The position numbers and the translations under genes are program-made. Shown here one piece after another: positions 1-64,000 of a stretch of DNA of 64,000 nt. The stretch's first letter is position 1. Each line of letters starts with the position of its first letter. The notes beneath the pieces were generated by a model. It saw nothing but the letters and a program-made list of their open reading frames with translations. It did no database searches and had not been told where the DNA came from. This stretch comes from Diprion similis (lineage: Eukaryota; Arthropoda; Insecta; Hymenoptera; Diprionidae), in assembly GCF_021155765.1 (NCBI RefSeq), contig NC_060110.1:25070001-25134000 (forward strand), written 5' to 3'.

Positions 1-3000
1 TATACATACATTTTAAAAAACGAAATACATTTTTCAACATTGAAGCGTATTAAAAATTAGTTAAGAAACACAATGGGTCAAAAACGTGTAAATCACCTCA
101 CCTTGATGAATATAGAATTTGATTTTCTTAGAGAAATCGACATGAATAGTGTTATCTCTAAATTTGCCCGTATTAAATCCAGAAAAATTTATTTATAACA
201 GTTCTGTTTTATTTGAAACCCTAAACTTAAGAATCTAAAGCAAACCAATGGCCTCTTGATAGAATTTGCTACGGGCCCTCCGCTGACTTATTCCGGCACT
301 GACGGTATGTAAATATGTACTAATAAGCCAGAAGCGACAATCGCGCGTGGATTTCTTTGATTTTCCTGCCGCCTTCGCGTTGCATTTTCACGTTCGGCTT
401 GTTTCTATTAATTCTTATGAGGACATACTGACGAAATATAACTTTTAAAACGAGCGAAAACGTGAGACTAGAAAGCCAGAGTGACATTTTGACTCTCAAT
501 TGAATGAAATGCAACAAGACGTTGTCCGGGAAGTTCTGTACTTGAATATTTATATGACAGACCGAAGTACGATCCGCAATGCTCTCTCAGTGGAGAAAAG
601 GTCTGTAATTCAATTCAAAACGTGATAAGTAAATTAAAACGATTTTGACAAGCAGAAGGACCGAAGTACAACCCGCGATGCACCACCGCTGAATAATCTC
701 GTAATATCAAAGAGTCTGACAGGCCTAATTCGCTGATTGTGCCGATAGATTGAGCCTTAGTTATTTATGATTATATGTTGATTTGTTTATGGCATAAATA
801 TCAAGGGAGTCGTTATCACGCGGCAGATCGAGTGAAACTCGTTACTACCAGCCGTGGTCTTTCAGTGGAGCTCTGTTTTGCCCCGCGCTCTCACTGGCTT
901 GCCGATTGGCGGAATGCATTGACATAATTTTGTGACTTGAGCGAGCGAATTCTAACAAGTTACAAGTGGCATTGTGTAAATAGAGTAGCCGAATTCTGAC
1001 ACGTTACTGTATGAAACTGTATTTGTGAGGTCGTCAATTTCTGGATCGACAGGAGGCATCTGAATTTGGGCAATTGCTATCCATATCATCGAAATTGATG
1101 GTCTTCTTCGAAAATTCAACGGACTATACTTCAAGTGCATGGTAAGTTGTTACCTACCGAACATGGATGATAAATGGGAGACTGGCCAAAAGGATCATCA
1201 GTTAGTGAGCCACAAACTCGAACAAGGTCGAAACAGACGCAAGGATACGGGAAACCAAGTATCATCAGATGGCATAGTAGGTGCCTGACCTACCTTGTCT
1301 ATTCTTGAACTTATGAAGTAAAAATGACCACCAAAGTTTCCCTCCCATAAATAAGACATGAGACCTCTGAGGCTAAAAACACTGCGTACTTTATTATCAG
1401 TTAACAGTAAATAATTTCCTGGCATTATCAAAAAATTTTGATATCATTACCAAGAAATGCTAAGAAATCCATTTTTGGGGGCAGAGTGTAGAGGCAGTTT
1501 TATAAAAATAACGTGTCCAATGTTTTTTCATACACCAAACTATAGCATTTGCAAATAGTTTGGAACTGGACAAGTGATATGGCAATCGATGCGTGATAAA
1601 TAAATTCACACAAATATTTGTTTTACATTAAGAGCTTTTTCTTGATTTCAGCAGTTCGAAATATTTTAAAAGATCTGGTGCAGATTTTCTTGAAATTTAT
1701 GGTGGTGGCTTCTTTCATTTATTTTCCTGCAATTTTTCTTCGAAACCTCGTATTTCATCCCTGGCATTGTATTATGACCCTTCATTGTAAACGTTTTCAG
1801 CATCAGTACGTCTAGACGTCCATATGAGCGAGTAGAGGTTTCGTGGGGAAGAAGAAACTTTCAGAGGCAATTAGTACCATTCGAGTAGTATAGAGATTAT
1901 TCCATCGTCGACGAAATGCAAATGTACACATTGAAATATACAGCATAAATATTGAACCTCTGGGTACTTATAACTACTTGTTTGACTAACTAGCAACTTG
2001 TTCGATGATTTCGAACAACGTTGACATGATATACCATTGAATATGAAAACAATTTTGATTTTAAAGCTCTGGCATTGTAACGCTGAAAATTAATCTCTCC
2101 TTCAGTGAAAATAACTGAATTTTCAAATTATGACATATTCTCGATAAATACTCAGGTTGGGCGATTAATAAAAGACTGACGAGTTCATGCAGGTGAATTA
2201 CTTCAGGGTAAAAGGGGTTGCATTCAAAATGTTAATCATCCCGTTATTCAGTCACGTCGTAACGAAAGGTCACGTGTCGTATCAACGTAATTCAGTAACT
2301 AAAAGTGATATTTCGTATCATTTTAATATACTACCCTACACTAGCGGACGAAAGCACGAAATTTATTGTTAGCAAAACGTTAGAATTTTTTGAATCTCCA
2401 TTGTTCAACCCTCAGGAGCCAATCTGGTCCACGGTGAAAAATAAACCTCCCTCCTTCCCTTCGTAGCTCATCCTCAGTTATTCACCGTAGACCTGTGATG
2501 GAATCTGAGCCCTAATTACCTCCAGGCTCAACGGTGGTAATTTTTCTTCATCTCCTTCCTTCTGAAACACTGATGTTTACTCGTTCCTTTGCAAAACATT
2601 TGCGGCGCAAACTGTTCGAAGGCGTTATGTATCAGGTTATATTAAATTCATACGCAGGTATATACCGCGTACCTTACACCCTCTGCACCGGAGATGCCGC
2701 GCAACCTTCCTCAACGGGCTCTCAGCGACTGCGTAGGGGTGGATAGGGGGTGGTAGTCCCGGGCCTGACCGAGGAGCAGCAGCCGTGACACGACCACCAT
2801 CACCATCGCCGTAAGCATCCAGTAGCGCACGATCCGCCGTCAGGGTGACCAGGGTAGCCCGATTCGCGGCCCTTATCGCTGCGCATAAAAGCGCTCCGAC
2901 ACTTTTCGCAATGCACGTGTTTCAACCATCTGCGCACACTTTTGCTTGAACAAAAACGAAAGAAAGACTAAAGAAGCACGGAGCAATCCATTAAAACAGT

Positions 3001-4116
3001 ATCGCCGGCTCGTCAGTGGAAAACGTTATTGCACAAATGCGGCAATTTGAAGAGCCGCCGTGTGCCGGCGGGGAGGGGTGGTGAGGTTCCAGACCGTCAA
3101 CAGGTTATGGAAGAGTGCCGCGAGCTTGCCGAATCTGCGCGTCTACATCGACACACTTGTAGTTTCAATTTTCGTTTCGACGAAATATTGGTCATAAGTC
3201 ATAACGATACGTAGCGTTGAATGTGTCATAAATAAACAGAACTCAATTTTAGCTTGAGATTCGAGACAGATTCAGACAGTAATTGAACGCGGGGGTCGTT
3301 CGGTCCCTTTTTCCAAAACGTGGGACAATTTCATTTTTTCACATGTTCTCGTTTACGTTAATCTGATATTATATACCGAACGTGAAAACTACGAGTATTA
3401 TTAGTATAATTGATATTGGTATTCAGAGTGTAATAATCAACATTAACAATGAGGAATGAGGAACAATGTGGTGTATACCATATATAATCTGTGTTGCCAT
3501 AATGAAGACTGTAGTCGATAAATCAACGTCCGAGTCCCGCGGGTGTGCGAGAGTGAAGGGTTAAAGGGGACGAGTGTGTTTTCCATCAATCTATGAGGAT
3601 GAGGTATTATATGCATTGTGGTCTCTGTATTGGGGCATAGATTGAAGAGCTGTATAGAATATGCGCCCGGACGTGATTAATCGTGGCGTATCATTATAGT
3701 GAGTACATGTATGTACAATGTATGAGTACATACATGGGTATGGATATGTATACTGCTGTGTGAAAATCGCGTTTGACAATAATATTAATCCTCTGCTATT
3801 CAACAAGTAATAATGAATCAATGCCGATCGATCAATAAAGAACTTTGTGGACCACTGTATATGAAGTTAACCACCATCGCGATCATGGTCTATGCTAAGC
3901 ACCCACATCGGCAACCTAGCTTGTATCGCGTGGGCTGTGAAGGGGCGCGATTCAGTTTTAATTGAAACACAAAAGCGAGTAACGAGGCATCGAGGCGGGA
4001 TTCAAAGGGTCGGGGATCCGCGAGGAAAGGAAAAGAAAGGCTTAGCCTCTGAGCTTAACAGCGCTGGGTAGTAGAAGGGTGTGGGGTTGGTATTTTAGAG
4101 AAAGATCCGAAACAGG
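1..4116. other. Upstream flank of the RGK gene; no confident coding sequence
   Basis: No supported coding gene is seen. Most of the stretch is AT-rich with short random open frames. From about 2,690 to 3,100 it becomes clearly GC-richer and carries a CATAAAAG TATA-like box near 2,885, so this may be promoter or 5' UTR sequence of the RGK gene. A pyrimidine/G-rich run ending in TTTTAG at 4,098 lies just before the coding start and could be the acceptor of a non-coding upstream exon. A short direct repeat (GACCGAAGTAC core) occurs at about 559 and 659. A minus-strand signal-peptide-like open frame at 2,711-2,818 is treated as a finding. Confidence 0.5.
4099..4116 (+). other. Possible 5' UTR start of the first RGK coding exon after a splice acceptor
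   Basis: GGTATTTTAG ends at 4098 and could be a 3' splice site, which would leave 18 bases of 5' UTR before the ATG. If so, transcription starts upstream, perhaps in the GC-rich stretch at 2,690-3,100. The tract is G-rich rather than strongly pyrimidine-rich, so this is tentative. Confidence 0.3.
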
Positions 4117-7100
4117 ATGGCGGTCAATAGCCCGGACTCTTACGGCAAGTCGCCAAAGAGCATCCGCCATTTACCACAGCCACCGCAAGCTTCGGGTCAA
4201 AAGAGTCCGACACAAAGGTACTCCGAGTCGACCAACTCAGAGTCGGGGGACTCGAACTCGGCAAAGACAAAGACGACCCGAACACCACGCACTTTTGATC
4301 TACCCACCAAATACTACCCACAAGTCGGGAGCGCCAAGTTCGACTGTGAGGAGTTCGGAGCTGCTGGATCGCCGGCAAACCCGGGGAAAAATCGCAACGG
4401 CGACAACACCGGAAACTACTTCACTTTCTCTGCCCCGAAGAGCCCTAACAGCCCGGAAAGTCCAAACGCCGGTCCTAGGACTCCAAGGACCCCCAGGACT
4501 CCCAAGAGTCCCAGCTGCGATGGGAGCGTGTTTAGTTCCCCAGGGTTTCCCTCGCCCTCGAACGTCTTCCAGTTCTGTAACGTCAGGAGGAACTTGAACA
4601 AGACCATGTCCTACCCGCCAAAGAGCCCCATCACTCCAACGGTATCGGGATCCCCGCATCTCGGACACAATCAGTATTCCAATTTCGGCCACGCAAAGAG
4701 CCAGACCCCCACGACTGGCAAAAAGCGACCCGAGCCGTTTGACCGCCGGCGTAGTTCCTGCTTCAATCTTGGCCCCAGGAGTCCGAGGAGTCCAAGAAGC
4801 CCGAGAAGCCCAATGTCCCCAACGATCGTTGCCCCGACCGGACCGAGTCCAATCGAGAGTCCAGAGGAACCGAAACTGCAAGTAGAATTTGGCGCCAAGA
4901 GTCCCAGGTCCCCGGGTCATGGACAAACGGCCAGGTTCGACTACGAAACTCCTCCTCGCCGTGGAAACTTTTCCTCCGGACAGTTCAATCGCAGCCAAGG
5001 ATGCCTCGCTGGAAAGGAGACTCTTGTCGACGCCAAACCCGGAAAGACCATGGCCCGCAGGTCCACGAGTGACCTGACCGACTTGACCGAAGCTGAGACC
5101 CAGGTTACCATGCTTTCAAGTCCCGCTGCTCGACGAAGGGGCTCGATGAAGGCAGGCTTGGGTAATAGTCTCCTTGATTCAGTAAATCCTTGTACTTCTT
5201 GTATCCATGCTGCCTATCCGAATCGTATAAACTTTGCTGAAACTGAAAGCCATTATATGAGTTAAAGATCACGAGGAGTTGTTTAAATATAGAGAAACCC
5301 TCGGAGGAGTGATTACAATTTTTGATCAGTAATTGGGAGATTTTCCGAGAAATTGGCACGAATCTAACAGTTGGGTTGACAGATCCCAAAATTTACCGAG
5401 TTACAACATGAAAAAATCTCCTCTACAATGCTCTACATTGGCTGAATTTTCACGTGAAGAAACTCACCTGAAATTATTTTCGTTACTTGTCTAAATGCCG
5501 ATAGCTCAGTTTCATCAAACTCTGAGTTCAGCGTGAGTTATGGCGTCCGTGTAAAGAAGTCAGAATGTCCAATAAGACCAAAGTACTTTCTGCCTGTGAC
5601 AGGCCAAAATGTTGTGGGAGTTTAATGAGGTTCAAGGTCCCACTTTCCTAAATTATGCCTAGATATGTATACCCTTTGCACATTACGCGCTCTTTACCCA
5701 CACCTTCGTCACAACTTAACACATTCGCTGGCACGTCAGTCATGTTGTAACACGGTATAGATGCCTATATGAAATAGGTTCAAGGAGAGGCGTGTATACC
5801 TATGTGTAGAGCGTGCATTAATCCGAATGACGTGAATTTGTCCTAAAGTGATGTTATCTTTTTACGATATTTAAAGCGCTTACATACCTATTAAACATAG
5901 TAATGTTCCGTGTCACGTCCCCTTCTTTGAACATTGCTAGAAAGAAACTCCTTTCACACCTGCCGGCTTCATCAAACGGAGCGGAAATTATATTTGGCAA
6001 TTCAGAGAGGAAATAAGGGTGACCAAGATTCGAGTTTCAAAAATAAAGTAATAATCAATGAATTTCAATCCTTCAGAGCATAGTTTTGTAATTCAATGGT
6101 CGTTTAACGTAATTTTCAATTCTTTCATGCAGCTTACCTGGCGTCACGACGCGGTTCAAGGGACAGTCAGGCGTCGAATTTGTCGAACGTGAGCAATGAG
6201 GACGTGGGCCCCCTCAATTTCACCGCTCACCCTCGAGGGCGACAGCGCAGGACATCAAATTTCCTCGAATTACCCGGTGAGCAGCTTGACACACAGTTTG
6301 ATGTCGTATTTTTTTAATTTCGATACCTAATGACACCTGCGCCACGTATGATTGACGTAAAAACGATAAATTGAGGGTGCGTTTGTACTAAGTAAATTAA
6401 TCACCACCGCAAGTGACATTTTTCAGCAGTTTTTTCTGCAATAGATCCTTTAACTCTTACAACACTTCACCCCAATTCTCTACAAAGTTTGACGTTGACA
6501 AGAAACCCAAAGTTTCGGAGAAAATTACAAGCACTCGACGCAATATCAAGAAAGAAAAAAAAATACTTTTTCACTCTGTAATCTTAAGGCACATTCAAAC
6601 GGATCAATTTTCGGTCGAGCTGGATATAACGTAAAGTTTCCTATATTTAAGCTGCAGTGTAGGCGACTCGATATGTGAATATTATATATCTGCCTCGTAG
6701 TTTGTGTATTGATACATAAATTATAATACCCATCCGGACCTTTTCAAACTCTACTACAGAGATTGGCACAAGCTCTTACCGACAATTAACAGATCGATAA
6801 GGTATATGATTGCACAGAGTGCGTGCTACGATATTCACAGTGATATAATACGCGTATTATCCCTGGACACACATTCCGAGCATACGTCGATCCGTTTTCC
6901 ACCTTATTTTTCCTTCCATTATTTGCCTTTCCCCTTCGTTCGGGCCACCCGTGAGAGAGAATTCCTTTCACCGCAATGACGCGCTGTAGACTCTTATAAA
7001 ATCAACGGTACACCGGCTCTTTGAACCCCCTCCAGCAGAAAAATTCAACGAAAATATAAGATGTCTACTACAAGTATATCTATATAGTATAACATTGGGC

Positions 7101-10100
7101 CGAACCTTATACGTTATACACAGGTAAAAGGCTCGATCAGAGAAAATCCTACCCTTCATGCACATCAAGACCCGTAAGCCCGGACGGCATGACAGCTTAA
7201 TTATTTTCCAGAGCCTCGCGGAAAATGGGTTCGTTCAAAACGCTATTTATGTAATCTGAATCAACAGAAAATCTGCCATGTGGCTGTGAACGCCGAGCCA
7301 TGCGATTATATCGCCTTCAACGTTGCGAGCTTTACATTCATTCTCTCTATCTATCTTGGTGGTATTTCCTATGAATAATTATTTGTACGCATGTCACCTC
7401 ATGTTGTGACACGGAGAGAAAAGTGAAAATTAAGTCTTTCGATTTGAATCTTTTGTACCCTGCCGATGACCTTAAACATCTGAACTAAGGGTGACCTTTG
7501 ACGAAACAACGGATTTTCGAATTATACGGTATCCTCGAATTTCTCACCCTGAGTTTTGTCACTATTCTCGTTTTCGCTTTTCTACCTTGTATTTATTTGC
7601 CTGAATTTCCGAGAAATTCTGTAGAGATTTCATAAAAAGGGGATTAATTCTGTATCTTTTTATTACGCTTGACTGTTTTGTTCACTAGATGGGGGGAGAG
7701 GAATGGGGTGAGAGATTATTATATTATGTATAAACTCGACTCGAACAGCTGCGTGCAGATTCTCGTAGAAAGTTATTTGCATAATCTTAAATCTACTTTT
7801 TAAATTCGTTGCGAGTCTTTTACCCCGTGGGCCTGCTGTTAGCGAATTCAGAAGTTAAAAAGAGATTCGCCTAGCCTTTACCGAATCGAATCTGATTTTA
7901 CATACATCGGTATACCTTTCATAAACATAAAACTATTCAAGTATCATGTATTTAGTCAAATAACATTGTTTGGACATAATTATTTCGAATAATCATTTCA
8001 CGTGCCAGGAGAGGAAAAGAAATACCGAAAAACTGCAATCGGCATTAATTGCGTGCTTGTTTCGGCGGATACGAACAGAACAAAATCGAATAACTCGTTG
8101 TGGGAAGTTCCAAAGGAATATTAATACATACCATCATTGATATTCCGTTTCAATTTCCATTTCAATTCCCTCCGCCCCAGCATTCTGGTTGAAAGTATGG
8201 TATTAACACGCAAAAGTAAGAATCCGGTATAAGTAAGGCGAAATAAAAAGATTGGCTGAAAGTGCTTACTGCGCCCTTACAACGCCATCTTTTTTCTTCC
8301 ACGAGATTTTTCACCTTGAACATCCTCCCAATCCCTTCCACGATGATCGCAAACCACAATTAAATTAGTAAATATCATTACTTAGAAAAGGATTAATACG
8401 ACTAGCCCAAAACAAACCGCACCTGAGTGCAAAATCCGAAAAGGCTCACTTTGGGAAATTATATCGTTTCTAAAATAGCTATAGCGCAGCTTACTCCTTT
8501 GGCTTGCATCCTCCAAACAATCTCGAGCGGTGGCCACGTCTCTCGTCAAGATTGAAATCAACAGTGAGAAGACCCGAAAAATATTTACGCAAATAAGATA
8601 ATAAAAAAAATGCAATAAAGAAAAACGTAGAATCGTGCTCAGGAGTGGCAAGAACAAAATACATCACAGTATGTACCTACGAATGTATATGTACAGTGTA
8701 TATACATGCACATAGGTATATGTATACCCATAGCCCGCGATCTGTTTCCCGTTATTCTATTAATGTACTCGAGAGTTCGCGTAATCACGTCGCGATCCAA
8801 TTTCTGCGGCCACGGGCAGCGGTGAGGTGACCGAGCTGCGGCGAGAAATTTCTCGTTAGAAAAAATTGTTCCTATGTCTGTATATACTATAATACACATT
8901 TCCATTTTGCTTGTGGAGGAGAAAAAAAGGGGGGGTATTGAATATAACTGCGAAGAACTGAGAACGGGGAAAAGTTGAAGGATCTCAGCTTTTCCGAAGC
9001 AGTCTCGGCGGTTGGACGGCATCTGCCACCCCCCCCCCCTCCCCCCTCTTCCCAAGCCACTGCGACGAAAGAGAGGTGATCGAAAATGTATCACAGGCTT
9101 CCTTCGACATTATACTTATAGGTATAAGAAGAATTTTCTGGGTGAAGAAAATTGGATTGATCCTTTGGAAGATTCGTCCCCTGCAATCTCACTTATATTT
9201 TTAATAGGCAATATACCGGCTGCGACACAGCTGAGTAAGACGGGAAATCAATGTAAGACATGGCGAAGTAGCTACATCAAAATGAATAATGTAAAACAAA
9301 AAAAATTTCGATATAAATCTAACGAAGATACCCGTTGTCCCTGTCCCTCCCAATAAGGGAAGGATGATTGACCACGAAAAGATAATACAAGTTTTATTAC
9401 GGCACCTCGTCGATATACTACACGATAACTATGATAACTTGGTTATGGCATAAGGGGTGGGTGAAGAGATATATCCGAGTGAAAATTTAGCTCGTGAGCA
9501 GCCGAGAGACTATTGTCTATAATAATTCTTTAACCTACTGCCGGTCATATTACATTGTCATTAGAAATATTCGGCCAATTCTCTAACGAAAAACTTATGG
9601 AAGAACGTAACACAGTGGTAATTGATCATTTTCATCAGTTAAACGTAATATCTATGATATTGTATACCACGAGGTACGTCCATCGGTTTCTTGAATTTTC
9701 CGTGAACGTGGGACTCAAATGGTCCATTAATTGCCATCACGGCCGACTTCTGCTTGGAGTAACTTGTGCTCTTCGTGCTTTTCCAGTACCTGACCACGTT
9801 CGGCCGAGGGTTCACAGCCTCCCTGAGAAGGCGTACAACCCTCGAGCATGCGACGATCTCTACAGACTGCGAGCCTTCAGCATCACCCACAAGGGCGTGG
9901 TAAATCGCGGGGACTCCATTATCTCGAGGCGTAGCCGGAGCAACACCTCGGTAAACAGCAGCCGGTTAGTCGCTATCACTATACGTATTATCTAATATCC
10001 GTTTCTGCCCTAAAAACGCCCTTCTTTCATACCCTTGGCACACACCGGCCAATTAATGTTTGCATGTGATAAGTGGACCACCATCTGGCGTCGGTAGCCG

Positions 10101-13100
10101 TACCGTCGAACATTTTGTACATCGTAATATTAAAAATTTATAACGATTATATTCAGGTAAAAAAACATGTAGAGTCAAGTGTATGCTGCAAAACGTGGGT
10201 CGATGATTCCACTTACCTAATAAATGTTAGAAAATTCTTACAGCGCTGAGGCATTATTGGAGCGCAGTGTATTTCAGAGCTCGCAAAAATGTCCGCATAT
10301 AGTTGGCATCAATATAGTGTAGATAGTGCACGTGTGTCTTCAGTCTATTCAGTTTCTCGTTGCCGCGGCAAATACTCGCTGGAAATTTAGTTTAGCAACA
10401 CTTCTACTTGAGTTCAACTTGTGGAAGAAGTGAAGGTACAGAAGTTTTCCAGTAAAATCATGCCGAATAACACAGACCGCACTGGGAAATAGATTTCCAC
10501 CCCGGTCTTCAAATTTAATCCTTGTCACGTTGGCACTTGGTGATTTTATCACGTCTATAGTATGTTCTGTGTAGTTACTCGAATGGATGCAGTACCTGCA
10601 GATAGGCAGATGAAGTTACATCTGACTTAGTTACGCCCGTTAGGGTGGTCACTATGGGACCCGTGTGGTGTCTAATTGAAATTGAAATCAACGTAGTTAA
10701 GTATAACACAACGTAGTTCACAGAGTTATTTCCATTTCAGAACGTCAAAATGTTGATTCAAAATTAATCCTAATTCAATAATTTCAATCAATAATCTGAT
10801 GCCAGTTTCAGAATTCCCGAACTGTATTCGTACTGATAAATTTTAGTGTTAGTTTGAGAAACTAGGTTTTTCAGTTAACAATTTGACTGAATTAAATCTT
10901 TCTCCTGCGCATAGCCGTTCGGAGGAACACTCTAGATATATTCATGTATACGTATTATATATTCAGAAAGTAAAGCTTCGTGATTTGCGTAGGAAAACTT
11001 GGCTCAGCGACCTCCAAATGGACGTTGAAACCTGCGGGTTTTTCTAAACTACGAAGATTTCGGGTCGAGTTTGACCCGAGGATTGAATATACGGCAGATT
11101 CTTGAGAACAAGAACCATAGCGAAGAAAGTTCCTTCGTGATCGGGTACATTTGTAGGAGGGTTGTGTCTGATGTCGTTAACATACTTACACGTAGGTATA
11201 CCCGTGTACAGTTGCTCCCGAACTCGTCTGTTCAAAAGAGACAGCTGCAGCGCAATTGGTGGGGTTTTTGTGAATCGAAACACATCCCGAACGTCAAAAA
11301 ATGAAGAGAAAGTCAACTTATACGAAAATAACCATTTTGCCCCCCAACATGCTTGTACTTGATGCAATTGAAGAACTTAATATGGTGCTAGAAAAATATG
11401 CATTGTCAATGCTTTCCTTAATTTCAATGCAAAATTGTTGATTACGACGCCTGCACCGCCTTCACACCCTTCTTTGCAGGCAATTCAAAATGAGGTCAGT
11501 TAAGGGTTGGTTTTTCTGGGAACGAAGGAGGCCCGCGAGTCAAAATATTCGGTTCAATTTTGATCTGGCTGTGAGTGAAGAAACGTGTACCTGGCCATTA
11601 TCAAACAATGCTGGTCGTCTCTAGCATCCGGCCGGGTTGCCGCGGGGCGGTTAGGGGCTGTTTGGTTGCGTGCAGGGAGTCGGCTATTCTGTCTGTCTGA
11701 CCCCAGGCTGATCGTTCGATCATTTAGACTTCAGAGGTGCGTTAACAATAACATTGCGGCGAAATATTCCAATTTTCATCGTCCGGTAATTCGAAATTGT
11801 AATCAAGAAAATAACTTGTTAAGGTAGGTTAGAGTAAGTCACATGTGTTCGTATCAATGTAAGTTCTTATACGAAGCTCAAGACTTATTCGTTCCGATAT
11901 GATGATACGATTTCAAAAGAGCTTGCAAAGTGTACTTCATCGTTAATAAATAAAAATTTCAATTTACCCCGATTTTTTTTAGATTTATTCTTCCATGGAG
12001 ATCAACACCAATATGCGTCAGTATCAAATGCTTTAGTGAGGCCTTTAGAACGCTAAACATAACATTGCAACTGATATAGTTTTTCTATCTGATAATGAGT
12101 ATATGACGGATTCAAGCCGTCTTTATACAATTTTTATGAAATATACTAGACATTTGGGTCGCTTAATAAGGTTGTCATTCGCAATGAGGGTGAGTTGTAA
12201 TTTCTATAAGCCCGCAATTACTAAGTTCTTAAGCGCTGGGCTTTGAGGAGTTTATAAGCTGGGATCTGGATTATATAATCCTTGATTGAAGGCTCGTTAA
12301 ATAACTACCCCGATTCCTAGGCTGCAAATTTTTCGATTTGACTTTCGATTAATTTTGCTGCTACTTGTTTGAATCGAAGCGTTAAGTCATGTTCTAATAA
12401 ATCAAGTGAGCACTTTTTAAATCCTGGATAAAATGCTTTACAAATCACTTTCGTGATTTCAACCAAACTTGATTTGAATTCTGGTTTGCCTACGAACCGG
12501 CCTACGGTTCACTCTTCGCTCGCATCCGGCAGTTCGTTGAAATAAATTAATTACAATGATGCGCTATATCTTGTCAAACCTTGACCTTCGACTGCCATGT
12601 ATTTTCAACTCACTGTAATAAGTGAGTCTTCTCGTTGTATTTATACCCATAAGAGGTGCATTCTGACCGATTCAAGGCCAGCCGTGTCGTCTGCTACGCA
12701 GATTGAACAGGTGGAGTCTTGAGATTGCAAATTGAATTTTTATTGAAAAAATATGGAGCTATTAAGCCCAAAAAAGATTTTCTCCCGGCCTACGTTCACC
12801 CGACGATACCCATAATTCACTTTTGGAAATCTTCTGCAGCAAGCTCTAATGTTGACGCAAAAATAATAGCGCGGCCGCGCTAAAGTTCCTCGGCTGACAA
12901 AATTTTAAGAGAAAGCGATTCTCCCGGGAAAGGGAGAGTTTTCAATATCCGTACACAGGTGAAGATGAGCATTTCGTCAATAAAAGCAAAACTGGCGCAA
13001 TTGGAAAAGTTGCGCGAATAATGAAAGAATGAAATAGTCGAAAGTATCAAAAACAATACACTCGTGAAACCTGCCCAGCTCACTGCTCCCTGCAGAATCG

Positions 13101-16100
13101 AGAGACTCAGTCACTAAGATTCATCCAAGTTTGCTTATTTTTGCGTCCAAACAAACCATCTCCTAATTGCGTTATACTTTGTACGCCTGTTAGCAACCGT
13201 CTATATTTGCCTCAGCCTCGAGGCGCAGACGTTTGTCGACTGATACTCGTTGTCGGGATATACTATACGCCAGTCGATATTCACTCGCCAGAAATCGTGG
13301 GTTTGGCAAAGCAGCCATGCCGCGCGCGGCTTAAAGAAAATAACAAAAAGAAAGAGAGTGAGACTTTCTGAAATACTGCGATAATTAGCCCTAATCCACT
13401 GTGCAAATTATTGGAATTATAAACATTGTAATTTGATTTGTAGACGTTGAATACACCTAATTAGAAACCGGGATCAAGTGAATAGCGGACTTACACCGTT
13501 TCTTTCTTCAAATATTCTGGAAATAAATCTTTGTCCGATGCTTAAGTAATCCAGAAAAGTTGAAACAGATCTGAGAGCACTCTAAGTATAATCCTTATAT
13601 AATACGGTATCAGGAAACTTGACAGGCTCTGATACCGTCTGGTGTAAACTGACTGCCAAGCACTAATGTGAATTATTAATGAGGGGTGGGGGTGAAAACT
13701 TGGAAGGGTCAATATTTCAAATGGCTGATGTATCGAAATTTCAAACATGCGAAAATAAAATAACGTAAGATTTCGAACAATTCATCTTCCGTTATTTTAT
13801 ATGCGCATTTTTGAAGTTTCGATACGTCGGCCATTTGAAATATTGACCCTTCCAAGTTTTGACTCTCACCCTCAATAAGGCGTCTCGATGAGCTGCTCGG
13901 TGGTTACATCGCCCGAATGAATACGCGTTCGATGAATATGCTAAACGCGTTTTGCAGCAGAATGTTCCGGTATTGAGTCACGTGGAAAACTACCTCGAAA
14001 GCGCTCTCATCCACATATCGGCCTTACTTTCGGCCGCCGTACCTAGAGACTAGACGGCGAATCCCTCGAGGAAATCGACGTCTTGTGCCCTCCTCTCCCT
14101 CCGTACCGCCCTTCAAGTCTGTCTAGCCCAGGCACCGAAATCTAGGATTCTAGGCAAAAAGCTCCTACCTGGTTACTCGGCGTGGCGAGTGTATCTGAAA
14201 AAGACATAAAGTTCACACGGGTGGTGAATGGGTCGCCCACCAAGCATCGCATTGCCTCGGTCCTCTTCACTGGCTGGCATTCAGTATGTAAATTAGTTAA
14301 TTACCAAATGAAATACAGCATTGTGCTCCGGTCATACGTGCCTCCTCGATCTTCGCTGGTTGGAATGCTAAATTTTTCATTTGATATTCAACAGCAGCCT
14401 ATTCGATTTCACCAAACTACACGTTTCACTCATGGCTTATAAAGCATGTCCGAAAGCTTTATTGTATAACGTTTTATCAATTGTTTCATGTACCCGTGAA
14501 GTTTGGAGCAACAAAATTTCGCTGTGGTATACGTTTTTTTGAAAATCTATCGCAGAGTGGTTGAGAAATATCCCGGTTTTAACCAACCACCCCCCCCCCC
14601 CCCCCCCCCCAAGCTCTTGACACTATTCACTTGTGAGCAGCTGCAGTATCACAACAAAACGTGCCTTTACAGCTTCTTTATAGTCTGGATAGATTGTCAT
14701 GTGTATCACTGCTCACAGTATTCTCACAATCAGCTCACAATCTTTTACGATTCTTTCTTTTTGTCTACGCTACGTTCTCTTGTTCTGTGAAATTAGTTCC
14801 AAGGTATTTTACGGCCATGTTTTTCTTCCTGTGCAATCGTAATTCCATTAACGATGAGATGTAATCTAAAAAAGACATTTTTAGGCAATTTGTAATACGC
14901 AAAACTTTGTCAACAAACTATTTTTCTCAAGAAAAATAGATCAGATAGAGCAAGTATACAGGGAATTGCTCGGTTCGGTAATTCTTTGCTTGATTGTCTA
15001 ATCGATTTCCATCCAATTGAGGAAGCCACTATCTCAGACCTTCGCGTAAAGCCCCGCGCCTCGACCTTATCAAGTGCTTTTCCAATAGAATCCTGTTGCC
15101 AACAACTCTCACCACCCCTCACTTCTAATATACGACAGACTTTTCGCGTGTTAGATTTGAACGAGATCACCAGCATTAGGGAGAAATAGGTGTTGTTTCC
15201 TCCAGAAACTATTTTCTTTAGTTTTTTTTTCATGCAAAGAAGAATTGGTCGTATTTTAGATGACGGCTCGATCTGTTTAGAATTATGAAAGCTTATATTC
15301 AATGAATTTATTGAAACTGATTCTAATTATGAACGCTTGGCTAATCGTAACTTGGATGAGTCCCCTCGTACGAAAATTAATAGACGCAGAATGAAAGGTA
15401 AATTTATGCCGTTACAATATGTTGTATCGATCACTCATAGCAACGTGACATATTCTCTCACAGAACGTGAGCATGGCATTAACAGTTTCGATCCTATTGT
15501 TCCTTATAAAACCTGCTCGAACAAATGCAGAAGTTTGAAAATTGCTGTTAATCACTTGCCAAGACGTTAGCTTAAAAATGGCATGTGTAGTTTTCACGTA
15601 TGAAATTATCTGCATTCTTGAGGTAGCAGTACGAATTCGGTATGTTTTGGGTATACCAGGGTCCCACAGTAATCACTTGAAGCCTTTGAAAGTTCAGCTG
15701 TCTCATCGTCAGTCGTCCTACAGTGACCGTTATGTATTGTCCTGAAATAAACAGTCATAAGTGAGTTAAGGTATCAGTCTTGAAATCTTATACTCTCAGA
15801 TGACCATCATCGGCGATCATGGACACAGCTGTAATCCCATATCGACCTTTTCTATTGTATTCCGGGAATGTGTCAGAGATTGGAGTGAATTTTTGATAGT
15901 ATGGTAATTCTGGAAGGAATACGCGCAGGACGTTTGAAGGAGATTTATTAAATCAATGACAATAACAAATTATATAATACAATCGAACCTCAAGATGAAT
16001 AATACGTTGACATACTAGTCAGAGACCCCAGAATTTTCGCGGTGATAGAAAGTTTTTTTCTTTTGTTGCGCATCAAGAGAAGAGTACTGTCACAGGAAGC

Positions 16101-16812
16101 AGGAATTGGAACGGAAGTGGTAAAAAAATGGCGGGAGGGAGGGAGGAAGGAAGGAAGGAAGGAAGGAAGGAAGGAAGCTGGCTTCGGCTCGGCTTACAAT
16201 GATCAGCCAGGCTTCTATAGCCGAGCGCATATTGTCAGCTCAGCCAAAAGTGAAATAACTCGGAATCCCAATACTTTTGGAAGGACAGAGCCCGGCACGT
16301 AGCTTTGCAGGCTGTTATTTCGGGACTCAGGCGTAGACCAGCATCATAGTGTAATAGTGAGTAGACGGCGACGGCTCGGCTACATCAACGACGCGGCGAT
16401 CACGACTTAAGACTCTTCAATCTCGATCGACTCCTCGACTTCCACCGATCTCTGGGACCTCACGTTTGACGAGGTGACCGACTTTACCGTTGACGAGGAC
16501 TGGACCACTGACGATGACTGAATACTCTGCACTGACTTCGAGGTCCTCACCGACTGGGATTGTACCGTTGCAGTTGAGACTTTCGATGATTGCTGGACGA
16601 GGCTGGATGCGTTATCGTCGACTGGAATAGAGAATAGAATGGAATAGAATACAATAGTATTTATAGACAGATATAGGTATAAATAGGGAGAAAGATATTT
16701 ATTTGTTCGCAGACATGTATGAAATAAAGAAAGAGGTTGGCGAACCGAAACAATCCCTGGATTATACCAATACTAGTCAAATTATAATGCCATGGTTAAG
16801 ACAGATTCGCAC

Positions 16813-16901
<89 letters not shown>

Positions 16902-19900
16902 TGAATACGGACTACGGGGTTCCGCAAGGGGTGTAAATATTTTATCAGCTAGTATTGTCGGTGGCTCTCAAATCTTCATTTACTCAAGAGAAGCAAAGTA
17001 GGCATTGGATTGACTTCAACCGACGCATATACCTATAGGTATGTATTTATAGGCGTATACACGCGAATCCTCTATCGATCACCAATCCCTCACGTCATAA
17101 TATAACATGACACTTTCAGGCGCCCTATACAACTCTGACAGCAACAATTATGCCAACGATAACATCTTTCTCGACCCTTGTGCGATGCTTTTATCAATTC
17201 ACTGCTAGTGTTGGCACAAAATCGTTTCCGCAGTAGTCGGTATTTCAATAATGGGTTCCTGATAAACGATAGGTGAACAAAAACCCGATAAACTTAACTC
17301 GGTATACTCCATAATAATCACTTTGATACAGTAGAAAATTTATAGTGTTTATCTGTGGGTGGTTAGGAGATCGAAACTTGTTTAAAATACAATATAGGCA
17401 AAAAATAACCACGCGGCTTTAATAAATGATACCAAGCGACGTGCTCATCACAAAACAAAAACCGCTAAGAAACCAGAAGCTTTTGTCCACCCTGACAGAC
17501 AAGCGAAACCTTCCGTGATCTCATAAAACAGCTCCTAGGCACGCCATCCGAACTACATATATTGAAAAAGTGAAGAAGCTGAATAAATCACAGTACAAGT
17601 ATATAGTAAAGACTCGGTTGGCTTCCTATCACGAGTTAATAGATCACTGATTGGCACTAAACCTGCACTTTGCGATGAAGCGTTACCCTCAAAAAAAAAC
17701 ATCACGCGAGTTATAACCCGTTTTCAGTAAAGCCTGGACGATACTTTAATATAGTATCATGATTTTTTTGTGCCACGATACCTACTTACCTTTGGCAACT
17801 TCCATGATGATTTTTTATGTATCAAGCTGAATAGTTCCAATTACTCGATGTGAATGATTTGATTGAGCGCGCACGGATCTTCTCTCGGCAGGCTAATACG
17901 TGCGGATGACGGTATAACTCGGACTGACTTGTCTACAGGGATGCTGTAAATGAGAATGCGGAGAACAATCAGACTCCGAGTTATTCTAAAACGGAGCTCC
18001 GTGTGGGGGGGAGGGGGGATGCGAAGGAGAGGGGGAGCTTCGTTTAGCTTGACCGTGCGCCGAAAGCACAAATCTACCTACCTATAATAGATTTCGGAAT
18101 GACGCGGCAATCGTTGCTGGAAGCCTCTGACTGTACTTAATCGTAACTGATTGGTGAGTCAGTGAGTTTTCCCTGTACCGTCTTTAATAGTCCGATTACT
18201 GGTCCAATTGCATGGAATATCACGTCAGGTAACCATCTCATCAAAAGCTTTTAGCATCTGCGTTCAATTCAGCCGATTTAATTGTGAGCCTCAGATTTGT
18301 AATTAAATATCAAAGTCAACTGTGATTACATTACGGTTATCAGAAATCGTCTTATACATCACGTTTAATGAACACTGCTTAACTCTCTTATAATTAGGTC
18401 AGAATTCGTCATACTGAAACATAAAATCTAGAAAAACAAAGTATTTTACTTTTTTCCCAAGTCCAATGAAAATATTTTCTACGCTATCGCCAAGACATCT
18501 ACAAACCCAAGTCTCCAGATTGAGTGAAGGTTTCGAGTCACGTATATGAAACAGCTTAGGAAAAGTTATGACATGGCGTAGCTGATGGTGTTAGCTGGTT
18601 GAACCATTTTCTAAACGGTTCACCTCAGCTTTTTATATTTTATGATCGCCGGTCTTGGCGAGTGTCCATAAAATGTCCAGACAGTGCAAAAAATCATGAG
18701 TGAGAAAGACGCGATTCCGCGGAATGACGAGCCAAACGACTGGCAACAGCCGACAACACCAACGTCCTGCTATACCTATACCATACGCTCATAAATACTA
18801 ATGCCCGAGGAGTATGACGCACACCTCTCCCAAGAAAGCTTCATTTTCTCTGGCTGATGATGCTCCACGAATGGAATCTATACGTGCAATTGCGGAGTCT
18901 CAATAATTTATATTGCACATTTGATACTCGCACGTAGAATCGCATGACGAAGCGAGCGAAAATAGCTGAAAATTCATGGGAGAAGAATGTGGCTTTCTTG
19001 TTAGTCATCTTATAGTATAGAGTAAAAGGCAGTTACTGACTAACTTAACCTGAGTGAATGAAGACAAAAGCAATCGTGGCAGATCATATGATATGGAAAA
19101 TGGAGCATTCAAAGCAAATAGATATATAATTATAAATATGTAGAACATTTCAGATGCCTTTAGAATCATTCGATTCAGTTAATTAGTCATCATTCACGCA
19201 TTTGTGTAGTCTCATAGAAGTTGTCATAGACTGTTTCTGTAAAGGAGAGATTCGCTCATTTGGCCACTTCCTACGCTCCAATTTCAATCTCTCTATTTTT
19301 TGCTTAACGTAGACTCCCCTTGCTGGAGAGCGTCGTAAGGACAGCTTAATAAATTCTAGTTTACGTGAACTCGTAAATTAGTTAACTTGGCTGCGAAATC
19401 CTGAACATGTAATTAGAAACCTAGAAGTGAACTTGCAGCTCGGCGCCGATGCCACGTGGATGGCCATGAACCAAAACCTTGCTACGGAATTAAGCTGCCA
19501 CGCAAGTCACCTTGTGCACTTTGGAATACTTTTAACTGGATTGAGAGAATAGTAAATTACCTGGCGATTGTTTTGCAAAAATGCAAAGTAATCGACCCAA
19601 ATACCATTGTTCTGGCGCTCAAGCTTAATTAAAACTTTTTTTAATAATTGCAACTTCGATACTCAAACTGCCGAGGTGAAACATCAATCAGATTAAAAAT
19701 TCAGTGATTTGTAAGCCTGTGATGGCAAAAAGTGAACTGGCTCTGGATGCTCAACAAAATTTCAATCTTGTCGGCATCTCGAGGTCATTACATTTCCAAA
19801 TGCACGTCAAACCATCAATTAACTATCCAAAATCTCCCTCGGCAGTCAGGCATAGATATGTATGCAGTATTATACTAATTATAAGTCAGTAGTGAATTTT

Positions 19901-22900
19901 ACGGTTATAACAGACTAGCTTAAGTCTTGGGTCACGGGCTTAGTGTAGATCAGTTCCCCAGATATTTGCAATTAGTCACAGATAGATTACAACGATATTG
20001 AAAGCATACGTCAATATTGATAAATTTATTATTACGCGTTAGGACCCTGCAGAAGTGTAGCTCTTGTCGGATATGGGGTAATGTAATTGAAACTAAAATC
20101 AACCACGTATAATTTTCCTTTAGAATGGCCCAATCACATAAATTTGAAGTGCCATTAGTATTATTTTTTTCACAGGACTACAACTTTCTTTCCGTTACAA
20201 TCCTATTGGAATGTTTTATCAACATATTATCGGCGAAAAATTTAATTACTGGAGAAATACTGAAAAATGGCAACCACAAAATAATTTGGGACTAACTATT
20301 ACTAGAGGGACCATAACTATTTTTGTCGTGCAACAAAAAGAGCGACTAATATTCAGTAGTTGACAGTTTTCGGCTGGTGCAGGTATAATTTTCTATATTT
20401 GAAGTAGTCTAGAAATGAGCCCGCTATTCCTAAAACAAATAATTGTTATTCCCTGTCATCTGAAGACACAATTAGAATAATGATTTCTCCAGTTGCAACC
20501 ACTTTGCACTTGGGGGCCAAAATGCGTACTTTTTTGACAGTCTCCCTTGTCACGTAGGCAAACAATGCATAAGTCGATAAGTAATCTACATGCTTTACAT
20601 TATTCATTCTAAATCTAGTAAACGATCCATGAGTACACAAATTCTTTGAAATATTGGCGTTAGAATCTCTTCTCTTTCCTAAGTTTATAATTAAAGTGAT
20701 CCGGGAGCGACCTGGTGAGTGCCCCTGGTATGTAACGTGAAAAATCTATATTTAGCAGAGAAATCTGCTGCCGCAAAGCTTCCTCAGACTTGGGTGTAAC
20801 GTATTAGTACCATTAATATTCTCTATAATTGACACGAAGACACCGTATGTTGTCAAGCCGAAAGACGTAAAGATACAAAAAATTGTCCAATACGTGGAAA
20901 TGTATAAAGCAGAATTCTCAATATTGGAAGTAGTCGTAGAAACACGTGGCAAAAACTTTAGAATTAATTCGGTGGCTTTGCAAAAAATCTCATATTTTTG
21001 TCAGTTCGAAGCAGCTCTACTGGGCCAGTCGGCCTCCACAGAGCTGTCAATAAATTATTCGACAGTTCTGGCAATTCTGTACGTCAACATTTAACTAATG
21101 ACAGAGCTCGAATATTGCTCCCTCGGTAAACATTCCAAGACTATTGTACGACCTACACTCGAGTGTACCTTGGAAAAAGCTAGCAGCCTGCTGCTATGTG
21201 AGAATGGATTCTCGTTGTAAGACGATATCCCTAAGATGAGGGTAATTTTCGGTAAGGGTATACTCTCTTCTAACATGCACACCCTGTCAGGCGCACCGTC
21301 ATCTCATCGATATAACTGTAGAAGAACGTACGTAAGGCTGTTTGCGAAAACTGCGCAGATGCTTGTTCGAGAACCTCTTGTCAGGTCTACCTCGGACAAA
21401 CTCTTGCTTTCACGGTCCCCGGGGTATTCGCTTTGTGTTATTCGAAGTATATTTAAACTTGGATGGTATCCAGATACCGAGTCTCGTCAAACAATCGTAA
21501 ATGTGTTCTCTCCGTGTTCCTGATCGCGCCTTCTTGCAGGCTTGCACCTTAATTCTCCCCCTGCGTGTACTTTCATTATAATATCACTTCGAATCCATCA
21601 GTTATGTTTATCAAGTCGCTCTTCTACTCGTCGTACAACAATATTTAGGGTATTCAAGTAAGGCCTAAGGTGGCCTGAAATGATAATAAAAAATTCTTAG
21701 AATAATGCTCCTCTATCTGTTAACGGAATCTTAAGCTGTAAGTAGTACTTTTCACACTCTCATATTGCATCGCTTCGAAGGAGTTCATTCCATCCAGGGA
21801 TAAGAGAAACGGAACTGCTTCTTAGATTGTACGCTTGTCTTTCCGAATCAAGGCAATCAAGCTCAAGTAGCAGTCCATGATTTCGGTACGACATGTGAAC
21901 GCCGTATTTGCTGTCAACACAAAGTAGCTGCTGCAGTTGGTCGAACTTGAAAAAGTTCGTAATTAAAAAAAATATATAGCCTGAACCCCAAAGATGATTT
22001 CAGAAAGGGGAATTCCACTAGCTCGCCGAACGTCAGGCTACTGATCCCTTTGAAGCTTTAAAACTTTAAACCCTTAAATCCTTGAGCTTTTAAACCCCTA
22101 AGCTATCGCACCTGCGAATCCTGCAGTTTGCCTGCTAGAATCTATTTCACCTGGGACCAGCAGCTCCGCGTCAAATATTCAAACATTTTCTCCCTATATT
22201 GCTCGAGTTACCTTCCATCCCTTCTGTGCGATAGAGAAAAAATGTTTTCACGAAAAAATGAAATAACGACCGGAAGATGAGATGACATAATCATCCTTAC
22301 AGCACGGTTCATCGATTATCCAATTATTATACCTACACAAATTCGTTGAATTATGCAGATGATCAAAACAGCTGATATTTGAATTACACGGTGTTTAAGC
22401 GTTGAAATTTTCCTGTGCCATGAGAACAATTTCAAGGTGAATGGTTTCAGAAGAAACCATACCATAAGCTAATCCGATTTCTTATCATATCGGCAAATTA
22501 TCGTCAATTTTGGCCATATACGTACAAGTAACCGCACATTCACCCAATTCTTATGGCAAAATGGGTAAAGTGATCTGGATAGTTTGCTTCCCCGTTCGCT
22601 TCGAACGTCAAAGTTTACCGTTATCGACAGAAACCGTATAGTTTCGCGCACATAGGCTTGATTTTGTCCGCTTTGAACTTAGAAGTTAGAGACTATTACC
22701 TCTACCACGGGCTATTAAGGAGCTTCGAATATATGGCCCTTTGTGAACTCTCTATTCAAGCCCATACATGTATTGAAATGTATTCGATGTACAGTGGCGT
22801 AACTATACTGTTCAAGGCCCGTGGCAAATGAATCGGTTGGGGCCCTTTTCCACCCAATATAAAGAAGCTCAACCAACGTTAGTTTTTTTTTAATTTTATA

Positions 22901-25900
22901 ATGAATCAGTACGTGGAGTAGGTACATAAAACGTTATCATAATTAGTGGATTTTCTAATAACTTTTAATTTGAAGATCGTACTGGATTCAAATCACAATT
23001 TTTGTTTAAGTACATAATGTTTATAATTAAAATTCCTTTTTTCGGGCTTTCTGTTAAGCAAAAGTATTAATGACATCATCAAAGTTCAAATTTCCGGCCA
23101 TGGAATGTTCGATGGATAGAATAGCGAAGTTGCGTAACCTTTCTTGTCCCTTGGAAATTCTTATCTACCGGATACGTTCTCAAACTAACTGGGTGATATC
23201 TTTTCCAACAAATGCATTGTAATTTTGATACATTTTTTGTTTAATTTGTGTGAGCACGTAGATAACTTAAATTAATTAAAGATAAAACTAATAAATTTTA
23301 CTAAATGTTGGGATTCTCCTGTGCCCACGGCCGGAGGCCCCTTCGGGCTGGGGGCCCGTGGCATTTTGCCCACCCTGCCACCCTATTGTTACGCCACTGT
23401 CGATGCACCTTATTAGTTCAACTGGATAAAACACTCGAAGTAAATTATACCCATATATTAAATCGTATTTTTTTGCAGTTTATCTTTATTCGTCATTTTA
23501 CGTTATTCTCCGATGTCTCCTAACTTATGTAACCTTCGTGCAAAGTCACCCTTATGACACTCACAATTGAGGAGGTATTGAAAAAAAAGTACAAAGAATT
23601 GTGAAATCTACGGTTCGATTGTCTATTGTCGGTACCCCGGCTCGTGACCGGATACCATAATGATTGAGTGGTGAAAAGGTGATCTTCGAATGGAATCGAA
23701 TTGACAAGGGGCTGCAGGAGCCAGGATCCGGCGTGGCTGTACATAAATAGCTCGATATTCCGCGTCGAGCTTTTTCTTACTCACATTATTTTCGAACGCT
23801 TGTACAACATTCGGGATGTACAATGAATTACCGTGAAAAGAATGAGTGTGAAAGTAGATATATTCTTAACAGAATCACAGAATCGTTACAGTAAAAAGAG
23901 ATCAATATGCGACTGTTAAAACTAAAAGACAATGAATGCAACGATAAATTGCCAAGCCTGGGACAAAATCATCGTTTTTTGTCATTCTCCTTTATTCAGG
24001 GCAGTCAGCTAGCCGGGAACTGTTTAAAATGGCGGTCGTCGACCGCTTGATAAAGTTACGACGTTACTAAAAAGAGTGGATATAATAGCACAAAAAGACT
24101 GATTCATAAAGTGTTCAGTGTTACAGATCTTACGAATGCGGTATGATTAAAAACAAGAGAGACGGAAAAATTGAACGAACTTTTGACACAAGACACAATT
24201 TGTAATACATAATAAAGCACCGATGTTGTAAAAGAACATGCGATCGAAGAAACACGTACCTGTTCGTATCAGAGTTACAGTTTGTTAGATATGTACAAAA
24301 TTCACGGCACGTATAGGCTGCTGCATATTTTCATCTTGAATGTGAAATTGGAACCCAATTGCTTGGAAATCGAGAAGCAACGAGTGGCGCATTTAGTCAT
24401 GCGTAAAATTTAACCCCTGATGGGGGCGGAAGCCGGCGAAGGGGGAGCGGGTCGACGCGAAGGGAGGAAAAACGATATTTATATATCGAGGAATTGAACC
24501 TGCGAGCGGGTGAATCAAAGGAAGAGGTGGGGGATGAAAACGAATACCCTGTACCTAGATACCTGTATACACTTGGGTACAGTGATCCTCAACAACTAAT
24601 TTATTCGACGAGTCCGCTACGTTGGCAATGGAGAGTCAGAAACACGAGCACTTTTTTGGATCGCCGGGGGGGGGGGGGGGGGGGGGGTAAGGCAAGTTAT
24701 TCAGTTCCTGTTATGATCACCAGAGTCGTTGCGATCTAAAGGCTTTAGGCAGTATTTATAGATGAGATGATCACATAGGCAATAACCTCAAAAGACTACA
24801 GCTTATGTGTACATGATTGCGGTTAGGTGAAATTAATATAGGCTGCTAGACAAAGGCCAGGCCGATAACTACGAAATGAGCATCGACAAAATAGTCCTGT
24901 AGACCTGTATGGCCGTGGCGCTGCAGGTGCAGGCTGATTCAGCATTGCCAACGTAATGTATAACGTATAACGGACTTGTGGAGAAAATTAGCCGTCTCAC
25001 AATTACTGCGGCCAAGTATACTTTCTATTCTTGTACATACCTATCCAAGTGCGCAAAAGTGGATTGCTCTGCTGACGTGGCCACTTTTCGCTCCTGTTTA
25101 TCAGATCTAAACACCCCTAAGCTTCCTTCGACTGTGCGATATTCTAACAATAACCAGCAGAACATACATGCTGCTTTATACGTATACACCTATGGTAATT
25201 TATTTATAGAGGTGCGATAAAAACTGTGCCCCATGCATCAGAAAAGCAATGTAATATTTGGTTTTTCTCTACACTCGCATGCTTGTAGGCTAGCGCGAAA
25301 CTTAAAGTATAAGGAAAATAATAATTGCTCTGATTCTTCACCTATCCCTCCAGAAACAGCAACGTGTCCGTTTCCGGGGAAAGATCACCCTTCGAAGGAT
25401 CTTGCTGTAGCGCCCAAGGTGGAGCGGAAAGCACGGACAGCGACGTGGAGGAAGTGCCTAAATACCGCGTCGTACTTCTCGGTGATTCGGGGGTCGGGAA
25501 AACTGCCCTGGTCTCTCAGTTTATGACCAGCGAGTATATGAACACCTATGATGCCAGTCTAGGTACGTTGACTCTGGATTCAAGTAACATAAATTCAGTT
25601 ACACTGCATGAGACACTTGCTGTCGCGGATGCTAGTCAGATACTGGAGAAATAACTTCCTCGGGTGAGAATTCGAAATTACGGGAACAATAATTAGCGTG
25701 ATTTACTGCATGATAACTGATCGTGAAAATATAATACTGTCATGACCAATGTCTACCTCTGAATGCCGTTTAAAATATTCAAAATTTAAATTCAAAGTAA
25801 AAACACTAGGAATGATAAGTAATAATATTTTGCATGTTCTTTGCACCTGCATTATGTGCCTGGCCGCTTAATAATCTCGCCAGCGTAGATATACTACTTT

Positions 25901-28900
25901 CAGCCGTTCATAAATTCCATTATCGTTTCAAGGTGAATCACACTCGTCGATTACTGTAAGTATTTTGACATGGGACCAACTATCCACGTATATACAAGCA
26001 CGTGTATACTTGTACAAACATTATACATACAATTTCCTTTACGCCAGGCATTCCGATTGCGTGTTAGAATACTTGGAATACACCTGTAGGCTGTACGTAC
26101 CTGTCTGTTTAATTCCTTGATATGTATGGTAGACATCAGTTATGGTAGACAAGTATTCGACCCAAGCCCGACGTCTCTAATTGCTCCAATTTCTCTAGTT
26201 GCTCTATTAATTAAACAGCGGGAGCTTTGAGGTAGTAATGTCCCAGGATTTTAGATGCCGCAGTATAGTGCTGTCGGTGTTCTTGATTATACACGAAGAA
26301 AACTAATTTGCTACACCCATTGCGCTTTGCTCGTTTCTGTTATGTCGAAGGGACGAGAATCGAGTCGCAAACCATGAAACAAACATTTGTCAAGGAAGCA
26401 TTAAAGAGATAGCGTTAAATCTTGCAGAGTGAGTGCATAAAGAAAAGAGAAGGACAGAATTTCGAATTACGCATTGGTGTGCGCGAATTAAAGACAATAG
26501 TCTATCTACTATAGCGTCACACGCCCGCTCACATTTCTTAAGAACCACTAGGCTGAACTCCCGCTGACCTTTTCAAAGTTTAACACCAAACCCCCATTAT
26601 CGCATGCTGAGAATATCCAACCATAGTTTCCATTAAGGCATCATTTTCCAACCGAGGTAAGAGAAGAACAGCGGCTGTCGTAAATGTTTCATCCGTTCAT
26701 TTTATTCAAGTATTCATTTTACAGAATTTATAACTAAAGACTGTATCTGATCACGTTCGTGAAACCTACCATTAAAAAATTATTACGACAATACTTGAGG
26801 CTTTTTGGCGGTAAGAGATATCATGTAGGACACAACGATTCTCTGGGATTTCTTGTTTCCGTAAAACGAGTCCGAGGTAAGACGACAGGTGGATAGCTCG
26901 GGGATACTAACCATAAATCAGGAGGTTAATATAGCGCGATACATAATCGCGGAGAAGAAGAACCCGTCAACGGTGACAATATATCTTCCACTCTCCAAGG
27001 TAAATTTACGATGTGACGCCATCGTGGTGATACGATCATGAATTGCTTTCAGATGACGAATTTGGGGAGAAGACGGTCTCCATTCTACTCGACGAAGAGG
27101 AATCCGAAATGATATTCATCGATCATCCGAACGTGGAGATGAGCGTGAGTTATCTAGATATGGCATGAATAGACGCGAATCCCATTCGAATGGACTATGT
27201 CATTATATTATATGGGTGTATTAGGTCTTACGCCTATAGGTATAAGTATACCTACACAATACACACCCATATGCCGATGTATAAGGACAGCTATTATAGA
27301 ATACGTTAGAATTCGTACCTACCTCTAGCAGAGCGTCGGATTTATTACGTTGCAGACTACAATTCAGCCGAAAATTCATTCCAGACCTGATCGATGCACA
27401 AAATAGCGTTTGTGATTTCTGAGATAACGTTGAAATGTTGATAAAATGCAGCCTTACAATTAGTCCCGCTTTAGTTATTTCCGTGGTAGAGATTTTTTCA
27501 GAGGCCCTGTAATACCGGATAATGCTATAATTTTTTCTTGAAAGAGCTGCGTCAGGGATTAATTACCTTCGGTAGTGGCGCCATAATTAAGCTTATATCG
27601 TCAGCATCTCGTTTCTTGTTCTCTTGATAGTTCAGCGGAATTCGGGTTTTGACCAAAGTATGCGTGGGTATAATAAACATTGAAGCTAACGTGCGTCCCC
27701 TAGTAATTTCTTACAGTTTGAGCACGCAACGCCCACGCTTTTGGATACAAATAGAGTTTTCAGGTTGAAAGTATGTCTTGTAAATTAGGCTGCCAGTCCG
27801 CGGAGTACGACAATACATATCTGTACGCAAAGGTGCGCAGAGACCGCAATAAACCAGGGAGAATGTGGAATAGGACCACCTTACGTACATTACAGATGTG
27901 AAATATGCAGAGATACTTATGTGCGGAAAAAGGTTCTTCAAAGTAAGCGAAAAATCCATCTCGTCCCACCTAAGCTTGAAACGTAATTCACACAAAAATT
28001 TGAGGCGCCTGCACATTACACTTGACGTCGCTTTTCTTTCTCCGCGCTTAATATTGTAGTGAAATATTACATACATTTTAATATTGAATTGAATGTCAAT
28101 CTGAAATATGTAATTGAGCCGAAATCTGGAAAAATAGAAATACATGTATGAGAAAAAGAAGAAAGGGTTAAAGATAAGAAAACCCCTCGTCCCATGCACC
28201 GTTTAAATCCGCTACGGTAATTTACGGCTAAGGGGACATTGCAGGCTAGCCATTCGTCAGGAATCGAGGGTGTTTGACAGTAGCGGGAATCCTTTGTACT
28301 TCAATTCATCACGTAGCATTAATCGATTACGCGATGAGAGCAGCGTTGACTCGTAATGGTGCCGCACTCGCCGGAATTTCGTTCAACTCATCCTAATTCA
28401 CACCTTCCATGGTAGATCAATAGGAAGAATTACATTGATACGTTATTCATGATCACGACTTGTTGCAGTTGTACTTATTTGCTAAATTATTTAGAAAATC
28501 GATTTATCGAATGTCCAGAGATTTCAGAAATACACAATTCAATTCAATGCGCAGATAGTCAATACCCCTGTCCTCATAAAATGTTTTCATGATAAACTTT
28601 GTAGAAATTTATCGTAACTGCGGAGGTATTAAGCTCACGTATCTTATGATCTTTACTGCAAATATCTCAATTTCCTAAAATTTATTCCTGCGTCCGGTTC
28701 TCTTAACAAAACATTTCTTCAAAAATTTGGCAGAATTTCACGAAGCATTAAATTCTTGCCCGAGAGCCCGAAAGATACGAGAATAGGCAAGTTTATATAA
28801 CAAATGTAACGAAATTCAAATATCAGTTTGAAATATTGAGTTACGTGTGTACACGTATCATCATATAAGATAGATTTTGCGAACAGACGGGCTGAATTTA

Positions 28901-29755
28901 GAGCGGTGAACTAGAACCATTAAAGGCGCACGTGAACAGTATTGACATACCAATATTTTCAATTCTCAGGTGGAAAATTCTTTATCGACGTACGAGCCAC
29001 ACGCCTGCATAGTTATTTATTCGATAGTATCACGTGCTAGTTTCGAAGTGGCCGAAGAGATCCTTAACTATCTTTGGCGAGAACATTTCACCCAGGAACA
29101 CGCTGTCATCGTTGTTGGAAACAAGGCTGACCTGGCCAGAAGCCGGACAATTACAGCGAATGGTTAGTTATTACTATTCAATACTATAGCTATGCCTTTT
29201 TTGCCCGTATCTCTTTCGATACCTTCAATTTACCATAAATGTGTACTATTATCCGTACTATTATAATATAATACAAAGTAATTCACTTATTTGTAGCCAA
29301 CTCAACTAAGCCAGCTCAACAGCCAGCTCAACTCAACTGTTTAGTGTAGACCATTTTTTTTTCTTTTTTTTTTTAACAACGAACTTTGTCCTTTCATTGC
29401 TCACAATGACGCATCCTCTTACGCTGCAGTAATTGCCTGTATAATCCGGATCGATTTCCATGCGTTTTCCACAGAGGGTAAGCAGCTTGCTACTTCGAGG
29501 GAATGTAAATTCATAGAAACGTCGAGTGGTATTCAGCACAACGTCGACGAGCTCCTCGTCGGGGTCCTTAAGCAGATCCGACTGCGGGAGTCCCGGGACA
29601 AGAAACTGCGTCGTCAGGGCAGCAAGGGAAAAATGCTGGTTAAGCTACACGCGAGTAAAACAGCCCTCAGCCTGAATCTTGCCCGTGAAATATTAAGCAA
29701 GATGTGTATTAATGACACGAAGAGCAAGAGCTGCGAGAACCTCCACGTCTTGTGA
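4117..29755 (+). CDS. Rgk: RGK-family (Rad/Gem/Rem/Kir-like) small GTPase, 7 coding exons
   Basis: Coding exons read as 4117-5161, 6133-6276, 9787-9964, 25354-25562, 27053-27144, 28970-29162 and 29475-29755. All junctions are GT-AG with matching phases and give 713 residues. An in-frame TAG at 4096-4098 precedes the first ATG. Residues 1 to about 350 are a disordered region rich in Ser-Pro and Pro-Arg-Ser-Pro repeats. A conserved linker follows (VPDHVRP, DDLYRLRAFS, GDSIISRRSRSNTSVN). The G domain starts near residue 492, with a P-loop GDSGVGKT at 499-506, NKAD near 607-610 and an ETSSG G5 motif. The usual DxxG switch II motif is replaced by DHPNVEMS, as is typical of RGK proteins. The C-terminus is basic (KKLRRQGSKGK) and ends KSKSCENLHVL, the family's Cys-containing tail without a CAAX box. 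Family members bind voltage-gated calcium channel beta subunits, lower channel activity and affect the cytoskeleton at the plasma membrane; that role is inferred here. Family assignment is firm; which insect paralogue it is cannot be told. Confidence 0.9.
5162..6132 (+). other. RGK intron 1
   Basis: The donor GTAATA at 5162 and the acceptor CATGCAG ending at 6132 join phase-1 exons to make an Ala codon. The open frame runs past the donor to a stop at 5265 with non-family sequence, which supports splicing at 5161. Nothing else is seen in it. Confidence 0.8.
6277..9786 (+). other. RGK intron 2
   Basis: Donor GTGAGC at 6277; acceptor TTTTCCAG ending at 9786. The joined exons read FLELP-VPDHVRP, a conserved RGK stretch. 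The intron is AT-rich, with a C-rich tract near 9,029-9,050 and a small imperfect inverted repeat at 8,674-8,718. No coding sequence is recognised. Confidence 0.8.
13673..13878. repeat. Imperfect foldback (inverted repeat) element
   Basis: Two arms of about 85-90 bases face each other around a short loop near 13,768-13,788. The left arm holds AACTTGGAAGGGTCAATA followed by TTTCAAATGG; the right arm is its reverse complement with a few differences. The tips (AATGAGGGGTGGGGGTG versus reverse-complemented ATTGAGGGTGAGAGT) are more diverged. This is the shape of a foldback MITE or an old hairpin duplication. No clear target-site duplication was found. Confidence 0.75.
14590..14610. repeat. Poly-C homopolymer, 21 C
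   Basis: An uninterrupted run of 21 C in the RGK intron. The length is likely polymorphic or affected by sequencing error. Confidence 0.9.
16133..16177. repeat. GGGA/GGAA tetranucleotide microsatellite
   Basis: Three GGGA units merge into about eight GGAA units. A simple repeat in the RGK intron, with no gene attached. Confidence 0.85.
16407..17805 (-). CDS. Candidate nested antisense gene: 76-residue Ser/Val/Gln-rich small protein, 2 coding exons
   Basis: I do not recognise this protein. On the minus strand, exon 1 (17805-17790) reads MEVAK plus one base and ends at a strong donor, GTAAGTAGG. An in-frame TAA lies four codons upstream of the ATG. Exon 2 (16621-16407) follows a pyrimidine-rich acceptor (TTCTCTATTCCAG), completes the split Val codon and stays open for 70 codons to a TAA. 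The product starts MEVAKVDDNASSLVQQ and is dominated by Ser, Val, Thr and Gln. It ends in an acidic tail (VEVEESIEIEES). There is no signal peptide or membrane segment. Codon use in exon 2 is GC-richer than the surrounding intron. The 1,168-bp intron contains the GA repeat. A possible upstream exon lies at about 17,948-17,790 after a TTTACAG acceptor. The phase match across a good donor and acceptor is the main support; homology is unknown, and the low-complexity frame could be chance. Confidence 0.5.
16817..16896. repeat. (GA)40 dinucleotide microsatellite
   Basis: An uninterrupted 80-base GA run, sitting inside the intron of the candidate antisense gene. Such runs can bind GAGA-type factors in insects and are also hypervariable; no function is claimed. 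Confidence 0.95.
22784..23407. mobile_element. Non-autonomous hAT-like DNA transposon (608 bp) with 8-bp target-site duplication
   Basis: The element spans 22792-23399. It begins CAGTGGCGTAAC and ends GTTACGCCACTG, perfect 12-bp terminal inverted repeats. It is flanked by TCGATGTA (22784-22791) and TCGATGCA (23400-23407), an 8-bp duplication with one mismatch. Subterminal GGCCCGTGGCA and GGGCCC stretches are also mirrored. An 8-bp duplication with CAGTG-type termini is the signature of the hAT superfamily. The interior has no transposase frame, so it would depend on a source element elsewhere. The single TSD mismatch suggests a moderately old insertion. Confidence 0.85.
24666..24687. repeat. 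Poly-G homopolymer, 22 G
   Basis: An uninterrupted G run in the RGK intron, about 670 bp before the G-domain exon. It may form quadruplexes; the length is probably unreliable. Confidence 0.9.
25563..27052 (+). other. RGK intron 4
   Basis: Donor GTACGT at 25563; acceptor TTTCAG ending at 27052. The split codon makes the Asp of SLDDEFGEK. No other feature is seen. Confidence 0.75.
27145..28969 (+). other. RGK intron 5
   Basis: Donor GTGAGT at 27145; acceptor ATTCTCAG ending at 28969; phase 0. It carries a palindromic CCTATAGGTATAAGTATACCTA tract near 27,230. A 162-codon minus-strand open frame (27,711-28,199) is compositionally poor and is rejected. Confidence 0.75.
29163..29474 (+). other. 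RGK intron 6, with a short tandem repeat
   Basis: Donor GTTAGT at 29163; acceptor TTTTCCACAG ending at 29474. It contains a small degenerate tandem array built on CCAGCTCAAC/CAACTCAACT at about 29,296-29,340, then a T-rich run. Confidence 0.75.
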
Positions 29756-32700
29756 AGTATCGCCTCGACGTTAGCCTAATTAAGTACATCTGCCGATTCA
29801 CACTCACCTCAAGGACTGCCACACTTCTTCCAAATCGTTGAGGTTTGACCGGCAGCTTTAAAAGGTACGATTGAAAATTGTTTGTAAATTTTAAACCTCG
29901 GTTATCGCGATGCTCCAAAACTGTTACCTATTTCGAACATCAGTGTATTCTTGGGCACTGCATGGTTTTATTTACCTTAAAAAATTATTGTCGTTGTAAA
30001 AAATGTCCACCATGCATAAGCGAGTAAATAGTTTGTACAAAAAGTTTGATGGATTGAAAAATGAGCAGCTATTTTTTCTTCTCAGAAACTTTTTTTTATT
30101 TATAATAATTTGGTCGCACGCACTACAACACTAAGTCGTTGGCCGTATTTTTAAACGATTTCAAACGAATCGTGTGTGCAGCGAAGGTTAAAAAAAAACA
30201 CACACACACAGAATTCATACTGATATTCTGATAAATCTAATTGTAAAGCACTTTTGAACTACCCAGACATATTTTATCAATAACTGTACAACCCTAATCC
30301 TAATCCTAATTCTCATCCTTATCCCAATAAGCTCTTCTCTCCCACTCTCGCACGTCATTCATGATTTTCCCAATGTTTTATATATCCGAACTTTTTGCGG
30401 TGGTTTCAATTTCACCGAAGCTGTATTACCTGGCTCTCAGGCCTATAAATACACCCTCAGGCAGGCAGTAAGTAGGTATTAAGTACTCTGCGCAGTGAGG
30501 GCAAGTTGCTCCGTGACAATGCTCGACGCAATAAAATGTAATAAATCGTAACTTCCACACAACTATACCTATACGGCGAGTCAGGCGAATGACACAAGTC
30601 TATGTACAGCACATATATACTTATAAGCCACTGTAAGGTGAAGTAAGTATACCTATACCTGTCACATACCCATCTACATTACAGTGATTCTCATTCCATG
30701 GCACATTCGTTGATGGCAATTTAATTAATTCGTGCTCGTTATTTGACTCCATTTCACCCCCACTCTTGACGTGCATCTTTTCAGCACTTACACTTTTCCC
30801 TGCAGACAGTCTACAACTTTTTGGCAAAATGGCAAGTTTACAGCGGCTGAACCGAGGCACTGCGTCAGGAACTTGAGGCCGGAATTATACTCTCACAATT
30901 GAGACTAGATGTGATTTCACTGATTGTAAGCAAAACGTAGTCCTTGATATAACTTGTATGGTATAACGAGCAATGGAAATAATCGTCATTATACCGGTAT
31001 AAGATCTACGACATGTTAATCTTTTGTTCAAGACCTTATACTGTCTTACAAGATAGCTCTGCGTATCGTAATTTAATTTTTCCAATTGCCTAATAATTCA
31101 TCTCTTCTTAATTAGGAGCTAAGAAACTTTCGTAGATTTAGACATCACAATACTGCCTTCCCTCGAAATATAAAAATTAGGTCTCGTGACCTCTTATGCT
31201 GGAAGATGGATGAGAAGATATATTTAATCGTTTACCGTCAATCCTGTAAGTGTATAAACAATTATTCCTAATATTCATCAACATTACGCAGGTATGCGTG
31301 GTGCATCGTTTTAAGATTCATGCAATATGTAGGCATATTCGTAGTACGTAATCTCTCTAATATCTATAGCTATTACACACAAAACATTGAGACAAATAAT
31401 TCTCAATTCATTACAATCATTACACTTTATTAATCACACCTATTTTATATACTACCAATTAAAGATATTTCATCTAAGGAACCAAAGATGAATTCGTACG
31501 ACGAAGTCGTACGTTGTATGTATATTGAAACGAACGGCAATTTGCCACGTAATCGTAGGTTTATCTCAATGTTCGACGTTTCATTTATCGACCAGTGTCG
31601 CCGATCACTCGATTGTATTATAATATATTAATGCCCATGCCTTGTACCGACGAAACATACCCTATACATAACTATATCCCTGCATACCTATATAGCTGGT
31701 GTAATACTTCGTCGAGTTTTTAATCAGCTTCTTGAATCATCAACGGTATTGCAAAATAGGTCTCGTTGCGTGTATAGATACAATAAAACGTGTAAAGTAG
31801 ACGTCTATCTAATAACGCACTGCACACCTTATAACAAGTGTAACCTATTACTCCGATAATGTGTAAGATACGCAGTTAGGATTCAATATTAAATACAATC
31901 GTTAATGTAACGGGTGAGATTAATTTTTGGTAAGTGATTCACTTCATTCCCCGGTGAAAACTATTTGTCTTGAAATAACCAATTGCTTTTCACAATGAGT
32001 TCTTTGACTCCGTCGGTAAAGTCTTTATCTGGAAATATAAGTCGGACCAAATATGGCCAGACTTTCTCTAAATTGATTTCATTCCAGATTTCATTCTTTG
32101 TGAACTTCTAAACGGAAAAAATCTCATTTTCAAACATTTCTGTAACGTTTCGTGCAATTTTCGTTCTAAACATCGAATTGCTTTTTTTCCTTCAAACCAC
32201 TGAAATTTTTCTAACACCTCCAAAATCCTTGTTTTTTATAACTTTATCACGATTCGCCAGTAAGTTTCTAATCCAGTAGAAATACCATATGTCAATGTTT
32301 TAAATGGTAATAGTGCCAAAATTACAGAACAACATTTCACTGGGGGGTTTTACTATGCAAAGAAAGAGAATCGCTTACCTCCCTTACAGGTTACGGCGTT
32401 AAGGCAATGTAAGGATTTGATTACGTAAGAATATAGAAACGATCGAAACTGTGTAGAAAATTCAGAAAATTGAATTAATGTACAACTCATACAATAATCT
32501 CTTCTATCAGACTCTTTATCACTTTGCAAGCATAGTGCTGAACAGTATAACGTCAGCTACACGGTTTGTCATTTAATTATTTCACTTTATGAAGACGAGA
32601 CGACAGAACGTTAACAATTCCATGTGGGCAGGGACTAATTGTAAGGCATTCCATCTATATTTCGCTGCATAATAACATGGGCGTGTGCGGGTTTATTTTC

Positions 32701-33892
32701 GTCACTCCATTAAACGATTCAACTCACTATAGTAAGCGTGTTCACGCGTGGATGTAATAGCAGATAGAGTTTACGTAAACATACTTACTTATAATATACA
32801 TATTACATATCTATACTAGATCTCTTTGCCAATCCAGGTTTTCTTTACGTAATTATTATATGTGTCATTTTTATCAGTTTATATACGTAATTGAGACCCT
32901 CTTCACCCCAAATTTTACCTACCCATACATTCATCAAACATATTATTTTTCATTCATTATAGATTATACATTATCATGCGTATATTACAATACGTTTACA
33001 GCTTCCGTTTCTTCTTTATTTTACCCGAATTTCTATGCACAAGGAGAGCTTAATATTGATTTTGTATAAGGGACATAAATCAAACATAAAACTTGATCAT
33101 TGTTGTTAAGACAATGCCTACAAGTAGACACGGCCTAAATTATAATACGTACCGTATACGTATACAAATAGAACGATTTATAAATCATAATTCAATCAGC
33201 ATTTGTATTAATGCGAATTATTATAAACAGTATTAACGGCTGCAATACGCTAATAATTACTTCAATAAAAGTTAAGCAGGCCTCTGAAAATGCATTCTGC
33301 GATCTCTGCAGTTCTATGTTGCGTTCAGGACCCGAACCGTATAATAAATGTAACATTGTACGTATAGTAATGTTAATGTATCTATAGACTGTAGATTAAT
33401 CTCGATTTGAAGTCGATTTGGATTAGCCCGAACGAAACGAATGAAACATATTTCGAGCTAGACCGCGTGGCTAATTGACGGCTCTATAATTTATAATGTT
33501 CAGCTTAAGCTCATATACATCAGATTCTGCAATCATTACGCATTCGTGCAGAATATTCACTTACAATTAAGGTTTTCTTTACTCATGCGCACTAATATAA
33601 TGCTATATTCATCCCTGCAGATTCATAACTCTTGACCCTGAACTTACATGAAAATATCAAATTTTTCAATTATGAATACAAAGAAGTATTATGAAATTTG
33701 ACGGGATAATGTGATACATAATTATGGAAAAAAATGGAATCGGGGATACAAAGTGAAGTGGCTGCACAATACAGTGGTCTAGGTATCGAATTTTTAAAGA
33801 ATCGAAACTTATATGATTCTTCGGATGATCGACTACCTGATACATGTGTGCAGAACATAACGCGTAAAAAATAGATATGCATACGTATAAAA

Positions 33893-33930
33893 TGTGCGTG
33901 CGTGAGTGTGTGTGTGCGTGTGCGTGTGTA
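33893..33930. repeat. Imperfect (TG)n/(GTGC)n microsatellite
   Basis: A 38-base alternation of TG with CG interruptions. Simple sequence in the intergenic interval. Confidence 0.8.
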
Positions 33931-35406
33931 CTTTGGAGAAGAGTATTTATATGGTACCTATATGTACCTATATATATCCAAATATTATGATTGTTATTAC
34001 TATTGTAGTCTGTGCAAGGTGCTCTACGTCTTCACTGCCTGTATATAAGTATACCTCAACATTCATTCTACTCTTTCTCAAATAATACAGTTCGATATTA
34101 AATATGTAAAGCAGGATAATATGGCTAGCCAGATGCCCATCTATGATATCAGGTACACTGCGCGTGTAATGATCTCGCCTCTGGTCATTACATCAAGTAT
34201 CTAACGTCATTCATCACATCTATTACGCTAAAGGTTTAATCTATTTTTATACACGCGTTACAAGCCTTACTTATTCTACACCTGCAAACATGGTAATTGA
34301 TGTAGGCAAAAATTTTTTCCCAAATTGAGGAAAAAGGTGCAGCGGGTCTCTTATTGTTAGTTAATTAAGTAACCACTGCAGCAAATTGATATGTATAAAT
34401 ATAAGTATATATCATATCATACCTATATATGTATATACGTAAACATATTGAATCATTCGCAATGGAAACTTCATATTTCCTGAGATTCTTAAGTAAGATA
34501 TAATCGTATGAAGTTTTCTGGGCAGGCAATGTGAAGTTTTTTATGCATTCGAGGTGATTTCCTTCAAGATGCATGTATGTCATCATAAAAATTCCAATCC
34601 CAATTTACATTTCAACAATAATTCCGTCCCAAATCTTGCGTATACTTTCTATCAAACACACGTATCTTACAATTGTACGTTCAAAAATGTAACTGGTGTG
34701 TTTCTGAGTTGACTAGTTACAATTCTACACCACCTGATTATGAGATGCCTCACATACATACATTAAATGCGGATAAATATTGACTGCGATGTAACACTGC
34801 ATATTACGGCTAATTCAGAAATTTCACACATCTGCCGTCGATCAAACTTTCCTCACTGCTTCGATACGACGGCTAGAGAATTATTTAGAATCTCAAACAA
34901 TTATATTATATAGGCATTATCTTATTTTGAATAGCACCTGCATATCTATAGTTGACAATCAAAATAATGTATTAATTGAAATCTATACACATTATACATA
35001 GAATACCCTATAAGAGAAGCCTGTAACAAACTCTACTTGTTAACGTCAAAATAAAAACGATATTCTGTGTCATACAATAATATATATACCGTGCGACCCC
35101 GCTCTAATTTAACGATTACTATCAGGGTATGTACCCTATATTTTCCGCTATCCTACGAATATCTTGTCGGTATCGAATGGTCAATGGTCAATGCTATTGC
35201 ATTCGTATCCTTAAAGTATTCATTTAAACGTTTAAACAGCTCTAGGAACATGCAATGGTTTTCCGAAATTTATTTTAAACCGTTTATTTTAATTTACCGT
35301 TATGGCGCTGGTAGAGAATTATAGAAAACTGTTGCACCCACGGACGTAAGTTGCACCCCAGGACTCCTCAACCATTCGATGGCCCAACTCAAGCTGGATT
35401 TTCACG

Positions 35407-35439
35407 GGCAGCAAAATGCTGCCGCAGTATTTTGCTGCC
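35407..35439. repeat. GC-rich hairpin, 11-bp perfect arms
   Basis: GGCAGCAAAAT and ATTTTGCTGCC face each other across an 11-base spacer that itself contains another GCTGCCGCAG. It stands out as a GC-rich island in AT-rich DNA about 730 bp upstream of the proteasome gene. It could be the remnant of a small element or a regulatory palindrome. Confidence 0.6.
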
Positions 35440-36027
35440 GAGCTTTTGACCAATAGGACTGCCAATGAAGTAGGGAAGCCGCTACCTCAAATACCTACAA
35501 AACGGACTCTACCGCCACCTGGTGCGCGGTGAGTGCGAATTACTTATTTTCTTGGCATTCCTGTTGGTCAAAAACCGTAAAAATCTAGCTTAACCAAAAT
35601 ACATAAATTGGACTGAACTTTGGGTTTCTTTTTGGGTTTGGCAATATTATTGGTAAGCGCTCAATGCTGTAAGTTAAGGGTTTCAATACGGCGGACTAGA
35701 AATTTGGAAGACAGTTCACCTCCGGCATTGTCCGAAGATTGTATGAAAAAAGCCTTACAGCTTACACTCTTGGGTAGGCGGGCAACGGGAGCTGAAGGGT
35801 CAGTGAAAAGTTGCAGCATTCTTCTGTATCAACTGAATTTCACCCATTGAATAACCATATTTAGACGAGAAGGACAAACCCAACGTTACCGACAAAACGC
35901 CTACTGACATAACTCTTACCATCAAACACTGTCAAATTGCTAAGATCACCGATAAGCACTTAGCCTACTTCACCAACCGAACTAGCACGAAACATTGCAC
36001 GATATAATTTACATGGACTCTTGTCAA

Positions 36028-36036
36028 TGACGCGGC
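36028..36036 (+). promoter_or_regulatory. Candidate antioxidant response element upstream of proteasome beta-5
   Basis: ATGACGCGGCA at 36027-36037 matches the antioxidant response element core RTGACnnnGC. It lies about 130 bp before the start codon. Proteasome genes of animals are induced through such sites by Nrf1/CncC-type factors, so the position is apt. A single short motif match cannot prove binding. Confidence 0.45.
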
Positions 36037-36167
36037 ATAGCATGTAGGGGTATTAGAGCTTACACCCATACACCTATATTATCTTAGAGCTCCCTGGCGT
36101 TGGTGGTGGCAACTCGTGGTTCTTCGCAGAGTTGACAGAGTAGTTCGTGATTGTTGCAGTATCAAAC

Positions 36168-38226
36168 ATGGCGCTCGCTGAAGTTTGCGGAATAAATTCT
36201 TACTTGGATTTTAATTTACCAAGAAATAATGACAATTTTCAAGGGGAAATCGAAGCCTACAGCAAGAATTTCAGCAACAACTTGAATTTGGCTATGCCTC
36301 CGTTCGCAAATGTATGTATTATCTTAAATATTTGTCGAGTTTGACAGCTCCCTGTAAAGTGCATCATCATCACCGTTACCCTGTTCATAAATCGTCTATT
36401 CATTTCCAAATTCCGAGTACAGCATATCCGGCTACCAGAAATCTGTGAGATCTGCTGTTGCATGCCTGTAATATCCAAATCTTACACACTCCGTAACTAC
36501 TTATTCGTCCTACAATTGGTACCATCCATCGATGATTGGCTAAACCTAACCTCTATTTAACTTGTTCAAACATTAAACTAATCACCCAACAGCCGGCTGA
36601 AAATTTGTCTCGATTCTCGACCGATGAAAATGGAAGAAAATTGAAAATAAATTTCGATCATGGCACAACGACCCTTGGATTCCGTTACAAAGGTGGCGTC
36701 GTTCTAGCTGTGGATTCACGTGCTACTGGTGGCCAATTTATTGGTAAGTTCAGCACTCGTAGTTATACATTTTAGCCACGTCTTGTACTATGTACTCAAA
36801 CAACGTTTTTACGAGTTGGACAAGGTTCTGATGTAAACTTATATAAGGATCGCAACCACAGTGAGTACAAGGCAATCAAGGCTATGACTAACCAATTTTG
36901 TGATTGCAATCCTAAATTCAAATCATTCGATACCTTGACATTCTCGCTAAAGTACAAAAGCAAATTTCAATCATTGTCCATTTATTTCAGGGTCTCAGAG
37001 CATGAAGAAGATTGTTGAGATCAATGACTACCTCCTGGGAACACTAGCTGGTGGTGCTGCTGACTGCGTCTACTGGGATCGTGTCTTGGCAAAGCAATGC
37101 CGAATGTATGAGCTTAGAAACAGAGAACGAATCTCTGTTGCTGCTGCAAGCAAACTGATGTCCAACATGGTTTATAATTACAAAGGAATGGGCCTCTCTA
37201 TGGGTATGTTGCCTTGTTACATGGGTTCAGGAAGATGAATTGTGCTACAGACATCATAGTTTAGAATAAGATTGAGGAACTTGAACTCGAACGTAATTGA
37301 TGTTGTAACTTAATTGACCATTCTGTTAAATCTTGGAGAATACGAAAAAACATACACATTCCAAGACATTGCGATATTCTCCCCTTGAATACAGGAATGA
37401 AACTGTCGCGTTTATAGCTCGTAATGTAAAATATCGCAAAAAACTTTCAAGCTTATGCATTGTGATTTGCATTTCCGGCGGATCCCGAACGAATGTTTCA
37501 CAGTTTGGATTGGACCGGGATTCCCAAACCGCTACCCTACCAGCTTCAAAAATGCCACGTTATAGCATGTTCAAAAAAGTAGCGATACAAGATTATGTCA
37601 TACATATGCATAGGGAATTATTCCGTTTCATCCGAGGTTCTTCGTTCTTCCAACGCGGAGAGCTGAGATGAAATGGATGTCTCAGATAATGCGGAATCTC
37701 GATTTATCGAACATCAGATAAGCGAGGTTCTACTATATTATGGTGAAGAATAAAAGTTTTTATTAAACGAAATTGCCGGTATTATTTTCACTAACAGGAA
37801 TGATGATCGCTGGTTGGGACAAAAGAGGACCTGGTTTATACTATGTCGATTCAGAAGGAACTAGAACAGCCGGTCAAGTGTTCAGTGTTGGTTCTGGCTC
37901 TGTATATGCTTTTGGTGTCTTGGATTCTGGCTACCACTGGGACTTGACAGATGACGAAGCCTATGAATTAGGAAGAAGGTCTATCTACCATGCCACTCAC
38001 AGGGATGCGTACTCTGGGGGTATAATACGAGGTAAATTCCGAGAATAATTACAATACAACTTTTGAATTGACCATGATTTATTCATTGCTCGATTGTAAA
38101 TATACGTTAATTTTAGTTTATCACATGAAATCTACTGGATGGGTTCACATTTCCGATGAGGACTGCAAGGATCTTCACTACAAGTATCAGGAAGAAAAAG
38201 AGAAGCTGAGAAATGCACCACAGTAA
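36168..38226 (+). CDS. Prosbeta5: 20S proteasome subunit beta type-5 (chymotrypsin-like catalytic subunit)
   Basis: Exons: 36168-36311, 36593-36743, 36991-37203, 37798-38031 and 38117-38226, all GT-AG with phases that join, giving 283 residues. A propeptide of about 72 residues ends in HG before [11 protein letters not shown]. The first Thr (residue 73) is the catalytic N-terminal nucleophile released by self-cleavage. The other active-site residues sit at the expected distances: Asp17 (AVDSRA) and Lys33 (SQSMKKI). [11 protein letters not shown] and [16 protein letters not shown] are family hallmarks. The subunit forms part of the inner beta ring of the 20S core and cleaves after hydrophobic residues. 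Length matches animal orthologues. The ATG has a good context (AAACATGG). Confidence 0.95.
37691..37737 (-). mobile_element. Terminal fragment of a pogo/Tigger-like DNA transposon
   Basis: Read on the minus strand this stretch begins TATAGTAGAACCTCGCTTAT and continues with a CGATAAATCGAG segment. That closely resembles the termini of Tigger/pogo elements of the Tc1/mariner superfamily, which start CAGTAGAACCTCG. It sits at the end of intron 3 of the proteasome gene. No partner terminus or transposase was found, so it is a relic or solo end. Confidence 0.5.
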
Positions 38227-38230
38227 TAAA
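38225..38230 (+). terminator. Poly(A) signal AATAAA overlapping the proteasome beta-5 stop codon
   Basis: The stop TAA runs directly into TAATAAA. If used, the 3' UTR would be only a few tens of bases. No other canonical AATAAA was noticed immediately downstream. Confidence 0.5.
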
Positions 38231-39555
38231 ACTTTCATTAAAATGTATCCTCAACAATATATTGTATTACAAACAATCGTCTTTTTGTAATTAATTAAAA
38301 GTTTTTTTCGTATTGCCTAAATTATACCTGCATCTCAGATCTCCATCATAAAGTATATTCCATTGTAAGTATACAGGGTCACTGATTTGTTGCTGAACGC
38401 GAAACTCCTGCTGATAAAATGACAGCGGGAGTTGTACTCTTGCTCGGCAACGAATGAACGACGCTGTACAAACATGTATGTTATACTTGCACTGTGATTC
38501 GTATTGCAGCATTAATAGTGGTGAATTTATAATTACATATTCGAAGCTTTCTATCATCCCGTTAATCAAGTGCATATTTCATGAACAAAGGATACAGACG
38601 AGCGAAATCGATTAGCTGAATCGTTATCGCCACAATTTGTATGATCAGCAACAGTCAAAGTACACATAATTATAAAATAAAACATATTATCTACACGATA
38701 CAATATATCTGTGCCATTGCTGTGGTGACCGTCAAGTTGTAAAGAAAAATAATTTACTCGTGTTTTTTTGCTTTAAAAAAAAAAAAAAAAAAAGAAAATA
38801 TACGCAGATTGGCTGATGTGCACAAAGTATCGCGAACCGCGTTGATATTGCTTAATTCCGATGTGAATGCTCTCGTGTCCCACTCAAATTTTGTATTCTT
38901 GTCCTTTTTCATTATCGAATACGCGAATTTGCATAAGACTAAGGACCTCTTACCTGCTTTTACCGCGCTTTTTCGCTGTCTAGCCAAGAATCGCTTTCGC
39001 GCCTCTCGTGCAGCAGTTTACGTCCGCCGAAATATAATTATTGTAATTCATTGGTTCTGCGGCAGTGAGACGAAATCGTAAATGTTAACCGAGTGAAATT
39101 GTTAATTTTTTTTGTAGTAAAGTAAAAAATTTCCCTTGCAGCTCTCACTCCCCCCACAATCTTATAACCTTACACAGAGATGTAATTTTGATGCATGAAC
39201 GGACGGACGTGTTTCGAAATGTCCACGTAGGCGTATATGTATGATAACTACTCACAACTACATTTACGCGATACTCGACGGCTGGCGCGATTGGCTGCCA
39301 AGGGGCTGCCAGAGCAACATACTTCAGACTTCTTTGTGATATACCCACCAAGTAGCAACGCCTGCTGCTGCACACAAACTTCAATTGCTGCGTAGTGCTG
39401 CGTAGACTGCAACGGCTGTATAGTGCTTATCAACCGCCATCGCCAACATATTGCAGCGTTTGAATACTACTTAAAAATCTCCGTCGAACCTGTGCGACGT
39501 TAACGATCGCTTACATACTTGCGTTACTCTGCCTTATACTACTGTACTGTCAATT
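38227..39555. other. Intergenic interval between proteasome beta-5 and DAP1
   Basis: AT-rich, with a 19-base poly-A run at 38,775-38,793. The last 200 bases are GC-richer and should hold the DAP1 promoter and 5' UTR, including an inverted CCAAT box (GCGATTGGCTGCC near 39,288) and a GCTGCGTAGTGCTGCGTAG repeat near 39,390. No coding sequence is supported. Confidence 0.5.
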
Positions 39556-40634
39556 ATGTCTACCGCCGAAGAATGCTGCGAACTGAAAGGCGGACATCCC
39601 CCGGCAGGTAATAATTGAACGCATTTTCATACAATACCTTGTCGAAAATCCGAAAACCGGCAAGCAATCTTAGCCTCGTTTACGGATAATCAAATCACTT
39701 ACTCATCCCTCTGATACCTACATATGCGACAGTGCGCCGCACATTTGACGTTACACGTAGCGTACCTTGAGAAATATATACTTGTACCTATACACCTATA
39801 CGTCTGCCTTTTTATATTCCATGTATATTCCTTGTAAAGTAATGTAGTTCTATTTTCCAATTCGATTTTATACCATCGAAAATCTCTTCTAATACACGTC
39901 TTTCATTGTTATTTACAGTCAAAGCTGGTGGCATGAGGATAACCCAGCATAAAACTCCCAGGGAGGACCGAGAGGCTAAGCCGAGCAAGGAATCTGAGGA
40001 GGCCAAACCATCTACTAGGTCAATATCACAGAACCGTTCCAAATCTATGGAGATTTATTTTAACGCTTTTACTGGCAAGGATGCAAATATTTGTTTCATG
40101 TGCAAAAATCATCCGTGTATTGGAGTTTTTTTTTTTTTTTAAGTATTTAAAGAAAATGAGTGGCTGATCGAAGTGATCGACTAGACTTCTCTGGCATTAG
40201 CCAGTGAGTTTTTTCTCACAACCCTGGAGTATGCCATAAGGAGGTCGCACATTAGGGTTTACATTTCATATTTTCTTAAACATTCATGTCTTGTGTTTTC
40301 AACAATTCGAAGCATAAACAACCTTTAGAAAAATTTGGCCATTTTTTTTCCGATGCCTTAGACCTGCCGTTCAAAGCACATGACTCGTAATTTGGTCTGC
40401 CAGTGAAGTGGTTTATGAACTTTTTTATTTTAAGAGTTCTTTACACTGATAACAACCTTTCCTTTTCAATTTTTCAGCCCACCGAAAACAATGATGATTA
40501 GCGGAGCTCCTGCTAGAGGAAATGCAGATTTTCCACCTGAAGCAGTGCAAAATTTCCACGGGAAGCCAGCGCCGACTCATGATGCTCGTGCAGCTCACTC
40601 TCGTCCTAACATAATTCAACAGCCAAGGAAGTAA
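39556..40634 (+). CDS. Dap1: Death-associated protein 1 (DAP1) homologue
   Basis: Exons: 39556-39607, 39919-40018 and 40478-40634; the frames join and give 102 residues, the same length as human DAP1. The protein is basic, proline-rich and predicted disordered. Conserved blocks are GHPPAVKAGGMRI near the N-terminus, PSTSPPKTMMISG (SPPK-ISG core) in the middle, ARGNADFPPEAVQ, and the terminal IIQQPRK. In mammals DAP1 is an mTOR substrate that restrains autophagy when dephosphorylated; the central SPP site is the sort of residue concerned. That function is transferred by homology. The frame continues past the exon-2 donor into a poly-T stretch without homology, which supports splicing. Confidence 0.93.
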
Positions 40635-42071
40635 AAGTAATACTGAAAATAGCATCTTCATACTGACAAATGACATAGCTGGACTAACGGAAAGTAAAAA
40701 AAAACGAGAGGGAGAAAAATTTATGAAATTATTATAGTATCGCTATTTTAAAGTTGATTGAAAAAATGACAAAAGCAATTGAAACATCTTTATAATGTTT
40801 AATTCTCAGAAGACTAAATGATAGACATAAAAGAAGTCATAAAGTCCTTTGAGAATTACAATTTTTTGAAAGTCACACAACTCCTTAATACGTATGATGT
40901 TTTTTGTCAAAACAACTCAATATTCTGTTATCATATTTCAAATCCGTACTATTAAAAGGAAACAATATATGAATAAGGCTTTTGAAAATACGTTTATTCA
41001 AAGACGACATCTGCAATGATGTGAGGTCTTCTTCCAGACAGGTGATGATTTTTGGTGGTTTTTGTGTTCAGTTCAATACTGAAGACTTTGAGAGTTTATA
41101 ATGGTGTTGGCTATAAATTTGACAAGACTTTTATTTTTTACAAACAGGATACGAATGTCTAGCTTACGTGCTTAGATTATATGCATGTATGTTGCAACAT
41201 AACTTCAGGACATGCATGTTCTTTAATTGCACATTATTGTGTTTATATCAGGTGTAACATATACTTGATTTGCCTCGCAATATATAGACGATACGTACAA
41301 TTCACACATGTGCTTCAATATTGCAAGCATAGTGATTACTTCTTTTCTTATTTTGGGACCAATATCGAACAGAAAGTTATTATTACGAGTTTATTCCAGC
41401 CTTTCGTTACTTCATACTATGCATTTGATGCATTTATTATTATTATTGGTTTTTATTTTCAAATACATGTATGTATTTCTTTCGATGCTTGTTATTTCTG
41501 GTTATGGATTTACTTGGGCTAATTATTTGCACGTTCGTTTTTCTCAAAACAGCTGTTTTTATTTTTATTATAAATACACTGGTATATCTATATAAAAATA
41601 ATTAAAGATAATGTATGTACAATACTATGTTAATGATAAACAGATGAGCAATACGAATGTGTATTGATTGTGTGAAAAATGACAAATAATACAAATTATC
41701 TTGTAATTTATTTGTATGATTCTGTCTTAAAGGATGAATAAATAATTTTCCATACATTGACTGTTTTTCAAATGGATAAGTTAATCGTCATTTTAGATAA
41801 TATACAATTCTTCTGTTACGGTTTTAGTTGGTATTACTGAGCGGCATTGAGCATCGTTGTCATAGCAACCGCTATGTATCTTATAAATACAGTCCACATT
41901 GATGTGTCAACGGTTGAATAAAAAATACCTTCCACTCAAATCCCCTTGCTCATGTATGAAAATGTAATTGAAACTTTAGCTTTTATCGTTTATACTTGAA
42001 ATTTTTTGTCAAGATATTTGGTGATTTTTCTTATTCAATCAGCCTACCATACTCCTCATTTATTATCCAAC
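40635..42071. other. DAP1 3' region and ERK7 promoter interval
   Basis: Very AT-rich; candidate poly(A) signals AATAAA at 41,737-41,742 and 41,917-41,922. The X-box for ERK7 is at 41,856-41,869. Two overlapping open frames near 41,181-41,595 are low-complexity Phe/Tyr/Ile-rich and not believed coding. Confidence 0.5.
41856..41869 (+). promoter_or_regulatory. RFX X-box upstream of ERK7
   Basis: GTTGTCATAGCAAC is a full match to the X-box bound by RFX factors: GTnRYC half-site, two-base AT spacer and RGYAAC half-site. It ends 202 bases before the ERK7 start codon, in the range where X-boxes of ciliary genes lie. MAPK15/ERK7 acts at basal bodies and in cilium formation, so the pairing makes biological sense. 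Sequence match is direct; use by RFX is inferred. Confidence 0.7.
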
Positions 42072-45000
42072 ATGTCTGGTAAAAGCAGTATGGAAAAGGT
42101 ATCTGAAATCGACACACATGTCACTAAGCAGTATGACATTATTCGCAGGCTCGGCAAAGGGGTGAGTTCATAATTTTATATTGTTTCATCATTATAAATG
42201 CCTCTTTCCACAATTTCCGTTTGATTATTGCAATTCAATTTTCTGTGATTCGAATGGTTGATTCTACGGTCATGTTGTACGTTCAAAATTTCAGGCTTAC
42301 GGAATCGTCTGGAAAGCAGTAGACAAGCGGTCCAAAGAGACTGTAGCAGTAAAAAAGATTTTCGATGCATTCCGGAACCAAACAGATGCTCAGCGTACCT
42401 TTCGTGAAATTATGTTCTTATTATCATTTGCTAACCATGAAAATATTATCCAACTCATAGGACTGCACAAGGCAAACAACAACAAGGACATTTACCTTGT
42501 CTTTGAATACATGGGTGAGAATTTTTCATCATCGTCACCTGGTACTCCATTCAATTTTCAAGTTAATTAAAGAAATTGTCGTGTCACGTGTATCGCTTTA
42601 TTATTTGCAGAAACTGATTTACACAATGTGATAAAGCGGGGTAACATTTTGAAGGACATTCACAAGGTGTTCATAATGTACCAGCTGTTCAAGGCAATTA
42701 AATACATCCATTCAGGAAACGTAATACACAGAGATTTGAAGGTAATTTGTGCCTGCAGTTTCTAGTACCTCGAACAATCCTTAATTTCCTTGTCAACCAT
42801 CCATCACTCTTACTTTCCAGCCATCGAATATTCTCCTTAACGCGCAATGTCATTGCAAAATTGCTGACTTTGGGTTGGCTAGATCTGTTACTCAGATATG
42901 CGAAGGTGATAGGGAATCGGGAAGCGATCCGACACTCACGGATTACGTCGCCACTCGCTGGTACAGAGCACCAGAGATCCTTATTGCATCGAAGCGGTAA
43001 GAATTTGAATTAGTTATAGCTATGAGTTTGTCTTTGGCAGATGTGTATGTGTTTAAATTGATTCTATATCGCTAGTATGCTTCAGGTACACAAAAGGCAT
43101 AGACATGTGGTCTCTGGGATGCATTTTAGGTGAAATGCTACTAGGAAAACCTCTTTTTCCTGGTTCTTCTACGATAAATCAGGTAGAAAGGATAATGGGG
43201 ACTTTGCCACATCCTACAGAAGAAGGTAATAAACATTCGGATTTCGTAGTTATTCAAAGTTTCCATGGGTGAACTATGGATGAAACTATATTTTGAGCAT
43301 AAAAGTAATTTCTCACGAATATTTGTTTCATTTTTCACTCAGATTTAAACTCCGTTAGCGCAGGATATGGTACCAATTTATTAGAGAAGACGCCAGCGGG
43401 TCCACGCCGCTCTATTAGAGATCTTCTGCCAAATGTTTCTGAGAGTGCAATAAATCTAATAAATAAATTAATTGTCTTTAATCCTAATCGCAGACTAACT
43501 GCAATTGAGGCATTAGAACATCCGTATGTTGCCGAGTAAGTTTGCACAAAATTTGTTAAGAACAGAGTGTCAAGATTAGTTTTCAAGGTTTTATTTCAAA
43601 TATTTGCAGTTTTCATACTAAAGGCAATGAGCCAGAAAGGGGATCGAACGTTGTACCTTTGCTCAGAGACGACGTGCAGTTATCGGTAGATGATTATAGA
43701 AACAAACTTTATGCTATGATGGATGAAAAGCACAAAAAACACAACAATATGTAAGTCTGACGCCTGCTATTTTCTCTCAACAGTAAGTGGCAATGACTGA
43801 ACAGTTGAAATGTACATGCCAATTAACTTACGATCAATCAGGTCAAAATCTAGGATCAGAAGGCTGTCAGAACACATTCGGAAGGAGACTAGCAGCGCTG
43901 TTGGTCAAGGAGATGGAACTGCAAAAAAAGGTCTTCATTTATCATATGACGATCTACGCAAGGACAAAATCCGAGCTGAAGCCTACAAACAGCCACAAAG
44001 TGAGAACCATGGTATGAATGAAACTGGTGAAATTCGACTTATCATTCAAATTATTGAGAATAATTGAAAAATACTTTCACCATTTACATTAAGGCCAACC
44101 TGCCGTAACTAAAAAGTTGAATGGTTCAACGTATATAAATGGAAATGGTCGGAATGGAAAACCACAGTTAGTTAATGTGGATGTAATGGTGGGTGATAGA
44201 GCTTCGCTGCAAAATGGTACGTAATATTTGAGGATGATAGAAGATTATTCAGTTGCAATGGAAAAGAACTTTATTGTTTATATACAAATGTACATGACAA
44301 AGATAAAGACCATGAAGCGAAAGATATATTGCACATGATTTCAGGGAGAAATTCAGCAGCACATTATGCGTACAATCTGATGAATGGTCCATTCAAAAAC
44401 CTTCCTCCAGGCCAAGCAAAGAGCTGTTTATACTTGAGCCAACAACATAATTTGTCTAAATCTCAACGTTCGATACAATCAGACCAAGTAACTCTCGTAA
44501 GTCACAACCTTCATCTTTCCACTTCTTGCTGTTAGTTATTTTCATTCTTACAGGTAGATTATGTTCTAATTTCACCACTTGCAGATAGAATACCGAATCT
44601 AAGGTGTAGTACGAAAATTCAATCTTATAAAGATGTACCTACTGTGATCAAAACGACGTATTAATAAAAACCCTGCAGTATTCTATCTGCTTACTCAATT
44701 ATGATGCTGAAAAAGGCAAATCAAGCTTTACAGAATTTTGTACATTGGAGATAGATGCTTTTTTTTATTTTTTCATCTCTTGTTTGATTAGTATAAATTA
44801 AAATACTATTATTACAGGTGACTTGTCGTATGGGATTCATTTAGGTACTGTAATTTTTTTTTTATACAGATTACCGTGCCTGCATGTACGCTGTACAATA
44901 AAGCTTGCACCACATATATTTTTGCAACAATATCATATTATCATACATTGCAAATAGCTTATTACTAGATAAGCAAGTCATCAAGTAATGAAATCTGAAA

Positions 45001-45986
45001 TCAAACATGGTCACGATATGTTTGTACGAAAATTATATTGTTCAGATAGATGGCGTAATAATTGTCATGACTAAGTACAACAAAAATCTCATAAGTACAA
45101 CCGCATTTTGATGTCCTAAAGCTATGCTAAGAGTTTATGGAATTTTTCTTATACTTCCGAGTTTTCATGAATATCTTATTTAATAGAAAAAAAAAGTTTC
45201 CTGCCACAACTTCGGACCTCTGTAAATAACTCACAATTCGTTTATTTGGAGTAAAAATAGGCACATCTGATAAAAAATATCATAGTTTTTAGCGGAAATA
45301 ACAATGCTTCTTACATGTTGGCAATGCATTACATTTATTGATAACACTATATCACTTATTGTTTCTGAAAGATATTGTGTGGTATTTTTCAGTATGGTCC
45401 AAGCGGTCGACTTGGTCTGCAATCGAATCAACAAAAGCTACGACGTAATACAAAACCACAGCTAGTACACAGAACGCCACCAGCAAATAATAATAATCTG
45501 CAAACAAAAGTAAATCTACCGAAGCGCATGAATCAAGATAGTCCAACGAATGCCAAATACCTCACAAAAATGCCAAATAATTTTACAAAACACTTTGCAA
45601 CTTCACACCATTCCACATCCCAGAATCAAACAATTCAAAATTATTTCAATCAAACTATGCCTGTGCATTTGCAGAGGGAGCGAATTTCCACTGGCCAAAT
45701 TAAAAACACTACTTATAGCAATCGTCCAACTGCAGAATGCATAAGCAATATCAGCAACTACATCCATAATACAAATTCTGTTTCTGGGTCGTTAGATAAT
45801 CATAATAGAGTAAGAAGCGCAGTGGTTCGTGCTCAAACGGCTAAGAATCATTTGAGGCATAATGCTATTCAGAAACCAATAACTACAATTAGAAATTTCA
45901 GATCTCTAAATAGCTACAATCAAAGTCATGGGACGATTACAGCCTCTGCATATAAAGATTTGAAGAATGGTAATATCCGGTGGTAA
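42072..45986 (+). CDS. Erk7: Atypical MAP kinase ERK7 / MAPK15
   Basis: Exons: 42072-42161, 42295-42514, 42611-42741, 42821-42996, 43086-43225, 43343-43535, 43610-43750, 43842-44011, 44094-44216, 44345-44496 and 45393-45986, giving 709 residues for the long form. The kinase domain shows the Gly-loop GKGAYG (28-33), VAVKK with Lys50, HRDLKPSN with Asp145, DFGLARS with Asp163, an activation loop TDY (187-189) followed by [10 protein letters not shown], and [11 protein letters not shown]. The activation motif is TDY rather than the TEY of mammalian MAPK15. A long basic, Asn/Gln/Ser-rich tail follows, as in this atypical class, which phosphorylates itself and is controlled partly by its tail and turnover. 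Known roles of the family are ciliogenesis, autophagy and control of secretion under starvation. A shorter form using the exon at 44554-44664 is described separately. The closest alternative, a classical ERK, is excluded by the [14 protein letters not shown] and [20 protein letters not shown] signatures and the tail. Confidence 0.94.
44554..44664 (+). CDS. Erk7: Alternative last exon of ERK7 (short isoform)
   Basis: Exon 10 ends in phase 0 at 44496. A good acceptor (TTCTTACAG) at 44553 opens an in-frame stretch, [18 protein letters not shown] and onwards, ending in TAA at 44662-44664. An AATAAA poly(A) signal overlaps that stop (44663-44668). Using this exon gives 548 residues; skipping it to 45393 gives 709. 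The two ends are mutually exclusive, because this exon has a stop and no in-phase donor. Conservation is unknown, but the acceptor, frame and poly(A) signal together make it credible. Confidence 0.55.
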   Translation, partial: VDYVLISPLADRIPNLRCSTKIQSYKDVPTVIKTTY

Positions 45987-46435
45987 TTCACAAATAGGAG
46001 GTTTCTGGAACGAAAGTTTTTAACAGGGTATACTAAACTATCTTTCATTATGTTTTGGTGATACCTTTTTTTTCTCTGCAAAAATGTACCAAACATTTGA
46101 CCTGGTAAAAAACTTAAAACATAGGTTTTGAAAATACAACAGTACACCCGCAAAAACCTCTGAAAATTGCAATTTTCGACTGAAAAAAGCTCAACTACAA
46201 CTAACTTTTGAAAAGTCAAAGTATTGTAAAATTACTGGAGTGATATAAACGTATAATTTCGCTAATTCTAATAAATTGTATCTCATTTTAATCCTCGAAT
46301 AATTCTGAACAAATCGTGTGAGATGAATTTTCTCTTCAGTTCCCGGCTGGAAAAAAAATACGCAGTGAAACGCACGACAGTTACAACAATCTAATTGTAA
46401 GACAAGACCAATGTACAGAATTGGTTGACCTATAA

Positions 46436-46441
46436 AATAAA
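46436..46441 (+). terminator. Poly(A) signal for the long ERK7 transcript
   Basis: AATAAA about 450 bp after the long-form stop codon, in AT-rich DNA and the first canonical hexamer noticed there. Confidence 0.45.
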
Positions 46442-48989
46442 TCATGTATAGTTTTCTAAAATTGTGTAATACAGTTCTGGTAGGTATTTTAGAATTTGCA
46501 ACACGTATTAGTCCCACAAAGTGTCGCATAGGCACACATACATTTGCTATGTATTTGAATCAATCTTGCCAGCGTTCAATTAAAGAAATTGACCGTGCCT
46601 CACGTTCGCTCAAGACACAATTGTTACTACATTTTTAAATCTTAAAATTTTTATAGAAGAATTGATGCTAATGTACAGTCTGTGATACTGAAAAGATTGT
46701 GTCGCAGAGTCAATACATCTTCATCCAATCGCAATCTTTTCCAATCAAATTTTATTTTTCCGAGTCCCATGTTAGTTAAATTTCATCTTACACAAAATTC
46801 TTAGTTACAATTAACACTCGAGTAACATTGACTAAACTCTTAAGAGTGATAATATGGTATGTCCAAAGTTTACACGACTACAATTTTTCTCCACTTCATA
46901 TGTGAAGTTTTAATTAGAATTTACACCAATGTCATGCTTGCGTAAACAATTCCGGTTCTGGTCTTCAACAGAGCTTTGATTTTGTACGAGTTTTCCTCAG
47001 TACCGAGGCTTTTTAATAACGGATTACCCTTCATAAAAATATAACTGATTATATTACGCCATTTGTCCCATACGTAACCCTCTAATTATTTGATACCTTA
47101 CACAATTAGCTAATATATTACTAGAAATTTAGTCACGGCACCTTGCAAGATTTTTTAAACTCTAGCCCAGAATCCTCTATTGTTTCATTGCAAGTTCACC
47201 AATCATTCTCATGTGCCATTTACATTTCATAGGTGTTTCATTATTCACTACTTCAGCAATTGATACAAGTAATGCACAAACTGGTTGTGCCATTGTGCAC
47301 TAAACGAATGTAAAATATGCGTTATACAACACGCGCAGAGTGTGACTAATGAGAAAAGCAAATAAAAAATATTGTAATTATTTTCAAAATTCTAACACAG
47401 TCTTGTTAAAATTGAGTCCCACTTTTCAGTATAGTATGATTAGTGTTGGTAAAATTTTTCATAAATTCAGCCTCAATTTTTAAATCATCGCTGTCTAAAA
47501 TGATAGCTGCCTAAGAAAATGTTGATATTGTTTGATTCAATGGTAAATCTTGACCGAATCAACACTGCAAAACAAAGATCTGGTTTTTGTGAGCAGCATT
47601 TTTCAGAAAAGGTATAAATCAACTTCAATACTGGAAGAAGCGATTGAATTGTGAATGTCTTTTAAAAAAAGCGCTACACATTTTCCATATGTATAAGATC
47701 TCAGAATCATAGTTCAAGCCTACATAATTTTCTTTCACAAGGAATACGACTATATACTTTAAACACAGTGTTGTTTTCGTATTCCTTGTATAGCAGAATT
47801 ATAAAACTATTGTACAAATTACAATATGCATATTTGATATTATGCATATACCATAATATTTAAATGCCACTGCATCTATGTGATATAAAGTGTAATTCAT
47901 GTAGGTATTGTATGATAATGCAGGGGGATTTTAATATAATGAAACAAAGTAAGCATCTTATCTCTATATTTATTTGGGAAGTCGTTCGATTGCGTTATTT
48001 ACACATTTTACAATTATTATACGTACATCAATATACATAGGTAATGATCTCTTATTTTGAATTACAAATATTTTCTACACTGGGTGTAGGAATGATCTTA
48101 ATTTTTAGATTGTGAAACATAACGCAACAAAGGTACATACATGCATTTACACCGCAAAAATATTTCCGTTATAAATTGTTGAAATATTTTTTAATCCAAC
48201 ACAGTACTTTTTTTCAACCTCGACACCACCCACCATGGTTAACCTGCGGAATACTGAAAGGCTGTCGTCGTTGGGGCTAAGCGACGTGAAGCCCATTTTC
48301 TTTTTGTTTGCTATCACAGAGCTGCTCGAAAACCACACAAGGGTTTGTAGGAGGTCTTTTTCTACGTGTTACTTTTACTTCCTTAACAAGTGTGAGTTTA
48401 TGCAGGTAAAGGGTGAACATTAGGGGGCCATGGATGATTCCTTGCGGTACCACAAATTTTGCAAATGTATAATTTTTAAAACATATACGAACGTATTGGA
48501 TAAATGAAATACACCTTCAATCGCCGTTAAAACTACATTAATAATTTTTTTTCATATTTGTTGACAATAACTTTACAAAAATAGGCGATTTTTCATAAAA
48601 CTCTACTATATGGAGCTGTTCCAGTAAACGCGACCCCAATGACAAGCAACTCTCACCCTCACTCTGCAGCTTGGAGAGCGGATTGCATATCAGCTAGGTA
48701 CATACATACACACATGATAGAAAATTACTTTTCAAAGTAGAGTACTGTAGGACGTATAAAATCTATTGGAGTCTATTTCCTAATATTATTAAATATTATA
48801 AATACTCCATCGAGGAAAGCATACTAAACATGCGTAACGTAATGTATAGATGCATTGTATGTGGCCCATGCAAGTTCATCATCCTAATTTGATTATCAAA
48901 TCGCACATACTTATCAGACATACCAACCGCCAACCAGCAGCGATATAGCCTAAGTAGATATAGGAAGTGACAGACGAACGTCGGCGTTT

Positions 48990-48995
48990 CACGTG
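48990..48995. promoter_or_regulatory. E-box CACGTG in the VPS35 promoter region
   Basis: TTTCACGTGTCC lies about 325 bp upstream of the proposed VPS35 start codon and between inverted GTGACAGA / TCTGTCAC halves. TCACGTG is the core bound by MITF/TFEB-type factors, which control endolysosomal genes, as well as by other bHLH proteins. The function is only suggested by context. Confidence 0.35.
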
Positions 48996-49318
48996 TCCAT
49001 CTGTCACTCGTCGATCGTTATCCCGCATTGACCCGCAGGTCTAAAATAACGGCGCTTCGTGTAAATATCGGTTTTGAAAAATAAAAAAGAAAAACCAAAT
49101 CCAACATTTGAACATTGTAAATACGTTTTACTCCCGTATATTTACCTCCGTAGGGATAAACGTGTGGCTGGGTAAAATGATGTGAGGGTGCCATTTTGTT
49201 ATCTTAAAATAAAACACGACCGATTCTTCTCAATGTTAATTGAAGAAAACAATACTTGAATTGATAACTGCAGAACAAAGATATCGACGGCGCAAACGAA
49301 AAAGAGAAGCAATAGAAA

Positions 49319-52300
49319 ATGGTGAGCTCAAGTATTTTATTAGTGTAACTATTAATGCTCCCTGGAATGCAGCCCGTAGGTCCCGACTCTGGTAGAAGTA
49401 TGCGGGAAAGTAATAATACCTGTAATGTATCGATGATTCATTTATTCTGTTCTTCCAACGGTGCTCTGCGCTATTGACTATCATCATAAGTTGAATTCCA
49501 GTAGCCTTCGTTATACGTCAGTACCAATCATCTGTCTTCTTATACGACAAGTTATTATTTTTTAATTCCATTTACGAATTCTTATTGATTCGCCCAGAAC
49601 TCACTCTAGCTGTTAATTGTTATAAATGATGGACTGGGGATGGCAGTTCAGATCTGATGCTAACGTAATTTATTAGTATTTTATGTTCATTTCACCCTAA
49701 CCTACAATCCATTACTAATTGTAAACTATGGGCACCTATTATGATATAGAAGCTTGGTTCTTTGCACCCTGATTCGGCTAACACTAAGTTCAGGTTGGTA
49801 AACATGCTTTTCTTGGCCTTTTTCTTGCCACAGAACAATAATCAATTGCCTTCATCGATTGTCATTCGCGCAAACTGAGTCTCCGAGTCTCTGCAGCCAG
49901 TAGTAATCTATCTCTTCCTATTATTTCACAGAACACTATTGTAGATAATAATTACAGTAGATATGAAGCTAGATGATTGTTTTCAAGGCTAATGTTCAAT
50001 GTGTTTGAATTTATGTCCAAACCTCAGTGGTTTGCAAACAATGATGTATTGTTGTAACAGCTGAAATGTATGCAAAACTACACAATTTGCTTCAGAGATA
50101 GCTGTGTGTTTTACCAAGTTGGGAGTACGCAGTCTGCACTGTTACTTTCTTATGACTCAATTTTGATTTTAAGTCTGCAATTTGAAATTTAATCATCGCT
50201 TGCCATTAATAACTTTTCTAGGAATTAGTAAGAATCCATTGCAATCTTGTGTTTCCTTTCAATGCATTCATGCTGCTAGACCCAGGTTGTTAAAAGTTGT
50301 ATTGAAATGCTGATGCGGGAGTTTGGTCGCAATTTTCCTAATCATGTAAAAATATCTTTCTTAGATTTTCAAATTTGTCCTGTGCATATTATCGATAATG
50401 AGTGATCTCAGGATTAGTTTAGAAAAAAGTATAAAATATCTGTCTTGTTTGAGTTGGAGTATTAAAAAACTAAACATTTCGAACAACTTTTTTTTAAACT
50501 CGTCCAATGTCCAAAAGGAATTACATACTTTGCTATTTTTGATTACTAAGTCATCACGTCGTAGCCAAAAAATAACAATCACCACCACCTATCTAGAAAT
50601 TTGCAACTATAACTAATTTTTATCCATTTTAGTGCGCTGGGAAATATTCATCATTAACTTGATAAAGCATGTGTATTATCCAGGTTGATGATTCTGTGTT
50701 ATAAAGTAATACAGAATTTTTTTTTGGTTGCAGTAGAGCTCATGAATAATGCTTAAATAGAGATAAAAGTAGTTTAGATTCCACGTAGAATAACAGCACG
50801 ATTGATTTGACTGGCTGACCTGGCATGGTGCTACTTGGCATCGGTAGGTATCTCTGTTTTTTTCGCAGCCAATGACACCAACCATGACGGGTGTTGAGGA
50901 GCAGGAAAAACTGTTGGAGGATGCCGTCGGTGTTGTTAAGGTTCAGGCCTTTCAGATGAAGCACTGTCTTGATAAATCCAGGCTCATGGACGCACTCAAA
51001 CATGCCTCCACTATGCTGGGAGAGCTCCGCACCTCGCTGCTGAGTCCCAAGAGTTACTACGAACTGTGTATCCTTTTTATGCCATGCCACATACATTTTC
51101 ACATTATCACTTAATTTCTGAGGAAGCTTTCAAATATTGTAAATAGATGTCAACTATGATGAACATCTATCCGTATCTTTTATCGTTCTGGAACGAAAAT
51201 TAACTGTCCAGAGTTCCTTGTGTTTTTCCTGATGCTGCACATCAATAGACATGGCGATAACTGACGAGCTTCGACATCTGGAGCTTTACTTACTAGATGA
51301 GTTTCAAAAAGGGAGAAAAGTTGCAGACCTCTATGAGCTTGTTCAATATGCTGGAAATATCGTACCTAGATTGTGAGTGGAGACAAATTTTGAAGTCAAA
51401 TTGAAAATTTGAATCTTAATCATGTAATAGAATACCTGGCTTAGTTCGATAACTAATAGTTTGCTTTTACAGGTACCTACTCATAACTGTTGGTCTAGTT
51501 TATATTAAAACAAATCCCTGCTTGAAGAGAGATCTGCTGCGTGATTTAGTAGAAATGTGCCGTGGAGTTCAGCATCCATTGAGAGGGTTGTTTTTAAGAA
51601 ATTATTTACTACAATGCACGCGAAACGTGTTGCCTGACGTTGCTGAAGGAGTTGAACAAGAGGGCACGGTGAGTACGCGAGAGCGTTTCCCGGGAACGTT
51701 GCTGTTGCAGGTAGTGTGTTGTTTGTTAGGACTCATTATTTTCAAAGCTACCATTCAATTAGTACTTTTGAAGCTTTTAAACTGAGCTATAATCGCTAAA
51801 ACCTGCTTCAGCCGCTTTGTCATATCTTACCCATTTTTCGCTTGTTATACCATGACTTTCTCACATGTTCACATCATTATTTATATTGTATCAGGTACGT
51901 GACAGTATTGACTTTGTCTTGATGAATTTTGCCGAAATGAATAAGCTATGGGTCAGAATGCAGCATCAGGGTCACAGCAGGGACAGGGAAAGAAGAGAAA
52001 GGGAACGCGAAGAGCTACGGATCCTGGTTGGAACAAATTTAGTCAGACTCAGCCAGTTAGAGACTGTTACCCTTGACAAATACAAAAAGGTTTTCATATA
52101 TCTTGCATCTATCCATTCTCAATTTGTTTTGTACTTCATTACAGAATTTTTTTTACAATCTGTACTTAAACCCATCATTTATTTTCTTACAGCTGGTTTT
52201 ACCAGGGATATTAGAACAGGTTGTCAGCTGCAGGGATGCAATCGCGCAGGAATACCTCATGGAATGCATAATTCAGGTGAATGAAATAGAAAATCCATTC

Positions 52301-55292
52301 TGAATTCTTAAATGCAGCTCTTTCAATATGCTGTGATCCTTGTAAACATGAAAATTAATTTATCCAATCTTTTAATTACTTGGAAATAATGAGAAATGAG
52401 CTGTTTGTGAAATAAGAAAAACGTGTACAATATCAACCCAGTTTTTCTATATTTCCCATTGACAATCTCTTTTTTCACCAAACAACGGAATTGATTCTCT
52501 TTCTGTTACAGGTGTTTCCTGATGAATTTCACTTACAAACTCTGAATGCGTTTCTGAAATCATGTGCCGAGCTGCAAAATGGCGTAAATGTTAAGAACAT
52601 CATTATTTCATTGATTGACAGACTGGCTGCTTTCAGTCAGCGATCAGATGGGGTTGGTGGACCAGGAAGCCCAAGTCAACTTCAAGGAATTCCGACAGAT
52701 GTCAAACTGTTTGATGTATTTAGTGACCAAGTGGCGACTATCATACAGGTAATAAACCAAATAAATCGTAAATTTTTACAATATTGAACCGGATCAAAAG
52801 TCTTGAAAGTTTGAACTCGTCAATAGCATATGTGAAATAACTGTAGGTTTTATTTGAGATGTGAAAGAAAGAGGAAGTTTGTAACGTATATCCTGGATGA
52901 AAAGGAGAACTGTTATATTTTAATGTATGATATAATTCAAATCGCTAAATACAATTTATGGAATCGGTAAGATTGCAATAATTCGCCGATTTTTTGAACC
53001 CACAAAATTCTCAAGTCGTTCTGTGATGACCAGATACTACATGTTGTACTCGTTACTGAAAATTACCATGATTTTATATCCTAAACAATACTTACTCATC
53101 TAGTTTAAGTCTGAGAACAATGAAAATTTTGTGAATTGAACTCTGTTTACTTATACCATCAGAAATTGTAGACAAACAGCAGAGAAACCTCAAAGAAACC
53201 TTAGTGAGACCAACGCATGCTCGAAATTCATGTGTGAGCTTCTCGCTAGTAATCACTGCCGAGGCTTGCGCACATAGTCTGAATGTGTATTGGTTCAACT
53301 ATAGTTTGATTGAGTGAAGAAACGGTGGCAAGCAAAAAAAAAATTTAGCAAAATACTCGATGTTTTTTTCGTTTGTCTCCCTGTCCTTATATGGAAAAGA
53401 AAAAATAATAGGCCCCATTATCTCACAATTAAGTAAACAGCAGATAGTATTGTCAACTTCATACATACATATACTAAGGTCATGTGTATTTCAACACACT
53501 CTTCATTTATCATTTTCTCACAGACCAGGCAAGACATGCCACCCGAAGACATTGTGTCGCTCCAAGTAGCGCTCATCAATTTAGCGCACAAGTGTTATCC
53601 AGACAGAGTTGATTACATCGACAAGGTTTTGTCAACCACAGTGCAAATATTCCAAAAGCTCAACATTGAAAGGTCAGTAAGAAGACTATCAGGTTCGTTT
53701 TTCCGAACGTTATTTTCAGTTTATTGTAACAGTAGACGTCAATCGATTCTAATGTCCGACTAAAAAGTTCTCAGGTTTAACGGTTCACGTTTTTGTGTCC
53801 CATAGATTAGAATACAATAGTGCAGTTTCGAGGGAATTATCTAGGCTGATGAAAATACCTGTCGATAACTATAAGAACATACTGACAGTTTTGAAACTTG
53901 AACATTTTGCGCCACTTTTGGAATACTTCGACTATGAAGGAAGGAAATCATTGGCTGTTTACATAATCACGAATATCTTGGACAATGAAACTCTGATACC
54001 TGCGCAAGAACAAGTCGACGCGGTGCTTTCAATGGTGTCTCCTCTGGTTCAAGACCAACCAGACCAACCAACTATCGAAGAAGATCCCGAAGATTTTGCC
54101 GAAGAACAAGGCCTTCTTGGTAGACTGATTCATCATTTTAAATCCGAAACTGCCGATCAGCAGTACATGATTTTGAGTGCAGCTAGAAAACATTTCAGTA
54201 CTGGTGGAAATAAGAGAATCAAGTATACTCTCCCGCCAATCGTGTTTCAGGCTTATCAGCTGGCTTTTACCTACAAGAGCCTGAAAGATCAAGTGAGCCA
54301 TTATTCATTCGTTCGACCTAATTATTCTGGACGGCTTGATATTTTAGTCCGACAATCTGAGAGAAAAGTTCTAGTTTTTTGACTATTCATTCCAGGATGA
54401 TGTGTGGCAGAAAAAGTGTCAGAAAATCTTCCAATTCTGTCATGTGACAATTACTGCATTAATGAAAGCTGAGCTTGCCGAACTTCCACTTCGGCTTTTT
54501 CTCCAAGGAGCCATTGCTATCGGTGAAATTCGCTTTGATAACTTTGAAACAGTCGCTTATGAATTTATGAGTCAAGCTTTCTCCATTTACGAAGATGAGA
54601 TTAGCGATTCAAAAGCCCAGTTAGCTGCCATTACACTTATAATCGCAACTTTCGAACAAATGAGTTGCTTTTCCGAAGAGAATGCCGAACCAGTTAGAAA
54701 CCAGTGTGCGCTTTATGCTAGCAAGTTACTGAAGAAACCAGATCAATGCAGAGGGGTTTCTACTTGTTCGCACATATTCTGGTCTGGAAAGTCAATTGCC
54801 ACTGATGGCAAAGAGGTATGTTCTCCCATTTACGCCATGTGTTAATTAGATACAGATACGTCATATGATCATACCATTCGCATTCTTCTAGATGCAAGAT
54901 GGGAACAAAGTACTGGATTGCTTGAAAAAGGGAATCAGAATAGCAAGCCAGTGCATGGATACTTCTGTCCAGGTTCAACTTTTTGTTGAATTGCTTAATC
55001 ATTATATCTACTTCTACGAAAAAGGAAATACAGCGGTAAGATGATGCGGGTATTATTTACAACGTATGGATACTCGCCAAATAAATCATTTTGAAAACCA
55101 ACATTATTTCAGTTGAGCGTACAAATTTTGAACCAAGTGATCGCCAAGATAAGAGAGGAATTGCCAAACCTCGAAGTTAGCGAAGAAACTGAACAGATCC
55201 AAAAACATTTAGCAAATACTCTAGAGCACCTTCGGAACCGGATGGAGTCTCCCGAATCGGAAGGTCCATCATATCAAGGTCTCGTACTGTAA
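49319..55292 (+). CDS. Vps35: Retromer subunit VPS35
   Basis: Proposed exons: 49319-49321, 50869-51067, 51249-51372, 51473-51668, 51895-52089, 52193-52276, 52512-52748, 53524-53672, 53806-54292, 54396-54815, 54892-55035 and 55113-55292; 805 residues (human 796). The first exon gives only the Met codon before GTGAGC, making the start MPMTPTMTG; an ATG at 50872 would serve if that exon is wrong. The N-terminal half holds [27 protein letters not shown] (the VPS26-binding PRLYL motif), [19 protein letters not shown] and [19 protein letters not shown]. The C-terminal half holds [32 protein letters not shown] and [19 protein letters not shown], and ends [14 protein letters not shown]. It is an alpha-solenoid scaffold that with VPS26 and VPS29 sorts receptors from endosomes to the Golgi or cell surface. 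Homology is near-continuous, so identity is certain; the one-codon first exon is less so. Confidence 0.95.
51068..51248 (+). other. U12-type (minor spliceosome) intron in VPS35
   Basis: The donor is GTATCCTTT, the exact GT-AG U12 5' splice site consensus. A branch-like TTTTCCTGAT lies at 51,224-51,233 with its A 16 bases before the AG end, inside the 10-20 base window of U12 introns; it differs from TTCCTTRAC at the centre. The acceptor (CATCAATAG) lacks a polypyrimidine tract, as expected. The split codon makes the Tyr in YYEL-YMAI, conserved in VPS35. Confidence 0.75.
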
Positions 55293-55467
55293 TCAAAATT
55301 CAATATCTTTTCCCGTTTATGATGATAATTATTGTAAATAGTTTTTCATTGTGATAATAATCCTGAAATGAATCTGTATAAAATGAATTGAAATAATCAA
55401 ATGATAAAGTGACCGATAATTTAAGCTATCTCAGTTATAGCATTCCGAATTATGTACAAAATGCTGA

Positions 55468-55473
55468 AATAAA
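55468..55473 (+). terminator. VPS35 poly(A) signal
   Basis: Canonical AATAAA in GCTGAAATAAAACATC, placed as expected after the stop. Confidence 0.65.
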
Positions 55474-56199
55474 ACATCATCTTATAATGTGATCATGCCG
55501 GCACTGTAAAATGCATCCATTAATTAACCAGACCCTACAAAAGAGAGTTGCCTTCGGTAATTGTCTGTTAGATCCGGGCTTATAGCAATATTCTCTAAGG
55601 ATCCGAGAGCCGGAATGGGCGAATTCGGTAATATTAGCAGTTGAGAATGTGATGCATAGGTGGGTGAAGTAACACGACGTGAGTATGCGTTTCGTCGGTA
55701 GTGATGGCTTTTCTATCTCATCTAAAGACCGATGTGGATCAGAATAAGACGAAGACGTCGGTACATCACTTGATCATGCCGATATTGCGCTGTGCATATT
55801 TATTGGCAAGTTGAGTTGTCGGTAGCTTAGCATTTAGTTCTGCTGATACGTCAACTTCCATTAGGCTGGCTATCTGTAGTAGAATATGCTCGCTCAATGT
55901 GCAAACTGATCGGAATTTTTTTATTCAAAAAGTCGATCGCTCGCTATTTCATATTCCTAACACGCATCTCGTTACATTGGCTTTTTTTGTATGGGATGGA
56001 TTACGGCTCCGTTGACAAGAACAAGCAGTTCCATCCTTTATCCGTCTTTATCGACCACAATACGCAGCTTCATATAAAGAATAACTGCAGATAACTGTTT
56101 CACCCCCTGGATCCACCGGTGGCGAAAAATTTAATCTGATCGGTGGTCTTTATGTAACTTTCATTAACGCCAATTGTATTGGTGCATTCTTGTTTAACG

Positions 56200-56297
56200 C
56201 TATTGCGATTGGTTAATTCTATTCGTAAATCTAGATTTAGCCGTGCGACAGCAGTGCCCTGCAGTGGCTCCGAAAGTCTAACGGATGTTATTTATAG
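56200..56297 (+). other. Probable non-coding first exon of DCAF8
   Basis: A GC-richer stretch downstream of CCAAT-type boxes ends at a strong donor, TTTATAG|GTAAGCTG. The nearest plausible acceptors before the DCAF8 ATG include TTTTTTTTGCAAG near 56,840. The left edge is approximate and the assignment is inferred from position. Confidence 0.35.
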
Positions 56298-57030
56298 GTA
56301 AGCTGTAGCGATGAACTTTACGTAAATGAAAACCAAAACGTTCTATGTAAACTGTGTTTTATTTATGTGCATCTTGTGTACTCAGTAATGTTCAGTAATT
56401 ATGGCTAGTGGCAACTTGCGCGTTGTGAATGGGTAAATGAATAAATTCACAGGGCACGAAAATACAATTCTTATAGTTCTTGATTTCGTTTTGATTTTCT
56501 TTTGCGACTTATAGGCAAGTATAACTAAATAGGCTGCTTATATCTTACTATTCTTTGTCAGAATTATAACTGTCTTGAATACATCCTAGTATTTTGCGAT
56601 CCCTACGCAATTTTACATTTTTCGGTGAAGATCATTCATCCGTTATCAAGTCAAACAGTAAATTTTAGTGAAACATCCATATCACACCATAATACGGTAA
56701 CGTATCGTACATTTTGCTCCAAATCAACTATTGATATCATTATTGAAAGCGAAACTTCGTTAAATGATGTGAGACATATGTGTAATGTACCGTGAAAGGT
56801 ACTTCAATTTGCTACTACAGGTTGTCCTCAGTTGCTTTTTTTTGCAAGCAAGACTGCAAGTCTCTTATGCCGGGTAGTGAATATTGTTCAAAATCATAAC
56901 TAAAAAATATAAGAACGATTTCATGTTGTGTTATTCTAGATTCAGTCAACGTTCTTGATATGGTGCTACTCTTTCTGTGATTTAATATTCGAGTCAAAGC
57001 CCCAAACTTACAAATCAGCCACTTGATATA

Positions 57031-60000
57031 ATGGAGTGTGAAGATGACGACGAACTTATGTGCGAAACAGAAAAATCAAAAAGTCATGAAACTGAGTCGA
57101 ATGGAATCAACAAAGTGATAGCACAGGATTCTGCCAATCATAATGAAGACAACGGTAACATAACTGCAAAGCACTTTCAACTATGTCTGAATTACAGATT
57201 TCAAACGGCTGCCTAAGAATAAACAACTTTTGTAACAACCGTACGAAATGTTTATAAGAATGGTTGTTGTTATAGGTTGTATCGTATGAAATCAGTTCTG
57301 TTAAATGAAACTAAAAACTCTTTTGGCCACTCGTATCTAAAAATTAATCAGTTTCTAGTAGAGTTAGATTCTGAATATAGTAACAGAAAGAAATTAGTGA
57401 CATAAGCATTGATAATGTCACAGCAGCACAGGGAGAATCTACTGATAATAAGGACGACAGGGTTCAGAGTATGGAGAAGTCACATTATTTTCCGGAGTGC
57501 AGTGATATTAAGAAGGACGAAATGCGGCCGCAGTCTTCAAAAATGGTAAAAGACGTCAGTCAGCAACAGGTGGAACAATCTGAGGAGTCGAATTTGATGA
57601 AAAGTGGTCTGGAGTCAAAAGATAAAAAAAAAACAACTTCTATCGGCGAGTTTGCTCAGTCAAAGAGAGGAATTTCAGAAGGTAAATATTGAGATTGTGC
57701 TCTTCGATATACTTTGAAAGTCGATATGACAAAAATTGAATTTTTTGACTGCATATTGAATATAATTTTCACAGGCCAAGAGAATGGTGATAGACTTTCA
57801 AATGATGAATCAAAGTGCAGTTTGGATACAGACTCTAGTAAACGTCAAAAAACAGATGAAAATGTAAATGGCTCCCTAGCAGCTAGTTGTAGGAATGAGC
57901 TTCCAACGCAATTTCATAAGTTAAAGTCAAAAGTCAGGAAACGAAACTATCGTGTCAAACAGAATATACAGGATGAGGCTCAGGATAGTTCGGATGATGT
58001 ACTCACTGGTGAATCAACTGGTGAAGAAACGGAAAGTAAGTCTCCCCTGAAACCCGTTTTGAAGATTACATCACATTTAACTGGCATGTGAAGATAAACT
58101 TGATGAAAACATCTCGTTCAACTCTGGTCGTTATTAAAAAACATTGCACAATTTTAGAAACATTGCATTCGTTGTTTTATATGACCTAATTGGTAATATA
58201 AAATTATTCTTTATCCTTACAAAAGAGCACTGAAGATATCTTGATTAATTTATTCCTTCTAGCCGTTGATGGGGATGTTGCCCAAAGTAATCACCATCTA
58301 CCGTCAACTGCAGATGAAGAATCAAATTTGAGTGCAAATTTAGACATAGCCGAAGACACCAGTGATGAATTGGAAGAAAATAGTGAAGGGGAGGAGGATG
58401 ATCGTACAGGTTGGTGGTGCTACTACTAAAAAATGATAAACTGACATTGTTGTTACTTCGATAATAATCATTAAGTCTAAGGCTTCAAATTTAACAAAAC
58501 AATCTTACTGTAATCTATCTTTTATTTAGGCAATGACAATTCTAATGAATGGACGTCAGCTAGTGAGTCGATGAGCTCTAACGAGCCAGTCCACCCGGTT
58601 ATGTCTAAAGAAAAACCAAAACCCCAGTGGTTTATTGTCCCCGAAGTAATCAACCGTCAACTTGGTTGCAACAGATTATTCCAGAGCAGATTCTATGGCT
58701 CGCTTCATACTGTACAACGACTAGAACTTATGTATAAACTAAAGGAACACAAGGTCTGCTTTATTAAGTTCATTATTTAGTCTGTACAGGAATTAAATTG
58801 TTAGCAATAAGTATTCTTAATAAGGAACTTCTATTAAACAACAGAAACTATGATCTACAGTACAATTTTTAAATTATTTTCATCAGGGCTGTGTCAATAC
58901 GTTAAGTTTCAATCAAAGAGGGAATTATTTGGCTAGTGGTTCTGACGATTTAATGGTAGTTATTTGGGACTGGCCACTAGGAAAGAAGCATCACATGTTT
59001 AAAACTGGCCACACAAGCAATGTATTTCAGGTAATTATTGTCAATTTCTCATCTCAAATGTATTCCATCGAAATTTAACACGATTATAGTACTACATCAT
59101 GTTACATCTGCAGGCTTCGTGGTTGCCCTTGCCATCTGAACATTTGATGGTAACTTGTGCACGGGATGGACATGTGAGATTAACGGATCTCCATAAATCA
59201 TTGGTAGACTGTTCGCGACGACTTGCAGCTCACCAAGGTCCAGCTACAAAGCTCTCAATTCATCCCGAAATACCACATGTAATACTTTCTGTTGGTGAAG
59301 ATGCCAAAGTATTTGCAATTGATATACGTCAGCACAAACCTACAACGTAAGTCCAGTGTACATTTCTTAATGACTCATGTCGATTGATTCGATATCCAAA
59401 TGTATTGTACTAACGCGGAGTTCATTCTGTATCATTGGGAAGAAATCTTGACAAAATTTGTATGAGAAAACAGCAGGTAAAGCAAAAACGAATAGCAAAT
59501 AATATCGTTTTAGACTCTTGACACTGAAGGAAGGCCAGTCGCAGGTCGCGATATACAGCATCAATTCGAATCCATTCAATAGTAACGAATTTTGCCTAGG
59601 TGGAAGAGATCAATATGTGCGTTTATATGATAAACGAAAAGTTTCTACACCCTTGTACAAGCTTTGCCCGAAACATTTGGTGTGTATTTTGGACGTATCA
59701 TTTGTTCTGTACAAGATTCAACAAGCTGAGAACCTGGCATTGTTAATTGAATAAAATAATTATAAATAATCATGTTATTGCAGAAAAATAACAAGAGTCA
59801 TGCCCATGTCACTTCAGTGAAGTACAACTATAACGGATCAGAAATCGTAGCATCCTATAATGATGAAGATATATACTTGTTTGATACTCTTTTTCCATTT
59901 TCAATTGGAGACTTTGCTCACAGATATCAGGGTCACCGAAATAATGCAACGGGTGGGTATTGTAAAAAAAAGAATATCTAGCTAAAGAAATGTTGCTTTT

Positions 60001-61172
60001 ATGAATCTCCAATTTCAGAATGACATGTTTCTTACAAGTTGTCATATTTCTCAATAGCAATTATAATTTTCAGTAAAAGGAGTGAATTTCTTTGGACCGA
60101 AAAGTGAATTTGTTATCTCAGGTTCAGATTGTGGTAACATTTTTATTTGGGAAAAGAATACTGAGGCGATTGTGCAGTGGATGACTGGAGATGAGAATGG
60201 CGTGGTATGTAGTATATTGAAGATATGTAAACATGTCGTAAGAAATAACACGTCCAATAGAATTTTCATAATTTCCATATACCTCATCAATAACTTCTCA
60301 GCATAAGTTATGAAAGTTCGATTGTACTTATAATTAGATTGATGAATTTGATTTTTCTCCCAATCTCAATAAAACATGAGTTCATTGCAGGTGAATCGGC
60401 TGGAACCACATCCCCACATTCCAGTTCTAGCTACTAGTGGATTAGACTATGATGTTAAAGTGTGGGTCCCATCATGTGAGAAGCCACCAGTAATGAAGGA
60501 TTTGGAAACGGTGAAGTGTTCAATGACATTAAATAAAAACAAGCGGCAGTTTTCGTATTGGTTACTCTTGTACAACAAACTTTTTGTTGACATGTATTTA
60601 TGATAAAAATTTGCAGTGCATCAAGTATAACATGAGGAGCAGAGAGCGAAACATGTCCAGGGATCCAGATGCATTTGACGGACAGTTGCTATGGTTTTTA
60701 TGGAGACACGTTCGGGAAAGGGAAGAACGAAGAGTGAGTAGGAAGATGTTCTGAATCTTGAACTGATTCTTATCCGAAACGACGTCTGTTCCCTGAAAAT
60801 AAACTACCAGTAATGTTGGGCGTGCTGGAATATACTTGAATAATAAGTCAATCCTACGTTACAACAGTTTTGATTATTGAAGTTATGACAGTATTTCTGC
60901 AAAATCTGGAAACCGGCGAAAACTGGGAAAATCAGGGACTTTTGGATTAGAAAAACAGTGCCAGACTGCACAAGCAGTTTGGGTCCTGCAAAAATTAAAT
61001 GCATATGATTGCTTTCTGAATTGAATAGGTCCGTGCTCGGGGATCAGGTCGAGGGTCTGGTGATGCACAGGGTCGTGAAGATGCTGGTACGTCCAGTGAC
61101 GATACGTCAAGGCATAGTAACAGTGCATCCGAAGATGAGATTGATACGAGGCCGCAGTGTTCTCCGTCTTAA
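57031..61172 (+). CDS. Dcaf8: DDB1- and CUL4-associated factor 8 (DCAF8/WDR42A), WD40 substrate receptor
   Basis: Exons: 57031-57154, 57391-57681, 57775-58035, 58263-58409, 58530-58753, 58887-59030, 59114-59346, 59514-59679, 59784-59952, 60074-60204, 60391-60510, 60617-60733 and 61029-61172; phases agree at every junction and give 756 residues. The first 280 or so residues are disordered and acidic, with a basic patch ([14 protein letters not shown]). The WD40 part starts near [16 protein letters not shown] and [18 protein letters not shown]. Repeats include [66 protein letters not shown] and [19 protein letters not shown] contains the WDxR-like DDB1-binding type of motif. The tail holds [17 protein letters not shown], then ends RPQCSPS, as in vertebrate DCAF8 (RVQCMPS). 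The protein recruits substrates to CUL4-DDB1 ubiquitin ligases. It is longer than human (597) because of the N-terminal region. Confidence 0.93.
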
Positions 61173-63420
61173 ATTCAATACCATGGTAAGTTTGTGCAGA
61201 ACAATGTTATAACTTTCATATTATCATCCAATAGAATAAGTATCCATCGTATAGAAATGATTTAGTAAGTAGATGTGGACTCATAATTTCCAAACCCAGA
61301 TATCCAGATAGCCAGATATCCATAGGTATCTCCAGATAGCAAACCACGCGTCCGGACGATTTGCAATTTCCTATATGCCAGTAATTTCGTTAATTGGAAA
61401 AATGTGTAATTATGCCAGCATAAAATTACCGGCCTTAAGATTCGCGACGAATGACTGTACAATTGATTTCAGATGATCGCATTGTTAACTCGAATATTTC
61501 CTGCTGTATTTGGCTGTAGTTTTTGTAGCAATGAATTTTCTTAGAAGATTTGATCAATTCAAGTCTTGTAGTGAGCCACGAGTTTGGTGAATTTTCAAAC
61601 ATGTGCGCTTCTACGTCAGGTTGTTTTGTGTATTGAAATGATACGGCCATTACTAATGCGAAACAGACGAATAAAAAAATATCAGGATCGGTGCAAAGTG
61701 CAAGGAAGGAGCATAAATTTATTCCGCGAATATTACAATTATAATTATTTATAAATATTACCCTATCCTTTAATACAAATAAATTGCTGGCATATTGTCG
61801 CTGGAATATTATGGACATGCTGTGGCTCCAATCATTCAATGCAGCATTCACTGCTAGCACGCTGTCTTGATTTAAAAATTCATCGTTTGGTTGTTGGCAT
61901 AATTTTTAATTCTTTTGCAATCAATGGCTGTGATAGATTGATGCAAAACAGGTTGTCGAATGAGGACACTTACGACGATGAAATTGCTGTAATTACTTGT
62001 AGTTCCATAGCAGCTTCAACAAATGGTTATTTCTGTGATATGGCTATCTGGGTACTCTATTCTCCGAATACACAAAATTTAATACTCTTTTCTAGTTTTC
62101 TTGAATCTTATATTCTAGCTTCATTTCGATGTGTAACTACATTGCATTGGTAAAAAACATCAATGGATTTTTTTTTTGTGCATCCAAAGACTGAACCATT
62201 GTTGTAAACAATGGGTACCATGATGTGTAAAAAATATGGACTGGATCACAGTTTGCGGTTAGTTGGTATTTTAATTTGTTCTTTAATCATAGGTATATAT
62301 GGATAATAAATTTAATAGAAAATTAGTCTTACCATGAATTTATTGCTTCAATATTTACATAAACTCAAGCATTTGTTAATAATGATAAAAGTCGTGGCTT
62401 TGGCATGTCAGCAAACAAAAACTAAATATTTCTGTTTGTGCCAAAATTATTTGAAACAAACTGCAGTGGTATATAGATAGAATCACAATGCACTGAAAAA
62501 TGTCAAGTGTACGAATTTAAAGAAAATACATATTTGCAGACTGGTCTTTACTGTAATTTGATTTTGTGTTTTTTATTTCTACGAGATTTTATTTGAAAGC
62601 GCGTATTATAGAAATGTATATAATGCGGTACTGTAGTGTAGATTTTGAGTACACACTAAACGCATATCTATGTACTACTAGTTTCTCAAACTTCTATTTA
62701 TTTCTTTTCCCACATTCGGAATAGAACTTTATGGGGGGTTAGTACATACTCTCATTGTTACATAAGGTTGGTTTACCATTGTATGTATTTTTACTCCTTA
62801 AAAATCGTGATAAACATATGTTTTTAGGGCTTTGATATACAGAGAAGTTGAATAAAGGGTTGTTTTCGATAACCGAATATGTTGTAATTGTATTGGTAAC
62901 TAATTTTACACTTTTGCAACTTTTTCTACCACCTTAGGGGAGCGTATTTAGCCGTGACCTGAAAAAGTTTAGGATGAATATGTATCTGAAAATTTCAATG
63001 AAACTAAGTCTCGCCATTTTTTATCTGGAATTTTTTATATGAAAACTAATGAAATCTCACTTTCCTCAGTCACAGACTTGGATCGCCTAGCCCAAAAAGG
63101 ATGACATAATATAATAAATTGGTATACATTATTATTAATAGTAATACATGTATAATAAACAATATTCTACAATAATTAACAAACTAGGACTTTTTAATAC
63201 TATATTACGTATCAAGATACGAAGATTTTTTTCGAATAGTTTCTGTATCCAACTACTGCGATTTGATATCAAAACATATTGAACTTGGTGAGCTTGCACA
63301 ATAATGGTCCTTCAAATTGTAGTGTCACATTCACCTGAGAATTTTCTCAATTCTTTCCACATTGAACGTATATTTGCTCACATACTGGCGAGTGTTGTGT
63401 TGTAGTCGTTGGACGAATTT
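61173..63420. other. DCAF8 3' UTR and convergent interval to TMEM147
   Basis: AT-rich. Plus-strand AATAAA signals lie at 62,305-62,310 and 62,850-62,855, suggesting a DCAF8 3' UTR of 1.1-1.7 kb. A short tandem run of CCAGATA units occurs at about 61,299-61,340. A 141-codon minus-strand frame (61,435-61,860) and a 104-codon plus-strand frame (61,839-62,153) have no recognised homology and are not annotated as genes. Confidence 0.5.
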
Positions 63421-64000
63421 TTAGAATATTCCGATTGATTGAGCAAGTCCTGCGTACATGTGCAGAGTAGTCGCCCCCATGAACAAAGTTGTAACACCTT
63501 TGATGAAAAGCGACGACCAGGGTCCAGCCAGCAACAGTGAGCTCAAAAAATCTAATATTAGCGATCTATAGACTGTCAATAGAAGCATGCTCACTACAAC
63601 TGGCACAAGACCTCGCCTCAAATCGTGCCGTGACCACAACCAGACTAAAGTTGCGGTTGTAATGTGTTGAACCTGTTATAAAAAAATTAACGAATATGAA
63701 TAGGTAACCAGAGTAAAAGGAATTTTTAAATACAGAAAAAACTCAAATACTCGCTACGGTGCGTTTAGATTAAATGTTAAATCCAGAATAAATATCCTTA
63801 GACTAGGGTACTCGACGCAAATACCAAATGCTATCAGAAATTATATTAGTACCAAGCTTATATTCGATTCGAGACTCTTCTGAATATATTTCCAATCAAA
63901 CTCTGCTCCTCGAGCTCCAACCCATAGCAGTAAAAATCTAGTCAGCAACACCTCGGCACCAGCCCATCCTATACCAGCAGTTAAAACCTTGGCATGACCT
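63421..64000 (-). CDS. Tmem147: TMEM147 (ER membrane protein, Nicalin/NOMO complex), C-terminal part
   Basis: Two minus-strand exons are present: 63853 to beyond 64000, and 63421-63672 with stop TAA at 63421-63423. Donor GTACTA and acceptor TTATAACAG join in phase 0. The first reads [32 protein letters not shown] and SNISL, which closely follows the conserved TMEM147 block [29 protein letters not shown]. The second continues [21 protein letters not shown] and two hydrophobic segments. About 132 residues of an expected 220 or so are visible; the N-terminal half lies past the window edge. The family protein spans the ER membrane several times and works with Nicalin and NOMO in the translocon-associated complex for multipass membrane proteins. 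Confidence 0.9.

Follow-up and report, generated by a model that had tools for sequence, protein, structure and literature searches.

The window, by which we mean the whole stretch of 64,000 nt analysed here, carries on its plus strand a gene for the kinase ERK7/MAPK15 with a 14-mer of the X-box class shortly before its start codon. Upstream, the neighbour of ERK7 in the same orientation is a DAP1-like gene (death-associated protein; 39921-40634; Pfam DAP, 2.5e-16 for its last exon); an identity as Jupiter/HN1 was considered for this gene and rejected, as Pfam gives DAP1. Downstream of ERK7 lies a VPS35 exon at 53753-54382 (Pfam, 7.7e-39). Elsewhere in the window, a 388-aa open frame at 4099-5262 is rich in S-P-R repeats (KSPRSPRSP-like) and has no Pfam match at E 0.01. 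The features around the X-box are as follows.

41856..41869, plus strand: X-box GTTGTCATAGCAAC; top matrix score of the window, 18.7 bits; fits GYTRYY N1-3 RRHRAC

41870..42071, plus strand: stretch from the X-box to the start codon, presumably core promoter and 5' UTR; boundaries approximate

41882..41887, plus strand: TATAAA, possible core-promoter element, 12 bp 3' of the X-box; ATAAATA, which overlaps it, agrees with the loose forkhead core RYMAAYA

42072..43754, plus strand: kinase-domain exons of ERK7/MAPK15, interrupted by introns; exon 1 at 42072-42161, Pfam Pkinase in the exon at 42821

43840..45986, plus strand: exons probably encoding the C-terminal tail of ERK7 (tentative), the final open frame being 45369-45986

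The joined exons of the kinase gene find their best solved relative in 6v6a (469 bits over 349 residues) and the next in 3oz6 (416 bits), which we take to be Toxoplasma ERK7 and an ERK7-like apicomplexan kinase, respectively. The kinase core alone scores 402 bits against 6v6a and 360 bits against 3oz6, whereas the other MAP kinase chains among the matches listed, including ERK1/2, reach at most 261 bits. The activation loop reads TDY. The sequence-only reading had named the kinase ERK7/MAPK15, and this identification holds. No Pfam match was obtained for the tail frame at 45369-45983. The start codon is placed at 42072, and in-frame ATGs further upstream end in stops.

The X-box is an exact 14-mer on the plus strand, composed of the half-sites GTTGTC and AGCAAC with a 2-bp spacer. 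It matches the restricted fly X-box consensus GYTRYY N1-3 RRHRAC on both strands, and likewise RYYNYY N1-3 RRNRAC. The earlier description of a perfect RFX X-box is accurate as to sequence and position, but "perfect" claims too much: the first half-site and GTTGCT, the reverse complement of the second, are identical at four of six positions, and the palindromy is limited to the outer GTTG/CAAC. The site does not match the tighter form RTNRCC N1-3 RGYAAC, which in the accessible text of PMC2375033 is one of five alternative consensuses and no requirement. Its first half-site agrees with GTTGYCA, given in the accessible part of PMC10530576 as the consensus common to RFX motifs. From the X-box to the ATG we measure 202 bp, in keeping with the distance of about 200 bp claimed before, and the site is promoter-proximal with the start codon, rather than the transcription start site, as reference. 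A forkhead co-motif beside the X-box was considered and rejected, as the single match to RYMAAYA compares with 0.9 expected by shuffling (a weak result), a frequency about that of shuffled sequence.

Sites in the window were scored with a matrix derived from the X-boxes of fly genes whose expression falls in dRfx mutants, 14 pairs with one box from D. melanogaster and one from D. pseudoobscura, as tabulated in PMC2375033. The rows kept were those whose boxes are good inverted repeats; two rows, CG12548 and CG13178, were left out, as were additional boxes in other rows. With 18.7 bits, the ERK7 site falls within the range of the fly training sites (13.3-23.2 bits), and the runner-up in the window scores 15.6 bits. 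In first-order simulation, equally good sites arise at 0.09 per 64 kb, and such a site was present in 7 of 100 simulated windows. Counting the exact 14-mer with up to two mismatches is unremarkable, with one found in 64 kb and 0.67 expected. In 12 of the 14 rows used, the D. melanogaster boxes lie 60-321 bp 5' of the ATG, the other two being at 2,731 and -22 in the accessible table.

The genome scan covered 269 Mb in 60 contigs, of which the listed ones reach 28 Mb. An RFX factor is encoded in this genome: matches to the RFX DNA-binding domain (PF02257) exceed the cut-off at three places, although the number of genes may differ from this count. For the strict motif form GTTGYCNNRGCAAC, 75 hits were counted over both strands (42 + 33), at 57 distinct places, namely the window and 56 other loci. 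These loci, of 1.6-4 kb, were scanned by script for frames and start codons and judged by eye, with Pfam applied to selected frames. For the frames in the loci a codon score outdid a hexamer score; the latter, trained on few genes, was overfitted, found almost nothing and was dropped.

Four of the 57 places lie 13-202 bp 5' of the start codon of a gene recognised as ciliary. Most of the 57 carry no gene assignment. Apart from ERK7, the genes are BROMI/TBC1D32 (locus L008), with the strict X-box 146 bp before the ATG (Pfam BROMI, 9.9e-21); DNAAF5/HEATR2 (locus L045, 1994-2076), at 68 bp (Pfam TPR_DNAAF5, 1.7e-72); and TMEM231 (locus L035, 1332-1514), where the site reads GTTGCCTAGACAAC in gene direction and lies 13 bp before the ATG (Pfam TM231, exon 1 at 1.7e-7 over profile positions 1-47, a later exon at 2.2e-7). 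We take BROMI/TBC1D32 to be a ciliary gene and TMEM231 to be a ciliary gene of the transition zone. The accessible part of PMC8947470 lists TMEM231 under cilium assembly; MAPK15, TMEM231, RFX2 and RFX3 are merely co-listed there, among genes of pathways raised in patients' ciliated cells.

On the assumption of 400 ciliary genes, each allotted 250 bp, 0.02 of the 57 places would be expected at ciliary promoters, and three or more among the 56 places other than ERK7 would have a probability of about 1.5e-6, both values depending on an assumed gene number, on a distance picked after seeing the data and on genes recognised partly by eye. Five loci of the reversed control were read, by eye and without Pfam, and none of the five sites lay at a promoter recognised as ciliary. 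The strict form thus marks ciliary genes under these assumptions, yet only five loci of the reversed control entered the comparison and the B9 genes, considered below, do not follow the pattern. The earlier proposal that ERK7 belongs to the RFX-driven ciliary regulon in this lineage gains support, short of proof, from the four strict X-boxes at ciliary start codons and from the RFX domains encoded in the genome.

The most serious alternative is that a 14-mer of the X-box class stands near ERK7 by luck and has no function. In its favour, motifs of this class show no clear excess over reversed controls across the 269 Mb, in narrow or wide forms: the exact 14-mer has three hits and its reversed control three, one narrow form has 10 against 6, and the wider forms have 75 against 73 (the strict form above), 905 against 922, 65 against 83 and 340 against 474. 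The comparison is low in power, because the true sites may number a few dozen while the hits run into hundreds, and the position of sites relative to genes is more telling than genome-wide enrichment. The accessible text of PMC2375033 also lends the alternative weight, since in flies a single-species X-box is stated there not to predict dRFX dependence. Against a chance match stand the rarity of sites as good as this one in simulated windows and the four ciliary promoters among the 57 strict places, and we regard it as improbable.

The B9 domain has six matches in three neighbourhoods, which we take as three B9 genes, and none of the three has a strict site (1- or 2-bp spacer) within 400 kb. 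This miss is weak evidence, since of 14 target sites per fly species the strict 1-/2-bp-spacer forms recover just 4 in D. melanogaster and 5 in D. pseudoobscura. Non-ciliary genes with strict sites probably exist, with one to three candidates. At locus L051 the site lies 238 bp before the ATG, the start codon being uncertain, of a gene that appears by eye to be choline-transporter-like and non-ciliary, with no Pfam support. At loci L040 (thioredoxin by eye) and L054 (HAD hydrolase; Pfam, 2e-9), as at L037 (no Pfam match), a coding-like frame begins roughly 0.2-0.6 kb downstream of the site, with start codons uncertain; L037 is not counted among the candidates. Strict sites also occur inside coding sequence, in L001 (helicase) and L044 (ERp29-like), and the L041 site lies across a frame that holds a zinc finger. 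No useful match came from the frames in L066 and L027.

Several further observations were made in the scanned loci. Upstream of BROMI, the next gene in the same orientation is TBCK-like by eye, its RabGAP-TBC match falling short of the Pfam cut-off (L008, 1-2640, also L014), so that two TBC-type genes may be neighbours there. Paired X-box-like sites about 250-350 bp apart occur at G000:C2:11623862-11624119 and G000:C10:7951385-7951741, the latter pair in a G+C-rich stretch (L053); these pairs could possibly belong to further RFX-controlled genes. No coding exon was recognised near the strict X-boxes in L004, L005 and L007. The perfect palindrome GTTGCCATGGCAAC is present in L004 and L007, and the L004 and L005 stretches are G+C-rich.

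The gene downstream of the X-box, ERK7 by its sequence, has an established place in cilium biology. In PMC10425847, MAPK15 is a conserved ciliogenesis kinase and belongs to the core of basal bodies in the chordotonal neurons and sperm of flies; it is recruited there when ciliogenesis begins and centrioles become basal bodies, and its depletion harms fly sensory cilia and sperm flagella. That system concerns the same gene, and the promoter X-box is the new detail here; the main text of PMC10425847 mentions neither RFX nor X-boxes. Among the papers accessible to our literature search, supplements excluded, we found no report of RFX, X-box or DAF-19 control of MAPK15/Erk7/mapk-15 (C05D10.2) and no account of the transcriptional control of MAPK15.

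Two further systems offer a comparison. The dRFX targets of Drosophila, as presented in the accessible parts of PMC2375033, resemble the ERK7 site in the consensus GYTRYY N1-3 RRHRAC, in the distance to the ATG and in the ciliary gene downstream. They differ in that the predictor there is conservation in two species, whereas the site described here is known from one species; Erk7/CG32703 appears neither in the text or Table 3 of that screen nor in its 83-gene restricted list, the 412-gene supplement lying outside this scope. The second system is DNAAF5/HEATR2, the same gene that carries a strict X-box at L045. In the accessible part of PMC4168999, this gene is Rfx-dependent in fly chordotonal neurons, and its vertebrate X-boxes lie near the start; like ERK7, it is a ciliary gene with a near-palindromic X-box not far from its start. 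For HEATR2, in contrast to the ERK7 site, which is read from sequence, experiments have shown that the gene depends on Rfx in flies and that RFX3 binds in mouse cells.

A quite unlikely alternative is that RFX binds the ERK7 site on behalf of a non-ciliary role of the kinase, such as broad or stress-related expression, and that the X-box is no mark of the ciliary regulon. Such roles have been proposed for vertebrate MAPK15, but are also doubted, in the accessible text of PMC10425847, and the three domain matches in the genome leave room for more than one RFX-domain gene. The same source reports, on the other side, that MAPK15 has been lost in non-ciliated species, and three other genes with the same motif form shortly before their start codons are ciliary. 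That the X-box serves a gene other than ERK7 is very improbable: its near symmetry would allow it to work in both directions, but the DAP1-like gene lies on the same strand and its frame, with the stop at 40632-40634, ends some 1.2 kb short of the motif, and there is no minus-strand frame of at least 130 aa in between, which makes ERK7 the natural target.

We therefore favour the reading of the ERK7 motif as a genuine promoter-proximal RFX binding site, a prediction from the sequence to which we assign a probability of roughly 0.8. An insect RFX protein would bind the inverted repeat as a dimer and contribute to activating ERK7/MAPK15 along with further ciliary genes. We infer that this activation would take place in cilium-building cells, that is in ciliated sensory neurons and perhaps in male germ cells, where the ERK7 protein would then act at basal bodies. 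A more far-reaching version appears doubtful, namely that RFX directly activates ERK7 in this lineage as ciliogenesis begins, alongside TMEM231, BROMI and the dynein-assembly gene DNAAF5, with expression essentially restricted to ciliated cells and any other roles secondary.

The interpretation of the ERK7 X-box as an RFX site is probably right, if ordinary. As MAPK15 is known as a core basal-body kinase, its control by RFX is to be expected, and because the field would anticipate such control of a core ciliogenesis kinase, the finding is of moderate import. A strict X-box scan of a single unannotated insect genome nevertheless recovers ciliary genes. If the site is a direct RFX site, ERK7 would share its switch with other ciliary genes, a relationship open to a simple test in insects.
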